Part shown: positions 1-64,000 of the stretch, piece after piece
Layout: each line of letters starts with the position of its first letter
Numbering within the stretch: the first letter of the stretch is position 1
Source: Methanofollis tationis
GTDB taxonomy: Archaea > Halobacteriota > Methanomicrobia > Methanomicrobiales > Methanofollaceae
Direction of reading: 5' to 3'
NCBI RefSeq assembly: GCF_013377755.1
Contig: NZ_JABXWR010000001.1
Location: 879,104-943,103, forward strand
Length of the DNA: 64,000 bases
Notes under the pieces: generated by a model
Database searches by the model: none
What the model was told of the DNA's origin: nothing
Seen by the model: only the letters and a program-made list of their open reading frames with translations
Made by a program: the position numbers and the translations under genes

Positions 1-870
1 GGCGACAACTGGGGCAACTTCGAGTCGAAGGCCGACGTCATGATGGACTACGTCAACGCCCACGACAACCTGACCATCGATATCGGGCAGGTCACCCTGG
101 ACGAGACGACGACGATGACCGCAGACGGGCCGTTCGAGCACCACCTCACCGAGCTGAACCACCTGAAGTGGGCAAACCGCGATGTGGAGCTCGAGACTGC
201 TGCAGGGATCGTCCCGTACATCTACTCGCCCGACATCAAGGTCTGCGGCATCCAGTGGGCCATCGGTCTTGAACTCGCCCTGATGGCGAAGGACCTGATG
301 CGGGTCTTCATCACCACCGACCACCCGAACGCCGGGCCCTTCACCAGGTACCCGCGGGTCATGAAGTGGCTGATGAGCCAGAAGGCGCGTGAGGCCCAGA
401 TTGACGCCATGAAGTACGGCGACAAGGTCAGGGACGCCACGTTCATCGCCGGACTCGACCGCGAACTGGATCTCTACGAGATCGCCCAGATGACCCGGGC
501 CGGCACGGCAAAGGCACTCGGCCTCGGTCACATGTACGGCAGCCTCAAGGTCGGCATGGAAGGAGATGTTGCAGTCTATGACTACAACCCCGAGACCGCC
601 GACGACCCCGAGCTGATCGAGAAGGCCTTCGGGAACGCCGCATACCTCTTCAAGGCCGGCGAGATGGTCGTCAGAGACGGCGACATCCTCAGCAACGGCA
701 GGAAGCGGACACTGTGGGTGGACGTAAAGGTCAACGACAACCCGCAGGTCAGGCGCGATATCACCGAGAAGTTCCTCAAGTACTACACAGTCAGCGAGGC
801 AAACTACGAGGTGCATGAAGAAGGCTACCTCAGAAACCCGTTCCGCATCGAGGTGGACGCGACCCAGTGA
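1..870 (+). CDS. fwdA: Formylmethanofuran dehydrogenase subunit A, 3' part
   Basis: This is the C-terminal half (289 codons) of an amidohydrolase-fold subunit; the reading frame is open at base 1, so the 5' part lies outside the window. FwdA hydrolyses formylmethanofuran to formate plus methanofuran, or the reverse, in the first step of CO2 reduction, and is cytoplasmic. Visible family segments include the TTDHPNAGPF stretch (bases about 310-345), whose Asp is probably the conserved metal-ligand/catalytic Asp of the binuclear zinc site, and the C-terminal GLGHMYGSLKVGMEGDVAVYD segment typical of amidohydrolases. fwdC follows directly, with its ribosome binding site overlapping the fwdA stop, so they are co-transcribed. 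Whether this is the tungsten (fwd) or molybdenum (fmd) isoenzyme cannot be told from these two subunits. Confidence 0.95.
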   Translation, partial: GDNWGNFESKADVMMDYVNAHDNLTIDIGQVTLDETTTMTADGPFEHHLTELNHLKWANRDVELETAAGIVPYIYSPDIKVCGIQWAIGLELALMAKDLMRVFITTDHPNAGPFTRYPRVMKWLMSQKAREAQIDAMKYGDKVRDATFIAGLDRELDLYEIAQMTRAGTAKALGLGHMYGSLKVGMEGDVAVYDYNPETADDPELIEKAFGNAAYLFKAGEMVVRDGDILSNGRKRTLWVDVKVNDNPQVRRDITEKFLKYYTVSEANYEVHEEGYLRNPFRIEVDATQ

Positions 871-880
871 GGTGATGATG

Positions 881-1681
881 ATGGAGACAGTTACACTGAC
901 CATTAAAAAACAGCCCGATCTCCGTCTTGAGGCTGAAAAGATCACCCCTGACGCCTTCGCAGGCAAGAGCGCTGCCGAGATCGCCGATCTCCCGGTCTTT
1001 GAGGGCAGGGAGACCGCCAAACTCGGAACCTACTTCGATGTTGCGGGCAAAGGCGGCGCGACCGCTGCTGAGACAAAGATCGTCATCAAGGGCGACGCCT
1101 CCCGCGTGAAGTACATCGGAATGAAGATGACCGCCGGCGAGGTCCTGATCGAGGGCTCGGCCGACATGTACGCCGGGGCCTGGATGGAAGGCGGCAAACT
1201 CGTCGTCAAGGGCGACGTCGACGCCTTCGCAGGCACCGGCATGAAGGGCGGGATCTTCGAGATCGGCGGCAACGCCGGCAACTACCTCGGCGCCGCATAC
1301 CGCGGCGACTGGAGGGGGATGCAGGGCGGCACCATCCGCGTGAAGGGCAACGCCGGTTCTGATATCGGCTACTTCATGAACGGCGGGACCATCATCGTCG
1401 AAGGCGACGCCGATGTTCATGTCGCCACGCACGCCGAGGGCGGCACCATCATCATCAAGGGCAACGGCAAGTCCAAGATCGGCGGCCAGATGGTCAAGGG
1501 AGACATCTATGTCTTCGGCACCATCGACGTCATGATGCCGGGCTTTGTCTACCGCAAAGACGTCGACCTCGAGGTCGACGGCACCAGGGCCACCTTCGCT
1601 CTCTATGAGGGCGACATGGGGGAGCGCCACGGCAAGCGGAAAGGCGAGGTCATCTACGGCAAAATTTATCAAAAATACTAA
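881..1681 (+). CDS. fwdC: Formylmethanofuran dehydrogenase subunit C
   Basis: 266-residue protein with the right-handed beta-helix fold shared with the C-terminal domain of glutamate synthase. Repeated units such as GGTIRVKGNAGSDIG, GGTIIVEGDADVHV and GGTIIIKGNGKSKIGG are visible from about residue 75 to 215. FwdC is a structural subunit packing against FwdA and FwdB in the formylmethanofuran dehydrogenase complex. Three in-frame ATGs stand at 875, 878 and 881; 881 is chosen because it leaves a normal gap after GAGGTGA (868-874). An upstream in-frame ATG at 815 would overlap fwdA by 56 bases and is unlikely. This is the last gene of its operon: a run of seven T follows at 1691-1697. Confidence 0.93.
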   Translation: METVTLTIKKQPDLRLEAEKITPDAFAGKSAAEIADLPVFEGRETAKLGTYFDVAGKGGATAAETKIVIKGDASRVKYIGMKMTAGEVLIEGSADMYAGAWMEGGKLVVKGDVDAFAGTGMKGGIFEIGGNAGNYLGAAYRGDWRGMQGGTIRVKGNAGSDIGYFMNGGTIIVEGDADVHVATHAEGGTIIIKGNGKSKIGGQMVKGDIYVFGTIDVMMPGFVYRKDVDLEVDGTRATFALYEGDMGERHGKRKGEVIYGKIYQKY

Positions 1682-1690
1682 TTCAATCTC

Positions 1691-1697
1691 TTTTTTT
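1691..1697 (+). terminator. T-run terminator after fwdC
   Basis: Seven consecutive T ten bases after the fwdC stop codon, the usual form of archaeal intrinsic termination. No strong hairpin precedes it. Confidence 0.55.
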
Positions 1698-2031
1698 CAA
1701 AAAAACGAAGCGCAGGCAGAGGTAATATACTCTACACATAAGCATATTATTACGTAACACCCGCACAGGTAGAACTCACACGTTGGAGCGGGAGCGCCAG
1801 GCCTATAAAAACTCTATCTGAAGATTCTTTCAATTTCACCATATATCAGAATACATATAAAATGTCACAAGGCCCCGTGAATCACAACCCTTATATGGCG
1901 AGATGAGGAATATGCAATTGTCCCCTGAGGGACGTGCAGTAGTACCCATCAGCGATTGTCAGCGATTCATTTAGTGTTCAGCGCACAGTAACCGTATTGT
2001 ATTGTAACAAACCCAAATCTGGAGGAATTAT
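1698..2031 (+). promoter_or_regulatory. Intergenic promoter and leader region of the mcr operon
   Basis: No gene is seen in these 334 bases, which are AT-richer than the flanks. There are several TATA-like boxes: CTATAAAAAC (about 1803-1812), CATATAAAATG (about 1854-1864) and CTTATATGG (about 1890-1898). The last is preceded by the A/C-rich stretch CACAACCC that could serve as a BRE and would put transcription start near 1920, giving a leader of about 110 nt. The leader has TCCC/GGGA complementarity (1921-1932) and a 9-bp direct repeat TCAGCGATT at 1949-1957 and 1959-1967. The mcrB ribosome binding site GGAGGAATT ends a few bases before the ATG at 2032. Confidence 0.6.
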
Positions 2032-3339
2032 ATGGCAAAATATTCAGACACGATCGACCTCTACGACGATGAGGGCAAGCTCCTCAAGAGCGGTGTCGCT
2101 CTCGAAAAGGTCAGCCCGGTTGTGAACCCTGCGATCAAGAAGATGATGGACCTCACCAAGAGGACCGTCGCGGTCAACCTCGCAGGCATTGAGAACGGTG
2201 TGAAGACCGGTGCGGTCGGCGGCAAGGCAAACATCATCCCCGGGCGCACCCTCGACCTCAGCGTCGTCAAGGACAGCGACGCGATCATCGCCAGGATCAA
2301 GGAGATGGTCTCGGTCGCCGAGGGCGACGACACTGTCATCAAGAACTTCGGCGGCAAGCTGCTCCTTGTCGAGGTCCCGAAGGCGCGTATCGAGGCGGCA
2401 GCCACCTACGACGCTGCGATCACCTCGGTCGCCGCGGCCACCACCTACGCCCTCATCGACCAGTACAATGTCGGGCCCTTTGACGCCGGCATCATCAAGT
2501 CGGCGGTATGGGGTACCTACCCGCAGACCATGGACATGGCCGGTGCGAACGTCCAGTCCATTCTGTCGATCCCGCAGAACAACGAAGGCCTCGGCTTTGC
2601 CCTGAGGAACATCCCGGCGAACCACACCGTGATGATCACGGGCAGGAACGCCATGCAGGGCGCTGCGCTCGCTTCGACCTTCGAGCAGGCCGGCCAGTGG
2701 GAGATGGGCAACTCCATCGGACCCTTCGAGCGTGCACAGCTCCTCGGCTATGCCTACCAGGGCCTGAACGCCAACAACATGGTCTACGACCTTGTCAAGG
2801 CGAACGGCGCAACCGGCACCGTCGGTACTGTCGTCCAGTCCCTGGTCGAGCGTGCGATCGAGGACAAGGTCATCATGCCCGGCAAGAAGGGCGGATACTT
2901 CCAGTTCTACGACACCAAGGACCCGATGCTCTGGAACGCCTACGCTGCCGCGGGCACCCTCGCCGCCACCATGGTGAACTGTGGTGCGGGCCGGTTCGCC
3001 CAGGCCGTCTCCTCGACCCTGCTGTACTTCAACGACCTGCTCGAGCACGAGACCGGGCTGCCCGGCTGTGACTACGGCCGTGTCATGGGTACTGCTGTCG
3101 GGTTCTCGTTCTTCAGCCACTCGATCTACGGTGGCGGCGGTCCGGGTATCTTCAACGGCAACCACGTCGTGACCAGGCACTCCGCCGGTTTCGCGATTCC
3201 CTGCGTGGTCGCCGCCTGTGCCCTCGATGCCGGCACCCAGATGTTCTCTGCCGAGAGCACTTCCAAGATCTACGGCGAGACCTACGGCAAGATCGAAGAG
3301 TTCGCAAAGCCCCTGCAGCACATTGCAAAGGCAGTATAA
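2032..3339 (+). CDS. mcrB: Methyl-coenzyme M reductase subunit beta
   Basis: 435 residues, full length for McrB. Together with McrA and McrG it forms the (alpha-beta-gamma)2 nickel-F430 enzyme that releases methane from methyl-CoM and CoB. The diagnostic HSIYGGGGPGIFNGNH motif is present at about residues 363-378; in characterised enzymes this region (Phe361/Tyr367) lines the active site and contacts CoB. It is the first gene of the operon, with strong codon bias for C-ending codons as expected for a very abundant protein, and the start has a GGAGG ribosome binding site. Confidence 0.98.
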   Translation: MAKYSDTIDLYDDEGKLLKSGVALEKVSPVVNPAIKKMMDLTKRTVAVNLAGIENGVKTGAVGGKANIIPGRTLDLSVVKDSDAIIARIKEMVSVAEGDDTVIKNFGGKLLLVEVPKARIEAAATYDAAITSVAAATTYALIDQYNVGPFDAGIIKSAVWGTYPQTMDMAGANVQSILSIPQNNEGLGFALRNIPANHTVMITGRNAMQGAALASTFEQAGQWEMGNSIGPFERAQLLGYAYQGLNANNMVYDLVKANGATGTVGTVVQSLVERAIEDKVIMPGKKGGYFQFYDTKDPMLWNAYAAAGTLAATMVNCGAGRFAQAVSSTLLYFNDLLEHETGLPGCDYGRVMGTAVGFSFFSHSIYGGGGPGIFNGNHVVTRHSAGFAIPCVVAACALDAGTQMFSAESTSKIYGETYGKIEEFAKPLQHIAKAV

Positions 3340-3351
3340 GGTAGCAGTCTG

Positions 3352-3822
3352 ATGACAGAAGCCGTATATCCCCAGTGTAGGATAGTGCCTGCGCGTTTCC
3401 TCAACCCGGAGACAGTTGAGGCACTCCTCAGCCGGATACTCGAGGTCGGAGGGATCAGGAAACTGATCCTGAACGGACCTCGCCTCCCCACCACCGTCCC
3501 ATACGGTCCGGCCCGCGGTCTGCCCAACCCGCACCAGATGCGGAGGGTGATCCGTGCCGGGGACCAGGACGTCGAGCTTCAGGTGCAGGTCGGGACGATC
3601 CTGATCGAACTTGAAGACCGGTCCTTTATCGAACCCATCAGGAAAGCATGCGATGAGGTCTTTACGAACTTCCCGTACGGATTATCTGAGGGGAAGTTTA
3701 TGAAGACCCAGGCGACCGTATCAGATTATGCAAAGTACGGGCCCGATGCCGACGAGGTCATGCTCGGCACCACCGATCCGAAGAGCCGCAAAGGGCCCCT
3801 GATCATCCAGGGAACAAAATAA
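3352..3822 (+). CDS. mcrD: Methyl-coenzyme M reductase operon protein D
   Basis: 156-residue small protein between mcrB and mcrC, the conserved position of mcrD in mcrBDCGA operons. McrD is not part of the purified reductase; work on the family indicates a role in maturation or F430 delivery rather than catalysis. The sequence begins MTEAVYPQCRIVPARFLNPETVE and is typical of the family. It is 12 bases from the mcrB stop and 2 bases before mcrC, so it is translationally coupled. Confidence 0.95.
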   Translation: MTEAVYPQCRIVPARFLNPETVEALLSRILEVGGIRKLILNGPRLPTTVPYGPARGLPNPHQMRRVIRAGDQDVELQVQVGTILIELEDRSFIEPIRKACDEVFTNFPYGLSEGKFMKTQATVSDYAKYGPDADEVMLGTTDPKSRKGPLIIQGTK

Positions 3823-3824
3823 CC

Positions 3825-4454
3825 ATGCCAATCGGAAGGGTAACCCAGGTAGTGGACTGCAGGGAGAGCATGGGAATGGGCAAGGGCGGAGGACTCGCCC
3901 AGCGAGGCACCATTTCCGAATGCCGTCACCCTGATGTGATCGTCGTCGGCATGTCGCCGGGACGCCGGCACGTAACAAAGCCGGTCTGCGACATCACATC
4001 CGCTCTCAGACGGGAGGGGGTGGAGTTCTCCGTGAGCACGCTCGTGCTCAATGCGGGGAGCGGCGTTCCACCCGACTCTCCAAAGATTGCCGGATCAGTC
4101 CTTGGCGCCTACTTCGGGCTTACCGAGAAAGAGATTGAGCAGATCGAAGAGCATAAGGTCGCAATCCTCCACCACGGCAACGTCAGGTCGCATGTGGTGC
4201 AGAAGGTCAGGTTCATGCTGGAGCACGTCGACGTGAAGGCCGTCGTCGTCTCCCAGGCACCGATCGACTACGAGGATCTCGCAAAGGAAGGCGTGAAAAC
4301 AGCCTTCGTCATGCCTTCCCCTGATAAGGTGAGGACCAGAGGGCGCGTGGAGGCAATCGTCTCCGGGGTCACCAGAGGTCAGACACCTACACGGGAGAAG
4401 ATGGCCGAAGTCATTGCAGCCGTTACCAGACTAATGAAAGAAGAAAAGTATTGA
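3825..4454 (+). CDS. mcrC: Methyl-coenzyme M reductase I operon protein C
   Basis: 209 residues. McrC is a component of the ATP-dependent activation complex that reduces F430 nickel to Ni(I). Recognisable stretches are the N-terminal GRVTQVVDCRESMGMGKGGGLAQRG and the central STLVLNAGSGVPPDSP region conserved in McrC. Start two bases after the mcrD stop; mcrG follows almost at once. Its length matches the family and nothing is missing. Confidence 0.95.
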   Translation: MPIGRVTQVVDCRESMGMGKGGGLAQRGTISECRHPDVIVVGMSPGRRHVTKPVCDITSALRREGVEFSVSTLVLNAGSGVPPDSPKIAGSVLGAYFGLTEKEIEQIEEHKVAILHHGNVRSHVVQKVRFMLEHVDVKAVVVSQAPIDYEDLAKEGVKTAFVMPSPDKVRTRGRVEAIVSGVTRGQTPTREKMAEVIAAVTRLMKEEKY

Positions 4455-4467
4455 GGTGAAATTATCT

Positions 4468-5232
4468 ATGGCATATAAACCACAGTTCGGACCGGGAACC
4501 TCTGTTGTCGCCGAAAACAGGCGCAAGCAGATGAACCCGGGCTACAAGCTTGAGAAGATCCGCGACGTGACCGATGAAGACGTCGTCCTGATCCTTGGCC
4601 ACCGCGCCCCGGGTGCGGCCTACCCGACCGCCCACCCGCCCCTTGCCGAGCAGCAGGAGCCAAACTGCCCGATCAGAAAGATCGTCACCCCGACCGAGGG
4701 TGCAAAGGCCGGCGACCGCGTCCGCTACATCCAGTTCGCTGACTCGATGTTCAACGCCCCGTCCCAGCCGTACCAGCGCACCTACATGGAGTGCTACCGC
4801 TTCCGCGGCATCGACCCCGGCACCCTCTCTGGCCGTCAGATCGTCGAGTGCCGCGAGCGCGACCTTGAAGGATACTCCAAGGAACTGATCAACACCGAGG
4901 TCTTCGACCCGGCTCTCGTATCCTGCCGTGGTGCGACCGTGCACGGTCACTCCCTCCGTCTCGCAGAGGACGGCATGATGTTCGACATGCTCCAGCGCTG
5001 TGTGCTCGGCGCTGACGGCGTGGTCAAGTACGTCAAGAACCAGATCGGCGAGCCCCTCGACCGTGCGGTCAACGTCGGCAAGCCGATGGACACCAACTGG
5101 CTCAAGGCGCACACGACCATCTTCCACTCGCTCGCCGGAACGGCGTACCGCGATGACGCCGAGTACGTCGAGTACATCCAGCGGATCCACTCGCTGAGAA
5201 CGAAATACGGCTTCATGCCGAAGGAGGACTGA
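4468..5232 (+). CDS. mcrG: Methyl-coenzyme M reductase subunit gamma
   Basis: 254 residues. The start at 4468 ([10 protein letters not shown]) is preferred over the in-frame ATG at 4456 because it matches the family N-terminus and lies ten bases after the GAGGTGA ribosome binding site (4452-4458). The conserved [17 protein letters not shown] segment near residues 44-60 and the C-terminal [13 protein letters not shown] segment are present. Gamma contributes to the active-site channel of MCR. Five bases separate it from mcrA. Confidence 0.97.
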
Positions 5233-5237
5233 TTCAC

Positions 5238-6944
5238 ATGGCAAAGATTGAGAGAACCCAGAAGCTCTTCCTGAAAGCGCTCAAGGAGAAGTTCCAGGGA
5301 CAGGACGTCCAGTCCGAGAAGGCAGAGTTCTACAAGTTCGGCGGCCTCAAGCAGTCCCCGAGAAAACAGGAATTCCTCAAGGAGTCCCGCGCCGTCGAGA
5401 TGCAGCGTGGCATCTCCATGTATGACCCCGAGCGCTGCCACCTTGGCGGCATCCCGATGGGCCAGCGCCAGCTGATGACCTACGAGGTCTCCGGCACCGG
5501 CGTCTTCGTGGAGGGCGACGACCTGCACTTCGTCAACAACGCTGCGATGCAGCAGTTCTGGGACGACATCCGCCGGACGATCATCGTCGGCATGGACCTC
5601 GCTCACGCCACCCTGCAGAAGCGTCTGGGCAAGGAAGTCACCCCCGAGACGATCAACGAGTACCTGCACATCCTCAACCACGCCATGCCCGGCGCAGCCG
5701 TGGTTCAGGAGCACATGGTCGAGACCCACCCGGCGCTCACCGATGACTGCTATGTGAAGGTCTTCACCGGCGACGACGAACTCGCCGACGACATCGAGCC
5801 CCAGTTCCTCCTCAACATCGAGAAGCTCTTCCCGGCGAAGTCCGCGGAGGCCCTCAAGGCGGCTGTCGGCAAGTCGATGTTCCAGGCCGTTCACATCCCG
5901 ACGATTGTCTCCCGCACCTGCGACGGCGGTACCACCTCCCGGTGGTCTGCGATGCAGCTCGGCATGTCCTACATCGCCGCGTACCGCATGTGCGCCGGTG
6001 AAGCGGCCGTCGCCGACCTCTCCTACGCTGCAAAGCACGCCGGCGTCATTCAGATGGCCGACATCCTGCCGGCCCGCCGTGCACGCGGTCCGAACGAGCC
6101 CGGTGGCATCAAGTTCGGCCACTTCGCCGACATGATCCAGGCCGACCGCAAGTACCCCAACGACCCCGCAAGGGCGTCCCTTGAGGTCGTCGGTGCAGGC
6201 ACGATGCTCTTCGACCAGATCTGGCTCGGATCGTACATGTCCGGCGGTGTCGGCTTCACCCAGTATGCGACCGCCGCGTACACCGACAACATCCTCGACG
6301 AGTTCACCTACTACGGCATGGACTACATCAAGGACAAGTACAAAGTCGACTGGAAGCACCCGTCCGCAGCGGACAAGGTCAAGCCGACCCAGGAGATCGT
6401 CAACGACATCGCCGGCGAGGTCACCCTCAACGCGATGGAGCAGTACGAGCAGTTCCCGACCATGATGGAGGACCACTTCGGCGGGTCCCAGCGTGCCGGT
6501 GTCATCGCCGCCGCTTCCGGCCTGTCCACCGCCATCGCCACCGGCAACTCGAACGCCGGTCTCAACGGCTGGTACCTCTCGATGCTCATGCACAAGGAAG
6601 GCTGGAGCCGCCTCGGCTTCTTCGGCTACGACCTGCAGGACCAGTGCGGTTCGACCAACTCGCTCTCCGTCCGCCCGGACGAGGGTGCGATCGGCGAGTT
6701 CCGCGGTCCGAACTACCCGAACTACGCGATGAACGTCGGTCACCAGGGCGAGTACGCCGCTATCGTCGGCAGTGCGCACTACACGCGCGCCGACGCATGG
6801 TCGATGAACCCGCTGATCAAGATCACCTTCGCGGACCCGGCGCTGAAGTTCGACTTCGCCGAACCCAGGCGCGAGTTCGCAAAGGGTGCGATCAGAGAGT
6901 ACATGCCGGCCGGCGAGCGCTCCCTGATCATCCCGGCAAAGTAA
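5238..6944 (+). CDS. mcrA: Methyl-coenzyme M reductase subunit alpha
   Basis: 568 residues, full length. McrA carries most F430-contacting and post-translationally modified residues. Visible are the [11 protein letters not shown] loop holding the axial-ligand Gln, the [10 protein letters not shown] segment with the His that is N-methylated in known enzymes, [13 protein letters not shown], and [12 protein letters not shown], which holds the Gly converted to thioglycine and the nearby Cys sometimes methylated. The sequence is canonical methanogenic type I MCR rather than ANME or alkyl-CoM-reductase-like. Last gene of the mcr operon; a nine-T run follows at 6959-6967. Confidence 0.99.
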
Positions 6945-6958
6945 AACCCATTACACAA

Positions 6959-6967
6959 TTTTTTTTT
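6959..6967 (+). terminator. T-run terminator after mcrA
   Basis: Nine consecutive T starting 15 bases after the mcrA stop, consistent with archaeal transcription termination for the mcr operon. Confidence 0.65.
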
Positions 6968-6987
6968 ACCTACTGCAATTATGCATT

Positions 6988-7058
6988 CGGAAAGTCGCAG
7001 TATTTTCCCCATTTGGATGTTTTAAACCAAATAATGGGAGTATTCCCAATACTTTCCG
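6988..7058. repeat. Nested inverted repeat between the mcr and mtr operons
   Basis: CGGAAAGT (6988-6995) pairs with ACTTTCCG (7051-7058); inside it CCCATTTGG (7008-7016) pairs with CCAAATAATGGG (7027-7038) with a small bulge; and AGTATT/AATACT (7039-7044, 7048-7053) forms a third short palindrome. It lies after the mcr T-run and before the AT-rich CATTTAATTAAATC stretch (about 7062-7075) that is the best mtr TATA candidate. It could be a protein-binding operator or an RNA structure. No known motif is assigned. Confidence 0.6.
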
Positions 7059-7178
7059 AAACATTTAATTAAATCATAAACGACTGTTAAATGAACCACA
7101 AAGAGTTTGTACTCCATCTGTGTGGTAACGCGAATGTGAAAACTCTCGTGCATCAATTGTGCGCTGGGAGGGAGATGA

Positions 7179-8078
7179 ATGGAAAGCATATTATTAGGCG
7201 TAGGAGTAACAGCATTGGCAGGTGCTCTTGCTACCGTTGCCGGCGCTGCCGAGGACACTGAGTCCAACATCGGATCACAGGGTGACCCGAACTCTCAGGT
7301 CCAGTTGGCTCCGCAGATGGGCTATATTCACCGGATTTACAACAAGGCTGTATCCGGTGAACCGCCCGCATATGGTCTGTGGGTCACTATCGGCGCAGGC
7401 GTGGCCTGGGCATTTATGGCAACCGGCATGAACCCGGTGCTTGCTATTGTTATTGCGTCCTCACTTGCAATCTTCGTGCAGGGCGTGTATGCGGCGACTG
7501 CCTACCTTGGCAGGACGTCGAGTCTGGCAAAGTTTGAACAACCGGTATACATCGACCTACTCAAGTCGGTGACCTCCGTCACGATGGCGCATGCCTTTGT
7601 TGCGGTATTCACGACCGTGTCGATGTGTTACCTCATGAACGCGGCTCTCGGTCACCCGTTCCCGCTGCCTCTTCTCGGTATCGTCTGGGGCATCGCTCTC
7701 GGTGCCGCAGGCTCTGCAACCGGCAACCCCTTCTATGGAAAGGAACGGCAGTACCAGTCCCAGATGTTCGGCGCAGGCGTTCCGATCTCCGCATCCGGCA
7801 ACATCGTCCGGTATGCCGAGGCCGGTCAGCGCAGCTCCCTTGACAACGGCTGGTTCACCGCAAAGCTCGGCGGCCCGGCATCGGGTGTCTGCTTCGGGCT
7901 GATCGTATTCCTCGAGCTCTGGAGGACCGTCCTCTTCGAGGAGGCCGTCGGCGGTTGGGGCGCCATTATCGTCGGTGTCATCATCATCCTGATCTTCATG
8001 ATCATCGACCGCTACATCGAGACCTGGGCCCGCAAGAACTACGGTCCGTACACGAATGCTGAGGAGGCATCGGCATGA
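7179..8078 (+). CDS. mtrE: Tetrahydromethanopterin S-methyltransferase subunit E
   Basis: 299-residue integral membrane protein, one of the three large membrane subunits (C, D, E) of the Na+-translocating N5-methyl-H4MPT:coenzyme M methyltransferase. The sequence has the MtrE hallmark QVQLAPQMGYIHRIYNKAVSGEPPAYG and about six hydrophobic segments. ATG at 7179 follows GGGAGATG. It overlaps mtrD by the four bases ATGA (8075-8078). First gene of the mtr operon. Confidence 0.97.
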   Translation: MESILLGVGVTALAGALATVAGAAEDTESNIGSQGDPNSQVQLAPQMGYIHRIYNKAVSGEPPAYGLWVTIGAGVAWAFMATGMNPVLAIVIASSLAIFVQGVYAATAYLGRTSSLAKFEQPVYIDLLKSVTSVTMAHAFVAVFTTVSMCYLMNAALGHPFPLPLLGIVWGIALGAAGSATGNPFYGKERQYQSQMFGAGVPISASGNIVRYAEAGQRSSLDNGWFTAKLGGPASGVCFGLIVFLELWRTVLFEEAVGGWGAIIVGVIIILIFMIIDRYIETWARKNYGPYTNAEEASA

Positions 8079-8914
8079 GCGCACTTGGTGCAGCAAAAGG
8101 CGGCGGCGAAGGCATCAACCCGACCGCGTCCATCATCGGCATTGTCATCATCATCGCAGCCCTCGCGATCACCGCAGTCATGGCGGCGCCTGCCCTTGTG
8201 GCAGTCATCGGCGTGATCATCGGCGGCGCTCTCGTCGGCTTCGGTGTCCACTTCGTCCCGGTCGGCGGCGCACCTGCCGCTATGGGCCAGTCCCCCGGTA
8301 TCGCTACCGGTGTGGCCATGCTCGCGGCCGGTGCAGGCCTTGCCGGCCTCTTCGGCGGCGCATGGGCTGCAGCAAACCCCGCATTCGGGATTGCTGTCGT
8401 CATCGCCGCAGGCGCTATCGGCGGCGGCCTCATGATGGCGATCACCTGTCTGATGGTCAACATCGTCTACATCTTTGGCATGGGTATTCCGGCCGCATCA
8501 GGAAAGGTCGCGAAGGACCCGATCACCGGCGACTCCCAGGCGGAGTACAAGTCACAGGGCACTGAAGGTCACGGCCTGCCGTTCATCTCTTATGTCGGCG
8601 GTGTGATCGGCGGTCTGCTCGGCGGCGCCGGCGGTACGCTCATCTACTATGAGCTCCTGCAGGTCTACTCGGCCATGCTTCCCGCAATGTTCAACGCAAG
8701 CGCAGAAGAGGTCCTGCCGATCGCAGTCTCACTCGCAGGCATCTTCGCTGTCGGCATGTTCCTGGTGAACGCCGTGCTTGCCGCGTACAACATTACGGGC
8801 ACGATTGAAGGGCCCCACGACCCGAAGTTCAAGCGCTTCCCGCGTGCAATCATCGGGTGTGCCGTCGCTTCGGCAGTCTGCGGCCTGTTTGCAGTTCTGA
8901 TTGTGGTGGTGTAA
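8075..8914 (+). CDS. mtrD: Tetrahydromethanopterin S-methyltransferase subunit D
   Basis: 279 residues, rich in Gly/Ala/Ile with about six to seven membrane segments; the N-terminal region is longer and more Ala/Gly-rich than in some relatives. It contains FGMGIPAASGKVAKDP and GTEGHGLPFISYVGGVIGG, conserved in MtrD. MtrD is thought to take part in sodium translocation. The start overlaps mtrE and the stop is one base before the mtrC ATG, so expression is coupled. Confidence 0.96.
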   Translation: MSALGAAKGGGEGINPTASIIGIVIIIAALAITAVMAAPALVAVIGVIIGGALVGFGVHFVPVGGAPAAMGQSPGIATGVAMLAAGAGLAGLFGGAWAAANPAFGIAVVIAAGAIGGGLMMAITCLMVNIVYIFGMGIPAASGKVAKDPITGDSQAEYKSQGTEGHGLPFISYVGGVIGGLLGGAGGTLIYYELLQVYSAMLPAMFNASAEEVLPIAVSLAGIFAVGMFLVNAVLAAYNITGTIEGPHDPKFKRFPRAIIGCAVASAVCGLFAVLIVVV

Positions 8915-8915
8915 A

Positions 8916-9776
8916 ATGACAGTACAAATTACCGCTTCAACCGGCGGCATACCCCACGACAAGCTGATGGCAGTCGGCCTTGTTGGCTCGGTCATCTGCC
9001 TGTACCTGACCTATCTCAACAGCGCCACCGGAACCGAGGTCTTCTCGTTCTTCGGCGGACTTGCTGCTGTTTTCGCTCTGGTATGGGGCACGAGCACCAT
9101 CAAGCACCTCTGCAGCTACGGTATCGGTACCGGCGTGCCGTCCGCAGGCATGATCGCCTTCGGTTCCGGTGTGATTGCCATGCTGCTTGCAACCCGCTTT
9201 GACGCCATGTACCTCACTCCGATCATGGCCGTCGTCTTCGGCGCCATCGTCGGCGGTGTCTGCGGTTTCCTGGCAAACGGTGTCATGCGCATGAACATCC
9301 CGGTCATGGTCCGCTCGCTCACCGAGATGGCCATCATCGGTGCGATCGTCATCCTCGGCCTTACGGCCGTCATGGCAGGCGGCTTCGGTTTCGACGCCCT
9401 CTCCGTGAAGACCGTCTCGATCCTGGGCATCCTTTCGACCACGTCCTTCGGGGCTTCGCTGCTCGGCGGCTGCCTGATCGCGGTCTCTTTCATGCTTGGC
9501 GGTATTGCTCTCCAGCACCCGTTCAACGCCTGCCTCGGCCCCGGCGAGAAGCAGGACCGGACGCTCACGCTCGCTGCAGAGTGCGGCTTCCTCTCGATGA
9601 TCGTTGTCGCTGTCATCTCATTCGCCTTCGTCAGCGCATTCGCAGCGATCATCTCGCTTGTTGTCGCCATTGCAGGCTGGTACTACACCTTTGTCAAGTA
9701 CATCGAATACAGCAAGCGCGATGCGTACGCATGGCTCGACGCTAAGCCGATTCTCGAACCCAAGGGTGAGGACTGA
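8916..9776 (+). CDS. mtrC: Tetrahydromethanopterin S-methyltransferase subunit C
   Basis: 286 residues, multi-spanning membrane subunit. The start at 8916 (MTVQITASTGGIPHDK) is chosen over 8901 because GGTGGTG at about 8904-8910 is then correctly placed and the upstream ATG would lie inside mtrD. About seven membrane segments are visible. The C-terminal KYIEYSKRDAYAWLDAKPILEPKGED tail is hydrophilic. The stop shares one base with the mtrB ATG. Confidence 0.96.
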   Translation: MTVQITASTGGIPHDKLMAVGLVGSVICLYLTYLNSATGTEVFSFFGGLAAVFALVWGTSTIKHLCSYGIGTGVPSAGMIAFGSGVIAMLLATRFDAMYLTPIMAVVFGAIVGGVCGFLANGVMRMNIPVMVRSLTEMAIIGAIVILGLTAVMAGGFGFDALSVKTVSILGILSTTSFGASLLGGCLIAVSFMLGGIALQHPFNACLGPGEKQDRTLTLAAECGFLSMIVVAVISFAFVSAFAAIISLVVAIAGWYYTFVKYIEYSKRDAYAWLDAKPILEPKGED

Positions 9777-10060
9777 TGGGATACGTACTCGTACTGCCCG
9801 AATTCGGGCTTGTAGTAGACCCGATGGTCGGCGTCGTCACCACGGCAGGTGTTTCGTACCAGCCGGTGATCGACAAGGTCACCGAACTTGAGAAGTACAC
9901 CGACGACCTCGTCGGCATGCTCTCCGGTGAAGGTGCCTTCGCTGCCTCATTCCCTGGCAGAGAGAAGTCACTGGTCATCGCCGGTGGCGTCACCGCCCTC
10001 TGGTATGGTATGGCTGTAGGACTGCTCATTGCGGGGATCATCGTCTTCGCACTGATCTGA
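9776..10060 (+). CDS. mtrB: Tetrahydromethanopterin S-methyltransferase subunit B
   Basis: 94 residues, usual size for MtrB. The N-terminal domain ([19 protein letters not shown]) is soluble; a single C-terminal membrane helix spans about residues 70-93. In known complexes MtrB is one of the small single-span subunits around the MtrCDE core. TGATG overlap with mtrC. Confidence 0.95.
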
Positions 10061-10070
10061 GGTGGAAAAA

Positions 10071-10793
10071 ATGGCAGACAAGACATCACCGGCAAGTGGA
10101 TGGCCCATTGCAAAGGGCGACTTCCACTCAGGCGACGCCAAATCATGTGTCGCCGTCGTCACCATGGGGTCCCACCTCGATGAGCAGGCGATCTGCGATG
10201 CAGGCGCCGCACTCTGCGGCTCGTGCAAGACAGAGAACCTCGGCCTCGAGAAGGTCATCGCAAACATCATCTCGAACCCGAACATCAGGTTCGTCCTGAC
10301 CTGCGGTACCGAGGTCAAGGGGCACCTTTCCGGACAGACGTTCCAGGCGCTCCACGCCAACGGCGTCGAGGGCGGCAAGGTCGTCGGCTCAAAGGGTGCG
10401 ATCCCCTTCATCGAGAACCTCGATGATGCAGCGATCAAGCGCTTCCAGGCCCAGACCGAACTCGTCGACATCATGGAGACCGAGGACCTCGGTGCAATCA
10501 AGGCGAAGATCGCCGAACTCACCGGGAAAGACCCCGGAGCGTTCGGAGAAGCGCCCATGATCGTCGAGGTCAAGGAGGCTGAGGGCGGCGCCGAAGAAGT
10601 AGGCGGCGAAATCGTCGAGATGAACGGCGACCTGGCGCTTATCCACGCCCGGTTCAAGATCATTGAGAAGATGGTGACTGACATCGGATACCGCGACAGA
10701 CTGGCCGCGGGCGTCTACAGTGGAAAGATCGAGGGCCTGATGATCGGCCTGATCGTGTCATTTGCCATACTCGGTTTCCTCTTGCTGGGGTGA
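10071..10793 (+). CDS. mtrA: Tetrahydromethanopterin S-methyltransferase subunit A (corrinoid protein)
   Basis: 240 residues: a cytoplasmic corrinoid domain (1 to about 170), a linker, and a single C-terminal membrane helix (about 218-239). His85 in EVKGHLSGQ matches the conserved axial cobalt ligand (His84 in the Methanothermobacter enzyme). The methyl group passes from methyl-H4MPT via MtrH to this corrinoid, then to CoM with Na+ export. The start at 10071 (MADKTSP) sits five bases after GAGGTGG; an in-frame ATG at 10062 overlaps that site. The first about 510 bases are almost identical to the N-terminal part of the fusion gene at 11015. Confidence 0.97.
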
Positions 10794-10800
10794 AAAGAAC

Positions 10801-11004
10801 ATGGCAGAAGAAGAGAAGAAGACATCTGGCGCAATCAGGATGGCTGCGATCGACACGATCATGTCAGACATCAAGTTTAAGTCCCAGATCATTGCCAGGA
10901 CGAACAAACTCGATTCAGGCATTATGGACTCAGGTATTCCAGGCTTTGCGGCAGGCATGCTCATCGTCATGGTCCTTGTCGTGGTGCCGGTATTCCTGAT
11001 CTGA
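10801..11004 (+). CDS. mtrF: Tetrahydromethanopterin S-methyltransferase subunit F
   Basis: 67-residue single-span subunit. The N-terminal soluble part, with [14 protein letters not shown] matching MtrF, is followed by a membrane helix at about residues 45-66. The start at 10801 is chosen over an in-frame ATG at 10762 inside mtrA. It lies between the two mtrA-type genes, so recombination between the two repeats would delete it. Confidence 0.93.
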
Positions 11005-11014
11005 GGTGAGAAGC

Positions 11015-11746
11015 ATGGCAGACAAGACATCACCGGCAAGTGGATGGCCCATTGCAAAGGGCGACTTCCACTCAGGCGACGCCAACTCGTGTGTCGCCGT
11101 CGTCACCATGGGGTCCCACCTCGATGAGCAGGCGATCTGCGATGCAGGCGCCGCACTCTGCGGCTCGTGCAAGACAGAGAACCTCGGCCTCGAGAAGGTC
11201 ATCGCAAACATCATCTCGAACCCGAACATCAGGTTCGTCCTGACCTGCGGTACCGAGGTCAAGGGGCACCTTTCCGGACAGACGTTCCAGGCGCTCCACG
11301 CCAACGGCGTCGAGGGCGGCAAGGTCGTCGGCTCAAAGGGTGCGATCCCCTTCATCGAGAACCTCGATGATGCAGCGATCAAGCGCTTCCAGGCCCAGAC
11401 CGAACTCGTCGACATCATGGAGACCGAGGACCTCGGTGCAATCAAGGCGAAGATCGCCGAACTCACCGGGAAAGACCCCGGAGCGTTCGGAGAAGGCCCC
11501 ATGGTCGTCGAGGTCAAGGAAGCCGAGGGCGGCGCTGCCGGAACGGCAGTTGCCGGCGCAAACCCGCAGTTCCTTGAGATCGAGAAGAGGCTCGACGAGG
11601 TTGAGACAAGGATTGAGTTCGTGAACGCCGAGGTGACCCAGCGCATCGGTCGGAAGATCGGCAGGGACATCGGCATACTCTACGGATTGGTAGCAGGACT
11701 GTTCGTCTTTATGATGCTCATATTCCTGCTCCCGAAATTGATGTAA
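11015..11746 (+). CDS. mtrAG: MtrA-MtrG fusion: second corrinoid domain joined to subunit G
   Basis: 243 residues. Residues 1 to about 168 repeat MtrA almost exactly, including the corrinoid His85. After a Gly/Ala linker, residues 184-243 are an MtrG unit: coiled-coil-like [20 protein letters not shown], then [16 protein letters not shown], then one membrane helix (about 220-240). No separate mtrG exists between mtrF and mtrH, where it normally lies, so this gene occupies its place. Start at 11015 after GAGGTGAGAAGC. DNA of the MtrA part is identical to the first copy over a 406-bp run and differs near both ends, implying recent duplication or ongoing gene conversion. If made, the complex would carry two corrinoid domains on different anchors. 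Confidence 0.9.
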
Positions 11747-11761
11747 GGAGGCAAGATCAGT

Positions 11762-12790
11762 ATGTTCAAGTTTGAGAAAGAACAGGCCGTATTCGACTTC
11801 AACGGCATTAAACTCGGTGGCCAGCCTGGAGAGTACCCCCGGGTTCTCGGCGCATCCATCTTCTACAACAAGCACGAGACCGTGCTCGACGACCACACGG
11901 GCAAGATCGACAAGGCAAAGGCAGAAGCGCTCTGGAACCGCTGTCAGGAACTCTACGACCAGACAGGCAACCCGTACTTCATCCAGATCATTTCGGAGTA
12001 CGGCGAGGCCTTTGAGAGCTACTTCGACTGGTTCTGTTCGATCGACGACAAGACGCCCTTCCTGATGGACTCCTCGGCGGCACCGGCACTCGCCCACGCC
12101 TGCGAGTACGTCACCGAGGTCGGCATCGCCGACCGTGCGATCTACAACTCGATCAACGGCTCCATCACGCCGGAGAGCATCGAGGCCCTGAAAAAGTCCG
12201 ACGTCAACTCGGCGATCGTCCTCGCCTTCAACCCCGGCGACCCCTCGGTCGCGGGCCGTGAAAAGGTGCTCACCGAGGGCGGTGTCGCAGGCCAGGCAAA
12301 GTCCATGATCGGCATTGCCGAAGAGTGCGGCATCACCCGTCCGATCCTGGACACTGCGGCGACCCCGCTCGGCCTCGGCTCAGGCGGCTCGTTCCGTGAG
12401 ATCCTCGCCTGCAAGGCGATCCACGGCCTGCCGACCGGCGGCGCATACCACAACATGACCGTCTCCTGGACCTGGCTGAAGCGCTGGAGGAAGAACGTCC
12501 TCGCCTCCCAGTACGAGGGCAAGGATGTCCTCCTCGAACAGATGGCTCACCACCACTTCGGCGGCATGGAGGGTATCAGGCAGACAGCATGGGCGGCCCC
12601 TGATATCGGCTGCAACATCATGGCCATGACCCTGGGCGCCGACCTGATCATGTTCGGTCCGATCGAGAACTGCGAGGGCATCGCCACGGCGGCCGCGTTC
12701 TCCGACATCGTCCTCGCCGAGGCGCGCCGCGAACTCGGTGGAGACCTTGGAGAAGGTGTCACCAAGCACCCCCTCCTGTCACTCGTCTAA
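11762..12790 (+). CDS. mtrH: Tetrahydromethanopterin S-methyltransferase subunit H
   Basis: 342 residues, soluble TIM-barrel methyltransferase subunit that moves the methyl group from methyl-H4MPT to the MtrA corrinoid. Segments such as AIVLAFNPGDPSVAGREKVL and LDTAATPLGLGSGGSFREI are typical of MtrH and the pterin-binding superfamily. GGAGG (about 11746-11750) precedes the ATG. It is somewhat longer than the roughly 310-320 residues common in the family. Last gene of the operon, followed by a T-run. Confidence 0.96.
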   Translation: MFKFEKEQAVFDFNGIKLGGQPGEYPRVLGASIFYNKHETVLDDHTGKIDKAKAEALWNRCQELYDQTGNPYFIQIISEYGEAFESYFDWFCSIDDKTPFLMDSSAAPALAHACEYVTEVGIADRAIYNSINGSITPESIEALKKSDVNSAIVLAFNPGDPSVAGREKVLTEGGVAGQAKSMIGIAEECGITRPILDTAATPLGLGSGGSFREILACKAIHGLPTGGAYHNMTVSWTWLKRWRKNVLASQYEGKDVLLEQMAHHHFGGMEGIRQTAWAAPDIGCNIMAMTLGADLIMFGPIENCEGIATAAAFSDIVLAEARRELGGDLGEGVTKHPLLSLV

Positions 12791-12801
12791 AATCCAACAC
12801 C

Positions 12802-12808
12802 TTTTTTT
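12802..12808 (+). terminator. T-run terminator after mtrH
   Basis: Seven T starting 11 bases after the mtrH stop; probable end of the mtr transcript. Confidence 0.6.
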
Positions 12809-13473
12809 CTGCGCCGGAGAGTCGGGAAACAACGTTTCCCGGCAACGGTGCAGATCCAGACCGGATTTCGCCCCATCATAACCGGGCGTGATTCAGTTGT
12901 GCCGTTCTTCCTGGTGGACTACCCGGCGCACCTGAGTTTCCGTGGCTCTTCGCTGTTTCATGTGGGTAACGCTTTCACACCTGCCTATCGATCAACCGCT
13001 TTCCCTAGGCTGTCCACCGGGGGTTGCACCCCCGGACCCCCACGCACGATTGGACCGGGAAGGCACACACACGATCCTGAGGGATTATACCCATCCCCCC
13101 CTATCGCAGATCATCGGGGCAAGCCAGCCCCCAGGCACCGGCACAGGGATCAACTACTTTTCATCTGGAAACACTCCTCGCTTTCTCAATCGCGACCTGC
13201 CTTGTGAGGTCAGCCCATTATCCCGGGTCGCCTGAGAGCAGTCAAATGAAGATGCCATGGCTACCCACACACAGTAGCGAAGAGCCATTTCCGTTCAGAA
13301 TAGATCTTCAGAGGGAGCGTCCTGCCCACCAGAGGTTTCTCTCACATCTCCCATCCCCGCACCAATCGCAGTTCTGTTGGAGCAGCAGGCCCCCAGGCAC
13401 CGGTGCACCCGATCTACGCTATCGGCACCCTGGCAGGGGCTTACCACGCGGGGGCACACCGGGTCCCCTTCGC
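12809..13473. other. 665-bp region without genes, with small repeats and hairpins
   Basis: The short open frames here show no family resemblance and no ribosome binding sites. Structure is visible: a perfect hairpin CCGGGGGT-TGC-ACCCCCGG (13017-13035), a 15-bp direct repeat GCCCCCAGGCACCGG (13127-13141 and 13389-13403), and the palindrome GCACCGGTGC (13397-13406). The GC-rich phrases (CCCCCGGACCCC, TGAGGGATT) recur loosely in the other gene-free stretch at about 33010-33200. Function unknown; possibly decayed repeats or RNA structures. Confidence 0.5.
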
Positions 13474-14202
13474 TCACACGCCGTTCAGGTATGCCAGACT
13501 CGGACGGACCGCACCGAGATCCTGCACCTCGATCACCGCCGTGGTGCGGGGCGATAAAGAATCCAGAACCGCTGAAAAATCGATGGTGCCGGTGCCGCAG
13601 GCAGCGTGCTCGTCCTGCACGCCGCGGTTGTCGTGGAGATGGAGGTGGACGGGCGTTCCTGCACGGAGAAATGCCTCGAGATTTCCGTTGAGATGGGCAT
13701 GGCCGACGTCCAGGACAAAGCCGAGGCCGAGGTCCTTGAGCACCGGCAGGAGCGAGGTGTCCCTGAAATGGCAGCAGGGCCACGAGCCCATATTTTCGAC
13801 GGCGATGGTGACGGCGCACGCCTCCTGGAGGCGGGAAAGGTCTTCCAGAGACCGGCGGAGCGCCAGATCCGACGCCGCCATCAGGTGGGAGTCCATGCAG
13901 ACGCCAGGGTGGACCACGAGCACCGAGGCCCCGATAAGGTCGCACACGCCAACAAGGTCTTCGATCACCTGGATCGACGCCCTCCGCATCCGCTCGTGTT
14001 CGAGAGCGATGTTGAGGTCAGTGGTCGGGGCATGGACGGTGTAGCGGAGATCAAAGGAGGCACAGACCTCTGCATACAGAAAGATTGAGTGCAGGGAGTC
14101 GGAGAGGACCTCGATAAGCCCGGTCTCCTGCGAGAGTGTTTCCAGCGCATCGCAGAGTGGGCGGTGCATCAGGCAATAGGTGGAGACGCCAATCTCTCTC
14201 AT
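13474..14202 (-). CDS. Sugar-phosphate isomerase/epimerase-like TIM-barrel protein
   Basis: 242 residues of the AP-endonuclease-2/xylose-isomerase-like barrel superfamily. It begins MREIGVSTYCL and shows beta-strand segments ending in likely metal ligands: RYTVHAPT, LVVHPGVC, IAVENMG, VLDVGHAHLNG, HLHLHDN and AVIEVQD, consistent with a divalent-metal hydrolase or isomerase. The start overlaps the stop of the ABC ATPase gene by four bases (14199-14202), so it is the third gene of a permease-ATPase-isomerase operon. Placement suggests a job linked to the imported substrate, perhaps corrinoid or nucleotide-loop processing, but the reaction is not identified. Confidence 0.8.
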   Translation of the reverse strand: MREIGVSTYCLMHRPLCDALETLSQETGLIEVLSDSLHSIFLYAEVCASFDLRYTVHAPTTDLNIALEHERMRRASIQVIEDLVGVCDLIGASVLVVHPGVCMDSHLMAASDLALRRSLEDLSRLQEACAVTIAVENMGSWPCCHFRDTSLLPVLKDLGLGFVLDVGHAHLNGNLEAFLRAGTPVHLHLHDNRGVQDEHAACGTGTIDFSAVLDSLSPRTTAVIEVQDLGAVRPSLAYLNGV

Positions 14203-15464
14203 GGACGATCGGCCCTGCGCGCAGCCAGACGGTCCAGAAGTTCAGAAACGCTTCCGACCCGCACCGCACCGTTTTTCAGCAGCGCATCAAGAATGGCCGT
14301 CGCCTCGCCGCCGGTGTAGTCGTGGTCAGCCGGATCGGTTCCACCGGGAGAGAGCAGGAATACCAGGAGGCCGGCATGGTCCCCGAGCGTCCGCAGGTTG
14401 TCGATATTGCCGGGGCCGACCGGCATCCCGGTCACGACGACCGCATCAGACGCTTGAAGGACGGCCGCATACTCCTCCAGGGAGCGGGAGGAGATCGGGG
14501 CGAAGGGGGGTTCCCGGATCACCCTGATCCCGAGGCCCTCCGCGGCGGTGCAGTCGGAATCGTTCGCCGAGAGCACACCGGCCGTCACCTCGTGACCGGC
14601 AGAGCGCAGGGCGTAGAGGGTCTCCGCCCCGGTGCCACCGCCGCAGACCACGTGCACCCTGAGGGGGTGGCCGGCAACCGGGCCCGGCTCATAGCGCGGC
14701 ACCGCATAGGGGCGCCCGGTGATGGGGTGGGTGCGGACGATCATCTCCACACCGAAGATCTCCCTGATGTTTTTGTCGGTGATCACCGCCGCAGGCGTCC
14801 CGACGGCGGCGATACGCGCCCGCTCCATCAGGATGATCGTGTCGCAGAAGTAGGCGGCGAGGTTGATGTCGTGGAAGACGCCGATCACCGTTACTTCCGG
14901 GACGAGCCCCCTGATGATCGAGAGGATCTCGATCTGGTGGCTGATGTCCAGGTGCGAGGTCGGTTCGTCGAGGAGGAGCACCCGCGGCCTCTGGGCAAGG
15001 GCGCGGGCGATCAGCACCCGCTGTCGCTCGCCGCCGCTGATCTCGGTGATCAGGCGGCCGGCAAGGTATGCGGTGTTGGTGATCTCCATCGCGTGCCGGC
15101 AGATGGCGTAGTCCTCCTCGCCCATCGAGGAGAGGCGGCCGAGGTAGGGGTGGCGGCCCATCTGCACGATCTCCTCGACGGTGAAGTCGAAGGTGACGGC
15201 GGTCTCCTGCGGGACGGCGCCCATGATGGTGGCAAGGCCCCTGATCGAATACGTGCCAATATCTCTGCCGTCGACCATCACCGTCCCGGCCGCAGGGTCG
15301 ATGATCCGGGAGAGCGCACGCAGCAGGGTGGTCTTTCCGCATCCGTTCGGGCCGAGAATGCCGATGAACGAGCCCCCGGCCACCGCAAGCGAGACCGCCT
15401 GGAGCACGCGGGTGTCGCCATAGGAGACGTCCAGATCCTCTGTTCTGACCATTATGCCTGTCAT
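14199..15464 (-). CDS. btuD: BtuD-like ABC transporter ATPase with extra C-terminal domain
   Basis: 421 residues. The ABC domain (about 1-255) has Walker A GPNGCGKTT (38-46), signature SGGERQ (143-148), Walker B RVLLLDEP (161-168) and a switch His in FHDINLA. It resembles ATPases of the iron-siderophore/heme/cobalamin importer family. Residues about 265-421 are an additional domain (RVHVVCGGGTGAETLYALRS...) with Rossmann-like alternation, not part of a standard BtuD. The ATG at 15464 overlaps the permease stop as ATGA; an upstream in-frame ATG at 15575 lies inside the permease gene. Cobalamin as substrate is inferred from the BtuF-like protein encoded nearby. Confidence 0.85.
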   Translation of the reverse strand: MTGIMVRTEDLDVSYGDTRVLQAVSLAVAGGSFIGILGPNGCGKTTLLRALSRIIDPAAGTVMVDGRDIGTYSIRGLATIMGAVPQETAVTFDFTVEEIVQMGRHPYLGRLSSMGEEDYAICRHAMEITNTAYLAGRLITEISGGERQRVLIARALAQRPRVLLLDEPTSHLDISHQIEILSIIRGLVPEVTVIGVFHDINLAAYFCDTIILMERARIAAVGTPAAVITDKNIREIFGVEMIVRTHPITGRPYAVPRYEPGPVAGHPLRVHVVCGGGTGAETLYALRSAGHEVTAGVLSANDSDCTAAEGLGIRVIREPPFAPISSRSLEEYAAVLQASDAVVVTGMPVGPGNIDNLRTLGDHAGLLVFLLSPGGTDPADHDYTGGEATAILDALLKNGAVRVGSVSELLDRLAARRADRP

Positions 15465-16408
15465 GTGCGCGTCCTGCTCCTGAGAAGGTAGATGAAAAAC
15501 GGTGCGCCGAAGAACGACGTGACGATGCCCACCGGGATCTCGGTCGGGAGGATGCGGACCAGGGTGTCGGCCCACACCAGGAGGGCGGCGCCCGCCATCA
15601 TCGCCGAGGGGATGAGGATGCGGTGATCGGGTCCGACGAGGATGCGCATCAGGTGGGGGACGATCAGCCCGATAAAGCCGATCGAACCGGCCACCGAGAC
15701 GGCGATGCCGGTGATGAAGGAGGAGAGCAGGAGAAGGGCAAACTTCAGTTTCTCCACGTCAACACCCAGGTGGACGGCGTCCTCCTCGCCGATGGAGATC
15801 ACGTTGAGGTCGCGCGCACAGAGAAAGAGGACCAGACAGGCGGGCAGGAGGAGGAGGCCGATCCAGACGTCGCTCCACGAGATGTTCCAGAACCCGCCCA
15901 TCAGCCAGAACATGATCTGGTGGAGGCTTTTTCCGGACATGTACATGATGAAGGAGAGGACGGCCGAGAGAAACATCGAGACGGCGATGCCCGAGAGAAG
16001 GAGGGTCTCGACCGTCACCCGCCCCTTGCGCCGTGAGATGAGGTAGACAAGCACGGTGGAGGCGGTGGCGCCGACGAAGGCGAAGACCGGGAGGCCGAAA
16101 CCCATGAAGAAGACGATCGAGAGGGAGGCGCCGAGCGCCCCGCCCGAGGAGGTGCCGATGATGTAGGGGTCGGCCATGGCGTTCTTGAAGAGCCCCTGCA
16201 TCGCCGCGCCGGCGACGGCAAGGCCGGCCCCCACCAGCAGGGCGGCGAGCACCCGCGGAAGGCGGACGTCGAAGATGAGCATCTGGACCGTGTCCGGGTC
16301 GAGGTCCAGGAGGGAAAGACCGCTCGCCCCGATGGCGGTGGAGAGGACGATGCTCAAGAGAAGGAAACAGAAGAGGAAAATCAGCATCGTCCAGTTCTTT
16401 CTTTGCAT
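15461..16408 (-). CDS. btuC: BtuC-like ABC transporter permease
   Basis: 315 residues, FecCD/BtuC family with about nine to ten membrane spans. Characteristic segments: RLPRVLAALLVGAGLAVAGAAMQGLFKNAMADPYIIGTSSGGALGA (about 45-90) and AGSIGFIGLIVPHLMRILVGPDHR near residue 240, the cytoplasmic loop that contacts the ATPase. The start at 16408 (MQRKNWTM) follows GAAGGA; in-frame ATGs upstream run into the IS element. It imports an iron complex or corrinoid; cobalamin is favoured by context. The IS256-type element begins 87 bases upstream. Confidence 0.88.
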   Translation of the reverse strand: MQRKNWTMLIFLFCFLLLSIVLSTAIGASGLSLLDLDPDTVQMLIFDVRLPRVLAALLVGAGLAVAGAAMQGLFKNAMADPYIIGTSSGGALGASLSIVFFMGFGLPVFAFVGATASTVLVYLISRRKGRVTVETLLLSGIAVSMFLSAVLSFIMYMSGKSLHQIMFWLMGGFWNISWSDVWIGLLLLPACLVLFLCARDLNVISIGEEDAVHLGVDVEKLKFALLLLSSFITGIAVSVAGSIGFIGLIVPHLMRILVGPDHRILIPSAMMAGAALLVWADTLVRILPTEIPVGIVTSFFGAPFFIYLLRSRTRT

Positions 16409-16438
16409 AAATCCTTCTTCAAGATGAAATCTTAAAAC

Positions 16439-16448
16439 AAATAAATTT
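16439..16448 (-). promoter_or_regulatory. Probable TATA box of the btuCD-isomerase operon
   Basis: Reads AAATTTATTTG-like on the minus strand, about 35 bases before the btuC ATG, which predicts a very short leader. It lies between the IS element and btuC, so the insertion seems to have left the core promoter but removed the original upstream DNA. Confidence 0.45.
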
Positions 16449-16495
16449 ACCCTGATGAAAAAAAGGATGTTTTTGTCTCCCATGCTGCGGTGCCG

Positions 16496-17751
16496 ACAGT
16501 GTAACGAATCTTCTGTAAAAATAATTTGGCCCTGAATCCAACCTAGATTTGCAGAAAGGAGAAACAGGGCCATGGATCCCTTAGCGTTAATCGAAGATTA
16601 TCTTTCCGATAATGAGAATGGCATGAAGACCCTCATCACCTGGTTCCTCAACCAGGTGATGCTGCTCGAAGCCCTCCACCAGGCGGGAGCCGAGCAGTAT
16701 GAACGAACCGATGCGCGGAAGGCTCACCGAAACGGCTACAAGAAGCGATCTCTGAAAACCCGATATGGAGAAACGATCCTCCAGAAACCGCAGTTCCGAG
16801 AATTTCCCTTCGAAACACAGGTATTTGGACGCTATTCCCGGGTTGAGAAGGCTCTTGAGAATGCTATCTTTGAATCCTACCTTCAGGGAGTCTCAACCCG
16901 CCGGATCCAGGAGATTGTTGCTCATTTTGGCATCGAACAACTCTCTCCTGCTTCAGTATCCAGGATAGCAAAGGACCTCGATGAACAGGTCCATGCATTC
17001 CTTCAGAGGCCTATTGAACAGGAGATTCCCTATCTCTTTGTGGATGCTTCGTACTACAAAGTCAGAGAGGGACCACGGTACATCACCAAAGCTCTTCTGG
17101 TGATCGCCGGTGTTCGAATGGATGGCTACCGCGAAATCCTGGGAGCCAGAATCACTGATTGCGAGAATGAGATGTTCTGGTCGGGATTGTTCGAAGACCT
17201 CAAAGAACGAGGATTGGTGGGTGTCAAGATGGTTGTCTCAGATGGTCATGCCGGGATCCAGAAGGCGGCGGAAGCCACCTTCCTCGGCGCATCGTGGCAG
17301 ATGTGCTCGGTCCATTGCACCCGGGCGGTTTTAAAGAATATTCCACGGAAACATCAGAAAGAAGTTGCTGAGTCCTTGAAGGAGGCATATGGGGACGAGG
17401 AGAGACTGCAGGAGCTTGCAGACGATCTGAACGAACGAGGATATCGGAAAGCGGCCAATACGATCGAGAGATTCATCCCGGGACTTATGAGTTACACGGC
17501 GTTCCCGAAAGAGCACGCAAAGCGGATCCGAACGACGAACATGATGGAAAGAGTCAACAAGGAACTGAAACGGAGAACCAAAGTTGTAGGGGCCTTTCCC
17601 AATGAAGAGTCACTCCTCAGGCTGGCAGGATCCATCCTGATGGACATCAATGAGGAGTGGGTGACCGGCAGAAGATATTTGACGATGGAGGGGGAATGAT
17701 CAAACAAGGAGACAGGGCTCAGACGAATTACAGAAGATCTGAAACACTACC
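16496..17751 (+). mobile_element. IS256-family insertion sequence
   Basis: About 1256 bp with one transposase gene. Imperfect terminal inverted repeats, 17 of 21 matching: AGTGTAACGAATCTTCTGTA(A) at 16498-16518 and its reverse complement at 17728-17748, sharing the core ATCTTCTGTAA. The element is bracketed by an 8-bp direct repeat CGGTGCCG (16488-16495 and 17752-17759), the size of target duplication known for IS256. Two and three bases lie between the repeats and the duplications, so the exact ends are uncertain by a few bases. Confidence 0.85.
16572..17699 (+). CDS. IS256-family (Mutator-type) transposase
   Basis: 375 residues, apparently intact. DDE catalytic residues: Asp158 (YLFVDASYYKVREG), Asp224 (VVSDGHAGIQ) and Glu326 within TTNMMERVNKELKRR, the signature of the family. 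CSVHCTRA is the conserved C/H motif. The lower GC and codon use compared with neighbours suggest horizontal origin. Complete frame plus intact ends imply a recent, possibly active insertion. Confidence 0.95.
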   Translation: MDPLALIEDYLSDNENGMKTLITWFLNQVMLLEALHQAGAEQYERTDARKAHRNGYKKRSLKTRYGETILQKPQFREFPFETQVFGRYSRVEKALENAIFESYLQGVSTRRIQEIVAHFGIEQLSPASVSRIAKDLDEQVHAFLQRPIEQEIPYLFVDASYYKVREGPRYITKALLVIAGVRMDGYREILGARITDCENEMFWSGLFEDLKERGLVGVKMVVSDGHAGIQKAAEATFLGASWQMCSVHCTRAVLKNIPRKHQKEVAESLKEAYGDEERLQELADDLNERGYRKAANTIERFIPGLMSYTAFPKEHAKRIRTTNMMERVNKELKRRTKVVGAFPNEESLLRLAGSILMDINEEWVTGRRYLTMEGE

Positions 17752-17792
17752 CGGTGCCGCCTGCGGTCGGACAAAAAAGATGAAACCTGAGT

Positions 17793-17984
17793 TCAGATCT
17801 CGTACGCCACGAGCGAAAGACCGAGTTCCTTCTCAAGGCCCTGGATCCTTTTGAGATCGGCATCCTTCAGCGTCGAATAGGTCGGTTTTGCGTACGCAAG
17901 GAGTGTAACCTTCATTTCCTTCTCAAGACTCTTCACCTTCTCCACCTGCTCGGGAGACATGCTCGCATACCCCATACAGATCAT
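17793..17984 (-). CDS. Small conserved-looking hypothetical protein with internal duplication
   Basis: 63 residues, soluble, Lys/Glu-rich. Two similar halves are visible: residues about 13-32 (VEKVKSLEKEMKVTLLAY) and 43-61 (LKRIQGLEKELGLSLVAY), each a helix followed by a short hydrophobic strand. The ATG at 17984 follows GGTGGTGAAAAGCC, a clear ribosome binding site. An alternative start is MSPEQ at residue 9. It sits between the IS element and the divergent surface-protein operon. Function unknown. Confidence 0.7.
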   Translation of the reverse strand: MICMGYASMSPEQVEKVKSLEKEMKVTLLAYAKPTYSTLKDADLKRIQGLEKELGLSLVAYEI

Positions 17985-18017
17985 GGCTTTTCACCACCAC
18001 CCCCATATTATCGCACC

Positions 18018-18035
18018 ATATATATATATATATAT
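18018..18035. repeat. (AT)9 dinucleotide tract in a divergent promoter region
   Basis: Nine AT units in the 193-bp region between the 63-residue protein gene (minus) and the surface-protein operon (plus). Such a tract can act as a TATA element for the minus-strand gene and is prone to length change. Confidence 0.7.
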
Positions 18036-18130
18036 TCATATAATTCATCACTATGATGCCCCGGGGGGGCGAGAGAATGGGTGACCGGCGCCGCGTAAAA
18101 CAAAATATATTTGAACTAACACCATATTAT

Positions 18131-18139
18131 TTTATAAAA
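18131..18139 (+). promoter_or_regulatory. Probable TATA box of the surface corrinoid-protein operon
   Basis: TTTATAAAA about 40 bases before the ATG at 18178, predicting a leader of roughly 20 nt. The ribosome binding site is GGAGCGAT just before the start codon. Confidence 0.5.
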
Positions 18140-18177
18140 TATCTTTGTTATAACCACATTAAATTGGAGCGATCTGA

Positions 18178-20088
18178 ATGGCTGGTAATTTCTCTCTCAT
18201 AGGGATATGTTGCATATTCCTGATGATCCTGGCCGCCCCCGCGGCGGCCGACTACCCGATGTTCCACGCCGATGCGGCGCGCACCGGGGTGGCATCGACA
18301 CCGGGACCCCTGAACGGCACACTCCTCTGGTCGGCAGAGACCGACGAGTTCTCCGACGGATCACCGGCCGTCCATGACGGCAGGGTCTATATCCCCACGT
18401 GGTCCGATATGAACTTCACCGACAACGATCCGATGGGGCTTGTCTGCTGTGATGCCGCTACCGGGGCGGTGCTCTGGACGAACGAACTCGGCGGCGCCGC
18501 CACAGGATCGGTCTCGGGCACCGCCGTCGCCGATGGAAAGGTCTATGTTGGCGGGACCGACGGACGACTCTACGCCGTCGACGCTTTCAGCGGCGCTGCA
18601 CTCTGGTCGAGCGACCAGATCGACACCACCGGCTATTTCGGGCTCTCGTCATCGCCCCTCGTCTATGAGGGAACGGTGTACGCCCTCTCCGCCTCTGATG
18701 GCGTGCTGCACGCCTTCACGCCCGAAGGCACAGAGTCATGGTCCTTCCCCACCGGCGGATCCGTCGGCTACTTCACCTCACCTGCGGCCGCAGACGGAAA
18801 GGTCTTTGTCGCCGGAAACGGGAGCGGCCTCTTCTGCATCAATGCCTCAACCCACGCCGCCGTGTGGAGCGCCACCCTCCCGACCGCCGTGAAGTCGACG
18901 CCGGTCGTCAGTGACGGTAAGGTGTATGTGACAACAGCAGACTGCCTCTACGCCCTCGATACAGCCACCGGTACAGAGGAATGGAATGCCCCCATCACCG
19001 GAACGTTCTCGACACCGGCCGTCTCGGCCGACACCGTCATCGCAGGCACGTCCACCGGCATCCGCGCCTACAACGCCTCCACCGGCGCTGCACTCTGGAC
19101 GTTTGCGAGTGCACAGGTGAGCGTCTCCCCGGTGATCGCCGGGGATCTGGCGTATTTCGCGACAAACGAGGAGACCGGCACCGTGTATGCGGTGGATATC
19201 GCCACCGGCGCCGGTGCATGGTCATATATCCTGCCCTCGCCGGGCGACGGCGCATGGGCCTCATTCTACATGTCCTCACCGGCCGTATCGGACGGGGTGC
19301 TCTACATCGGCGCAGAAAACAACCGTTTTTATGCCTTTGGAACCGAAAAACCCGGCCCTGACGTGATCTGGGACGGCACCGTCACGCTCACCGGCACCAC
19401 CTTCGCCTTCACGCCCTCGAACAATGCATCGGCATCCTACACGATCAACCGCACCACCGACCTCGGCGCCCTTGACGCCGCCGCAACAGCCGGAGGGTTT
19501 ACCTTCAACGCCTCAGACGCCTGGTATGCCACCTATGGTTCATTCATGCTGGAGGACATCGACGGCATCGCAAACGAGGACTGGACCCAGGAGAACGCGC
19601 GCTCGTGGTCGATCTTCATCAACGGGGCGGCGGCACCGACCGGGATCGGGGCAAACGACCTCCACGACGGCGACAGACTCACCTTCTCCTACTGCCCCAC
19701 CGACCCGGTCACCTGGGCGCCCCTCATCGACCAGGCTGCCTACGTGGTATCGATCGATGTCGACGTCGCCGAAGCAGCGGTTGAGACACCCTCGCTCGGA
19801 GACGGGCAACGCGGCGGCTTCGTCCTCGCTGAGGTGGACGCCGCCGCAGAGGAAAGCGGCTGGTATGTCGTCGTCGTGAGCGGCACGAACGCCGCCGGCG
19901 AGGGGATCGCCGGTACCGGCACGGTCCGCCTGAACGGCGGCGAGATGGTCGCCGTGCCGGTGCTGGTCGCCGTCCCCGCACAGGTGAGCGCGGGCACCTA
20001 CACGCTGTATGCCGGGATCTACCGCCTTGAAGACTACCCGGCCGGCCTGATATCCCACAGCGGAGGCTCGGAATGCGTCGTATCCTGA
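18178..20088 (+). CDS. Secreted PQQ-type beta-propeller protein with transcobalamin-like DUF4430 domain
   Basis: 636 residues. Signal peptide about 1-24 (LIGICCIFLMILAAPAAA). Residues about 28-390 are repeated propeller blades of the PQQ-binding-like type (units such as DGKVYVGGTDGRLYAVDAFSGAALWS and AVSDGVLYIGAENNRFYAF). Residues about 395-505 match DUF4430, the fold of the C-terminal domain of transcobalamin/intrinsic factor (TINRTTDLGALDAAATAGGF, then SWSIFINGAAAPTGIGANDL, DGDRLTFSYCP). A C-terminal beta domain follows, with no obvious membrane anchor. It overlaps the next gene by 16 bases. A cell-surface role in corrinoid capture is inference from the domain and the BtuF-like gene downstream. 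Confidence 0.85.
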   Translation: MAGNFSLIGICCIFLMILAAPAAADYPMFHADAARTGVASTPGPLNGTLLWSAETDEFSDGSPAVHDGRVYIPTWSDMNFTDNDPMGLVCCDAATGAVLWTNELGGAATGSVSGTAVADGKVYVGGTDGRLYAVDAFSGAALWSSDQIDTTGYFGLSSSPLVYEGTVYALSASDGVLHAFTPEGTESWSFPTGGSVGYFTSPAAADGKVFVAGNGSGLFCINASTHAAVWSATLPTAVKSTPVVSDGKVYVTTADCLYALDTATGTEEWNAPITGTFSTPAVSADTVIAGTSTGIRAYNASTGAALWTFASAQVSVSPVIAGDLAYFATNEETGTVYAVDIATGAGAWSYILPSPGDGAWASFYMSSPAVSDGVLYIGAENNRFYAFGTEKPGPDVIWDGTVTLTGTTFAFTPSNNASASYTINRTTDLGALDAAATAGGFTFNASDAWYATYGSFMLEDIDGIANEDWTQENARSWSIFINGAAAPTGIGANDLHDGDRLTFSYCPTDPVTWAPLIDQAAYVVSIDVDVAEAAVETPSLGDGQRGGFVLAEVDAAAEESGWYVVVVSGTNAAGEGIAGTGTVRLNGGEMVAVPVLVAVPAQVSAGTYTLYAGIYRLEDYPAGLISHSGGSECVVS

Positions 20089-21638
20089 CACTGCTCTGCC
20101 TGCTGGCAGCAATCGCCTGCACCATGCCGGCCGCGGCGCTGAGCATGGACATCTCGGGAACCACCGCCGGCTCCGCCGTGATCGTCACCTGCGACCAGGA
20201 AGCGTTCTTCGTCTTCCAGGAGAACAGCGGCACCCCGGTCTTCGCACGGGGCACGACTGTCAGGTACATCCCCCACACGACCGGGACACTCTCGATTGCG
20301 GCGGCCGCAGGGGGTGCAACGGTGGCCGAAACCGTCACCATCTCAGCGGGCGGCAGCGGCGGTGACGGTGGTGACGGCGGCGATCTCTATCAGAACGTCG
20401 TCCTCCCGGCAGGCAACCTCACCGTCACCGCCGCCAACAGCGGCACGACCTATACGGTGAACAGGCGCACCGCCCTGGGAGCGCTCGACGCCTCGGGCGC
20501 GAGTTACACGATCGACGACGGCTGGTACGACCAGTACGGCACCCTCTACATCACCGCCATCAACGGCCGGACAAACAGGGGCGCGTCAGGCTGGATGTAC
20601 CAGGTCAACGGCGTCTCCCCATCGGTCGGCGCCAATGCAAAGACCGTGCAGAACGGCGACCGGGTCGTCTTCTACTGGAGCGAGAGCATGTCCTCCACCC
20701 CGGCGACCTCGGACGAGGCAATCTGGCTGAAGGTGGTCTATGGGAGCGGCAGCGACAGCGGCGATGCGGGCACGACAACAGCCGGATCTGCGGCCTTCGG
20801 CCCGGCCACAGATCCGAAAACGCCTGTGGGACTGCCCGAAGGCGTCACCACCGCGGTGGTGGGTGGAAAGACCAGGATTTCAGTCGACCTGAGCGCCGCG
20901 CACGATGGGGAGCGAGTCACCGTGAAGGGCGACCGCATCATCATCGAACGGCCCGGCCTGGTCATGACCATCCTCACCGGTGACATCACCGAGAGAGACG
21001 GCATCGCCACCGGATTTCTCAAGAGCGTCACGGCCATGCTGACACCGAAGAGCGGGACGATCGCCGGGATCGGCGATGTCGGGGCGACGCTGATCCTTTC
21101 GCTGAACGGTGTCACGGCCCTCGGCGATATCACGGTCACCTACGCCTCCAACCTCTCGGCAGAAGAACAATCAGCTCTCTTCGCACTCTGCGCCGTCGAT
21201 GGAACCGCCGTCACCGGCACCGCTTGCGTGATGAACGTCGGCATGAACGGGCTCGTAAACGGTGAGGACATCGCGAGCGCCACCGTCAGGATGCATCTTG
21301 CCCCCGCATGGGTGGAAAAGCACGGCGGCGCCGGCGCGATCCGCATCGTTCACATCGCCGACGACGGGACGGTCGAGATCCTCGACACCGACATGGTCGG
21401 GATCGACGATAAGGGCAACCTGATCTTCGAGGGCATATCGCCGAAAGGGCTCTCAACATTCGCCCTCGTCAGTCTCGGCGAGGCCACCCTGAAGTCGAGC
21501 ACGACGGCCATGCCGACGACCGCCGCGGCAGCCCCTTCCACAACGGCCCCGGTACAAACGCCCCTCGGGTGGGCGGCGGCGATCGCTGCTGCCCTTATCG
21601 GCGGCGGGGTCTGTCTCTCCAGAAGAAAGGAGGCGTGA
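20073..21638 (+). CDS. Surface-anchored DUF4430 (transcobalamin-like) protein
   Basis: 521 residues. Signal peptide about 1-23 (ILTLLCLLAAIACTMPAAA), an Ig-like N-terminal domain, a Gly/Asp linker near residues 90-106, then DUF4430 (about 108-208: TYTVNRRTALGALDASGASY, SGWMYQVNGVSPSVGANA, NGDRVVFYWSES). A larger beta-rich region (about 245-475) follows. A Thr/Pro/Ala linker and a C-terminal membrane helix (about 495-513) ending in SRRKEA anchor it outside the cell. The canonical PGF sorting motif is not seen. ATG at 20073 lies within the end of the previous gene, so expression is coupled. Confidence 0.85.
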   Translation: MRRILTLLCLLAAIACTMPAAALSMDISGTTAGSAVIVTCDQEAFFVFQENSGTPVFARGTTVRYIPHTTGTLSIAAAAGGATVAETVTISAGGSGGDGGDGGDLYQNVVLPAGNLTVTAANSGTTYTVNRRTALGALDASGASYTIDDGWYDQYGTLYITAINGRTNRGASGWMYQVNGVSPSVGANAKTVQNGDRVVFYWSESMSSTPATSDEAIWLKVVYGSGSDSGDAGTTTAGSAAFGPATDPKTPVGLPEGVTTAVVGGKTRISVDLSAAHDGERVTVKGDRIIIERPGLVMTILTGDITERDGIATGFLKSVTAMLTPKSGTIAGIGDVGATLILSLNGVTALGDITVTYASNLSAEEQSALFALCAVDGTAVTGTACVMNVGMNGLVNGEDIASATVRMHLAPAWVEKHGGAGAIRIVHIADDGTVEILDTDMVGIDDKGNLIFEGISPKGLSTFALVSLGEATLKSSTTAMPTTAAAAPSTTAPVQTPLGWAAAIAAALIGGGVCLSRRKEA

Positions 21639-21641
21639 ATC

Positions 21642-23618
21642 CTGAAACCGATTGCCCCACTTCTTTTTCTTCTCTGCATCGCCGCCTGCATCGCGACGGC
21701 GGCAGCCTACCCCTTTGGTGCTGACGATGCGGCCGTCCGGAGCGGTCTCGACTACATCAGGTCCTGCCAGCATGACGACGGCGGGTTCGCCGAGGCCGGG
21801 CGGAGCACAAACCCCGGCACCTCATGGTTTGCGGTGATGGCGATCGTCGCTGCCGGCGAGGACCCGCACGGCTGGCAGGTGAACGGCACCTCGGCGATCG
21901 ACTACTGGAAGTCAGCCGAAGACGCCGTAAACCCGGAGGGGACGGCCGAACTCGGCAAGATGGTCACCCTGATCGCGGCGGCCGGGGAGGACCCGCACGC
22001 CTTCGGCGGCCACGATTACCTCACCGAACTCAAAGGGCGCATGAAAGCCAGCGGCCAGTTCGGCGACTTCGTCTACACCACCTACTGGGGGCTCTTCGCT
22101 CTCGTCTCGGCCGGTGAAGACATTTCGTTGCCTGTGGCATGGCTGAAGAGCCAGCAGAACGACGACGGCGGCTACGGCTGGATGCCGGGCGCCGAGAGCG
22201 ATTCCGACGACACCGCCGCCGTGATCATGGCCCTCATCGCCGCCGGCGAGCGAACAGACGTCCCCGCCGTCTCGCGGGCGCTCGACTACCTCAGGGTAAA
22301 CCAGATGGAGGACGGCGGCTTCAACTACGGCGGCTCCTCCTCCTCGAACGCTGCCTCGGCGGCATGGGCGATCCAGGCGATCACCGCCGCCGGGGAGGAT
22401 CCCTCGGCGTGGTCGAAGAACGGCAGGGACGTGGTCTCGACCCTTGCAGACCTCCAGCAGCCCGACGGTTCATTCAGGTGGACGGCGTACACGACGGACA
22501 ACCCCTGCGGCATGACGGCGCGGGCGATCCCGGCCCTGCTCGGGAAACCCTACCCGGTCCTGCCAGGCCAGAAGGCGCCCGCCCTCCAGGCGCCGGAAAC
22601 GTCAACAACAACGGTGCCTGAGAAGACAACGGTGCCGCAGACCGTAGCACCCACCGCCGCAACCGCAAAATGGCAGCCCGTCACCGTCACCGACGACTAT
22701 GGCGTTAAGGTCAGGATCGAGGCGATGCCGATGCGCATCGTCTCCCTCGCCCCTGCGAACACCGAGATCCTCTTCGGCCTCGGCCTCGGTGACCGGGTGG
22801 TTGGCGTGACCGACTACTGCAACTACCCGGCTGAAGCAACGGCGAAACCGAAGGTCGGCGGGTACTCCACCGTGAACATCGAGAGGGTGGTGGCGGCGAA
22901 TCCTGACCTGGTGGTGGCCGCCTTCGGGAATACCGGGGAGGTCGTGGACCATCTCAGGAGCCTCGGCCTGACCGTGATCGCCCTGAACCCGGACTCGGCC
23001 GGGGGAACGCTCCGCGATATCAGGCTCGTCGGAACGGCAACCGGCACCGGAGCCGAGGCAGAGCGGCTGGTGACATCGATGGAGGCGCGCATCGACGCCG
23101 TGAAGGAGAGAACAGAGAAGGCAACCGACACCCCGACGGTCGTCCACGCCGTCTGGTACGATCCCATCTGGATCAGCGGGAACAACACCTTCCAGGACGA
23201 GATGATCGCCCTCGCCGGCGGCACAAATGCCTTTCCCGACATGGAAGGCTGGCAGATCATCACGATGGAGCGGTTCATCACCACCGACCCCGAGGTGATC
23301 ATCGTCAACTCAGGGACCGGGATGGGCGAGGGCGGCACCGACCTCATCTACCGCTATTTCATGGACGAACCGCGCTTTAAAAACCTGAAGGCGATCAAGA
23401 ACAACCGCGTCTATATCGTCGACTCAGACCTGATCGACCGGGGCGGGCCGCGCCTGGTCGACGCCCTGGAAGAGGTCGCCGCCGCCATCCACCCCGACCT
23501 CTTCGAGGGCGGACCGGCACCGGCCACCGCCGCCCAGCAGTCGCCCGGTTTCGGGGCGTTCGCCGCATCGGTCGCACTCGCCGCCGCCGGGCTGATCCTC
23601 TTGCGGAGGGCAGAATGA
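21642..23618 (+). CDS. Prenyltransferase-repeat / BtuF-like corrinoid-binding fusion, anchored
   Basis: 658 residues when started at CTG 21642. No ATG, GTG or TTG is available: the in-frame stop of the previous gene ends at 21638. CTG lies eight bases after a perfect AGGAGG (21628-21633) and opens a good signal peptide (KPIAPLLFLLCIAACIATAAA). Residues about 25-310 carry squalene-cyclase-type repeats (QHDDGGFAEAG, QQNDDGGYGWMPG, NQMEDGGFNYGG, LQQPDGSFRW), the alpha6/alpha6 barrel fold also used by the N-terminal domain of intrinsic factor. A Thr/Pro linker leads to a BtuF-like domain from residue 364 (RIVSLAPANTEILFGLGLGDRVVGVTDYC...) to about 625, then a C-terminal membrane helix. It probably binds corrinoid at the surface and hands it to BtuCD. 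An ATG start at 21834 would delete the signal peptide and first repeat. Confidence 0.85.
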   Translation: MKPIAPLLFLLCIAACIATAAAYPFGADDAAVRSGLDYIRSCQHDDGGFAEAGRSTNPGTSWFAVMAIVAAGEDPHGWQVNGTSAIDYWKSAEDAVNPEGTAELGKMVTLIAAAGEDPHAFGGHDYLTELKGRMKASGQFGDFVYTTYWGLFALVSAGEDISLPVAWLKSQQNDDGGYGWMPGAESDSDDTAAVIMALIAAGERTDVPAVSRALDYLRVNQMEDGGFNYGGSSSSNAASAAWAIQAITAAGEDPSAWSKNGRDVVSTLADLQQPDGSFRWTAYTTDNPCGMTARAIPALLGKPYPVLPGQKAPALQAPETSTTTVPEKTTVPQTVAPTAATAKWQPVTVTDDYGVKVRIEAMPMRIVSLAPANTEILFGLGLGDRVVGVTDYCNYPAEATAKPKVGGYSTVNIERVVAANPDLVVAAFGNTGEVVDHLRSLGLTVIALNPDSAGGTLRDIRLVGTATGTGAEAERLVTSMEARIDAVKERTEKATDTPTVVHAVWYDPIWISGNNTFQDEMIALAGGTNAFPDMEGWQIITMERFITTDPEVIIVNSGTGMGEGGTDLIYRYFMDEPRFKNLKAIKNNRVYIVDSDLIDRGGPRLVDALEEVAAAIHPDLFEGGPAPATAAQQSPGFGAFAASVALAAAGLILLRRAE

Positions 23619-24658
23619 GAGCAGGCGTCGCCGTCGCACTCATCCTCGCCCTGAGCATTGCGGCGACGGCGGCCGGCCTCTCCTTCGGCAGTGCATGGGA
23701 GACCACGATGCCGGAGAATGTGCTCGATATCGCCGTATCGGATGACGGCACGACCGTCGTCGTGCTCACCGCCGCCGCCCTCTCCTGCCTGGACGCCGAC
23801 GGCACGCCCCTCTGGGAGGTGCCGGGCCGCCACGCCCAGACGGTCGGCATTTCAGGCGACGGTTCGCTCATCGTGACCGGCGGAGAGGACCTGCGCCTCT
23901 ATGACCGGAGCGGCGCTCTGGCGTTCAGGCATGACACCGGCTTTTTCGCCTTCGGCACCGCCATCTCCCCTGACGGCTCCTGCATTGCCGGGGGATTTGA
24001 CAACACCAGGGTGATGATCTTCAGGAAAAACAGCACCGGGGCGTTTGAACAGTCAGCCATCGTCAATACAACTGAGGATGTCATCGCCCTTGCCCTCTCC
24101 CTCGACGGCGGGCATATCGTCACCGGAGAAAAAGACGGCACGATCAGGTATTACACCGGCGAGGGAAGGCCCCTCTGGAGTTACGCCACCGGAAGCGCCA
24201 CGCTCTCCTGCTCGATGACCGACGACGGCGGGTATATCGCCGTCGGTGCAGATCACGGGGTTGCAGAACTGCTCAACAGGAACGGCAGAGTTCTCTGGAG
24301 GCAGGTCAGCGGGGAGCGAAGACCGGGCATCGCTCTTGCCGGGGACGGTTCTCTCGTCGCTCTCGGCAGGGATGGGATCAGGTTCTTCTCAACGGACGGA
24401 ACCGAGATCGGCCGCATAGGGGGTGAAGAGATCACATCGATCGCGCTCTCGGGCAACGGCGCCGTTGCGGCCGGCGCAGGGAGAGCAGTCGCACTCTACC
24501 GGCCTGCATCCAGAACGCCGACCGAAGATGAGACAATGGCCTCGACCCCAACGGCCAGGCAGGAGGGGCCAGAGGGCGAAACACCGACCCCGACACAGTC
24601 GGCAGCACCCCTCCTTGCAGCCGTGGCGGCGCTCCTCTGCGCGAGATGGCGGGGTTAA
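23615..24658 (+). CDS. Secreted WD40/PQQ-like beta-propeller protein
   Basis: 347 residues. Signal peptide about 1-20. Residues about 25-300 form roughly seven propeller-like repeats (VLDIAVSDDGTTVVVLTAAALSCL, TAISPDGSCIAGG, ALALSLDGGHIVTGEKDGTIRYY, TSIALSGNGAVAAGAG). A Thr/Pro/Glu linker then leads to a weak C-terminal hydrophobic segment ending ARWRG. ATGA overlap with the previous gene. It is the last of four co-directional surface-protein genes; it may be a scaffold. No binding partner can be assigned. Confidence 0.75.
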   Translation: MRAGVAVALILALSIAATAAGLSFGSAWETTMPENVLDIAVSDDGTTVVVLTAAALSCLDADGTPLWEVPGRHAQTVGISGDGSLIVTGGEDLRLYDRSGALAFRHDTGFFAFGTAISPDGSCIAGGFDNTRVMIFRKNSTGAFEQSAIVNTTEDVIALALSLDGGHIVTGEKDGTIRYYTGEGRPLWSYATGSATLSCSMTDDGGYIAVGADHGVAELLNRNGRVLWRQVSGERRPGIALAGDGSLVALGRDGIRFFSTDGTEIGRIGGEEITSIALSGNGAVAAGAGRAVALYRPASRTPTEDETMASTPTARQEGPEGETPTPTQSAAPLLAAVAALLCARWRG

Positions 24659-25800
24659 TACTCCCTGACAGAGGGCCAGACGATCTCCACGGCCCCCTGC
24701 GGGCAGAGCTCCTGGCAGCAGAAACACCTGATACACTCTTTTTCGTCGATCTGCGGGATCTCGCCCGGCACAAACGTGATCGCATGCGGCGGGCAGACGG
24801 CGGCGCAGGTGCCGCACGCCGTGCACCGTCCCGAGTCGATGACCGGGCGCGCGGCGACGAGCCGCCCGCCAAACTGCGCGACAAACGACGGCAGCGACGG
24901 GGGCGACGCCGGGGCCGGGACGAAATCGGCCACCCGCACTTCCGCAATGGGCGGGCCGTGGACCAGGACATCTAAAAGGCCCGTCGGCCCCTCCCCGCGC
25001 GCAGCGGCGCGAGCGATCGTCGGGACCGAGAGGGGATCGAGGCCGATGACCAGGGCAGCCGCGCAGTCCAGGGCGGTGCAGCTCGCCGAGGCGGCGAGCA
25101 GCCCGATCAGACGGGGATCGCCGCTCTGCGGGCCCTTCCCCTCCATCCCGACGACGGCGTCCATGATAGAGAGCGACGGCTGGATGGCGGCGTGGAGGTC
25201 GAGGAGGAGGTCGGCAAAGACCTCACGGTCCCGGCCCGCGTGGAGGTGGTAGGCCGCCTTCGTGATGCCGGGAATGCAGCCGTACAGAATTTTCACCGCC
25301 CCGGAGTATGCGGTGAGCTGGTGGGTCTTCAGTTTTGGCAGGCAGATCACGGCGTCGGCGTCTAAAACGGCCTTTGCGATCGTGAACCGGCGGAAGAAAC
25401 GGCCGTCAGACGACGGGACGGCGACGCTCTCGTCGTCAAAGTACACATACTCGCAGCCGGTCTCCTCGATCACCCCCATCATCCCGGTCGTCTCGAGGAG
25501 TGCGTCGTACGAAGATGGGGTGTTCTGCCCGCCGGGCGAATCGCCGATCACCGGGACGCCCCCGCACGCCTGCACCGCCTCGACCACCGCCCGCACCACG
25601 GCCGGGTGCGTCGTCACCGCCCGTTCAGGCGGCCGGGCCGAGAGGAGGTTGGGCTTCACCAGAACGCGCATACCAGGTGCTACGAACGCCGCCATGCCGC
25701 CGAGGGGCGCCAGCACCGCAGAGAGAGCAGAGCCCACTTCGTCAGGGCCGTACGAGCGGCAGCGGGCAAGAGATACAGGATCGAACATCGAAACCCTCAT
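24655..25800 (-). CDS. DUF362 protein with C-terminal 2x[4Fe-4S] ferredoxin domain
   Basis: 381 residues. DUF362 core (about 1-300) with VLVKPNLLSARPPERAVTTHP, PVIGDSPGGQ, VICLPKLKTHQLTAYSGAVK and KAAYHLHAGRD. The C-terminal ferredoxin has two cluster motifs, CTACGTCAAVCPPHA and CIRCFCCQELCPQGA. Family function is not established; members occur widely in anaerobes. The start at 25800 (MRVSMFDPVSLARC) fits the family; an in-frame ATG at 25836 is the alternative. The last four bases overlap the convergent propeller gene. Confidence 0.87.
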   Translation of the reverse strand: MRVSMFDPVSLARCRSYGPDEVGSALSAVLAPLGGMAAFVAPGMRVLVKPNLLSARPPERAVTTHPAVVRAVVEAVQACGGVPVIGDSPGGQNTPSSYDALLETTGMMGVIEETGCEYVYFDDESVAVPSSDGRFFRRFTIAKAVLDADAVICLPKLKTHQLTAYSGAVKILYGCIPGITKAAYHLHAGRDREVFADLLLDLHAAIQPSLSIMDAVVGMEGKGPQSGDPRLIGLLAASASCTALDCAAALVIGLDPLSVPTIARAAARGEGPTGLLDVLVHGPPIAEVRVADFVPAPASPPSLPSFVAQFGGRLVAARPVIDSGRCTACGTCAAVCPPHAITFVPGEIPQIDEKECIRCFCCQELCPQGAVEIVWPSVREY

Positions 25801-25878
25801 GCACGCTGCGTATCCGGTTCCACCCGGTTCATCCATATCTTCTTATTCGCAGGCGCGGAATCACTCATAGGTGAAAAA

Positions 25879-26442
25879 ATGGACCTGATCACAATTATTC
25901 TGATCGCCGTCGTCGTTATCGTCGTCCTTGCCCTCATCGGGTGGTTCGTGAGCATCTACAACCGCTTCATGAACCTGAAGAACTCGGGCGAGGCAACGCT
26001 CGGGCAGATCAGGGTCGCCATGAAGAAACGCCTCGACCAGATCGAGCAGCTCCTCGGCGCCGTCAAGAGTTATGCCTCCTTCGAGAAGGAAACGCTCACC
26101 CAGGTGACGGCGATGCGCGCCGGCCTTGGAAAGGCCGACCCCGGCGACCTCAACGAGGTGGAGCGGCAGTCGCGCTCGCTTATCGGCAGGCTTTTCGCCG
26201 TCGCCGAGGCATATCCCGACCTGAAGACGCAGGCGACCGTCTCAGAACTGACCGCCTCCATCAGGAGCATCGAGGACGAGATCGCCCGCCAGCGCTACAC
26301 CTACAACAACATCGCCCAGCAGCTCAACACGATGACCGAGACGATCCCCTCAAACATCGTCGCCTCTCTCATCCACATGAACAAGCTGGACTACCTTGAG
26401 TTTGAGGAAGAGATCGAGCGGGCGCCGAAGATCGCATTCTGA
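25879..26442 (+). CDS. lemA: LemA family protein
   Basis: 187 residues: one N-terminal membrane helix (about 3-24), then the LemA helical domain with YNRFMNLKNSGEATLGQIRVAMKKRLDQI and YTYNNIAQQLNTMTETIPSNIVA. ATG at 25879 follows AGGTGAAAAA. LemA proteins are membrane-tethered helical bundles of unclear function, commonly paired with DUF2207/TPM-type membrane proteins, as here. The next gene follows the stop after 10 bases. Confidence 0.93.
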   Translation: MDLITIILIAVVVIVVLALIGWFVSIYNRFMNLKNSGEATLGQIRVAMKKRLDQIEQLLGAVKSYASFEKETLTQVTAMRAGLGKADPGDLNEVERQSRSLIGRLFAVAEAYPDLKTQATVSELTASIRSIEDEIARQRYTYNNIAQQLNTMTETIPSNIVASLIHMNKLDYLEFEEEIERAPKIAF

Positions 26443-26452
26443 GGTGGTTCCG

Positions 26453-28270
26453 CTGAGCGAAAACCGGCAGATTGCCACCCTCATCCTCATCACCTTTTTC
26501 CTCGGCGTCCTTGCAGTCGGCGCCGCCGTGGTGCTGCCCCCCCTCTTCGAGGGCGACCTGGTCGTCGACGATTACCAGGCTGTCTTCTACGAGAACGGCA
26601 CTCTCATCGAACGCTACACCTATGACGTCCGGGTTTCGGGCGAGTACCGGATGCTCTTCCGCTACTTCGACGATACCCTGACCTTTGCGGATAGGGAGAG
26701 CGCGCACATCAAATATCTCGGCATGGAGGTGCCCGAAGGCGTCATCGGCTACGCAAAGGACTATTCCGGCGATATCGTCGTCGTCCCGGACGCAACCGAG
26801 ACAGAGAAGGCGTTCATCAGGCAGAACGCCTACGCGAACGAGCTCGGGATCTACACCCCCGCATACTTCGACACCGGGACCTACACCGTGGAGTACCGTT
26901 ACGCCGTCGTCCCGCCAATCGAGTACGACAACGTGAACACGCACCTCAACCTGAAACTGGTGCGTGAGCACATCCCGTACCGCCACCTCTCGATCATCCT
27001 CCCTGACTGGAGCGGGATCGAGGCGGTCTATGCCTACCCGCCCGGTCTGGACGTCGCCGAGGACGGTAACACCGTGACGATCACCGGGAGCGCCCCTGAG
27101 AACGACATCGTGGCAGTCGAACTCCTTCTCGACGCGGGGGCGAAGGACCGCTTAAACGGCGTCCTATCTCAGGTGGAAGACTTGAAGGGAAAGACCGAGT
27201 CGGGCGCCTTCTGGTACAACCTCCCCTACTCTGCAGCCTTCGCCCTCTTTGTCATTGCAGCCTTGCTCGCCCTCGTCATCCCCTTCGCCCTCCTCCTCGT
27301 CTACCGGCGCCGGGGACAGGAGAAGGCGTTCACGGTCCCCGAGTACCTCAGCGTCACCCCGAACACCGCCATGAAGCCGTGGCAGGTGAACCTCCTCTTC
27401 ACGGGCGACGTAATCGATTTCGACGAGAACGGCTTCTATGCGACGGTGCTCGATCTCCACCGGAAGGGCGCCCTGACCGTGAAGGAGAAGACCGAAGGGA
27501 AGGGCGTTTTGATCACCGTCAACACTCAGACCTCGGACGACGCCTACGAGCAGCGGGTGCTCACCTACCTCTCCAACCTCACCGAAGGCCGGACTTTCGA
27601 CACCGCCACCGTCGAGGCGCTCGCGGCCAGGGCTGCGCACGACAAGGCGGCCGAGACGGCGATCATGCGGTTCCAGGGCGGGCTCAAGGCCCTCCAGAGC
27701 AGCGTGGACGCCTCGCTCTCCCGCCGGTATGCCACCGACGGCCGGACCCTTGTCGCCCCCCTCCTCTTCCCGGGCGTCATCGTCCTCGCCCTTGCCGTCC
27801 TGGTCATCGTCATGGCGCCGGCGACAGGCTACCTTGCCTTCCCGGCGATCTTCCTCTCAGGAGCGGCGATCGCCGAGGTGGCTGTCGCCCTCGCCTTCCC
27901 CTCCACCCTCTTCGGCCACTGGAAGGACGACCGCTACCGGGAGAAACTGGAGTGGGACGCCTTCGCCCGCTTCCTCTCAGACCTGGCACAGATCAGGAAG
28001 TACGCCCCCGCCGACATCTCGATGTGGGGCGAGTGGCTGGTCTACGGCACCGCCCTCGGCGTCGGCGATCAGGTCGAGGCGGCGATGAAAGACCTGAATA
28101 TCAACATCAGGGAGGCCGGCATGCCCCTCTATTCCACGATGCACCTCGGCTTCGTCCCGATCGTCGCCTTCGCCCCGCCCTCGGCTGGCGGCGGCGGAGG
28201 CGGCTTCGGTGGCGGGGGCGGCTTCGGTGGCGGTGGAGGCTTTGGCGGTGGGGGCGTCGGCGGGCGATAA
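26453..28270 (+). CDS. DUF2207 membrane protein with Gly-rich tail
   Basis: 605 residues from CTG 26453. An N-terminal membrane helix is followed by an extracellular beta domain (about 30-240), a membrane helix (about 255-280), a cytoplasmic region, two to three further helices (about 435-490), and a tail of GGGGGFGGGGGFGGG type, which is characteristic of the family. No ATG lies near: the CTG sits five bases after GAGGTGG (26441-26447), exactly the arrangement used for the ATG of mtrA. GTG at 26444 overlaps that site and ATG 26396 lies inside lemA. It pairs with LemA in an operon; function unknown. Confidence 0.85.
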   Translation: MSENRQIATLILITFFLGVLAVGAAVVLPPLFEGDLVVDDYQAVFYENGTLIERYTYDVRVSGEYRMLFRYFDDTLTFADRESAHIKYLGMEVPEGVIGYAKDYSGDIVVVPDATETEKAFIRQNAYANELGIYTPAYFDTGTYTVEYRYAVVPPIEYDNVNTHLNLKLVREHIPYRHLSIILPDWSGIEAVYAYPPGLDVAEDGNTVTITGSAPENDIVAVELLLDAGAKDRLNGVLSQVEDLKGKTESGAFWYNLPYSAAFALFVIAALLALVIPFALLLVYRRRGQEKAFTVPEYLSVTPNTAMKPWQVNLLFTGDVIDFDENGFYATVLDLHRKGALTVKEKTEGKGVLITVNTQTSDDAYEQRVLTYLSNLTEGRTFDTATVEALAARAAHDKAAETAIMRFQGGLKALQSSVDASLSRRYATDGRTLVAPLLFPGVIVLALAVLVIVMAPATGYLAFPAIFLSGAAIAEVAVALAFPSTLFGHWKDDRYREKLEWDAFARFLSDLAQIRKYAPADISMWGEWLVYGTALGVGDQVEAAMKDLNINIREAGMPLYSTMHLGFVPIVAFAPPSAGGGGGGFGGGGGFGGGGGFGGGGVGGR

Positions 28271-28382
28271 GAGCCCCCGGGCCTCCATCACACTCTCCAG
28301 AACATATTCACTCTCTTTTTCAAACCCGGAGAGACACCCCACCCTCCAAAGTATTATGAGCGCCGGGGCAGAAGAGGGGCAC

Positions 28383-29321
28383 ATGCAGCGGACATGCGTC
28401 ATCTATGAGAGCAAATACGGCTCGACGGCAGAGATCGCCGGGGCAATCGCCCTCGTCCTCGGGCCGGCGCGGACCTGCAGGCCAGAGGAGTTTTCCAGCG
28501 AGATGCGGTCCTTCGACCTCTTTGTGATCGGCACGCCCATCTACAACGGCAATGTTGCACCCTCGATACGACGGTTCGTCGAGACCAACGCCTCATGGCT
28601 GCGAAAAAAGACGGTGGCATTCTTCTGCACCTGCATAAACCTGCACAAGGGTCACGAATACCTCAAAGAACTGCGTGAGATGATGGGGGACGACGCCCCG
28701 GCGGTGGCCTTCGGCGGCCGCATGGAGGTGCGGCACCTTGACCGGGACGACCTGACCGCCCTCTCCCTCTACGCGAAAAAGACCGATTTTACCCTCGAAG
28801 ACCGGGACCTGACCGACATGGGAGCGGTGACCGCCTTCGCCCTCGCCCTGCGCGAGCGGATGGCATGCGGGGGGCAGATGGCCGAAACGGAGATCAGGAC
28901 GGCGGTCGAGGACTACTTAAAGGCCCACCACATCTGCGTCCTCGCCACCGGCCATGACAACCGGGTCAGGGCGACGACGGTCGATTACCTCTTCGAGAAC
29001 GGGAAGATTTACATCTACAGCGAGGGAGGCGAGAAGTTTGCGCACCTCCTCAGAAACCCGGCGGCCGCCATCGCCGTCTATACGCAATACACCTCGATGG
29101 AGGATATCGCGGGGCTCCAGATCGAGGGTAAGGCCGAGATCCTCAGGCCGGGCGCCGCCGGGCACGCGGAGGCGCTCGCCCTGCGGGATATCGACCCCGA
29201 CCGACTCAGGGCCTTAAACGCCGACATAAACGTCATCAGGATCACGCCTGAGAAGGCCGAGTTCCTCAACGCCGCATTCAAGCGGCAGGGCCATGCAATG
29301 AAGCAGACCCTCCGCTACTGA
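28383..29321 (+). CDS. Flavodoxin domain fused to FMN-binding pyridoxamine-oxidase-like domain
   Basis: 312 residues. N-terminal flavodoxin-like domain (1 to about 150) with YESKYGSTAEIAGAIA (phosphate loop) and VIGTPIYNGNVAPSIRRF. The C-terminal domain (about 170-312) resembles the pyridoxamine 5'-phosphate oxidase/flavin reductase split barrel (HHICVLATGHDNRVRATTVDYLFENGKIYIYSEGGEKF). Probably a two-flavin redox protein. ATG 28383 follows GAGGGGCAC. The 3' end overlaps the convergent trpF by seven bases. Confidence 0.85.
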   Translation: MQRTCVIYESKYGSTAEIAGAIALVLGPARTCRPEEFSSEMRSFDLFVIGTPIYNGNVAPSIRRFVETNASWLRKKTVAFFCTCINLHKGHEYLKELREMMGDDAPAVAFGGRMEVRHLDRDDLTALSLYAKKTDFTLEDRDLTDMGAVTAFALALRERMACGGQMAETEIRTAVEDYLKAHHICVLATGHDNRVRATTVDYLFENGKIYIYSEGGEKFAHLLRNPAAAIAVYTQYTSMEDIAGLQIEGKAEILRPGAAGHAEALALRDIDPDRLRALNADINVIRITPEKAEFLNAAFKRQGHAMKQTLRY

Positions 29322-29908
29322 GGCGTAGCCTTCGCAGCGGCGATAAAGCGCTCGATCAGGCCGTGGTCCTTGACCCCAGGCGCCGTCTCCACCCCTGAAC
29401 AGACGTCCACCGCATAGGGGCGCACCGCGGCGATTGCCGCCCCCACGTTCTCAGGTGTGAGCCCGCCGGCAAGGATCACCGGGAGACTGCTCAGTTCCGC
29501 AAACGCCCTGGAAAAGGCCGGGTCGAAGGGGCGACCGGTCCCGCAGCTCTCGTCCACGATATACGCATCAGTCCTCCCCGGGGGCAGCGGCCTGCCCTGC
29601 CCGGTCACCCTGATCACCCTCGCCCCGGCATCCTCCGGCATCTCATGGGGATACGAGATCTGCACGGCCGTCGGGCGCAGGGCAAGGATCCGGTCGAGTT
29701 CATCGGGATCGGCCGTATGGGTCGCGACCACCGTCGCCGTGAACGGCCCGACGGCCGAGAAGACCGCACGCGCCGCACCGGCCCCGATCGAGCGCGGCGA
29801 GTCAGAGCACATCACCACGCCCACGGCGTCGGCCCCGGCCCTCTCGGCCGCAACGGCGTCCTCCACCCGGGTCAGCCCGCAGATCTTCACCCTGGGAGAG
29901 TATCCCAT
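29315..29908 (-). CDS. trpF: Phosphoribosylanthranilate isomerase
   Basis: 197 residues, (beta/alpha)8 barrel enzyme of tryptophan synthesis. Diagnostic VKICGLTRVEDA at the N-terminus (catalytic Cys in KICG), PRSIG, VILAGGLTPENV and VDVCSGVE near the C-terminus. The start at 29908 (MGYSPRVKICG) is chosen over 29917 because GAGGT is then spaced normally. It stands alone: no other trp gene is in the window. Confidence 0.93.
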   Translation of the reverse strand: MGYSPRVKICGLTRVEDAVAAERAGADAVGVVMCSDSPRSIGAGAARAVFSAVGPFTATVVATHTADPDELDRILALRPTAVQISYPHEMPEDAGARVIRVTGQGRPLPPGRTDAYIVDESCGTGRPFDPAFSRAFAELSSLPVILAGGLTPENVGAAIAAVRPYAVDVCSGVETAPGVKDHGLIERFIAAAKATPQ

Positions 29909-29999
29909 CTGCCACATACCTCTACACTCTGCACCCGGCAGTGATGGACCCTTCGCCCGTCCGCAACCTTCACAAGATCAGCAGTCCACCCCATCAACC

Positions 30000-31349
30000 A
30001 TGGACGAAGACACCTGCTGGAACAGAGAGATCGAGACGATGGAGAGGGGCGACCTCGACGCCCTGGTCGACGAGCGGGTGCGCTACACCGTGAGGTACGC
30101 AAACGAGCACTCCCCCTTCTACCGGAAATGGTTTGCCGCCCACCGGATCGACCCGGCCTCAGTCACCTGCCACGAAGACCTCCTCGAACTCCCGGTCATC
30201 GGCGGCTGGACGATCAGGGAGCATCAGCCCCCGATCACCGACGAGTTCGGGTTCTGCTCTGTGGACGAAAAAGAGGTCTTCACCATCCACGAAACGAGCG
30301 GGACGAGCGGGGTTCCGAAAGCCTTCTTCCTGACATGGGACGACTGGCTCCGCTATGCCGAGAAGTACTCCCGGGCCTTTACGATGGAGGGGATCAGCCC
30401 GGGCGACCGCATGGTCATCTGCGCCTCATACGGGATGAACGTCGGGGCGAACACGATGACGCTCGCGGCGCACTCGATGGGGGTGACCGTCATCCCCACG
30501 GGGAAATGCACCTTCCCGGTGCGCGTGATCCGCTCCTACCGCCCGACAGCGATCGTCGGCAGCGTCTTCAAACTCCTCAGGCTGGCGCGCAGGCTCTCAG
30601 AGGAGGGGATCGACCCGGCCGAATCAGGCGTGCGCCGGTTGATCGTCGGCGGAGAGAGCTTCGCCGAAGAGGCGCGCACCCATCTCGAAGGGGTCTGGGG
30701 GTGCCCGGTCTACAACACCTACGGCTCAACCGAGGGGACGATGTGCGGCGAGTGCAGGGTGAAGAACGGGCTGCACTGCCCTGAAGACCTGGTCCATGTC
30801 GACCTCTACGACCCGGCGATGGAGCGCTTCGTCAGGGATGGGGAGAAGGGAAGGCTCGTCCTCACCACACTCATCCCGGTCGGGGAAAAGGCCGGCACCC
30901 TCCTGATCAACTACGACACCGAGGACAACAGCCGCGTCCTGACCAGAGATCGGTGCGCATGCGGCCGGACGCACATGAAGATCGAACCGCCCTGGCGTGA
31001 CGCCGAGACGATCGTCGTCCATGGATGTGCCATCAACCGGATCGACATCGAGCGCGCCGTCTTCCAGCCCGAGAACATGAAGAGCATCACCGGCGAATAC
31101 GAGGCGTTCCTCTACGGCGACGGGGATGAGACGACGCTGCGGGTGAGCATGGAGTGCATCGACCCGGCGGCCGCGGATCAGGCCGCGATTAAAAGGTCAT
31201 TTTTCAACACCCTCTTCCATGAAAGACCCGAACTCTCAGAGATCTATGAAGAAGGACAGCTCTCGGTGATCTTCAACTTCACCCCTCCCGGCGGTCTCGA
31301 ACTTGCCGCGATCAGGGGGAGGCCGAAACGGCTCGTTGACCGCAGGTAA
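30000..31349 (+). CDS. Coenzyme F390 synthetase / phenylacetate-CoA ligase-like enzyme
   Basis: 449 residues of the AMP-forming adenylate family. ATP-binding TSGTSGVPK at 99-107, YGSTEGTMCGECRVKN near 240, and CACGRTHMK with the conserved Cys cluster. Methanogen members adenylylate coenzyme F420 to F390 under oxidative stress (gene called ftsA in Methanothermobacter, not the cell-division gene). ATG at 30000 chosen; upstream in-frame codons run antisense through trpF. Substrate assignment rests on taxonomic context; a phenylacetate-CoA ligase role cannot be excluded. Confidence 0.82.
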   Translation: MDEDTCWNREIETMERGDLDALVDERVRYTVRYANEHSPFYRKWFAAHRIDPASVTCHEDLLELPVIGGWTIREHQPPITDEFGFCSVDEKEVFTIHETSGTSGVPKAFFLTWDDWLRYAEKYSRAFTMEGISPGDRMVICASYGMNVGANTMTLAAHSMGVTVIPTGKCTFPVRVIRSYRPTAIVGSVFKLLRLARRLSEEGIDPAESGVRRLIVGGESFAEEARTHLEGVWGCPVYNTYGSTEGTMCGECRVKNGLHCPEDLVHVDLYDPAMERFVRDGEKGRLVLTTLIPVGEKAGTLLINYDTEDNSRVLTRDRCACGRTHMKIEPPWRDAETIVVHGCAINRIDIERAVFQPENMKSITGEYEAFLYGDGDETTLRVSMECIDPAAADQAAIKRSFFNTLFHERPELSEIYEEGQLSVIFNFTPPGGLELAAIRGRPKRLVDRR

Positions 31350-31382
31350 AGATTAACATCTGGCAGGAGTTAAATAGACAGA

Positions 31383-31486
31383 TTTAATATACCCGGCATC
31401 AAGGGGTTACATAGCCGGAGGCATGTGGCGTGCTGCGGCGCATTGCCTTCAGGCCCAATTTCTGGCACCTGAAACCTCCTTTTTTT
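31383..31486 (+). ncRNA. Candidate small structured RNA with its own promoter and terminator
   Basis: A TATA-like TTTAATATA (31383-31391) is followed, at the right distance, by a compact structured segment. GGAGG (31417-31421) pairs with CCTCC (31475-31479), enclosing TTCAGG (31448-31453) paired with CCTGAA (31468-31473), plus a GC-rich arm between. A seven-T run (31480-31486) follows immediately. The predicted transcript is about 75-80 nt. There is no open frame and no match to tRNA. Not recognised as a known family. Confidence 0.45.
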
Positions 31487-31520
31487 AAGAATTATCTTGA
31501 AAAATAAGTTTTTTTCCGCC

Positions 31521-31937
31521 TTACGCAAAGACGGGGGTTCCGTCCTCTGCGCGCAGGCTGCTGCGCCCCCAGATCACCTCGCCGCCCTTGACGGCATAGG
31601 AGTTGAGGTAGAAGAGATCCACGCCCTTTGTGTCTGCCGGCACTTTCACGTCCCTGGGGACGACGAGAAGGGCCTTTGCGACCGGAATCTTCCGGGCCTT
31701 GAGGCCCATGACCGATGCGTTGAGGGCTTCGAAGTCGGTGGCCGGTACCTCGGCGGCAATCTTCACATTGACCAGGATGCGCTCCACCATGCCGGGCTTT
31801 TTCCTGATCAGGAGATAGTCCGGGTCCGCGCCATCGATACGGGGGCGGCGCTCAAGAGTCCAGCCTTCTTCATTCCTGTAGGCCTTCTTCAGGTCGCGCT
31901 CAACCGTATTGTAAAAACCTTCTTTCGTTGCACCCAT
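31521..31937 (-). CDS. Hypothetical protein
   Basis: 138 residues from ATG 31937 (MGATKEGFYNTVERDLKKAY), preceded by GAGTGG; an in-frame ATG at 31991 is the alternative. A Lys/Arg-rich soluble alpha/beta protein with alternating segments (RILVNVKIAAE, VAKALLVVPRDVKV, GVDLFYLNSYAVKGGEVIWG), which suggests a small nuclease-like or restriction-endonuclase-like fold, though no catalytic motif is clear. Monocistronic by context. Confidence 0.75.
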   Translation of the reverse strand: MGATKEGFYNTVERDLKKAYRNEEGWTLERRPRIDGADPDYLLIRKKPGMVERILVNVKIAAEVPATDFEALNASVMGLKARKIPVAKALLVVPRDVKVPADTKGVDLFYLNSYAVKGGEVIWGRSSLRAEDGTPVFA

Positions 31938-32184
31938 TGATAATCCACTCTCATTACCTATACTTCCAGCAACATTAAAAGGGTTTTTCATTCGTCTTTA
32001 TCTGAGAGGGAGAGCCGGGATTTACACCGGCGGAAGAGGGGCCCCCGGCCAGAAAATCGCCGGAGGCCGCAGATTTTCAGAAAGGGAGGCGGTATTCCGG
32101 GAAGGTTCGCAAAGACCGGCCCGGGAAAAATAAGCCCCCGCCACCATCATCACGTTCTTGCCCTCCCATACCAACATGATACGG

Positions 32185-32433
32185 ATGAGCGGAGAGTGGA
32201 GACGCGATATCAGGCCCGGTCTGACCGTGGACATCGTCCTGAAAGCCGATCAGAGAACAGGAAAGAAGACGCGCGGTGTTGTCGCCGCCATCCTTACGAA
32301 TTCACCTCACCACCCGCACGGGATCAAGGTGAGACTCACCGACGGGCAGGTGGGCAGAGTCTGCGCGATCATCGCCCGATCAGGTGACGATCAGGGCGAC
32401 GCCGTCGATCAGACCGGCAAGAAGGATCGCTGA
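32185..32433 (+). CDS. YwbE family protein (DUF2196)
   Basis: 82 residues. Nearly the whole protein is the family signature: RRDIRPGLTVDIVLKADQRT, GKKTRGVVAAILTNSP, HPHGIKVRLTDGQVGRV. A basic small beta-barrel-like protein of unknown function found in bacteria and methanogens. In-frame ATGs at 32158 and 32176 are alternatives to 32185. It stands alone between two intergenic regions. Confidence 0.88.
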   Translation: MSGEWRRDIRPGLTVDIVLKADQRTGKKTRGVVAAILTNSPHHPHGIKVRLTDGQVGRVCAIIARSGDDQGDAVDQTGKKDR

Positions 32434-32527
32434 GGCCGGCCAATGAACGGCGCCACCCCACCGCCGCAGGTCAAGTTAACAAAAATAATTTAATTTTTTA
32501 AAATAGTTCATATGATCAGGTGAGAGA

Positions 32528-32761
32528 TTGCATTACTTCAAGGACGAAACCGTACTCCACCTCTACCTCTCTGTAAAGGACTGCAACGAACCGATGATAG
32601 ACGAAATCCAGCGCGACGCCGTGGATATCCTTTTCGGGATGGCGCGGGAAGGCAACGAAGAGGCGGTGGCCGCACTGCACGATCTCGCCCGGACGCCCTC
32701 CCTCCACCCCCTCCTGCGCGAGCAGATCAGGTACACCCCGGGCATCCCTCTGGCGAGGTGA
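32528..32761 (+). CDS. Small hypothetical protein with TTG start
   Basis: 77 residues starting at TTG 32528, five bases after AGGTGA (32517-32522). An AT-rich promoter-like stretch (about 32480-32515) precedes it. Acidic and helical (VKDCNEPMIDEIQRDAVDILFGMAREGNEEAVAALHDLART), which could be a pair of HEAT-like helices. Not recognised. Confidence 0.6.
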   Translation: MHYFKDETVLHLYLSVKDCNEPMIDEIQRDAVDILFGMAREGNEEAVAALHDLARTPSLHPLLREQIRYTPGIPLAR

Positions 32762-33390
32762 GCACAGGCACAAAGACCACGCACCAGCGTCTCAATGCCA
32801 TCCACACAATCCAGACACCCACCCCTCTTTTCAGGATCCGGGATGCGGGCGACACCGGCCCGGACCCCGGACTCATACCCTCAAGGCAATCGTCCACCGC
32901 ACCCTCATTACCCGTTCTCCTCCCCGCACCTTCGCGGCCTTCGCACCTTCGCGTGAGGTTCACCGGGAAAATCGACTTTGGAAAAATCCTATTCTGGTGT
33001 GCTTGAACCCGGGAACTGCTGCCCCCGGACCCCTGTGCAGGATAGGTGGGGATACGGCCCCCCGCACGCCCTGTTCGCTCTTCCCGGGGCCCATCCGTTC
33101 CAACGGGGTGAAACCCCCGGCAGGCAGTATGGGGAAGGCGGGGGATCCGCGCGCTCTCCCTGTGATTACAGGAGATATGTCAACCTCGGTATGAGGGATT
33201 CTACAAAGCCGGAAAATCACACAAAGGCACCGGCATCCAGATCAACCCTCCGCTTCACGCGAAGCCCTGACAGGAGGGGAGAGCCGCACATGAGCAATTT
33301 CTGCCTATCGAACGAGAGACAGAGAAGCCCAAAACAGGCGCACCTCAAACCGACCTACAAAAAACAGTTTGAAAAGAGACCAGAAAAAGA
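32762..33390. other. 629-bp region without genes
   Basis: Open frames on both strands lack ribosome binding sites and family resemblance. There are GC-rich, hairpin-prone phrases (GGGGT-GAA-ACCCC at about 33105-33116; CTGCCCCCGGACCCC at about 33018) loosely like those at 12990-13130. No tRNA, CRISPR or mobile element is seen. Confidence 0.5.
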
Positions 33391-33918
33391 TCAGCGGAGG
33401 GACGCGTCGATCGCCGCGTCCACAATCGCCCCGAGGCCCTCGACGTTCCAGCGCTCCGAGCTGAGCACCAGATCATACACCGAGAGATCCTCGATATCGA
33501 TCCCGTAATACGTCATATACCTGGTCCGCTCGCAGGCCTGCCGCTCCTCCGTATGGAGACGCGCAGCCTCCTCCTCCTCGCCGTCCCGCGAGGAGATGCG
33601 GCCGATGCGGCACTCAGGAGACGCCGTCAACCAGATCCTGATATCAGCGTTCGAGATCATCCAGCCAGACAGCCTCCCCTCGGCGACAATATTGTCCGCC
33701 GCCTCAGCCGTCTCCTTCTGGCGCGCATCGATCTGTTTGTCCACCGAGGGATCGGACTCGGCAAGGGCACCGAACGCAGCGAGCGACATGCCGCGCTCCT
33801 GCGCCAGCGCCCGAAACATCTCTCCCGCCGATATCACCCGGTAACCGTGCTTCTGAGCAAGATACCGGGCAAGCGACGTCGTGCCGCTCCCGGGCGGCCC
33901 GCTGATGGTGATCCGCAT
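33391..33918 (-). CDS. cmk: Cytidylate kinase
   Basis: 175 residues, archaeal-type CMP kinase: P-loop SGPPGSGTTSLAR at 6-18, then KHGYRVISAGEMFR, and LSGWMISNADIRIWLTA. It phosphorylates CMP/dCMP. It is the last recognisable gene of the ribosomal super-operon, two bases from the DUF106 gene, a position conserved in many archaea. Confidence 0.93.
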   Translation of the reverse strand: MRITISGPPGSGTTSLARYLAQKHGYRVISAGEMFRALAQERGMSLAAFGALAESDPSVDKQIDARQKETAEAADNIVAEGRLSGWMISNADIRIWLTASPECRIGRISSRDGEEEEAARLHTEERQACERTRYMTYYGIDIEDLSVYDLVLSSERWNVEGLGAIVDAAIDASLR

Positions 33919-33919
33919 C

Positions 33920-34519
33920 CTACAGACCCCCGATATTGAGCGACTTCCTGATCACCTGGCTGATCGCAAGAGAGCAGAGCATATACCAGAGGATCCAGAT
34001 CGGGACGAACCCCATGACCATCTCCCCAAAGCTGACCGTCCCGGCAAACGGCAGGGTCATCGTCTGGGTCACCGAAGGCAGACGGTAGAGGAGCCAGAAA
34101 AAGATCGGAACCGAAACCAGCAGGATATATGCCATCGGCTGGAACTGCTGCTTGGAGAGTTCCATCTGGTCCTGCATCATACGGTCGCGCTTCGCCTCAA
34201 GTTTCTTGATCTTCTTCTCGTCGCCGCCGAGCTGCGCCTCACGGAACTCCTTCTGGAACTCCTTCATCTGCGCCTGGACACGCTGCATCTTCTCGTAATC
34301 AATGGTATACTTCTGGATCAGCGAGGAGTACAGGCCGGTGATCGCAGACATGATCATAATCAGCACAAAAAACGGGATCTTCCAATCATCGATCATCGGG
34401 CCGAAGATCAGATCCATCGCCCCGCCGACACCTTCCCTGATTGAAGGGATGCCGTACGAGATCATTATCAGCATGGTGAAGACAATTGCGATCGTGCCGC
34501 CATGATCCTTGAGCGCCAT
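33920..34519 (-). CDS. DUF106 / archaeal YidC-Oxa1-like membrane protein
   Basis: 199 residues: three membrane segments (about 10-28, 44-65, 125-145, with a further C-terminal one near 165-190) and a long charged coiled-coil insertion (MQRVQAQMKEFQKEFREAQLGGDEKKIKKLEAKRDRM). These are features of the DUF106/EMC3-like insertase group. It lies next to secY, consistent with membrane protein insertion. Start ATG 34519; GTG 34525, overlapping the adkA stop as GTGA, is an alternative. Confidence 0.9.
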   Translation of the reverse strand: MALKDHGGTIAIVFTMLIMISYGIPSIREGVGGAMDLIFGPMIDDWKIPFFVLIMIMSAITGLYSSLIQKYTIDYEKMQRVQAQMKEFQKEFREAQLGGDEKKIKKLEAKRDRMMQDQMELSKQQFQPMAYILLVSVPIFFWLLYRLPSVTQTMTLPFAGTVSFGEMVMGFVPIWILWYMLCSLAISQVIRKSLNIGGL

Positions 34520-34521
34520 CC

Positions 34522-35091
34522 TCACCTCAGCACGGCTACCAGTGCGTCGATCGCGTGATCGAGCAGGAAATTCTCATTCCGGACAATATGAACGGTGCAC
34601 CCGGTCATCATCGCATACGACGCCGCAAAGGCCCGGTTGAACGCCTGGTGCTCGGCAATGCTGCGGCACCCTTCGGCATCGCGCCGGCGGCTCTCGTCGC
34701 CCATCCGCCGCATCAGGATCTGGTCCTCGTCGGTCTCAACGAGCACGACGGTATCAGGGTGGATTTCGGTGAGCACCCACGCGGGAAGACCGGGCAGATA
34801 GCCTGCCGGCGTCTTCACCGACGCATGGGTGTCGATGATAATATTCCCCTCCATCGCACCGATCCGCCGTGCGGCAAGTTTCTGCAGGTCCTTCTGGACA
34901 TCGCGGTCGAGGTTGCGCATCTGGTCCCGGTCTTCAGCGAAACCTTCGGACTTTGCGGTCTCAAACATGCAGCTGCCAAAATTGATCGCCCTGTAGGGGA
35001 TATTCTCCCCTGCAAGGCGTTTCATGGACTCTTCAATGACCGTGGTCTTCCCGACGCCGGGAACTCCGGTAATGATCACTCTCTTTGCCAT
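34522..35091 (-). CDS. adkA: Archaeal adenylate kinase
   Basis: 189 residues. P-loop ITGVPGVGKTTVIEE (7-21), the archaeal AdkA pattern IPYRAINFGSCMFETAKSEG, and IIIDTHASVKTPAGYLPGLP. It makes ADP from AMP and ATP. It is directly adjacent to secY (stop and start abut), the typical archaeal secY-adk pair. Confidence 0.95.
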   Translation of the reverse strand: MAKRVIITGVPGVGKTTVIEESMKRLAGENIPYRAINFGSCMFETAKSEGFAEDRDQMRNLDRDVQKDLQKLAARRIGAMEGNIIIDTHASVKTPAGYLPGLPAWVLTEIHPDTVVLVETDEDQILMRRMGDESRRRDAEGCRSIAEHQAFNRAFAASYAMMTGCTVHIVRNENFLLDHAIDALVAVLR

Positions 35092-36525
35092 TCATTCTCT
35101 CCCAAAGAACTGCCGCATGAACGGATACATTTCCATGATCTGTTCACTCGCCACCTCTTCATAGAGGCGGTACGTGATACTGACAGTAAGCAGCAATCCT
35201 GTACCACTCACTGCACCTATCACACCAAAGAGGTTTGCAAACACACTCAGGAGTCCGATAAACACACCACCGATCACCGTCACGCGCGGGATATAGCGAT
35301 CGAGGTATTTGATCAGCACCTGGGTGTTGCGGCGGTAGCCCGGGATCTGCATGCCCGAGAGCTGGATCTGCCGGGCAACGTCCTTCGAGTCGAGACCGGC
35401 GGTCTTGATCCAGAACAGCGCAAAGATCGCACCGCCGACGACCATGAACACCATATCGATACCGAGACGGAGGATGATCTCCCAGGGCGCATGGCCGAGA
35501 TCGGAGATCCACCACATCCAGTCGGTCGGCCCGTTCACCGGGGCAAGGAACCACATCAGCCCGTCCACAGGCGCCTGCCCGTCGAACCGGCCGAAGATGG
35601 TGATCCCGACATTCGAGAGGAACATGCCGATCATCTGGACGTTTGCCTGGAGCACACGGACCAGGATCATCGGCAGCACACTTGCATAGATGAGCTTCAC
35701 GGGAAACCGCGCCCGTGCGCCGCGGACGCGGGCATGAGCGAGCGGGATCTCGATGCGCGTCGACTCCACGTATACGACGATTAAGAATATGGCGATCGTC
35801 GTCACAAAGGCGAGCAGATCGGTCCCGAAGTACTGGAGATAGTTCCCGCCCGAGATCCCGATGGCAAACAGCCTCGGGAAAAAGCCCACCGGATACGGGT
35901 CAGAGACTGCCGACCAGTTAAAGAAGCCGTTGACCAGGCTCTGGGAGATCCTGGCGATAATGAAGAGGCCGACGCCTGAACCGACACCCCACTTGGTGAC
36001 CACCTCATCCATGAGGAAGATCAGAACGCCGCCGAGACAGATCTGCAGGAAGATCAGGAGTGAAAGTGCAAAGGTGTTCCCTCCGAAGAACGCGGAGGCT
36101 ATTGCAGCATCAGGGACCAGGAATCCGCCGAAGAGGTTAGGAGCCGCCTCGAGGACGATCATGACGAAGATGAGAAGCTTCTGGAGCCCCATGTACAGGA
36201 CCTGGCCACGAGCGTCGCTGGTGTCGATCTGGATCAGGTCAGCGCCTTTCAGGAGCTGCAGAACGATGGACGCCGTGACGATCGGCCCGATACCAAGGTG
36301 AACAATAGACCCGTTTGCACCAGCAAGCAGGGCGCGGAAGTACAGGAACACGTCCTGCGAACTGGCGTCCAGGCCAAAGACGGGTATGTTTGTCAGGAAA
36401 AAATACAGCAACAAGATCGCAGCGGTCCACATCAGTTTGTTCTTGAAGTGGACATGCCCCTCCGGAGACTTCACCGCCGGCATCGCCGCAAGCAAAGGCT
36501 CCATTCTATCCAGCAGATTCCCCAT
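35092..36525 (-). CDS. secY: Protein translocase subunit SecY (Sec61 alpha)
   Basis: 477 residues, ten membrane segments, pore-forming subunit of the Sec translocon. Recognisable parts: the plug region after TM1 (FGLDASSQDVFLYFRALLAGANGSIVHLGIGP), ARVRGARARFPVKLIYASVLPMIL, and the cytoplasmic loop KDVARQIQLSGMQIPGYRRN. The ATG follows TAGGAGGAACC. Confidence 0.97.
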   Translation of the reverse strand: MGNLLDRMEPLLAAMPAVKSPEGHVHFKNKLMWTAAILLLYFFLTNIPVFGLDASSQDVFLYFRALLAGANGSIVHLGIGPIVTASIVLQLLKGADLIQIDTSDARGQVLYMGLQKLLIFVMIVLEAAPNLFGGFLVPDAAIASAFFGGNTFALSLLIFLQICLGGVLIFLMDEVVTKWGVGSGVGLFIIARISQSLVNGFFNWSAVSDPYPVGFFPRLFAIGISGGNYLQYFGTDLLAFVTTIAIFLIVVYVESTRIEIPLAHARVRGARARFPVKLIYASVLPMILVRVLQANVQMIGMFLSNVGITIFGRFDGQAPVDGLMWFLAPVNGPTDWMWWISDLGHAPWEIILRLGIDMVFMVVGGAIFALFWIKTAGLDSKDVARQIQLSGMQIPGYRRNTQVLIKYLDRYIPRVTVIGGVFIGLLSVFANLFGVIGAVSGTGLLLTVSITYRLYEEVASEQIMEMYPFMRQFFGRE

Positions 36526-36550
36526 GGTTCCTCCTAAAAAAATGAGACGA

Positions 36551-36976
36551 TCAGACGGTCAGTGCCTGACCGCCTGCCGCCTCAATTTTGTCTTTTGCCT
36601 GCGCTGAATACGATAGAGCGGTCAGCTTCAGGGCGTGGGTAACCTGCCCGCTGCCGAGCACCTTCTCGATGCCGAGGTCGGCGAGATCGATGGCGATGAC
36701 GCCACCCTCCTCTTCGGCAAAGCCGGCCTGGAGGAGGAACTCAGCGACCTGATCGATCTCGCCGACGTCCAGCACAGACACCTTCGTCTGGCCGGGGTTG
36801 ACGAAACCGTTCTTCCCGTTGTGGACCTGTCCTGCAAGGAGGAAGCGGCTCCACCGGTGGTCCCGGTGTCCTGCCCTGCCTCTCCCGCCCCGGTTGCCCG
36901 CCCCACGGCGGTTCTTATGGGTGCCGCCGCCGCAGGTCCGCGTTCCGCGGTATTTTGAGCGTGTATTCGTGGGCAT
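36551..36976 (-). CDS. rpl15: 50S ribosomal protein L15
   Basis: 141 residues. N-terminal Gly/Arg-rich KYRGTRTCGGGTHKNRRGAGNRGGRGRAG binds 23S rRNA; the C-terminal domain has the TALSYSAQAKDKIEAAGG helix. The start at 36976 (MPTNTRSKYRG) follows GAGGTGAAAGAG; the ATG at 36985 overlaps rpl30. A 25-bp gap before secY. Confidence 0.96.
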   Translation of the reverse strand: MPTNTRSKYRGTRTCGGGTHKNRRGAGNRGGRGRAGHRDHRWSRFLLAGQVHNGKNGFVNPGQTKVSVLDVGEIDQVAEFLLQAGFAEEEGGVIAIDLADLGIEKVLGSGQVTHALKLTALSYSAQAKDKIEAAGGQALTV

Positions 36977-36981
36977 CTCTT

Positions 36982-37443
36982 TCACCTCATCCTGATGAGG
37001 AGGTCGTTGATCTCCTCACCATAGTTTCCAAGCGCTCCGCCCTGCTGGAAGGTGCGCTTGATCGTCCTGAAACCCTTTCTCGGCGGGTGAAGACGGAGGA
37101 CCGGCTTCAGATCAGGGATGTCCTGCATCGTTGCCTCGCCCCGGCAGAGTGCCGCCGCAAACTCCTCGATACCTGAGAACGAGGAGTGAGCACGGACGTA
37201 CTCGTCGGTGAGCTTCAGGTTTCCGGTCAGACGGCCGCGGGTCGAAAGGACCGTCGCCACGGCCTTCTCGTCCACCTCGCCATAGGCGACATAGTCTTTG
37301 ACCTTCCGGATCATACCCATGTATGCCGGGGTGTCCGGGACCATCACACAGTGGTTGATATGGTGGAGGCGGAGCATCTTTAGCGTGTCCTTGATGTCGG
37401 CGCGGGTATTAACGACACCGCGCACCTGCACTACTGCAAACAT
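36982..37443 (-). CDS. rpl30: 50S ribosomal protein L30
   Basis: 153 residues, the long archaeal/eukaryotic (L7-like) form: VQVRGVVNTRADIKDTLKMLRLHHINHCVMV at the N-terminus and RLHPPRKGFRTIKRTFQQGGALGNYG near the C-terminus. The start abuts the rps5 stop. Confidence 0.96.
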   Translation of the reverse strand: MFAVVQVRGVVNTRADIKDTLKMLRLHHINHCVMVPDTPAYMGMIRKVKDYVAYGEVDEKAVATVLSTRGRLTGNLKLTDEYVRAHSSFSGIEEFAAALCRGEATMQDIPDLKPVLRLHPPRKGFRTIKRTFQQGGALGNYGEEINDLLIRMR

Positions 37444-38061
37444 TTACTCTGCTCCCCCGGACCTGATCATGTTCGTCGCCTTCAGCGCATAGAAGGTCGC
37501 CTTGGCATAGTTGATCGTCGTCCTGGTGTTCCCGCTCGAGAACGCCCAGACATCCTTGACGCCGGCAAGGCTGAGCACCTTCTTGCCGACTTCGCCGGTG
37601 ACGAGGCCGATGCCCTGCGGTGCCGGCATCAGGGTGACGCGGACCGATCCGGCCTTGCCCTTCACCTGCATCGGGATCGAGTGCCTGGTATTGCACCCGC
37701 ATTCCCAGCTCCCGCAGCCGCGGCGTACCTTGATGACATTGGTCTTTGCATCATCAATTGCCTTTCGGATTGCGTTTCCTACCTGTGCGTCCTTGCCCTG
37801 CCCGAAACCGATGTAACCATTGTGGTTTCCGACGATGACCACGGCCCTGAACTTGACGCGCCGACCTGAGTCGGTCATCCTCTGGACCATGGAAATGTCG
37901 ATGACCTCGTCTTCGAGGTCGGGAAGGAACGCATCGACGATCTGGGGCTCCCTGATCGGCTTGCCGCTCTCGAGCACCTCATCGATGCTCTTGATCTCGC
38001 CGGATGCGACCGCCTGGCCGAGGCCGGTCAGCGGGATCCAGGGCTGCTGTTCGTATGCCAT
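37444..38061 (-). CDS. rps5: 30S ribosomal protein S5
   Basis: 205 residues. S5 signature: [42 protein letters not shown], then [27 protein letters not shown]. Important for decoding accuracy and mRNA entry. Two bases from rpl18. Confidence 0.97.
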
Positions 38062-38062
38062 G

Positions 38063-38590
38063 TCACTCCTGCTCCTTCATGATGGCCTTTGCCACTTCTT
38101 CAACGTTCTCTACCAGGTTTCCGGCCCTTTCAGGAGCGAACTCTGCAATGACCGCCCCACTGGTCCTCTCATCGTCAGGGAGAACCGATTCGCCGTGCGG
38201 GATCTCAAGCCCGGCCTCAACCGCGCCCTTCAGCGCCGCAAAGACGCGGGCGCCCTTCTGTGCCCGTGCAAGACCGATGTCGAGGATCGCCTCGTCATAG
38301 CCGGCCGCAAGCGCCTTGGTCGCAAAGAGCATCCCGGTCAGATATGCCGCCGGGGTGCCCGAGAACGAACCCTCGTACCCGAACGCCTTCAGTTCTGCAG
38401 AGTATGCAGAAATAAGGGTCTGGTCGCCCTGGTCGCCCGGCACCACAAGCTGGCAGATGATCTGGCGGTTGGTCCTGCGAACAACCATTCTCGGGATCCC
38501 TGAGAGCAGGAGTTTCGTACGCACGTGGTAGTCGGTCCTGCCCTCCTTCCTTCTGCGGAAGGGAACAAAATACCGTGCTCCAGTTGCCAT
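38063..38590 (-). CDS. rpl18: 50S ribosomal protein L18
   Basis: 175 residues, archaeal L18 (L5e-like), which binds 5S rRNA with L5. Begins [24 protein letters not shown]; contains [23 protein letters not shown] and [23 protein letters not shown]. One base separates it from the rpl19e stop. Confidence 0.96.
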
Positions 38591-38591
38591 A

Positions 38592-39044
38592 TTACTCTGT
38601 CCTCCCTTTCATCATGTCCACATGGCTTTTCATGTGCGCCCTGCTCCTGAACTGTCCACCTGCGGCTCTCCTGTAGAGGGTCCGGTAGGTGCGGCGGTCA
38701 ACGGTGCCGTCCTCGCGCATCTCGCGCAGCGACGACCGGATCGCCCGGATCTTCATGATCCACTGCCTCTTCGAGGGGGTGCGGGCACCCGCACTGCCTT
38801 TCCTGCGGCCATAACCCTTCTTATGACCGTACGACCGCTTCGCTTCCCTGATACGGGCGCGACCGCGGCTGTTCCCCTTCACAACGCCTGCCTTGATGAC
38901 GCCCTCGCCGACCAGCTCGCGGATCTCGCTCCTGGAGATTGCCGCTTCAATGTCGGAGAGACGCTCGGGGTTGAGCCAGACGCGGTTTACACCGCACTTC
39001 AGGACGGCCGCTGCGATACGCTTCTGCGTCGAAAGATCACTCAT
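38592..39044 (-). CDS. rpl19e: 50S ribosomal protein L19e
   Basis: 150 residues, archaeal/eukaryotic-specific. LSTQKRIAAAVLKCGVNRVWLNPERL, then the basic KRSYGHKKGYGRRKGSAGARTPSKR region and a long C-terminal helix. The start at 39044 (MSDLSTQ) overlaps the rpl32e 3' end by eight bases. Confidence 0.96.
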   Translation of the reverse strand: MSDLSTQKRIAAAVLKCGVNRVWLNPERLSDIEAAISRSEIRELVGEGVIKAGVVKGNSRGRARIREAKRSYGHKKGYGRRKGSAGARTPSKRQWIMKIRAIRSSLREMREDGTVDRRTYRTLYRRAAGGQFRSRAHMKSHVDMMKGRTE

Positions 39045-39456
39045 CAGCCTCAGCCTCCTCTTCAACCGCTGCCGGCGCGAGGTTCTTTGCGTTCAGCACC
39101 TTGAGGCCGGCCGCGATCGCTTTCTGCTGGATCTCGCCGCGCTTCTTTCTGCCCACGCCACCGGCGATCCTGACTGCCTGGGTGGCTGCATCGAGTCCTT
39201 CAAGGTCAGAAGGATTGTATGCGAGCACCTCGAAGTAGCCGGACGGGTGCATGCCGCGCACCGCAATCGGGGCATTATACCCGGCCTGCGGGTGGGCGCC
39301 CTTCGCCCTGTACTGCCTCCGCTGCTTGCTGGTAAGACCGCGGGGTCTTCTCCAGGTGTCTTCCAGCTTCTTCTTTGCGTGGAGGCACTGGCGCTGGAAT
39401 TTGCACCCGGTCTTCGCCGAACGGACGCGGATTAAACGAATCTTGTTGTCTGCCAT
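39037..39456 (-). CDS. rpl32e: 50S ribosomal protein L32e
   Basis: 139 residues, archaeal/eukaryotic-specific. TWRRPRGLTSKQRRQYRAKGAHPQAGYNAP is the conserved core; the C-terminal part holds RIAGGVGRKKRGEIQQKA and an acidic EEEAEADE tail. The start at 39456 (MADNKIRL) is chosen over two nearby in-frame ATGs that overlap rpl6. Confidence 0.95.
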   Translation of the reverse strand: MADNKIRLIRVRSAKTGCKFQRQCLHAKKKLEDTWRRPRGLTSKQRRQYRAKGAHPQAGYNAPIAVRGMHPSGYFEVLAYNPSDLEGLDAATQAVRIAGGVGRKKRGEIQQKAIAAGLKVLNAKNLAPAAVEEEAEADE

Positions 39457-39461
39457 CTGCA

Positions 39462-39986
39462 TCACGCCTTTTCTACGATGTATATTCCGTCCTGGAAGAC
39501 CCGCGTGTCGCGCTTACGGACCTTGGTCGCCCGCTCAATCTTCGCAGAGGTCGCTCCGACGAGATCCTTGTTGATGCCGGTGATGGTCACCTCATCGTTG
39601 CCGATCGCGACCTTGACGCCCGGGGAGACCCTGGCGTATCTCGCCTGCTTCTCACCAAGGAAGTTGTTGATCTCAAGGATATCACCCTTGAGCTTGAGCT
39701 GGATCGGGAAGTGGGAGTAGACCACTTTCATTCTGTACTCATAGCCCTGTGCAACACCGTCGAACATGTTCTTCACATGCGCCGCATAGGTGCCGACCAT
39801 GGCGATGACCCGTTTCCTGCTCGACTCGGTGGTGATGACAACCTCGCCATCGGTGATGGCGATATTGACGCCGGGGTAACGCATGTCCCGCGTGAGCTCG
39901 CCCTTCGGACCTTTCACCGCCATGGTGAAGTTCGTGAAGGCTGCCGTGATCCCGGCAGGGATGGTAACTCTTCTCTCAACTACCAT
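39462..39986 (-). CDS. rpl6: 50S ribosomal protein L6
   Basis: 174 residues, two-domain L6. Signature segments: VTIPAGITAAFTNFTMAVKGPKGEL and HFPIQLKLKGDILEINNFLGEKQARYARV. It binds near the sarcin-ricin loop region. Twelve bases from rps8. Confidence 0.97.
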   Translation of the reverse strand: MVVERRVTIPAGITAAFTNFTMAVKGPKGELTRDMRYPGVNIAITDGEVVITTESSRKRVIAMVGTYAAHVKNMFDGVAQGYEYRMKVVYSHFPIQLKLKGDILEINNFLGEKQARYARVSPGVKVAIGNDEVTITGINKDLVGATSAKIERATKVRKRDTRVFQDGIYIVEKA

Positions 39987-39998
39987 TGCTCTCTCACC

Positions 39999-40391
39999 TC
40001 AGTAGACGAACCCCAGAAGTTCGCCGCCAATTCCGGCACGGCGTGCCTGTTCATGGGACATGACGCCCTGAGAGGTCGAGATGATCAGGAGACCGAACCC
40101 CTTTGCCGGGAGGTACCTGTTTTCCCATCCTTCCATCTCATCGGCCGTCGTGGAGAAACGGGGCGTGATCGCACCGCACCGGTTGATCCTGCCGACCAGC
40201 CCGACGTGGAACTGGCCGCCGCGGCCGTCCTCGACGTACTCGAACTCACCGATATAGCCGCTCTCCTGCATGATCCCGAGCATGGAGCCGATAAGTTTGC
40301 TCGCGGGCTCGATGATAACTGAGGGCTTCCCGCCGTCGCTGGCGTTCTTGATGGCGCTCATCGCATCTGCAATTGTATTCAGTCGTGCCAT
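39999..40391 (-). CDS. rps8: 30S ribosomal protein S8
   Basis: 130 residues. Begins [35 protein letters not shown]-terminal rRNA-binding [34 protein letters not shown]. In other organisms S8 is a translational repressor of the spc operon; here no such site is evident. Confidence 0.97.
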
Positions 40392-40400
40392 TTCTCCACC

Positions 40401-40559
40401 TCAGTTCATCTTCTTAAAGCCCATCTTGGGAGCCCACTCACGGAAACACTGCCGGCAGAACATGATGTTGTACCTGCGGACAAGGCCCTGCTTCCGGCCA
40501 CATATCCGGCACTCATTTGCGCCGCGTCCGAATTTCTTATCCTGTACCTCATCTGCCAT
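40401..40559 (-). CDS. rps14: 30S ribosomal protein S14, zinc-ribbon type
   Basis: 52 residues, reading [20 protein letters not shown] and ending MGFKKMN. Four cysteines in CRICGRK and CRQCF form the zinc knuckle of archaeal (type Z) S14. ATGA overlap with the rpl5 stop at 40559 and GGTG upstream support the start. It lies between rpl5 and rps8, the conserved place. Confidence 0.95.
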
Positions 40560-41068
40560 CACTGCACCTCCATCCCATAGTTCTCGGTCAGAAAGGCAAT
40601 CGCTTCTTCGCGAGAGACACGCTGCTTTGCCGGGAGTTTGCGCGGTCCGACTCTCCTGCGGGCGATACGCACACCTTTCTTCTCAAGGATGACGTTGACG
40701 TCCATCCCGTAGATGCCGATCTGCGGGTCGTAGCTCTGGCCCGGGAAGTCGGTGTGCTCCTCGATGCCGAAGGAGAAGTTCCCCTCGCGGTCGATTGCCG
40801 ACGCACCGATCCTGCGCTCGATGATGTTAAAGGCGGTCTGGACGAATGCCTCGGCCTTTGCGCCCCGCAGGGTCACACGCGCACCGATGGGTGCGCCCTT
40901 CCTGATCCCGAACGCGGGCTGGGTCTTCTTTGCAATCGAGCGAACCGGGTTTCCACCGGTGATCGCTCTGATGATATCTTCGCCCTTGACAAGCCGGTCA
41001 CCGCTCTCGCCGACGCCCATGTGGACGACGACCTTGTCGATGTGGACTGCCTGCATCGGATTTGTCAT
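40559..41068 (-). CDS. rpl5: 50S ribosomal protein L5
   Basis: 169 residues; binds 5S rRNA and the P-site tRNA T-loop. [30 protein letters not shown]-terminal segment and the C-terminal [18 protein letters not shown]. Overlaps rps4e by one base (TGATG). Confidence 0.96.
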
Positions 41069-41790
41069 CAGCCCTCAATCCCCCATTCAGCGATTGCTGG
41101 CGTCTCTCTTCCGATCATGAAGACATACTGCTCGACCGTCTCGAAGGCTTCCCCGTCCTTGTCCTGGAGGATCACGCGGTTGGGTATGCTGCCGGCAGCG
41201 ACACGGATCTCGCTGATCCTGCCGACCTTGCCGGAATGCTTCCCGCCGATGACCATCGCCATGTTTCCGACGGCGAAGGGGAAGTGGTCCACGATCTGGA
41301 AGCGGTTCTCGCCCTCAAGGGTGAGCACAATGGAGTCCTTCGGGTGGTAGGTGTTGTCCGCAAGGAGGTTCGCACCGTACAGGAGGTTCAGCTGAACCTT
41401 GCCGCCGCGGACGACACGCTTGTTCCGGATCTTGCAGAGACGGGTCTTTGCGGCCTCGGCGTCGATCTCGATCGTGACCATGCGCCCCTTCTTGTCGGTC
41501 AGGACACGGTAGTGCTTGCCGATCTTCGGGATCGAGATGATATCGAAGATCCCGAGACCGAGCTTCGGGTCGGTGACCGGTTTACCGTTCAGGATGACCT
41601 GCCGCTGGTTGAGGATGCGCTTGACCTCCTTCATGTTCCCGGCAAGGCCCATCTTGTCGCGGAGCCATACGGCGACCGGCATTGCAGCGCCGCTGTGCGG
41701 ACCCGGGCTGGTCTTCGTGACGAATTTCTCCTCTTTCTTGGCGATATGCCAGGAGACGGGAGCCGTCAGCCTCTTCAGATGATATGACAT
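41068..41790 (-). CDS. rps4e: 30S ribosomal protein S4e
   Basis: 240 residues, archaeal/eukaryotic-specific, with an S4-like RNA-binding domain (EVKRILNQRQVILNGKPVTDPKLGLGIFD) and a KOW-like region (VIGGKHSGKVGRI). Its stop overlaps the rpl5 ATG; its start abuts the rpl24 stop. Confidence 0.97.
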   Translation of the reverse strand: MSYHLKRLTAPVSWHIAKKEEKFVTKTSPGPHSGAAMPVAVWLRDKMGLAGNMKEVKRILNQRQVILNGKPVTDPKLGLGIFDIISIPKIGKHYRVLTDKKGRMVTIEIDAEAAKTRLCKIRNKRVVRGGKVQLNLLYGANLLADNTYHPKDSIVLTLEGENRFQIVDHFPFAVGNMAMVIGGKHSGKVGRISEIRVAAGSIPNRVILQDKDGEAFETVEQYVFMIGRETPAIAEWGIEG

Positions 41791-42156
41791 TTACTTCCTC
41801 TCCTCCAGCTTCGCCACCCGGCGGGGGTCTTTGACATTCAGTTTGGTGACCAGCACATTGGAGGCGTTCACCGGCCTGGGCACTTCGGTGCCATCGGTCT
41901 TGGTGACGGTGACGCCGTGGACCAGCAGGGTGCCGGTCTTGGTGTTGACACCGTCGACGATGCCCTCGGTTCCGGCATGGTCGCCGCGGAGCACCGTTAC
42001 CGTGTCGCCGGTGACGACACGGACGCTACGCTTCTTGTACTCTCCTCTCAGCGCCACGGCAAGGGGCGCGGACAGGAACCGGCTCCGCTGGTGCATGGGT
42101 GCATTGTAGCGCGCCTTGCGCTGTTTTCTTGGCTGCTTGCTTGCAATTCGTACCAT
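41791..42156 (-). CDS. rpl24: 50S ribosomal protein L24
   Basis: 121 residues, archaeal L24 (L26e-like). KOW motif VVTGDTVTVLRGDHAGTEGIVDGVN; N-terminal KQPRKQRKARYNAPMHQR. The start at 42156 (MVRIASKQ) follows GAGGTGTGTGT; the in-frame ATG at 42162 overlaps that site. Confidence 0.95.
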   Translation of the reverse strand: MVRIASKQPRKQRKARYNAPMHQRSRFLSAPLAVALRGEYKKRSVRVVTGDTVTVLRGDHAGTEGIVDGVNTKTGTLLVHGVTVTKTDGTEVPRPVNASNVLVTKLNVKDPRRVAKLEERK

Positions 42157-42165
42157 ACACACACC

Positions 42166-42564
42166 TCACACGATGATCGTGGCGGTCGATCCGATCTTCG
42201 GGAACCGCTCTGCGACCTCACGGGCGACCGGGCCCTTGATCTCGGTGCCCTTGGGCTCGCCGCGCTCGTCAATGATCACGACGGCGTTGTCGTCGAAGCC
42301 GACACGCAGACCGCTTGGCCGGCGCATTTCTTTTCTCTGTCTGATGACGACCGCCTTGATGAGCTTGCGCCGCATGTCGGGCGTGCCCTTCTTGACGGAG
42401 ACGGTTGCAACGTCACCGATACCGAGCTTCGGCTGTCTTCTCCTGACACCGTGGTAGCCGTCGACCGAGACAACCTCGACGACCCTGGCACCGGTGTTGT
42501 CGGCGCAGATCAGGCGGGTGCCGGTCTGGACTGCTCGTGGAATCCGGGAGATTTTTGCCTTCAT
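42166..42564 (-). CDS. rpl14: 50S ribosomal protein L14
   Basis: 132 residues: [29 protein letters not shown] and [30 protein letters not shown] are classic L14. It sits at the subunit interface. One base from rps17. Confidence 0.97.
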
Positions 42565-42565
42565 T

Positions 42566-42886
42566 TCAGATCACCTCAACCACAACAAAGTTCGTTGTCT
42601 TGGAGAGGGGGCGGCACTCGGCGATCTTTACGGTGTCGCCGATCTGAACGTCGATGCATCCAGGCAGGTGAGCATGATATTTCGAGGAGCGTTTCTCGTA
42701 ACGGTTATACTTCTGCACGAAGTGGAGGTAATCCCGTCCGACAACGACCGTCCCGTTCATACGGTTGCTCACGACCTTGCCGGTGATCACCTGGCCGTGC
42801 ACCGGCAGGGTGCCGTGAAACGGACAATTCACGTCACTGCATTCCTTCTCGGGAAGCGGGACGTTTAACCCAATGTTTCTCGCCAT
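42566..42886 (-). CDS. rps17: 30S ribosomal protein S17
   Basis: 106 residues, archaeal S17 (S11e-like): [37 protein letters not shown] and [28 protein letters not shown]. Early 16S-binding protein. Confidence 0.96.
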
Positions 42887-42896
42887 TATCTATCCT

Positions 42897-43172
42897 CTAT
42901 TTCGTTTTGCGCATGCTGATCCGTTTTTCAGGCTGTGCCACAAGGGCAGACCCATCCACTTCGGCGCGTGTCCCGTCAGGGAGGGTGAAGAGAAAGACGC
43001 TGCCTTTCTTCTCCACCCGGACTTCCCCGTTCCGGGAGAGGATCACCAGCATATTGCGAGTCTCATCTACAATCCGGCCCGAAATGCCGACATGCGTCGG
43101 GTTCCTGGCCTTCACCAAAGAGACTGCAAGCCCGATGAGTTCGTGCCTGAGGAGGGTCTGCGGGGCGATCAT
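42897..43172 (-). CDS. rnp1: Ribonuclease P protein component 1 (Rpp29/Pop4)
   Basis: 91 residues. Sm-like barrel of archaeal Rpp29: LIGLAVSLVKARNPTHVGISGRIVDETRNMLVI and KKGSVFLFTLPDGTRAEVDGSAL. It aids RNase P RNA in tRNA 5' processing. It overlaps rpl29 by four bases. In many archaea a SUI1/aIF1 gene lies between rpl29 and rnp1; here it is absent. Confidence 0.94.
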   Translation of the reverse strand: MIAPQTLLRHELIGLAVSLVKARNPTHVGISGRIVDETRNMLVILSRNGEVRVEKKGSVFLFTLPDGTRAEVDGSALVAQPEKRISMRKTK

Positions 43173-43378
43173 GCCTGTTTGGTCCTCCGCGCGTTCTGCT
43201 CGGTGATGATCCGGGCGATTGTCCTGCGCACCACGCGGATATGCCCGGGGTTCTCCGGGGCACCGCCGGCGCTGACCTTGCCGCGTGACTGCATCAGGTC
43301 GAGCTTCAGTTTCTGGAGTTGTTCGCCAAGCTCAACGTCGCTGAGCTGGCGGACTTCGTGCGCTCTGAAGATTGCCAT
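43169..43378 (-). CDS. rpl29: 50S ribosomal protein L29
   Basis: 69 residues, two-helix protein: FRAHEVRQLSDVELGEQLQKLKLDLMQSRGKVSAGGAPENPGHIRVVRRTIARI. Located at the peptide exit tunnel, part of the SRP docking site. Start abuts the rps3 stop. Confidence 0.96.
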   Translation of the reverse strand: MAIFRAHEVRQLSDVELGEQLQKLKLDLMQSRGKVSAGGAPENPGHIRVVRRTIARIITEQNARRTKQA

Positions 43379-44089
43379 TTACTGCTCCCCCTCGATCAGG
43401 GTCTCAGGGACCTTGTCCTCAAACTCTGCGAGTTCGGCATCGACGTCGTCGCCGATATCGGTGGACTCTTCAACCGTTTCCGCCACATAGGGCTTGGGCG
43501 GAAGAACTTCGAAGCGGTCAGGGAGTTTTGCGTCGCCCGGTATGATCTTCACCTGGACGCCGATGATGCCGAGTTTCTTGACGGCAATTGCATAGCCCTT
43601 CTCGACGATCGTTATGCTCGGTTCGCCGCAGTGCTTGACATATCCCTCCAGGAACTTCTGGACGCGGGACCTGGCCCCGGTCAGTTTGCCTGAGAGCACA
43701 ATCTCGCAGCCGAGTGCGCCCGATTCCATGACGCGCCGCATCGTGCTCTGCCCGGCCTTCCTGAAGTACCAGCCGCGCTCAAGGGCGGTGGCAAGGCGTT
43801 CAGCCATAATCTGGGCGTTCACGCTCGGGTTCGCGACCTGCTGGACCTCGACCTGGGGAGATTCGAGGTTGAAGTTGGTCGAGAGGTCCTGGGTGAGCTG
43901 CCTGACGAGTTTGCCGCCTTTCCCGATGACGATACCGGGTTTTTCGGCGAAAATCGTCACCTGCGTGCCCATCGGCGTGCGGACGATGTCCATGCCGCCG
44001 TAGCCGGCGCGCTTGAGTTCGCGGGAGAGGTATTCCTCGACCCTGACCCTGGTGACGCCTTCACTGACGAATTTACGCTCAATTGCCAT
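43379..44089 (-). CDS. rps3: 30S ribosomal protein S3
   Basis: 236 residues: KH domain with TQVTIFAEKPGIVIGKGGKLVRQL (GxxG motif IGKGGK) and the C-terminal GCEIVLSGKLTGARSRVQKFLEGYVKHCGEP. The tail (from about 205) is acidic, typical for archaea. At the mRNA entry channel. Confidence 0.97.
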   Translation of the reverse strand: MAIERKFVSEGVTRVRVEEYLSRELKRAGYGGMDIVRTPMGTQVTIFAEKPGIVIGKGGKLVRQLTQDLSTNFNLESPQVEVQQVANPSVNAQIMAERLATALERGWYFRKAGQSTMRRVMESGALGCEIVLSGKLTGARSRVQKFLEGYVKHCGEPSITIVEKGYAIAVKKLGIIGVQVKIIPGDAKLPDRFEVLPPKPYVAETVEESTDIGDDVDAELAEFEDKVPETLIEGEQ

Positions 44090-44090
44090 C

Positions 44091-44552
44091 TTACTCCACC
44101 TCCCGGAGGATCAGCTCGACGTTCACGGTCTCGCGCCTTTTCGGGGTGGCCCGTCCCATCGCACGCGGGAAGACGCCGCGCCCGGCACGGCCGCGGTTGG
44201 CGGCGGCGTGGACGATGACGAGTTTCTCGGTGTCAAGGCCGCTGTACTCGGCGTTCTTCTTCGCCTGGTTGATCAGGATGATGAACTCACCTGATGCCTT
44301 TACCGGGTATCTGCCGGCGTCCCAGCCAACGAGCCCTCTCTTGTGGGCTACGTCTCTGTTGAACCGCTTGAACGGGATCGCCTTCTTCTTCGCGACGACG
44401 TCCTCGAGATATGCGAGAGCGGCGTCGGCCTTCATGCCCCTGATAAAGTGGGCAATCTCAATGGAGTGCTTCGGGGAAACGGAGAGCTCGTTCGCCTTGG
44501 CGCGAGCGAGGTTCTCCCCCTCGATCTGCAGTGAATATCCAGTCCTTGCCAT
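44091..44552 (-). CDS. rpl22: 50S ribosomal protein L22
   Basis: 153 residues, archaeal L22 (L17e-like): [39 protein letters not shown] and the C-terminal AHAA-type loop [32 protein letters not shown] 44552 is preferred on spacing from AAGTGAT; 44558 and 44561 are alternatives overlapping the rps19 stop. Confidence 0.94.
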
Positions 44553-44557
44553 TGCCA

Positions 44558-44971
44558 TCACTTCAGGGGTACGTACTTGGAGGATCTGGTCGCACCGATA
44601 CCGGCCGTTCCGTGGGAGACTCTCCTTCTGGTCAGGGCGAACTCGCCCAGGTAGTGGAAGACCGATTCGGGCTGAAGTTCTACAGCGACAAATTCCTTGC
44701 CGTTGTGGATCTCGACCGTCTTGCCGACCATCTCGGGCATGATGATCATGTCGCGCAGGTGGGTCCGGACAGCGTCGTCGCCGGTGCGCACCTTTGCAAG
44801 GAAGTTCTCATGATCTCTCGACAGCCCGCGGGTGACCTTGCGGCGCGCCCGGGCCGGCATCAGGGAGACGAGCTCGCTCGCTCCCATCTGCTGGAGGTCC
44901 TCGATCCTGTAGCCGCGGTAGGTGAACTCCTCACGTCGCCGCGGTAACCGCTTCTGCGTTTTCTTTGCCAT
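44558..44971 (-). CDS. rps19: 30S ribosomal protein S19
   Basis: 137 residues, archaeal S19 (S15e-like): [36 protein letters not shown] and [40 protein letters not shown]. The stop overlaps the start region of rpl22. Confidence 0.96.
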
Positions 44972-44983
44972 TCAATCCCCTCC

Positions 44984-45700
44984 TCACTTCTTTGTTCTGC
45001 CAGTCCTGCGGGCAGCGATAGACCCGACCTTACGACCCGGCGACGTGCCGCGAGCGACCGTCTTGGGCCTTCCACAGTGCTGGTGGCCACCGCCACCGAA
45101 CGGGTGGTCGATGACGTTCATCTTCAGACCCGACGATCTGGGCCACTTCTGGGCCTGCGACTTCATCTTATGGTATTTGTTGCCGGCCTTGACAAACGGC
45201 TTCTCGCCGCGTCCGCCACCGGCGACAATGCCGATCGTGGCCAGGCACATCTCGTTGAACCACTTCTGCTTGCCGCTGGGCATCTGGATTGCGACTTTGC
45301 CGGCGTTTTTGCCGACTATCATCGCCTGAACGCCGCTGGCGCGGACGAACTTGCCGCCGTCGTTGGGCCGGGACTCGATGTTGCAGACGTATGCCCCGAT
45401 CGGGACGTCGCGCAGGAGCAGGGTGTTGCCGTTCCGGACAGAAGCTGCGGCACCCCAGGCGACCTCGTCGCCGATGCCCATGCCTTCGGTCACCAGGACG
45501 TACTCTTTCCTGCCGCCGTCGAACTCGACGCGCGCGATCGGCGCGTGGCGCGCCGGGTCGTGCTCGATATCGATGATACGGCCGATGAGGTCCTCATTAT
45601 TCTTGCAGACGTGCTTCAGCTCGGCTTTATATTTGTGGGATGGTGACCGATAGGTCGGGCCGCCCCGCCCACGATTCTGGCTGATAATTCTATGTCCCAT
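44984..45700 (-). CDS. rpl2: 50S ribosomal protein L2
   Basis: 238 residues: GRGGPTYRSPSHKYKAELKH, PIGAYVCNIESRPNDGGKFVRASGVQA and the conserved peptidyl-transferase-proximal VIDHPFGGGGHQH. Essential for subunit association. Confidence 0.97.
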   Translation of the reverse strand: MGHRIISQNRGRGGPTYRSPSHKYKAELKHVCKNNEDLIGRIIDIEHDPARHAPIARVEFDGGRKEYVLVTEGMGIGDEVAWGAAASVRNGNTLLLRDVPIGAYVCNIESRPNDGGKFVRASGVQAMIVGKNAGKVAIQMPSGKQKWFNEMCLATIGIVAGGGRGEKPFVKAGNKYHKMKSQAQKWPRSSGLKMNVIDHPFGGGGHQHCGRPKTVARGTSPGRKVGSIAARRTGRTKK

Positions 45701-45712
45701 CTCTTCACCACC

Positions 45713-45961
45713 TTACATGACACCGAGCCGGCTGAGGATCTCCTCGGCGGCCTTCTCATTTTCAAAGCTGACGACGGCCTTTTTCTGGCCCTTCATCGTC
45801 ATCATGGTCCGCACCGATGCCACCTTCTGGTCGAAGGTCTTCTCGATCTCGCGCCTGATCTCGTCCTTGGAGGCAGACTTCTGCACGAGAACCTGAACCT
45901 TGTTCTCGTTCTCGAGCATCATCATCGCTTTTTCCGTCACATACGGATGCCTGAGCACCAT
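45713..45961 (-). CDS. rpl23: 50S ribosomal protein L23
   Basis: 82 residues from ATG 45961 (MVLRHPYVTEKAMMMLE), placed after GGAGTGAT; the in-frame ATG at 45970 overlaps rpl4. VQKSASKDEIRREIEKTFDQKVASVRTMM matches L23. Exit-tunnel docking site for SRP and translocon. Confidence 0.95.
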   Translation of the reverse strand: MVLRHPYVTEKAMMMLENENKVQVLVQKSASKDEIRREIEKTFDQKVASVRTMMTMKGQKKAVVSFENEKAAEEILSRLGVM

Positions 45962-45966
45962 CGATA

Positions 45967-46707
45967 TCACTCCATCCTCTTGAGGGCGCTTTCTGTCCAG
46001 AGCGTCAGCCTGCCGGCGTGCGTGCCCGGCGCAAGCATCTCGGTGTCGAGGTCAAAGATGCTGACCGCGTCGATACCGGCGAGGTTGCGGGCTGCACGGA
46101 GCGGTTCGTCGCCGGTGACGATCAGAACGCTCTTGCGCTGCTTGTACCGGCGGCCACGCATCTTGCCACGGCCTGCCCTGACCTTCTTGCTCTCTTTTGC
46201 ACGCTCGACATCTGCATAGACGCCAAGGGCGGTGAGAGCGGCGATCACGTCGGTCGTCTTCCCGAGGGTTTCGAACGATTCGTCGACGACGAGGGGCACT
46301 TCGCCCTCGAAGCGGTGACCACGGGCGGCGACGAGTTCGGACACTGCGGTTGCGGCGATGGCCGAGCGCAGAGCCGCCCATTTTTCCTGCTTGTTGATCT
46401 TCTTGACGAGGATCTTTGCCGTGACTGGCGGGTGCGCTTCACGGCCGCCTTTGGCCTGCGGGACCTTTGCAGCTCTCGACCCGTTCTTCAGACGGGGGAC
46501 GTGCGATGCGCCGCGGCCTGACCCCCAGCCGACTGCCGAGCTTCTGATGCCTGCAAACGGGTGCGCGCCGTGGGGCTGGAGCCGGGTGCTCTGAATGGAG
46601 AGGACGGCCTTCTTGATCAGGTCAGGGCGATAGAGTTCGTCAAAGACTGAAGGGAGTTCCATCTCGCGTACGACCGATCCGTCGATTGATCTGACATTTG
46701 CTTTCAT
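45967..46707 (-). CDS. rpl4: 50S ribosomal protein L4
   Basis: 246 residues, archaeal L4 (L4e): PSVFDELYRPDLIKKAVLSIQSTRLQPHGAHPFAGIRSSAVGWGSGRG and VPQAKGGREAHPP. An extended loop lines the exit tunnel. Six bases from rpl3. Confidence 0.97.
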   Translation of the reverse strand: MKANVRSIDGSVVREMELPSVFDELYRPDLIKKAVLSIQSTRLQPHGAHPFAGIRSSAVGWGSGRGASHVPRLKNGSRAAKVPQAKGGREAHPPVTAKILVKKINKQEKWAALRSAIAATAVSELVAARGHRFEGEVPLVVDESFETLGKTTDVIAALTALGVYADVERAKESKKVRAGRGKMRGRRYKQRKSVLIVTGDEPLRAARNLAGIDAVSIFDLDTEMLAPGTHAGRLTLWTESALKRME

Positions 46708-46713
46708 TCCTGA

Positions 46714-47727
46714 TCACCCCTGCTTGCTTTCCAGGCTGACATAGTTCACGGCGGGCGACCTGATGGCGTGCTCGCCCTGTCTGATCGCCGGGCGGATACG
46801 GATGAGCCGCTTTGTCGGTCCGGGAATGGAACCCTTGATCATGATATAGGAGTTCCGCACGATGCCGTAGTGGAGGAAACCGCCTTCGGGCACGATGGAA
46901 GGGCCGTCGGTGCCGACCTTGAGGATCCGCTTGTTGAACTCGGTCCTCTGCTGGTAGCCCAGCTGACCCATCTGCGGGACCTGCCACCTGACGTGGTGCG
47001 GGTTCCAGGGGCCGAGGTTGCCGATGTGACGCTTTTTGCCGCCGCGGGAGTGCTTTCTCTTCCTGACCTGGATACCCCAGCGCTTGACGGCGCCCTGGGT
47101 GCCCTTGCCCTTGGTGATGGCCGTGACATCGACGTACTGGCCCTCGGATACGAGGGAGAGCGGGTCGATCTCTTTGCCGAGGAGCGAGGTGGCAAGGTCA
47201 AAACAGCCTTCGATTGAAGTGCCGTCGATCCTGGTTTCCATCAGCTCGGGTACCTTCTTGGGGACACCGGTCGTGGCGGCCGGCTGGGTGTAGACCAGCG
47301 CAACGATGTCGCTGACCTGGCCTGCGGCGAGGCGCGCCCTGATCTCTCCGAGGACGGCCTCGCGGTCGTGCTCTTTCGGGAGGGTGACCCTCTTTGCAAG
47401 GAGCGGGTCGAGTTCTTCGGCCCAGACCTCGGTCAGCGGGTGACGCCCGTACGAGTCGGTGACGTAGGCGCGCACAGCGGCGACCCGCATCTTCGGGACC
47501 TCGACGACGGTGACCGGCACCATGATCTCGCGCCCCTCGCTCGGGCTGCTCTTGTGGTCGTCCACCATGATGACGTGCGTCATCCCTACCTTATAGCCTG
47601 CAATACCCTGAAGCACGGGCTCGCCCTTATGCTCCGGCCAGGACTGGTACTTCGGTACCTGGCTCTTCGCCCGTTTTCTCGGGCTGTACGCGAGGGAACC
47701 CCTGCGTGGCCTGTGTATATTCGCCAT
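46714..47727 (-). CDS. rpl3: 50S ribosomal protein L3
   Basis: 337 residues, archaeal L3. [68 protein letters not shown] and [20 protein letters not shown] are conserved. The start at 47727 matches the family and follows AGAGGATTGATAGGAAC. It is the first gene of the ribosomal operon; no TATA box is evident in the 200 bases before it, so the promoter is probably far upstream. Confidence 0.96.
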
Positions 47728-48300
47728 GTTCCTATCAATCCTCTGCTTTGGTTCTCTCCGAGAATCCCAGGTTTCCTGCTCAGGATTGCGCAAACACTTG
47801 CGAACGGGGACCTGCCCACTCCTCGCCCCGTTGCCGGGGTCCGGACAGATTGAACGGGCACGCTTCTTCCGCGCAGCAGATCATCTGGAGTCCTGCTGCG
47901 GTGGTGTCGGGAGTGATGTGCCGTGGGTCGCGGTCTCCATGTCATGGAGATCATTCCGGTGTGCACCGGAATACCTCGTCTCGCGAAGAGATCCTGATCA
48001 TTGTGCATGCCGGCACGGGGCCGGCCGGGCTCGCCTGCACGGGCGGAGGCCCAGTACACGGATCAGATCCAGCGTCTGTCAGCTCCTTGGGACTGGATTA
48101 GAGTCCTTCTCGGTTGTGCCCCCATAAGGGGCAGCCGGGGCATCACAGCCTGCCCCCCGCCTGGGGAACAGACCGGTTTATCCGTCAAACGGTTACAGAA
48201 TGGCCGTCATACCACCATAAGGCCATTGTTCTGTGTCCGGTTGTACAGGATACCATCGTCTCCGGTTCTTTAATTATTCTTCAGAAACGAATATAAACCT
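47728..48300 (-). other. Hairpin-rich gene-free region upstream of rpl3 (leader or unassigned structured RNA)
   Basis: About 570 bases with no credible frame. A TATA-like GTTTATATT on the minus strand (48290-48298) could start a transcript near 48265 that runs toward rpl3. Perfect or near-perfect hairpins follow one another: CCCCG/CGGGG (47825-47838), CGCAGCAG/CTGCTGCG (47871-47900), TCTCCATG/CATGGAGA (47934-47950), ATTCCGGTG/CACCGGAAT (47953-47972), ACAGAATGGCC/GGCCATTGTTCTGT (48195-48234). Size would suit a long regulatory leader or a stable RNA such as RNase P RNA or SRP RNA, but the conserved cores of those RNAs could not be located, so it is left unassigned. Confidence 0.45.
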
Positions 48301-48339
48301 TCCCGTATGCACCGGAAAGGCCGGGAGAAAAGAGAACCA

Positions 48340-48765
48340 TCAGCCAAAAAAGAGGTCGCCCTCTTTATTGATATAGACCTCGACGTCCTCGCGGACATAG
48401 CGCGCCCTGAAACGGCCGGGGTTCGAGTCGTGGATGAGGTTGATCAGTTCGATGGTGTTGTACTTTACCTTGATCCCGCATTTTTCCGCTTCCTCGAAGA
48501 TCATTGACGAGGCGTCGAAGAGATCGGTCCCGGCCTTGATCGTGCAGAGGTGATCCGAGTCCAGAGTGTAAAGGAATTCGAGCGTCTCTTTCGCCCTCTC
48601 GATATTTTCATACGCCGCCTTCTCGATGGTGCAGACATTCGCCTTGGAGGTGCCAATAATATCTGCCACCTGCTGCTGCGTCAGCCCGGTCTTACGGTAC
48701 CTGAGCACCTCCTTCTGTCTGTCGGTGAGAAGCCCCTGCTTCATAGGAATATCAATGAACTTCAT
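48340..48765 (-). CDS. tfx: Tfx family DNA-binding transcriptional regulator
   Basis: 141 residues. N-terminal helix-turn-helix (TDRQKEVLRYRKTGLTQQQVADIIGTSKANVCTIEKAAYENI) and the C-terminal Tfx domain (CGIKVKYNTIELINLIHDSNPGRFRARYVREDVEVYINKEGDLFFG). In Methanothermobacter thermautotrophicus Tfx binds near the fmdECB promoter of molybdenum formylmethanofuran dehydrogenase. Here it is divergent from mtd, another C1-pathway gene, 116 bases away. A TATA-like TTAAATAA lies about 15-25 bases before its ATG. Confidence 0.9.
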   Translation of the reverse strand: MKFIDIPMKQGLLTDRQKEVLRYRKTGLTQQQVADIIGTSKANVCTIEKAAYENIERAKETLEFLYTLDSDHLCTIKAGTDLFDASSMIFEEAEKCGIKVKYNTIELINLIHDSNPGRFRARYVREDVEVYINKEGDLFFG

Positions 48766-48826
48766 GTCACTTAAACACTTTTATTTAACCCATGAGGAAA
48801 CCGGATCAGGCGGTGGATTCACAATC

Positions 48827-48833
48827 TTTATAT
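48827..48833 (+). promoter_or_regulatory. TATA box of mtd
   Basis: TTTATAT, 49-55 bases before the mtd ATG, predicts transcription start near 48857. Confidence 0.6.
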
Positions 48834-48858
48834 CAGATTTCGCTTATAGTATGTCTGT

Positions 48859-48872
48859 TCTCAAATTTGAGA
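48859..48872. promoter_or_regulatory. 14-bp perfect palindrome at the mtd transcription start
   Basis: TCTCAAATTTGAGA, right where transcription is expected to begin and overlapping the GAGAGG of the ribosome binding site region. Good candidate operator, possibly for the adjacent Tfx regulator; the binder is inference. Confidence 0.5.
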
Positions 48873-48881
48873 GGTGTATAG

Positions 48882-49724
48882 ATGGTAGTTAAAGTAGGAA
48901 TTGCCAAACTCGGCAACATTGCGAGCGGCGTCATGGCTGAGCTGCTCCTCGACGAGCGTGCGGACCGCGAAGACATGCAGACCTTTATGGCCACGTCCGG
49001 CACGAAACTGCAGCCCGAGGACATCGACCGCGTCGTCACCAACATGAAGGCGTGGGGCCCGGACTTCTGCATTGTCGTCTCTCCGAACGGCGTTCTGCCC
49101 GGACCGACCGGCGCGCGTGAGGAACTGGCCAAGGCCGGCATCCCGGTCGTCGTGATCACCGACGACATCACCACGAAGAAGGAGCAGTTCGACGCACTCA
49201 AGGCGAGCACCTTCGGCTACATCATCATGAAGGCCGACTCGATGATCGGCGCCCGCCGCGAGTTCCTCGACCCCATCGAGATGGCCGACTACAACGGCAA
49301 CCTGGTCAAGGTGCTCGCCCTGACCGGCGCATTCCGCAAACTCCAGTTCGAACTTGACAAGGTCATCGACCAGGTCAAGGCAGGCAAGAAGGGTGCGGAC
49401 CTCGTCCTCCCGAAGGTCGTCATGACCTCCGACAAGGCGGTCGAGGGCGAGTTCTCGAACCCGTACGCCCTTGCAAAGGCACGCGCCGCCTACGAGATCG
49501 CCTCGGCGGTCGCCGGCGTCAACGTGAAGGGCTGCTTCATGACGAAGGAGTGGGAGAAGTACATCCCGATCGTCTGCTCGGCCCACGAGATGATGCGCCA
49601 GGCCGCAGTGCTCTGCGACGAGGCCCGCGAGATCGAGAAGGCCGGCGACGCCGTCATCCGCAAGCCCCACAAGAAGGATGGGGTCATCGTCTCCAAGACG
49701 GCACTCATCTCCAAGCCCGAGTAA
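48882..49724 (+). CDS. mtd: F420-dependent methylenetetrahydromethanopterin dehydrogenase
   Basis: 280 residues, full length. Interconverts methenyl- and methylene-H4MPT with F420H2 in CO2 reduction; cytoplasmic. Begins [30 protein letters not shown]; also [26 protein letters not shown] and the C-terminal [17 protein letters not shown]. The ATG follows GAGAGGTGTATAG. Strong C-ending codon bias indicates high expression. A seven-T run follows the stop. Confidence 0.98.
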
Positions 49725-49737
49725 ACCCAAATTCACC

Positions 49738-49744
49738 TTTTTTT
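49738..49744 (+). terminator. T-run terminator after mtd
   Basis: Seven T beginning 14 bases after the mtd stop codon. Confidence 0.6.
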
Positions 49745-50040
49745 CGACTCTTCGCTCCTGCATGCGGATATGCATGACCCCTTCGTCTGACTCCGCTCAG
49801 AAAGAGGCGAGGCGATTGGCAATGATCTTACACGATAGGCTGCAAAGCGGCGAAGAGCGTTTCAGGGCTTTGTGTCTATAGCGTGAGCGGGCGGCAGGCA
49901 AAGAAAGCAGGCACTCTCGTAGAGATGCTCCGGGAACGTCTCACACTATAGACGCGAAGGGGGGAGCAGATCAGGGCCTCGTTTCTTCACGCCTATCGCG
50001 TGAGAGGATCGGTGCGCCAGGACGGCAGGCACCGGCCCGG
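49745..50040. other. Gene-free region with a long inverted repeat
   Basis: About 300 bases between mtd and the convergent GalT-like gene, with no credible frame. GTCTATAGCGTGAG (49875-49888) and CTCACACTATAGAC (49940-49953) are inverted copies with one mismatch; a related CCTATCGCGTGAGAG stands at about 49991-50005. Purpose unknown: RNA hairpin, protein site or remnant of a repeat family. Confidence 0.55.
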
Positions 50041-50973
50041 TCAGAACCGCCCGGCCTCTGCCTCGCCCCGGAAATACCGCCCGAACTCCTCGGGGAGGGT
50101 CATCACCACCGGTTCGCAGTGGAGGCGCTCCATGAAGGCTGAGTCGGTCATCGAGGCCGGGTTCGGGTTGATCCTGGCGATGATCGAGCAGAACGCAGAA
50201 AAAGATTCTTCATCGGATTTTTTCCCGAAATAGACGGCCATATTGAAGGCCCGGGTGCCCAGGGAACGATAGCACTCGATCACCCTGAGGATGCCGCGGG
50301 CAAGGGGCCTCGTGCAGGGGCCGACCTCCCCCACCGTCGTAACGGGCAGGACACCGCGGACCTCGCGCTCGCCGACCGGCACCGGGCTTGCGAACCACGG
50401 GATGACGTCTTCAAAGAGGAAACAGTCGGAGGCGGACTCCAGGTCCACCAGGTCGTCCCAGTAGCGCCGGCCGCGCTCCTGCCGGTAGGCCGCCGACGCC
50501 CGGATGTAGCGGCCCTGCAGGGCAGTCGGCGCCGGGTCGGCGATCCCCTGCATGTGGGGGTGGACGATGCTCGCCCCGGCCGAGGGGAGAAAGTTCCAGT
50601 TCATCGAGGCGTAGTCCGCCTGCCCCTCAAGGGACGAGGCAAGGCCTGCGAGAGCATCTGCGAGCTGGTCCACCGTGAAACGCTCGACGCTATGCGCGCG
50701 CGTGATCACGGTCACGGTGTGCCAGGCGGCAAAAGGAAAGAGGTTCGGGAATGTGACGCTCTCGCCGCGGCGGATCCTGGCCCCATCCGCGAAGGCGGGG
50801 GTCTCTGCCTCCAGGCGGCCCGGACAGAAAGGGCAGGACTCGTCGGGCGCCGGCATGTAGGGGGGGCTGATCCCACGCTGTATCCTTTCAGGACTGATCC
50901 GCGCGGCAATGCCGGTCAGCGCCTCCCGTCTGACTTCGATCCGGCCGTCAGCGTAATGGTCGACGGAAAACAT
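50041..50973 (-). CDS. GalT-like HIT-superfamily nucleotidyltransferase
   Basis: 310 residues related to galactose-1-phosphate uridylyltransferase. CPFCPGR near residue 47 is the zinc-binding pair; HPHMQG near residue 137 is the HxHxQ active-site motif, whose second His forms the nucleotidyl intermediate in GalT; a C-terminal half-domain follows. The sugar or nucleotide substrate cannot be read from sequence. The ATG at 50973 follows GAGAGGGT. It lies 105 bases downstream of mer on the same strand and may be read through. Confidence 0.83.
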   Translation of the reverse strand: MFSVDHYADGRIEVRREALTGIAARISPERIQRGISPPYMPAPDESCPFCPGRLEAETPAFADGARIRRGESVTFPNLFPFAAWHTVTVITRAHSVERFTVDQLADALAGLASSLEGQADYASMNWNFLPSAGASIVHPHMQGIADPAPTALQGRYIRASAAYRQERGRRYWDDLVDLESASDCFLFEDVIPWFASPVPVGEREVRGVLPVTTVGEVGPCTRPLARGILRVIECYRSLGTRAFNMAVYFGKKSDEESFSAFCSIIARINPNPASMTDSAFMERLHCEPVVMTLPEEFGRYFRGEAEAGRF

Positions 50974-51022
50974 ACCCTCTCAAAGAAGGTCTGGGACGCC
51001 GGGACAGATAAATGCACCCGGA

Positions 51023-51046
51023 AGGAGGATGGAAATGGATCCTCCT
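51023..51046. repeat. Hairpin between mer and the GalT-like gene
   Basis: AGGAGGAT, loop GGAAATGG, ATCCTCCT: an 8-bp perfect stem. On the minus strand it comes just after a six-T run (51053-51048), so it may belong to the mer terminator or could mask the ribosome-binding region of the next gene. Confidence 0.5.
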
Positions 51047-51078
51047 GAAAAAACGGGTTAAGGGAAGATTCAGTCCCT

Positions 51079-52068
51079 TCAGACGACGTATTTGCCGAGC
51101 AGGCGGATCGAGTTGGTCATGTCCGGGCCCAGCGGGGAGCCGAAGATGATCTGGGTGACACCGGCTGCCTTGAGGTCCTCGCACTTCTGCCTGACCATGT
51201 CCGGGGTTCCGGCGATGGTGAAGGCGTCGATCTCGGCGTCGCCGACGAGGCCGCCGACGGCCTTGAAGTCGAAGCGTCCGAGAGCGTCCTTGATCTTGGC
51301 GACGTTGCCCTCGTCAAGGCCGTGGCGCTGGAGCAGCGCGGGCGGGGAGCCGGCGGCGATGAAGGCGGCGACGATCTTTGCAGCGTTGCGGGCCTTCTTC
51401 TCGCTCTGGTCGATGGACATGGCGGTGTAGGCACCGACATCGTGTCCCTTCTTGCCTGCAGCTTCCTCAGCCTTCTTGATCATGGGAATGGCGATCTCGA
51501 AGTCCTTCGGGTTCGAGGCGTTGATCAGGGAGCCATCGCCGATCTCACCGGCGAGCTCGAGCATCTTGGGGCCCTGAGCACCAATGTAGACGGGGATGCC
51601 CTTCTTACCGGGCAGGGTGACGCCGGTGAGCTTCGCACCGTCGTAGTCAAAGAACTCCATCTCGCCGGTCTTCTTGACCTCTTCACCAGCGCAAAGGCGG
51701 CGGAACTGGATGACGCCTTCCTTCAGGCGGGCGACGGGCTTCGTGCCCTGGATCGCGAGCTTCGGCAGGGTAGAAAGGTCGCCGGGGCCGATGCCGAGCA
51801 CGGCGCGTCCGTCGGAGATCTCGTTCAGCGTGCACATGAAGGAAGCGATGGCCGCCGGGGTGTCGGTGAACGTGTTCATGATGCCCGGGCCCATCTTGAT
51901 CGAGTCGGTGTTCGCTGCGATCATGGCGAGGGTCGGGTAGCAGTGACGGTTGTTGTAGTGGTTGGTGATCCACGCGTAGTCGATGTCCTTGGACTCCGCG
52001 AGTTTGACGTATTTTACAACCTGCTTTACATTAATGTTGCCTGGCACAAATTCAATTCCATAACTCAA
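51079..52068 (-). CDS. mer: F420-dependent methylenetetrahydromethanopterin reductase
   Basis: 329 residues, bacterial-luciferase-like barrel. Reduces methylene-H4MPT to methyl-H4MPT with F420H2, feeding Mtr. Begins SYGIEFVPGNINVKQVVKYVKLAE; ITNHYNNRHCYPTLAMIAANT, GPGIMNTFTDTPAAIA and ISDGRAVLGIGPGDLSTL are conserved (including the non-prolyl cis-peptide region near residue 61-65). The start codon is TTG at 52068, about six bases after GAGGTGA; no in-frame ATG is nearby. Highly biased codons. Separate transcript from mtd and convergent to it. Confidence 0.97.
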   Translation of the reverse strand: MSYGIEFVPGNINVKQVVKYVKLAESKDIDYAWITNHYNNRHCYPTLAMIAANTDSIKMGPGIMNTFTDTPAAIASFMCTLNEISDGRAVLGIGPGDLSTLPKLAIQGTKPVARLKEGVIQFRRLCAGEEVKKTGEMEFFDYDGAKLTGVTLPGKKGIPVYIGAQGPKMLELAGEIGDGSLINASNPKDFEIAIPMIKKAEEAAGKKGHDVGAYTAMSIDQSEKKARNAAKIVAAFIAAGSPPALLQRHGLDEGNVAKIKDALGRFDFKAVGGLVGDAEIDAFTIAGTPDMVRQKCEDLKAAGVTQIIFGSPLGPDMTNSIRLLGKYVV

Positions 52069-52236
52069 GGCATTTCACCTCAGAGAGAGTAGTTATCGCA
52101 CGAAGATAAAAGTATTATCATTTGCCTTTTAAAACCTACAAATTAACCCGGATATCCGATAGCAGATAGCAGCGATACCCGAAGAATCAGAGAGACGCAA
52201 AAAAGACCGGACGCGTCAGGAACGCATCCGGCGAGA

Positions 52237-52246
52237 AGTATTTATG
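52237..52246 (+). promoter_or_regulatory. Probable TATA box of the FtsZ-like gene
   Basis: GTATTTATGA about 85 bases before the ATG at 52327, leaving a leader near 55-60 nt. The rest of the 258-bp region to mer is AT-rich around 52090-52150, where the divergent mer promoter (CTTTTATC on the minus strand) probably lies. Confidence 0.4.
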
Positions 52247-52326
52247 ATCACCGGCACAAATACCCAAGAAGAATGAACGCCCGTACGGCCGGGAACTGAG
52301 CGGCCGCAGGGCGGGGCGATGTATTC

Positions 52327-54150
52327 ATGCGGGTTCTGGCAATCGGACTGGGTGGTGCTGGCAGCAGGATAGTGGACCGTCTCTATGACCATGACCGGCG
52401 GAGCACGATCCTCTGTATGAACGCCCTTGCGATCGACCTCGACGCAAACACCCTCATACAGCTCGAACATCTCCCCGAAGAATCCAAACTCTTTTTCCCG
52501 CCGATCGACCCATCGCATCCCTATGACGTGAAGACCACCATCGATATCGAGGAGGTGATGACCAGGATCCAGAAGGTCGACACCGTGCAGATCGATGCAA
52601 TCCTGATCTGCGCCGGCCTTGGCGGCACCCTCATCGAGACGATGGACATGATCGTTCCCCAGCTGCGCGAGACGTTCATCGAACCGATCTTTGCCGTTGT
52701 CACCCTCCCCTGCCGCGGCGAGGGGAAAAAGCAGTCTGCAAAGGCTGCAGACGATATCGAAAATGTCGACGCCCTCGTCGATGCCACGATCGTCTTCGAC
52801 AACGAGACCTGGTACCAGAAGATCCTGGCCGGGGAGGAGGCCGGGACGCTGACCAGGGGACAACGGCGGCGGGAGAAGGATCTGACCTATTCCCGGAACC
52901 CGCGGCAGGTGAACTCGCTTTTGAACGAACAGATCGCCCGGCGCATCGGTCTCCTCCTCCGCGCGGGAGAGTTCAGCGAGAGCGGCCTTGAGGTGGGCGA
53001 ACTGGTCCTGGACGCCGGTGAGGTGCTCAACACGCTCACCGGTATGGGGACGGTTGCGGTCGGGTATGCGGTGGACCGCCTCCCCTCAGGCACCTTCGAT
53101 TTCCTGAAACGATGGAGTTCTGCCAGGAATTATATGGAGGGCTCCCAGACGAGGGCGGCACGGATCGTTTCGCTTGCAAAAAGGGCCGTGTACGAGGAAA
53201 TATCGGTCCCGTGCGATATGACCAGCGCCCAGAAAGCGCTGGTGCTCATCGCCGGGCCGAGCCAGGAACTCTCGGTGAAGGGCTTTGTGACGGTGCGGAA
53301 GTGGATCGACCGGAGCATTGCCGGGCTCGAGGTGAGGTCGGGAGATTATCCGGTGAAGAGCACCCATTTCGTCGGGATCGTCATCGTGCTCTCGGGTGTG
53401 CAGAACGTGCCGCGGATCGAGGAGTTGAAGATCCTGCGGGAGCAGTATCTGCTTGAGATCGAGGAGGAGAACTATCGGGCCGCCTCGGGAGGAGAGGGGG
53501 GCGAGGATACCGGCATGCATACCGCCCCCGACCCCCTTGGACCACCACAGGAGCGCGTTGAAGAGATGCCCGGCGAACGTGACGAGATGATCAGGATCGC
53601 GACCGACGAGAAAAAACCGGTGAAAAAAACCCGGGATGAGGGGGGCGAGGTCCTCCGCCTGCACCTCTCCAGCGACAACCTGAAGACAAAGGCTGAGGAG
53701 GGCGACGCCGTCGTCCTTCCGACCGGGAAGAAGCAGGCGCCCCGCGATATCACCAGGATGACGAACGTGGCGATCCCGCAGGCACCGAAAGACTTGGCCC
53801 TGGGTTCAGGGGGATCCCGGACCGCAGCGATACGGCCAAAAGAGGTCGATTACTCAGGCGTGCGGGTCGAGACCCTGCCGGCGGCAAAGGACGATGCGCT
53901 CTCCGGCGAGAGCGTCCGCCTGAAACCCCCCGTAAAAAAAGCGAAAGACGACCTCTTCGAGGGGCGTTCGGTCTCTCTCGCGGCCGGGGTGGCGCTGCCC
54001 GACGACGACCTCCTGAAGGCGAGCGCGAAGATCGCCCCGAAACAGAAGCCAAAAGAAGTGGAGCCGGGAAAAAGGACGAGCACCCGGGAAGAGAAGGCCC
54101 GCAAAAAAGAGGGCGAAGAGGATGCCGGCGGGATCGACTGGATTACCTAG
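52327..54150 (+). CDS. Divergent tubulin/FtsZ-superfamily protein with long charged tail
   Basis: 607 residues. N-terminal MRVLAIGLGGAGSRIVDRL is the nucleotide-binding start of CetZ/FtsZ proteins. The usual GGGTGTG-type tubulin signature is replaced by CAGLGGTLIET near residue 100, and the T7 loop region (LVLDAGEVLNTLTGMGTVAVGYA, about 222-244) lacks the usual NxDxxD. A second domain continues to about residue 385. Residues about 390-607 form a Lys/Asp/Glu/Pro-rich tail with spaced short units (RLKPPVKKAKDDLFE, VSLAAGVALPDDDLLKAS), probably disordered. Likely a cytoskeletal or scaffold protein; GTP hydrolysis is doubtful. Closest group by pattern seems CetZ-like, but that is inference. It overlaps the convergent nrpR gene by eight bases. 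Confidence 0.78.
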   Translation: MRVLAIGLGGAGSRIVDRLYDHDRRSTILCMNALAIDLDANTLIQLEHLPEESKLFFPPIDPSHPYDVKTTIDIEEVMTRIQKVDTVQIDAILICAGLGGTLIETMDMIVPQLRETFIEPIFAVVTLPCRGEGKKQSAKAADDIENVDALVDATIVFDNETWYQKILAGEEAGTLTRGQRRREKDLTYSRNPRQVNSLLNEQIARRIGLLLRAGEFSESGLEVGELVLDAGEVLNTLTGMGTVAVGYAVDRLPSGTFDFLKRWSSARNYMEGSQTRAARIVSLAKRAVYEEISVPCDMTSAQKALVLIAGPSQELSVKGFVTVRKWIDRSIAGLEVRSGDYPVKSTHFVGIVIVLSGVQNVPRIEELKILREQYLLEIEEENYRAASGGEGGEDTGMHTAPDPLGPPQERVEEMPGERDEMIRIATDEKKPVKKTRDEGGEVLRLHLSSDNLKTKAEEGDAVVLPTGKKQAPRDITRMTNVAIPQAPKDLALGSGGSRTAAIRPKEVDYSGVRVETLPAAKDDALSGESVRLKPPVKKAKDDLFEGRSVSLAAGVALPDDDLLKASAKIAPKQKPKEVEPGKRTSTREEKARKKEGEEDAGGIDWIT

Positions 54151-55099
54151 AGAGAACGCGTGAGAACGGGATGTTTCCTGCACCGATTTCTGTTTTTATC
54201 TGACAGCCAACTTCGACGGCATGGCCGATCAGGTTCATTCCTGAGAGCGATACGATCGAGAGCCTGTACGGCTCTTTTGTAAGGTTGAAGACCTGCTCTC
54301 CGGTCGTGATCGGGAACCGAAACCCGGACGCCCGCATGGCCGAGGCGATCTCGAAGACCTTCTCTTTTGCAGGGAGCGGGACCTGCCTGACGTTTGCAAG
54401 CACGGTGCCGGCGCCGCCGGTGACATAGGTGTGGATAGAGGTGAGGCTGGCCGAGATGAAGAGTTGCAGGGGGTCGATGCTCGAGCCCCGGTAGGCGACG
54501 AGGTCCAGAAAACGGCTGTTTTTCAGGGCAGCGTCCACGGCGAGGCGGCCGCCGTACTTCATCTCCACCGGTATGCCCTGCCTCTGCATGACCCCGTCCA
54601 TGGTGACCGAGCAGAGGGTGATGAAGCCCACATGGTCGTCAGGGACCCTGGGGTCGTTGTCGACGATACGATACCCGCTGAAAAAACCGCATTCTGCGGC
54701 AATGACCTCATCGAAGGCCTTCTGCACGCGGTCGACCTCGTCGTAGGGAGCGTAGGAGAGGTTATAGGCGACGTCGCCGGTGCCGGTCGCCGGGTCGAAG
54801 GTGGTCCTGACGGCGAGGCGTTCGAGTTTCGAGATGATAAATCCGATCCGTTCACCGACAAGAGCATTTTCTATCTCGGCGATGCCGCTCTGCGTGAGGA
54901 CGCGCCCCTTGTTGCCGACCTTTCTGGTGAAGCCCATCTCGTCGAGGGACCTGAGATAGTACTGGACGGCACGGTCGGTGAGAACGAAGCCGCGCTCTGC
55001 CATCAGTTCGGAGAGCCGCTTCGCCCCCACCGGGCCTGGGTGCTCCTTGAGGATCCGCAGGATCTCGACGAGTTTCCGCTCGGTCCGGATCTGGCTCAT
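54143..55099 (-). CDS. nrpR: NrpR-type transcriptional regulator (winged helix + DUF128)
   Basis: 318 residues. N-terminal winged helix (RTERKLVEILRILKEHPGPVGAKRLSELMAERGFVLTDRAVQYYLRSLDEMG) and one NrpR/DUF128 domain (GRVLTQSGIAEIENALVGERIGFIISKLERLA..., GIPVEMKYGGRLAVDAALKN). In Methanococcus, NrpR represses nitrogen-assimilation genes and senses 2-oxoglutarate; the one-domain form with HTH resembles the Methanosarcina NrpRI. No nif or glnK gene is in the window. The start overlaps the dcd stop by four bases. Confidence 0.87.
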   Translation of the reverse strand: MSQIRTERKLVEILRILKEHPGPVGAKRLSELMAERGFVLTDRAVQYYLRSLDEMGFTRKVGNKGRVLTQSGIAEIENALVGERIGFIISKLERLAVRTTFDPATGTGDVAYNLSYAPYDEVDRVQKAFDEVIAAECGFFSGYRIVDNDPRVPDDHVGFITLCSVTMDGVMQRQGIPVEMKYGGRLAVDAALKNSRFLDLVAYRGSSIDPLQLFISASLTSIHTYVTGGAGTVLANVRQVPLPAKEKVFEIASAMRASGFRFPITTGEQVFNLTKEPYRLSIVSLSGMNLIGHAVEVGCQIKTEIGAGNIPFSRVLSR

Positions 55100-55533
55100 C
55101 GCGCCCTCACCACACCTTCGCTGTCCTGGTATCGCCCTTCATAGGAGTGGGCGCCGCCCGAGACCTCGTGCAGGATCATCTGGACCACCCGGTCGCCCCT
55201 GGCAAGGGGGATGGCGTCAGTTCCCATGTTGACCAGGCAGAGGGTGAGCTGCCCCCGAAAGCCCGGATCGACAAAGCCACCGCCGAGGAGGAGGCCGCGG
55301 CGCGCATAGCTGGAGCGGCACCTGAGGGTGGCGGCAAGGTCTGAGGGGAGTTCGACGCGTTCGAGGCTTGATACGAGGGTGCACCCTCCGGGCTGGAGAG
55401 AGAGGTCGCCTTCTGCCCGGAGATCATAGGAGGCAGGCTGGAGGGAGGTGTCGGCGAATGGGGTGATGACCAGGCGGCCCCTATCTGCGGGCGCCGCCAG
55501 ACGGGACCGGATCTCAGCGGAGGAAAGGATCAT
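55096..55533 (-). CDS. dcd: dCTP deaminase-type (dUTPase superfamily) enzyme
   Basis: 145 residues from ATG 55533 (MILSSAEIRSRL). PASYDLRAEGDLSLQPGG and RCRSSYARRGLLLGGGFVDPGFRGQLTLCLVN (catalytic SSYAR motif) identify the dCTP deaminase/dUTPase fold. Shorter than usual archaeal Dcd (often about 170-200), mainly at the N-terminus and inserts. A weak ribosome binding site; in-frame ATG 55602 is an unlikely alternative because it lies across the probable promoter. Confidence 0.85.
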   Translation of the reverse strand: MILSSAEIRSRLAAPADRGRLVITPFADTSLQPASYDLRAEGDLSLQPGGCTLVSSLERVELPSDLAATLRCRSSYARRGLLLGGGFVDPGFRGQLTLCLVNMGTDAIPLARGDRVVQMILHEVSGGAHSYEGRYQDSEGVVRAR

Positions 55534-55651
55534 ATTATGATCTGATGGTGCCGGAAAACGCTTAATAACTTGTGATATGATATATAACACGGTACAATTC
55601 ATTCATCCTTTCTGACGGAACGACCGATGATCGGTTATACTCCGGTGCCAT

Positions 55652-55723
55652 GGACCCATGGGGTAGAGGATATCCTTCTGGGCTTCGAACCCAGGGACGC
55701 GGGTTCGATTCCCGCTGGGTCCG
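55652..55723 (+). tRNA. tRNA-Arg (anticodon TCG)
   Basis: 72 nt. Acceptor GGACCCA (55652-55658) pairs with TGGGTCC (55716-55722), discriminator G. Anticodon stem CTGGG/CCCAG with loop CTTCGAA gives anticodon TCG, reading CGA. T-arm GCGGG-TTCGATT-CCCGC. No encoded CCA and no intron. Confidence 0.95.
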
Positions 55724-55740
55724 TTACGGCTTAAAAAAAG

Positions 55741-58641
55741 TTATTCAAGTCTTATTTTTGACAACTGCCCGTTTCCGACAAGGATCGGAGAGGGCAGTAC
55801 CGCCCGGTCGTCAGGCGTGTCAGGGGCGACGGCATCGACCCGCAGGGAGTAGAGACCGGCCGGGAGGTCACGCACGTCCAGGCAGGCCTCCTGGGTTCTG
55901 CTCCCTGGTGGGGCCGGCGGCATCGTCAGGAACAGGACCCAGGTGTGCTCGTCGTCGTTCGAGTACGACAAACGCTGGGTCGCCTGAGCGCTCCCGGTAT
56001 AGTTCAGGGCCCATGCCACTTCAAGGAAAGCGGTGACCGGGCCCGAACCCTCCCGATGGAGGTCGGCGACGTCGAGGATAGGGCCATTAAATCCGGTGTT
56101 GTTCAGGTCGGGAACGGCGGTGACAAAGGTGTCGGGCAGGGTGAGGCTCGAAGTTCCGCCGTTGAAGGCGATCAGGGAGCCCGGTCCGAAGACATTGATG
56201 TTGCCCGCTTTTTTGACCGTCAGGGTATATCTGGCGGTCCAGACCTGGTTGAGACGGACCGTGCCGATCTCGAAGTGGAGGGCGTGATCGTCCTCCCAGT
56301 CATCGCGCTGGTCCAGGGTGCAGGGGGCGACGAAATCGTAGCGTGCCGCCGCGTTACCGATCCAGTCCTCCACCGCCGTCGAAAAGCCCTCGATATACTG
56401 GTAATCGAAGACGTCGGCGCCAGAGATGCGCTCGCCGTTCACCGAGATCTCCTGCATGGAGATGTCCATGACGGTTTCAACCCCGGCCTCGTCCCTCAGG
56501 TCACCGGCGATGCGGCTGTAGACCTCGGAAAGCGCGGCCGCATCAGGGGCGTGCTCGTGGAAACCGCCGGTGGATCCGGCAAGGGCGGTCATGGTGTCGT
56601 AGGTGTTGTCCCCCTCGACGATGCCGTCGCCAAAGGAGATGCAGTAGATCCTGATCCCGCTGGCGCGGGCATAGGCCGAGAGGTCGTCTTCTGGGAGGGC
56701 GGAAAGGCCGTACTCCGTGCCGTTGCAGTAGCCGTGCCACCGGTAGTCGGCCTCCCGGTCTGAGGAGGTCACGTAATACGTCGATGACGCATTCCCACGC
56801 CCGAGAGGGTCGCCGAAGTAGTTGTACGCCCCGTCAGACATCAGGACGACGGCCCGCACCGCGTCCGGGTCGGGGTTCGGGTAGGCGACGAGTTCATCTA
56901 TGGCGCGTTTCAATGCAAGCCGGGTCGGCGTATAGCCGGCCGGCGAGAGGGCGTCGATGGTCGAGATGACTGCGACGTAGTCGGTCGAGAGCCTGACCCG
57001 AACGGGTGCGGAGCGTTCATAGTAAGGGACGAGCCCGATCCGGTCGGAGGAGGGGTTCATCCGGGCGACGAAGGTGCGTGCAGCGGTTTGTGCGGCTGCC
57101 ATTTTTGTGTCGGCCCCGGCGATCCGGTCCTTCATGCTCCCCGAGCAGTCGATGGCGAGGACGGCGTCGATCGGGTGGGGCTGGAGCCGCCAGCCGTCGC
57201 CCCTGAGGGTGACGTTCACGCTGATGGTCTCGTTCACCCCGACGGTCTCGGGCTCGACCGAGGCGGTGACCGAGAGGAAGGGGTAGTTCTTCCAGATGAG
57301 CGGGAGGGAGCGGACGATATCGCCCCACCGCGCCTCGACAGTACACGCGGCTGTGGCGGTCGGGTCATACCCGGCCTCGCCGGGTGCGGGGAAGGCGCCG
57401 GGAGTGAAGAGGACGCTGGCGTAGCCGTCCCGGTCGGTGACGGCCGAGGTTGTATTGAGGGAGGCGCCCTGCCGGTCTCCCGGGATCGCAAAGGAGACGC
57501 TCTCCCCGGCGACCGGGTTGCCTTTCTCGTCGATCACCTTTGCCCTGATGGTGGCAGTGATCGACGGGTTTGCGTCCAGGCTCGGCATCGTCTGCGGGTT
57601 TGCCGTGAGGAGCATGTCTGAGGGGGAGAGGTGCGTGAAGGCGACCGGGACGGTGACGGTCACCGAGGTGTTGTCCGCCGCCGTCGCCGTCACCTCAACC
57701 GCACCGGCTGAGTCTTTCGGGCCATAGGAGATCGCCGCCGTTCCGAGCGAATTCGTGCGGACCGTCGTCTCCTCGCCCGGAAGGGCGGCGATGTTGATGG
57801 AGCGGTTTCCGGCCGGGTTGCCATAGCGATCTTTTACGATATAGACGATGCGGTAGATACCCGTTCCGTCCGCCGGAATGGGAGATGTCGGCGAGAACGA
57901 GGCCGAGATCGAGGCAGGGACACCGTCGGCGGTGCCGCGGATGGTGAGGTAGGCGTCGGCCACCAGGGCGGGGAGGTCGACGTAGACGATGTTCTCGCCG
58001 GCGACGCAGTCGGCCCTGAAGAGCGCCGTCACCCATCCGCTCTCGTTGACGGAAAGGGAGACGTCATCGGCGTAGTCGATGCCGTCATGGACGCCGGCCG
58101 TGGTGCCGGGCGAACCGGTGACGAAGCGGACGGTCTCGGCCGTGCGGCGGGAGTCGATAGGGTTGCCGTATCGGTCGGCGAGCATGACGAGGATGGATGC
58201 GGTCGTGCCGGCGGTGATCTCGCCAGGGTAGCGAAGGACCGCGATCTTCTGCGGGGCGGCGTGATCGATCTGCTGTTCGCAGACGGAGGATACCGTTACC
58301 GGAGTATCGCCCTCCTGCCACCGGGCAACCGCCGTTATGGCGGCGGTGCCGCTCGCCGTCCCTGCAGAGAACCTGGCCCGGGCGGTGCCGTCGGGGCCGG
58401 TTTTTACGGTGCCGGGAGTGAGCGCCCCCTGCGCCGGGTCGCAGGAGAAGGTGATCTCTGCCCGGTTCACCGGGGAGCCGGCATCGTCGGTGACCTGCAC
58501 CGCGATCCACGAACTCTGCGGGCCGCCGGCAACGAGCCATTCTGTATCCGAATCAATGGTGACCATTGGCGAACCGGCCGCCGCCTGAGCGCAGAGCAGC
58601 AGGAGCACTGCAAAAATAAGACCAAAACGTAGTGCTGACAT
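55741..58641 (-). CDS. Secreted protein with Ig-like (Big-1) repeats and von Willebrand A domain, paralogue 1
   Basis: 966 residues. Signal peptide about 1-22 (FGLIFAVLLLLCAQAAAG). Four Big-1/invasin-like Ig repeats fill about 25-470 (DDAGSPVNRAEITFSCDP, DRYGNPIDSRRTAETVRF, DRYGNPAGNRSINIAALPG, DEKGNPVAGESVSFAIPG). A VWA domain with intact MIDAS DCSGSM near residue 498 runs to about 720. A C-terminal beta region ends in KIRLE. No C-terminal membrane anchor or sorting motif. Probably an adhesive or surface-layer-associated exoprotein. Paralogous to the next two genes; long stretches of DNA are similar. Confidence 0.85.
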   Translation of the reverse strand: MSALRFGLIFAVLLLLCAQAAAGSPMVTIDSDTEWLVAGGPQSSWIAVQVTDDAGSPVNRAEITFSCDPAQGALTPGTVKTGPDGTARARFSAGTASGTAAITAVARWQEGDTPVTVSSVCEQQIDHAAPQKIAVLRYPGEITAGTTASILVMLADRYGNPIDSRRTAETVRFVTGSPGTTAGVHDGIDYADDVSLSVNESGWVTALFRADCVAGENIVYVDLPALVADAYLTIRGTADGVPASISASFSPTSPIPADGTGIYRIVYIVKDRYGNPAGNRSINIAALPGEETTVRTNSLGTAAISYGPKDSAGAVEVTATAADNTSVTVTVPVAFTHLSPSDMLLTANPQTMPSLDANPSITATIRAKVIDEKGNPVAGESVSFAIPGDRQGASLNTTSAVTDRDGYASVLFTPGAFPAPGEAGYDPTATAACTVEARWGDIVRSLPLIWKNYPFLSVTASVEPETVGVNETISVNVTLRGDGWRLQPHPIDAVLAIDCSGSMKDRIAGADTKMAAAQTAARTFVARMNPSSDRIGLVPYYERSAPVRVRLSTDYVAVISTIDALSPAGYTPTRLALKRAIDELVAYPNPDPDAVRAVVLMSDGAYNYFGDPLGRGNASSTYYVTSSDREADYRWHGYCNGTEYGLSALPEDDLSAYARASGIRIYCISFGDGIVEGDNTYDTMTALAGSTGGFHEHAPDAAALSEVYSRIAGDLRDEAGVETVMDISMQEISVNGERISGADVFDYQYIEGFSTAVEDWIGNAAARYDFVAPCTLDQRDDWEDDHALHFEIGTVRLNQVWTARYTLTVKKAGNINVFGPGSLIAFNGGTSSLTLPDTFVTAVPDLNNTGFNGPILDVADLHREGSGPVTAFLEVAWALNYTGSAQATQRLSYSNDDEHTWVLFLTMPPAPPGSRTQEACLDVRDLPAGLYSLRVDAVAPDTPDDRAVLPSPILVGNGQLSKIRLE

Positions 58642-58681
58642 GTCCTCCCCCGAGGTGAGTCAGTGAATACGCGAACAATAT

Positions 58682-58702
58682 ATAAATATTTTGTATATTT
58701 AT
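58682..58702. promoter_or_regulatory. AT-rich inverted repeat at the promoter of paralogue 1
   Basis: ATAAATAT-TTTGT-ATATTTAT, an 8-bp perfect inverted repeat 41-61 bases before the ATG at 58641. It coincides with the likely TATA box and may be an operator. Confidence 0.45.
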
Positions 58703-58871
58703 CTAATTGAATAAACATAAAATTTTGTTTTTTGCAGGATTGAAAACCATAAAATCACAGACAAATACAGAATAACATTGAAAATGATTGTCGAAAATCA
58801 TATTTGCACAATGCAGGCCGGCTGCAAGGAGGGCGAATGGCCGCCGGAGAGAAAAGGAGTGGGGCAGGACC

Positions 58872-61862
58872 CTACTCAAGTTTGATCTTCGGGGTTTCTG
58901 CGGATCCCACCAGGATCGGCGCCATGAGCTCGTCCATCGCATCAGGGGCGTCAGGGGCGGTGGCTCGGACCCGTATCCAGTAGTAGCCGGCAGGCAGCAC
59001 CCTGACATCCAGGCTCGACCGCTGGGTGATGTTGCCCGGAGCAACGGCCGTCAGGGTGGCAAACCGCGTCCAGGTGTGTTTATCGTCGGTGGAGTAATAG
59101 AGACGCTGGGTCACGGTCCCCTCGCCGGTGTAGTTCAGGTTCCAGATGAGCGGGAGGAAGTCGGTCACCTCGCCCGAGCCCTCCCGGGCGAGGGTGTCGA
59201 CAGAGAGAACCGATGAATTGAGGCCGGTGTTGTTCAGGTCGGGAACGGCGGTGACGAAGGTGTCGGGCAGGGTGAGGTTCGAGGCCCCCCCGTTGAAGGT
59301 GATCAGGGAGCCCGGGCCGAAGATGTTGATGTTCCCCTCCTTGAGCACCGTGAGGGTGAAGCGGGCCGTCCAGGTCTGGTTGAGCCGGACGGTGCCGACG
59401 TTGAAGGCAAGGCTCAGGCCGGCCGCCCATTCAGAGGTGTTGTCGTGGGTTGCGAGCGGCAGGATCTCGTGGCGGCCGGTCTCGTTGTCGATCCAGCTCC
59501 CGATCACCGTCGATTCGCCAGGGAGGTAGACATAGTCGAGGACCGGGTCTGCGGGGTCGTTGAAGACCGCAAGACCGTTCACCAGGACGTTGTCGAATTG
59601 CAGGCCGACGGTGGTGTCGACGCCAGCCTCGGTTTTGAGCTCGCCGGCGATCTCGGTGTATATCGCCGTGAGATCGTCGGCGGTGGGAGCCTCGTAATAC
59701 ATGCCGTCGGTAGTGGAGGCGAGGGTTTGCAGGGTGGATTTTCCGATCGTTGAAATATCCTGGGCAAACGCGATGGAGTATATGCGAACATTGTTGTTTT
59801 GCGCGTAGATGGCCATGTTCTGGTCTTCCGCACTCAGATCGGAATAATAATCGTATCCCGACGCCTGAGCAAGAGGATCGCCGCCGGTATTCCAGTCACC
59901 GTCCGATAACACGATAATGGCACGCACATCGCTTGTGGCGTTGCCGATCAACTCCTTAACCGCCTTATAGAGAGCGGGCCGCATGGGTGTCCCGGAGTAC
60001 GGCACGAGGTTGTCGATGGAAGAGAGGACGGCGGCGTGATCATAGCTCAGCGGAGAGTCCGTGGTCGCATAGTCGGCATACCACTTTCCGTTGCCAGGAT
60101 AATGGGCTGAAATATACGCCGCGTCGTCGTTGGCCGGCGAGGAGTCGCGCCAGTACGACGTGTCATTTCCTGCCCAATACTTATACGAGTACGCATAGAT
60201 GTCGGCAGTTCCTCTGGCACCGAAGGATACAATCCCAATCCTGTCCCTTGCCGGGTTCATCTGACCCACAAAGGTCTTTGCGGCAGACATGGTCGATACC
60301 ATGCGGTCAGGGTAGTCTTTGAGCATACTCCCCGACCGGTCGATCACGAGCACCACGTCGATCGGATCGGGCTGAAGCGCCCACCCGTCGCCCCTGAGCG
60401 TGATGTTCACGCTGACGGTCTCGTTCACCTCGACGGTCTCGGGATCGACCGAGGTGGTGACCGAGAGGAAGGGGTAGTTCTTCCAGGCGAGCGGGATGGA
60501 GTGGGTGACCTCGCCCCACGCGGCCACGACGGCGCAGGTGGCGGTGGCGGTCTGGTTGTAGTCGTCACTGCCGGGAAGGGCGAAGGCGCCCGGGACGAAC
60601 CTGACGACGGCGTAGCCATCGCCGTCGGTGGTGGCGGTATTTTCTATGAGGACGGGATCGGTGCAGACGTTTCCTTCGAGATCGATGGCGTCGATCGAGA
60701 AGGCCACCGTCTCACCCGAGACCGGGTTGCCCTTCTCATCCATGACCTTCGCACGGATCTCTGAGAGAGAGGCAGGGTTTGCGTCAAGGCTCGGCATCGT
60801 CTGCGGGTTTGCAGAGAGGAGCATCTCGACCGGGGCGGTGTTGGTGAACTGGACGGTCCTGGAGCAGGTGACGGAGGGGTCGTCGTCAGAGGTCGCCGTG
60901 ATCGTCACCGTGCCGGTGGTGTCCTTGGGGCCATAGGTGATCATGATCTGGCCGTCTGAGTTCGTGGTGACGGTCCGGTCCTCGCCAGGGAGGGCGGTGA
61001 TCGAGAGGCTGCGGTTTCCGGCCGGGTTGCCTGCGGCATCTTTGAGGGTGTAGAGGATGGAGAACTTGCTGACGCCGTCGGCAGGGACCCAGGGGTTCGG
61101 GGTGCCGGTCGGGCTGATCGTGCAGGAGATCGAGGCCGGGATCCCGTCTCCGATGCCGTAGATCGTGAAGTAGGTGTCGGCCACCGGCGCGGGGAGGTCG
61201 ACATAGACGATGTTCTCCCCGACAAGGGAGGAGGTCTTCAGGACGGCGGCGACGTTCCCGTCTTCGTCCACCGGCAGGACGCAGTCATCGACATAGGCGG
61301 CTCCGTCCCAGATCCCGGCAGAGCCACCGGGGGAGCCGACGGTGAAGCGGACGGTTTCAGCCGTCCGGCGGGAGTCGATCGGATTTTTGTAGCGGTCCTG
61401 CATGGAGAGGACGATCGGGGTCACGGAGCCGACCGAGACCTCGCTCGTATAGGTGCGGGACGCCAGTCGATACGGCGTATCGTGGTCGATCTGCTGAACG
61501 CAAGAGGCAGAGATGGTCACCGGACCATTGTCGCCCCCATAGGTGGCCGAGGCCGTGATCTCCGCGGCCCCGCTCGTCGTCGCCGCCGTGAACGTCGAGC
61601 GTGCGACGCCGCTGCCGTCGGTGACCGCCAGGGCCCGGGAGAGTCTGCCCATCGCAGGGTCGCAGGAGAACGTGACGCCCACCCCGGTGACCGGGGCGCC
61701 GCCGCTCGTGACCGTGGCCGTGACCGCCGCACAGTCGGCGCCGTTTGCGATCAGCCAGTCTGTTCCGGTTGAGACCGTGATATCATAGGGCTCCCCTGCC
61801 GCCGCCCCCGTGCAGATGAGCAGGAGGCAGAGCAGGAAGAGCCCGGGACGCAGTGTTGCCAT
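58872..61862 (-). CDS. Secreted Big-1 / von Willebrand A protein, paralogue 2
   Basis: 996 residues, same architecture as paralogue 1: signal peptide (LFLLCLLLICTGAAAG), four Ig-like repeats, VWA with MIDAS DRSGSM near residue 507, and a C-terminal region ending KIKLE. The shared segment FGPGSLITFNGGASNLTLPDTFVTAVPDLNNTG is almost identical to that of paralogue 1. The VWA core DNA (about 59740-60330) is less GC-rich than the flanks. An Asn/Tyr-rich insert (YSYKYWAGNDTSYWRDSS) distinguishes this VWA domain. Confidence 0.85.
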   Translation of the reverse strand: MATLRPGLFLLCLLLICTGAAAGEPYDITVSTGTDWLIANGADCAAVTATVTSGGAPVTGVGVTFSCDPAMGRLSRALAVTDGSGVARSTFTAATTSGAAEITASATYGGDNGPVTISASCVQQIDHDTPYRLASRTYTSEVSVGSVTPIVLSMQDRYKNPIDSRRTAETVRFTVGSPGGSAGIWDGAAYVDDCVLPVDEDGNVAAVLKTSSLVGENIVYVDLPAPVADTYFTIYGIGDGIPASISCTISPTGTPNPWVPADGVSKFSILYTLKDAAGNPAGNRSLSITALPGEDRTVTTNSDGQIMITYGPKDTTGTVTITATSDDDPSVTCSRTVQFTNTAPVEMLLSANPQTMPSLDANPASLSEIRAKVMDEKGNPVSGETVAFSIDAIDLEGNVCTDPVLIENTATTDGDGYAVVRFVPGAFALPGSDDYNQTATATCAVVAAWGEVTHSIPLAWKNYPFLSVTTSVDPETVEVNETVSVNITLRGDGWALQPDPIDVVLVIDRSGSMLKDYPDRMVSTMSAAKTFVGQMNPARDRIGIVSFGARGTADIYAYSYKYWAGNDTSYWRDSSPANDDAAYISAHYPGNGKWYADYATTDSPLSYDHAAVLSSIDNLVPYSGTPMRPALYKAVKELIGNATSDVRAIIVLSDGDWNTGGDPLAQASGYDYYSDLSAEDQNMAIYAQNNNVRIYSIAFAQDISTIGKSTLQTLASTTDGMYYEAPTADDLTAIYTEIAGELKTEAGVDTTVGLQFDNVLVNGLAVFNDPADPVLDYVYLPGESTVIGSWIDNETGRHEILPLATHDNTSEWAAGLSLAFNVGTVRLNQTWTARFTLTVLKEGNINIFGPGSLITFNGGASNLTLPDTFVTAVPDLNNTGLNSSVLSVDTLAREGSGEVTDFLPLIWNLNYTGEGTVTQRLYYSTDDKHTWTRFATLTAVAPGNITQRSSLDVRVLPAGYYWIRVRATAPDAPDAMDELMAPILVGSAETPKIKLE

Positions 61863-61898
61863 CGTTCCACCTCTCGTGGAGAGAATAGATTTTTTGGC

Positions 61899-61914
61899 GG
61901 TATTTAAAAATACC
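61899..61914. promoter_or_regulatory. Palindrome at the promoter of paralogue 2
   Basis: GGTATTT-AA-AAATACC, 37-52 bases before the ATG at 61862, in an AT-rich stretch where a TATA box is expected. Candidate operator or TATA element. Confidence 0.45.
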
Positions 61915-62056
61915 TATTTTTCAAACATTCTTTAAACGGCCATTTTTTGTAAAATATAGATATTTTTTGGATTTTATCAGAATATATGATTCAAAAGAGT
62001 AAGAATAAATCAAAATCTATTTAAAGTAGCATTAATTATAGAGGCCAGGCGTCTTT

Positions 62057-62067
62057 GGGGGGGGGGG
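62057..62067. repeat. G11 homopolymer tract
   Basis: Eleven consecutive G in the gap between paralogues 2 and 3, about 40 bases downstream of the paralogue 3 stop. Slippage-prone; could also be an assembly error site. Confidence 0.8.
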
Positions 62068-62106
62068 CGAGGGGAGACACCAGCGGGACGCGAAAAAAAG
62101 GGGAGA

Positions 62107-64000
62107 TCAGATCAGCTTCATCCTGATCTTTTTGCCGTCGTCGATCCTGACCGGCTGCTCGGTGGTCCGCCATGCTTCGGCGCCGCCGCTGATCGCCTCC
62201 CAGGCATGGATGCGGATCCGGTAATAGCCGTTCTTTTTGTCGGTGTCGAGTTCGGCGGAGTAATCCCCGGTGACATCCTCATCGACCGCCGGGACGGCAA
62301 AGTCATGCCAGAGGTTGTTCCAGACGATGTTGTCCGCGCTGTACTGGTACTGGGCCCGCTGCCTGACCGATTCGGGGTGCTCACCGGCATAGTCGAGCGT
62401 CCAGTCGACGGCGATGCTGAGGGTGTTGTTGTCGCCCAGTGCGTCAAGCGACGGGATCGAGAGCGCGCTCGTGCCGAAGATGTCGGCCGTCTCCTGGTCG
62501 AAGACGGTGATGTAGACCGGCGGGAGGGTCTGCTCATAGGTGGTGCCCGCTGCATTCGAGAAACTGATCTTTGATGCCCCATCGGTGAAGAGGCCGATGG
62601 TGCCGGTCTGCAGGAGGGCGAAGCGCAGGTTCGCGGTCCAGGTCTGGCCGTACTCCATTGTACCGATGTCGTAGTCCAGCACCCGGTCGGTCCAGTCGAG
62701 CGTGTCATCGACGGTGGTCGAGACCCAGGTCTGGTTTACTATGTTTGTCGAGACACCGTCAACATACTGGTACTGGAGAACATTCCCACCCAGAACCGGC
62801 AAATCGGTGACGGTGGTGTTCGTGACCGTGACGTTAACCAGACTGGTATCCAGTGTTGTTTCAAAGATCGTAGCATCCTTTAGATCGGATTTAATCACTG
62901 CAAAAAACGCAACAAGATCTGAATTGTAATTGTTACAATTTGTGCCATCAATTTTCAGTATCTTTGCGCCTGTATCCTCCGCCATTTCTTCAATCTTCTT
63001 TTCAAGCCCGTTATGATCATTTCCATTCGAATTTCCATTTTTCTTCGGCATATCCAGAATGATAACATAAATCTTAACTTCGTTATCGATTGCCTTCTGT
63101 TTTGCAGAGGTTTCCCAAGAATCACGGTTCCAACCATTGGTAAACTCGTCATCAAGGATTGCCACGATCACTTTATTATCGGAAGTACCATGATCTACCA
63201 GTTCATCAACCGCCATTCCAAGAGCAATGCCAAGATCCAGACCACTCTTTTTATCAGGCCCCTTGCCATTCGTCGTATCCTCAGGCGAAAGAGCATTGAT
63301 AGAGGCATTGAATGTTGAAAAGCCCGAACTCAGGGAAAGATCAAGAGATACGTCTTCATCGAGATAACATCCATATGATACCAGGCCAAGAGAGTCCGCA
63401 CCGGAGTCCATCATTGCTGAAAAGTCTTTTGCGACATTCTTTACAACTCCAATCGCAGGAGGAGCACCATCCAGCATCGTCGGTGCCCTGCTGATGCACA
63501 TCATGACATCCATTGGAGCCGGACCAAACTCCCACCCATCGCCAGCCAGAGAGATGGTCACGTTGGCCTCATTGCCGATCAGAACTGTGGACGGCGAGGC
63601 AGAGACCGAGACGGAGAACGAAGGGTAGTTCCGCCAGGAGAGATCAACGCTCCGGGAAACCACAGTCCCGTTCAGCGTCGCCGTCGCCGTCACCGTGCAG
63701 GTGCCGGTCGCATCCTCAGAGGTCGCGAACGCCCCGGGCGTAAAAGTGACGCTGGCGACACCGTCATCGCCGGTCGCCTGCATGACCGTTGAAGAACCAC
63801 CGTTGAGACAGGGATCGGCCGTCAGAGTCGCACCGTGGCCGTCGATATCTGTGATCGTAAAGGTCACATCCACCTGATTATCAGTCACGGTGACGCCGCT
63901 CTCATCAGTCACCCATGCCGCGAGGCCTGCCTCCGACGAGGGATCGACATCGAGGCTCTTCATATTCAGGGGAGAGGCGGCGAGAACAAGGTTGACGGGA
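62107..64000 (-). CDS. Big-1 / von Willebrand A protein, paralogue 3 (5' end outside window)
   Basis: At least 630 residues; the frame is open through base 63999 and reads upstream into a segment matching the paralogues (LVLAASPLNMKSLDVDPSS against MLLTANPQTMPSLDANPS). The ATG at 63963 is therefore internal. One Ig-like repeat, a VWA domain and a C-terminal region ending KIRMKLI are visible. The VWA MIDAS motif is degenerate (CISRAPTM in place of DxSGSM). DNA of the VWA core (62941-63120) is about 38 percent GC against about 63 percent in 62401-62460, so this domain seems to have a different origin. Confidence 0.82.
   Translation of the reverse strand, partial: PVNLVLAASPLNMKSLDVDPSSEAGLAAWVTDESGVTVTDNQVDVTFTITDIDGHGATLTADPCLNGGSSTVMQATGDDGVASVTFTPGAFATSEDATGTCTVTATATLNGTVVSRSVDLSWRNYPSFSVSVSASPSTVLIGNEANVTISLAGDGWEFGPAPMDVMMCISRAPTMLDGAPPAIGVVKNVAKDFSAMMDSGADSLGLVSYGCYLDEDVSLDLSLSSGFSTFNASINALSPEDTTNGKGPDKKSGLDLGIALGMAVDELVDHGTSDNKVIVAILDDEFTNGWNRDSWETSAKQKAIDNEVKIYVIILDMPKKNGNSNGNDHNGLEKKIEEMAEDTGAKILKIDGTNCNNYNSDLVAFFAVIKSDLKDATIFETTLDTSLVNVTVTNTTVTDLPVLGGNVLQYQYVDGVSTNIVNQTWVSTTVDDTLDWTDRVLDYDIGTMEYGQTWTANLRFALLQTGTIGLFTDGASKISFSNAAGTTYEQTLPPVYITVFDQETADIFGTSALSIPSLDALGDNNTLSIAVDWTLDYAGEHPESVRQRAQYQYSADNIVWNNLWHDFAVPAVDEDVTGDYSAELDTDKKNGYYRIRIHAWEAISGGAEAWRTTEQPVRIDDGKKIRMKLI

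Follow-up and report, generated by a model that had tools for sequence, protein, structure and literature searches.

A corrinoid domain fused to MtrG in the mtr operon of Methanofollis tationis: a probable second methyl carrier of the Mtr complex

Between mtrF and mtrH, the mtr operon of Methanofollis tationis encodes a single protein that combines a complete MtrA corrinoid domain, a short linker and a one-helix MtrG. The gene lies in a stretch of 64,000 nucleotides, hereafter called the window. It is a further, Methanofollis-type member of the mtrA-2b genes, an arrangement published since 2015 (Wang et al., G3; PMC4632066). We consider it likely that mtrA-2b is an MtrG with a second, competent MtrA domain, which would give each protomer of the Mtr complex two corrinoid carriers running the same cycle. 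The features of the locus are listed in Table 1.

Pfam domains, an alignment and a structural model were used to characterise the fusion protein. The open reading frame starts at ATG 11015, and an in-frame GTG upstream at 11006 is an alternative start. The Pfam MtrA profile matched residues 4-173 (profile positions 1-171 of 173; 275 bits, E = 2.7e-82) and the MtrG profile matched residues 184-237 (profile positions 10-63 of 64; 82.9 bits, E = 1.5e-23), leaving the fused MtrG without about the first nine positions of its profile. The MtrA corrinoid subunit binds a 5-hydroxybenzimidazolyl cobamide. Within the motif GTEVKGHL, His85 of the fusion aligned with the His84 ligand of Methanothermobacter marburgensis MtrA (8q3v_A), and the MtrG module, which matched 9qtq_S and 8q3v_G, carried the conserved MtrG helix segment. 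An AlphaFold model of moderate confidence (mean pLDDT 68.5) showed a globular domain ending near residue 153, disorder over about residues 159-183 and a single long helix at residues 184-242. The modelled domain matched the solved MtrA structures 9qts, 5l8x, 5laa and 9qtr with E-values of 1e-16 to 1e-18, and beyond MtrA structures the fold search returned nothing at a comparable E-value. An earlier note, made from the letters of this DNA alone, had described an MtrA domain with His85 followed by a one-helix MtrG, and the Pfam matches, the alignment and the model all agree with that description.

Table 1. Features of the mtr locus, in window coordinates.
Feature	Position	Strand	Evidence
mtrE	7179..8078	+	Pfam
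mtrD	8075..8914	+	Pfam
mtrC	8916..9776	+	Pfam
mtrB	9776..10060	+	Pfam
mtrA-1, canonical MtrA with its own C-terminal helix	10071..10793	+	Pfam; full-length 9qtq_A match
mtrF, separate gene between the two mtrA copies	10801..11004	+	Pfam MtrF
mtrA-2/mtrG fusion gene (mtrA-2b type of Wang et al. 2015), 243 aa	11015..11746	+	ORF; Pfam MtrA and MtrG; sole genomic MtrG
MtrA corrinoid-binding domain of the fusion, residues 1-173	11015..11533	+	Pfam 4-173; mtrA-1 identity; fold match
Cobalt-ligating His85 codon of the fusion, CAC	11267..11269	+	Sequence; alignment to 8q3v_A
Linker joining the domains of the fusion	11534..11563	+	Pfam boundaries; predicted model
MtrG module of the fusion, residues 184-237, long stalk/transmembrane helix	11564..11725	+	Pfam; 9qtq_S and 8q3v_G matches
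mtrH	11762..12790	+	Pfam

The gene order in the window is mtrE-D-C-B-A-F-(A-G)-H. A profile search of the whole genome returned exactly two MtrA matches and one MtrG match, all in the mtr operon. Hence, the normal mtrA that the earlier note had placed upstream is present, and its statement that a free mtrG is missing holds for the whole genome, where the single MtrG match falls within the fusion. An assembly artefact was rejected: the locus is contiguous in a genome of two contigs, and the same arrangement recurs in eight intact operons of genus mates (L101-L108) and across the order. The closest named relatives of the host are Methanofollis metagenome-assembled genomes (MAGs), with 88% protein identity, and the host belongs to the Methanomicrobiales. 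Directly upstream of the operon and on the same strand, an open reading frame at 5238-6944 resembles mcrA, the gene of the methyl-CoM reductase alpha subunit.

The implied novelty of the fusion did not stand. Wang et al. described mtrA-2b, in which mtrA is fused to mtrG and which is placed between mtrF and mtrH, as the norm in Methanomicrobiales, together with a parallel mtrA-mtrF fusion (mtrA-2a) in Methanococcales and Methanocella arvoryzae, and recurrent gene conversion that is restricted to the MtrA domain and keeps both MtrA domains alike (PMC4632066). The same mtrA case was recovered in a survey of concerted evolution in 2018 (PMC6053082). The gene in the window shares architecture, operon position, near-identity with mtrA-1 and order with the published mtrA-2b genes, without any essential difference, although Methanofollis is absent from that paper's abbreviation list of eight Methanomicrobiales species. 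With mtrA-2a it has in common a second MtrA corrinoid domain that sits on a stalk subunit with a single helix and is homogenised with mtrA-1. In mtrA-2a, however, the anchor is MtrF rather than MtrG, the origin is independent and MtrG remains free. All subunits A-H of the canonical complexes of M. marburgensis (8Q3V; PMC10998594) and Methanosarcina mazei (9QTQ; PMC12774963) have a homologue here, and the domain and the helix of the fusion match their MtrA and MtrG. In contrast to the window, each protomer of the canonical complexes has a single MtrA, and its MtrG is free.

Homogenisation was pronounced in the window. The fused domain shared 98.7% DNA identity (98.3% protein identity) with its own mtrA-1, against 96.9% with its best fused orthologue, and the two copies were sisters in the tree (99/94). 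Our evolutionary dataset comprised 68 distinct complete operons, and the tree was built from 54 genomes. Across the 68 operons, paralogues had a mean DNA identity of 95.6% (median 97.4); between species, orthologues had 75.4% for copy 1 and 75.3% for copy 2. The tree intermixed the two copies, the copy label changing 51 times, and an AU test rejected a topology that unites all fused copies in one clade (p = 1.8e-5). The homogenised tract begins at the ATG, a few bases upstream of which identity is already at background level, and fades near codon 170. Homogenisation is thus confined to the corrinoid domain, as Wang et al. also found. Independent recent duplications are an unlikely alternative to gene conversion, as the conserved architecture speaks against them, a point also made by Wang et al. 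His85 was kept in both copies in all 68 operons. Both mtrA paralogues are reportedly essential (Sarmiento 2013, as cited by Wang et al.).

The fusion extends throughout the order. A survey of related genera, which the earlier note had proposed, was in effect already covered by PMC4632066; our survey reproduces and extends it, finding the fusion order-wide. An MtrG match, one per genome, was found by profile search in 179 of the 232 Methanomicrobiales genomes, and among the matches listed the MtrG frames in complete loci were about 240-320 aa long. In the phylum outside the order, the MtrG frames were 73-143 aa long among the matches listed, i.e. unfused. Two or three MtrA matches were present in all 26 single-contig genomes of the order that were examined. 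We found no revertants with a free mtrG in the order: the fetched short and intermediate frames are explained by 24 cases at contig ends and three damaged operons. All 20 short frames that were fetched first ran into a contig end (L081-L100), as did four of the seven intermediate frames fetched later (L143-L146), while the other three (G163, G166, G227) lie mid-contig and have frameshifts or in-frame losses within the repeats. These three damaged operons are most simply explained by repeat-related assembly errors. The fused MtrG started at position 5-11 of the MtrG profile and free MtrG at position 1-5, which implies that the fusion took the place of MtrG's N-terminal segment. In Methanocella sp. 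PtaU1.Bin125 (L073:5001-6760), an MtrA is followed by an MtrA-MtrF fusion and then by a free MtrG; after M. arvoryzae, for which this arrangement was published, it is the second Methanocella genome to show it, in agreement with PMC4632066.

Many metagenome assemblies suffer from the near-identical mtrA repeat. Besides the contigs that end within the repeat, there are the three damaged loci (L141, L142, L147), and in some MAGs (G163, G166, G227) the mtrA copies were collapsed, frameshifted or without a middle stretch; in G166, residues 34-105 were missing from both copies. Copy counts of mtrA and mtrG that come from MAGs need care. Several genomes of the order (G192, G193, G195, G196, G207, G159, G191 and others) had a third or fourth MtrA-family match, possibly soluble MtrA homologues or fragments of broken assemblies.

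One alternative is that the fused domain only provides redundancy or dosage, as a spare MtrA that is kept by passive conversion, with the fusion retained for the sake of an essential MtrG. The near-identical tandem domains, about 0.4 kb apart, are ideal for recombination, and the fusion cannot be lost since MtrG has no other genomic copy. We nevertheless judge this explanation improbable, in view of the operons in which conversion lapsed. Eight operons, from Methanomicrobium, Methanocorpusculum (an inferred name for L112 and L113, genus code g9), a Methanospirillaceae MAG and the genus codes g21 and g22, contained diverged copies with 79-88% DNA identity. Between two species of Methanomicrobium, the fused copy had dN/dS values of 0.0088/0.154 and mtrA-1 had 0.024/0.32; for L112 versus L113, the corresponding values were 0.0025/0.088 and 0.015/0.33. 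His85 was retained in all eight operons. We also mapped 15 contact positions from the MtrA-MtrH and MtrA-MtrCDE contacts proposed in PMC10998594. Across the eight operons, the copies differed at these positions in none of 120 cells, compared with 166 of 1160 cells elsewhere in the domain. The fused domain stays under purifying selection in the lineages where conversion lapsed, which argues against a mere spare, though conversion could be passive. Degeneration of the fused corrinoid domain was rejected, with His85 kept, dN well below dS and contacts unchanged. The conserved contacts are consistent with both copies running the same cycle, but are not proof of it, because these positions are generally conserved and the diverged operons are few and partly related. 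By analogy, the independent MtrF fusions in Methanococcales and Methanocella (PMC4632066; L073) also suggest that a second carrier is beneficial and not just redundant.

The junction between the domains is conserved as well. From the end of the corrinoid domain to the first stalk motif, the median distance was 17 residues to NPQF in the fused MtrG versus 23 residues to ALIHAR in MtrA. No conserved in-frame start with a ribosome-binding site was present near the junction, and an internal start giving free MtrG was therefore rejected. The linker is rich in Gly, Ala and Glu and predicted to be disordered; it could be cleavable, and anchorless MtrA homologues are known in other methanogens (PMC4632066). 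If the MtrA part were cleaved off after translation, a free MtrG and a soluble MtrA-like carrier would result. We regard such processing as very unlikely, given that the linker length is tightly kept (15-18 aa), the NPQF motif at the junction is almost invariant and the start of MtrG has been replaced by the fusion. To our knowledge, there is no cognate protease for this linker.

Two carriers per protomer are suggested by the intact domains of the fusion, the retention of His85, the purifying selection and the conserved contact residues. Two corrinoid domains on different anchors would follow logically from the gene itself and fit the topology of the stalk, which makes this the best reading. 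The helices of MtrA, MtrB, MtrF and MtrG form the stalk with their N-termini in the cytoplasm (PMC10998594), so that the corrinoid domain fused to MtrG would be on the correct side of the membrane. The corrinoid domain of MtrA shuttles on a flexible linker between MtrH and MtrCDE (PMC10998594; PMC12774963). Similarly, the second MtrA domain would be tethered to the cytoplasmic N-terminus of MtrG, an obligatory central-stalk helix of the Na+-pumping Mtr, and we infer that each protomer would have a pair of mobile corrinoid domains, anchored to the MtrA helix and the MtrG helix, respectively. The two carriers would each take the methyl group from methyl-H4MPT at MtrH and deliver it to CoM at MtrCDE, with export of Na+. 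They might alternate, one reloading as the other discharges, or the second MtrH in every dimer might be served. Gene conversion limited to the corrinoid domain would keep the carriers matched to their shared partners, while the anchors stay different.

The position of MtrG in the stalk allows more than one role for the extra domain. The N-terminal strand of MtrG pairs with MtrB (PMC10998594), and MtrB in turn binds the MtrH dimer through its N-terminus (PMC12774963), so the extra domain would emerge beside MtrH. This neighbourhood would also suit a regulatory or assembly function, such as holding MtrH or sensing the state of the cofactor, and small proteins like MtrI bind the MtrA domain in M. 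mazei. We give little credence to a non-catalytic function of this kind, since the contact and ligand residues match those of the catalytic copy, also in operons whose domains have otherwise diverged. With the preferred reading of two catalytic carriers, a more specific proposal can be made, which we put forward tentatively and hold to be rather unlikely: the Mtr of Methanomicrobiales would have six carriers for six MtrH barrels, with the MtrG-borne carrier serving the membrane-distal MtrH, as a two-armed machine whose stoichiometry and rate would differ. In other methanogens, the membrane-distal MtrH is probably beyond the reach of the single MtrA. We know of no published proposal of an MtrG-borne carrier serving it. 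The Mtr complex of M. mazei contains six MtrH, arranged as three dimers, alongside three MtrA, and its membrane-distal MtrH was thought unlikely to be served (PMC12774963). With a tether shorter than MtrA's, the MtrG-borne domain has an unproven reach, and the single MtrA per protomer in both solved complexes counts against two carriers. A literature search for protein-level evidence, in the form of proteomics separating the two MtrAs, a structure with the fusion or a corrinoid-to-protein ratio, found none; in the main text of a proteomics paper on M. maripaludis, MtrA (MMP1564) and MtrB (MMP1563) are the only Mtr subunits named.

Mtr is the sodium pump of methanogenesis, and the Methanomicrobiales are a major order of methanogens. 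If each protomer has two arms, the one-arm mechanism known from Methanothermobacter and Methanosarcina would not be general. Moreover, the mismatch of three MtrA to six MtrH in the M. mazei structure would become interpretable, as a second carrier would make the numbers match.
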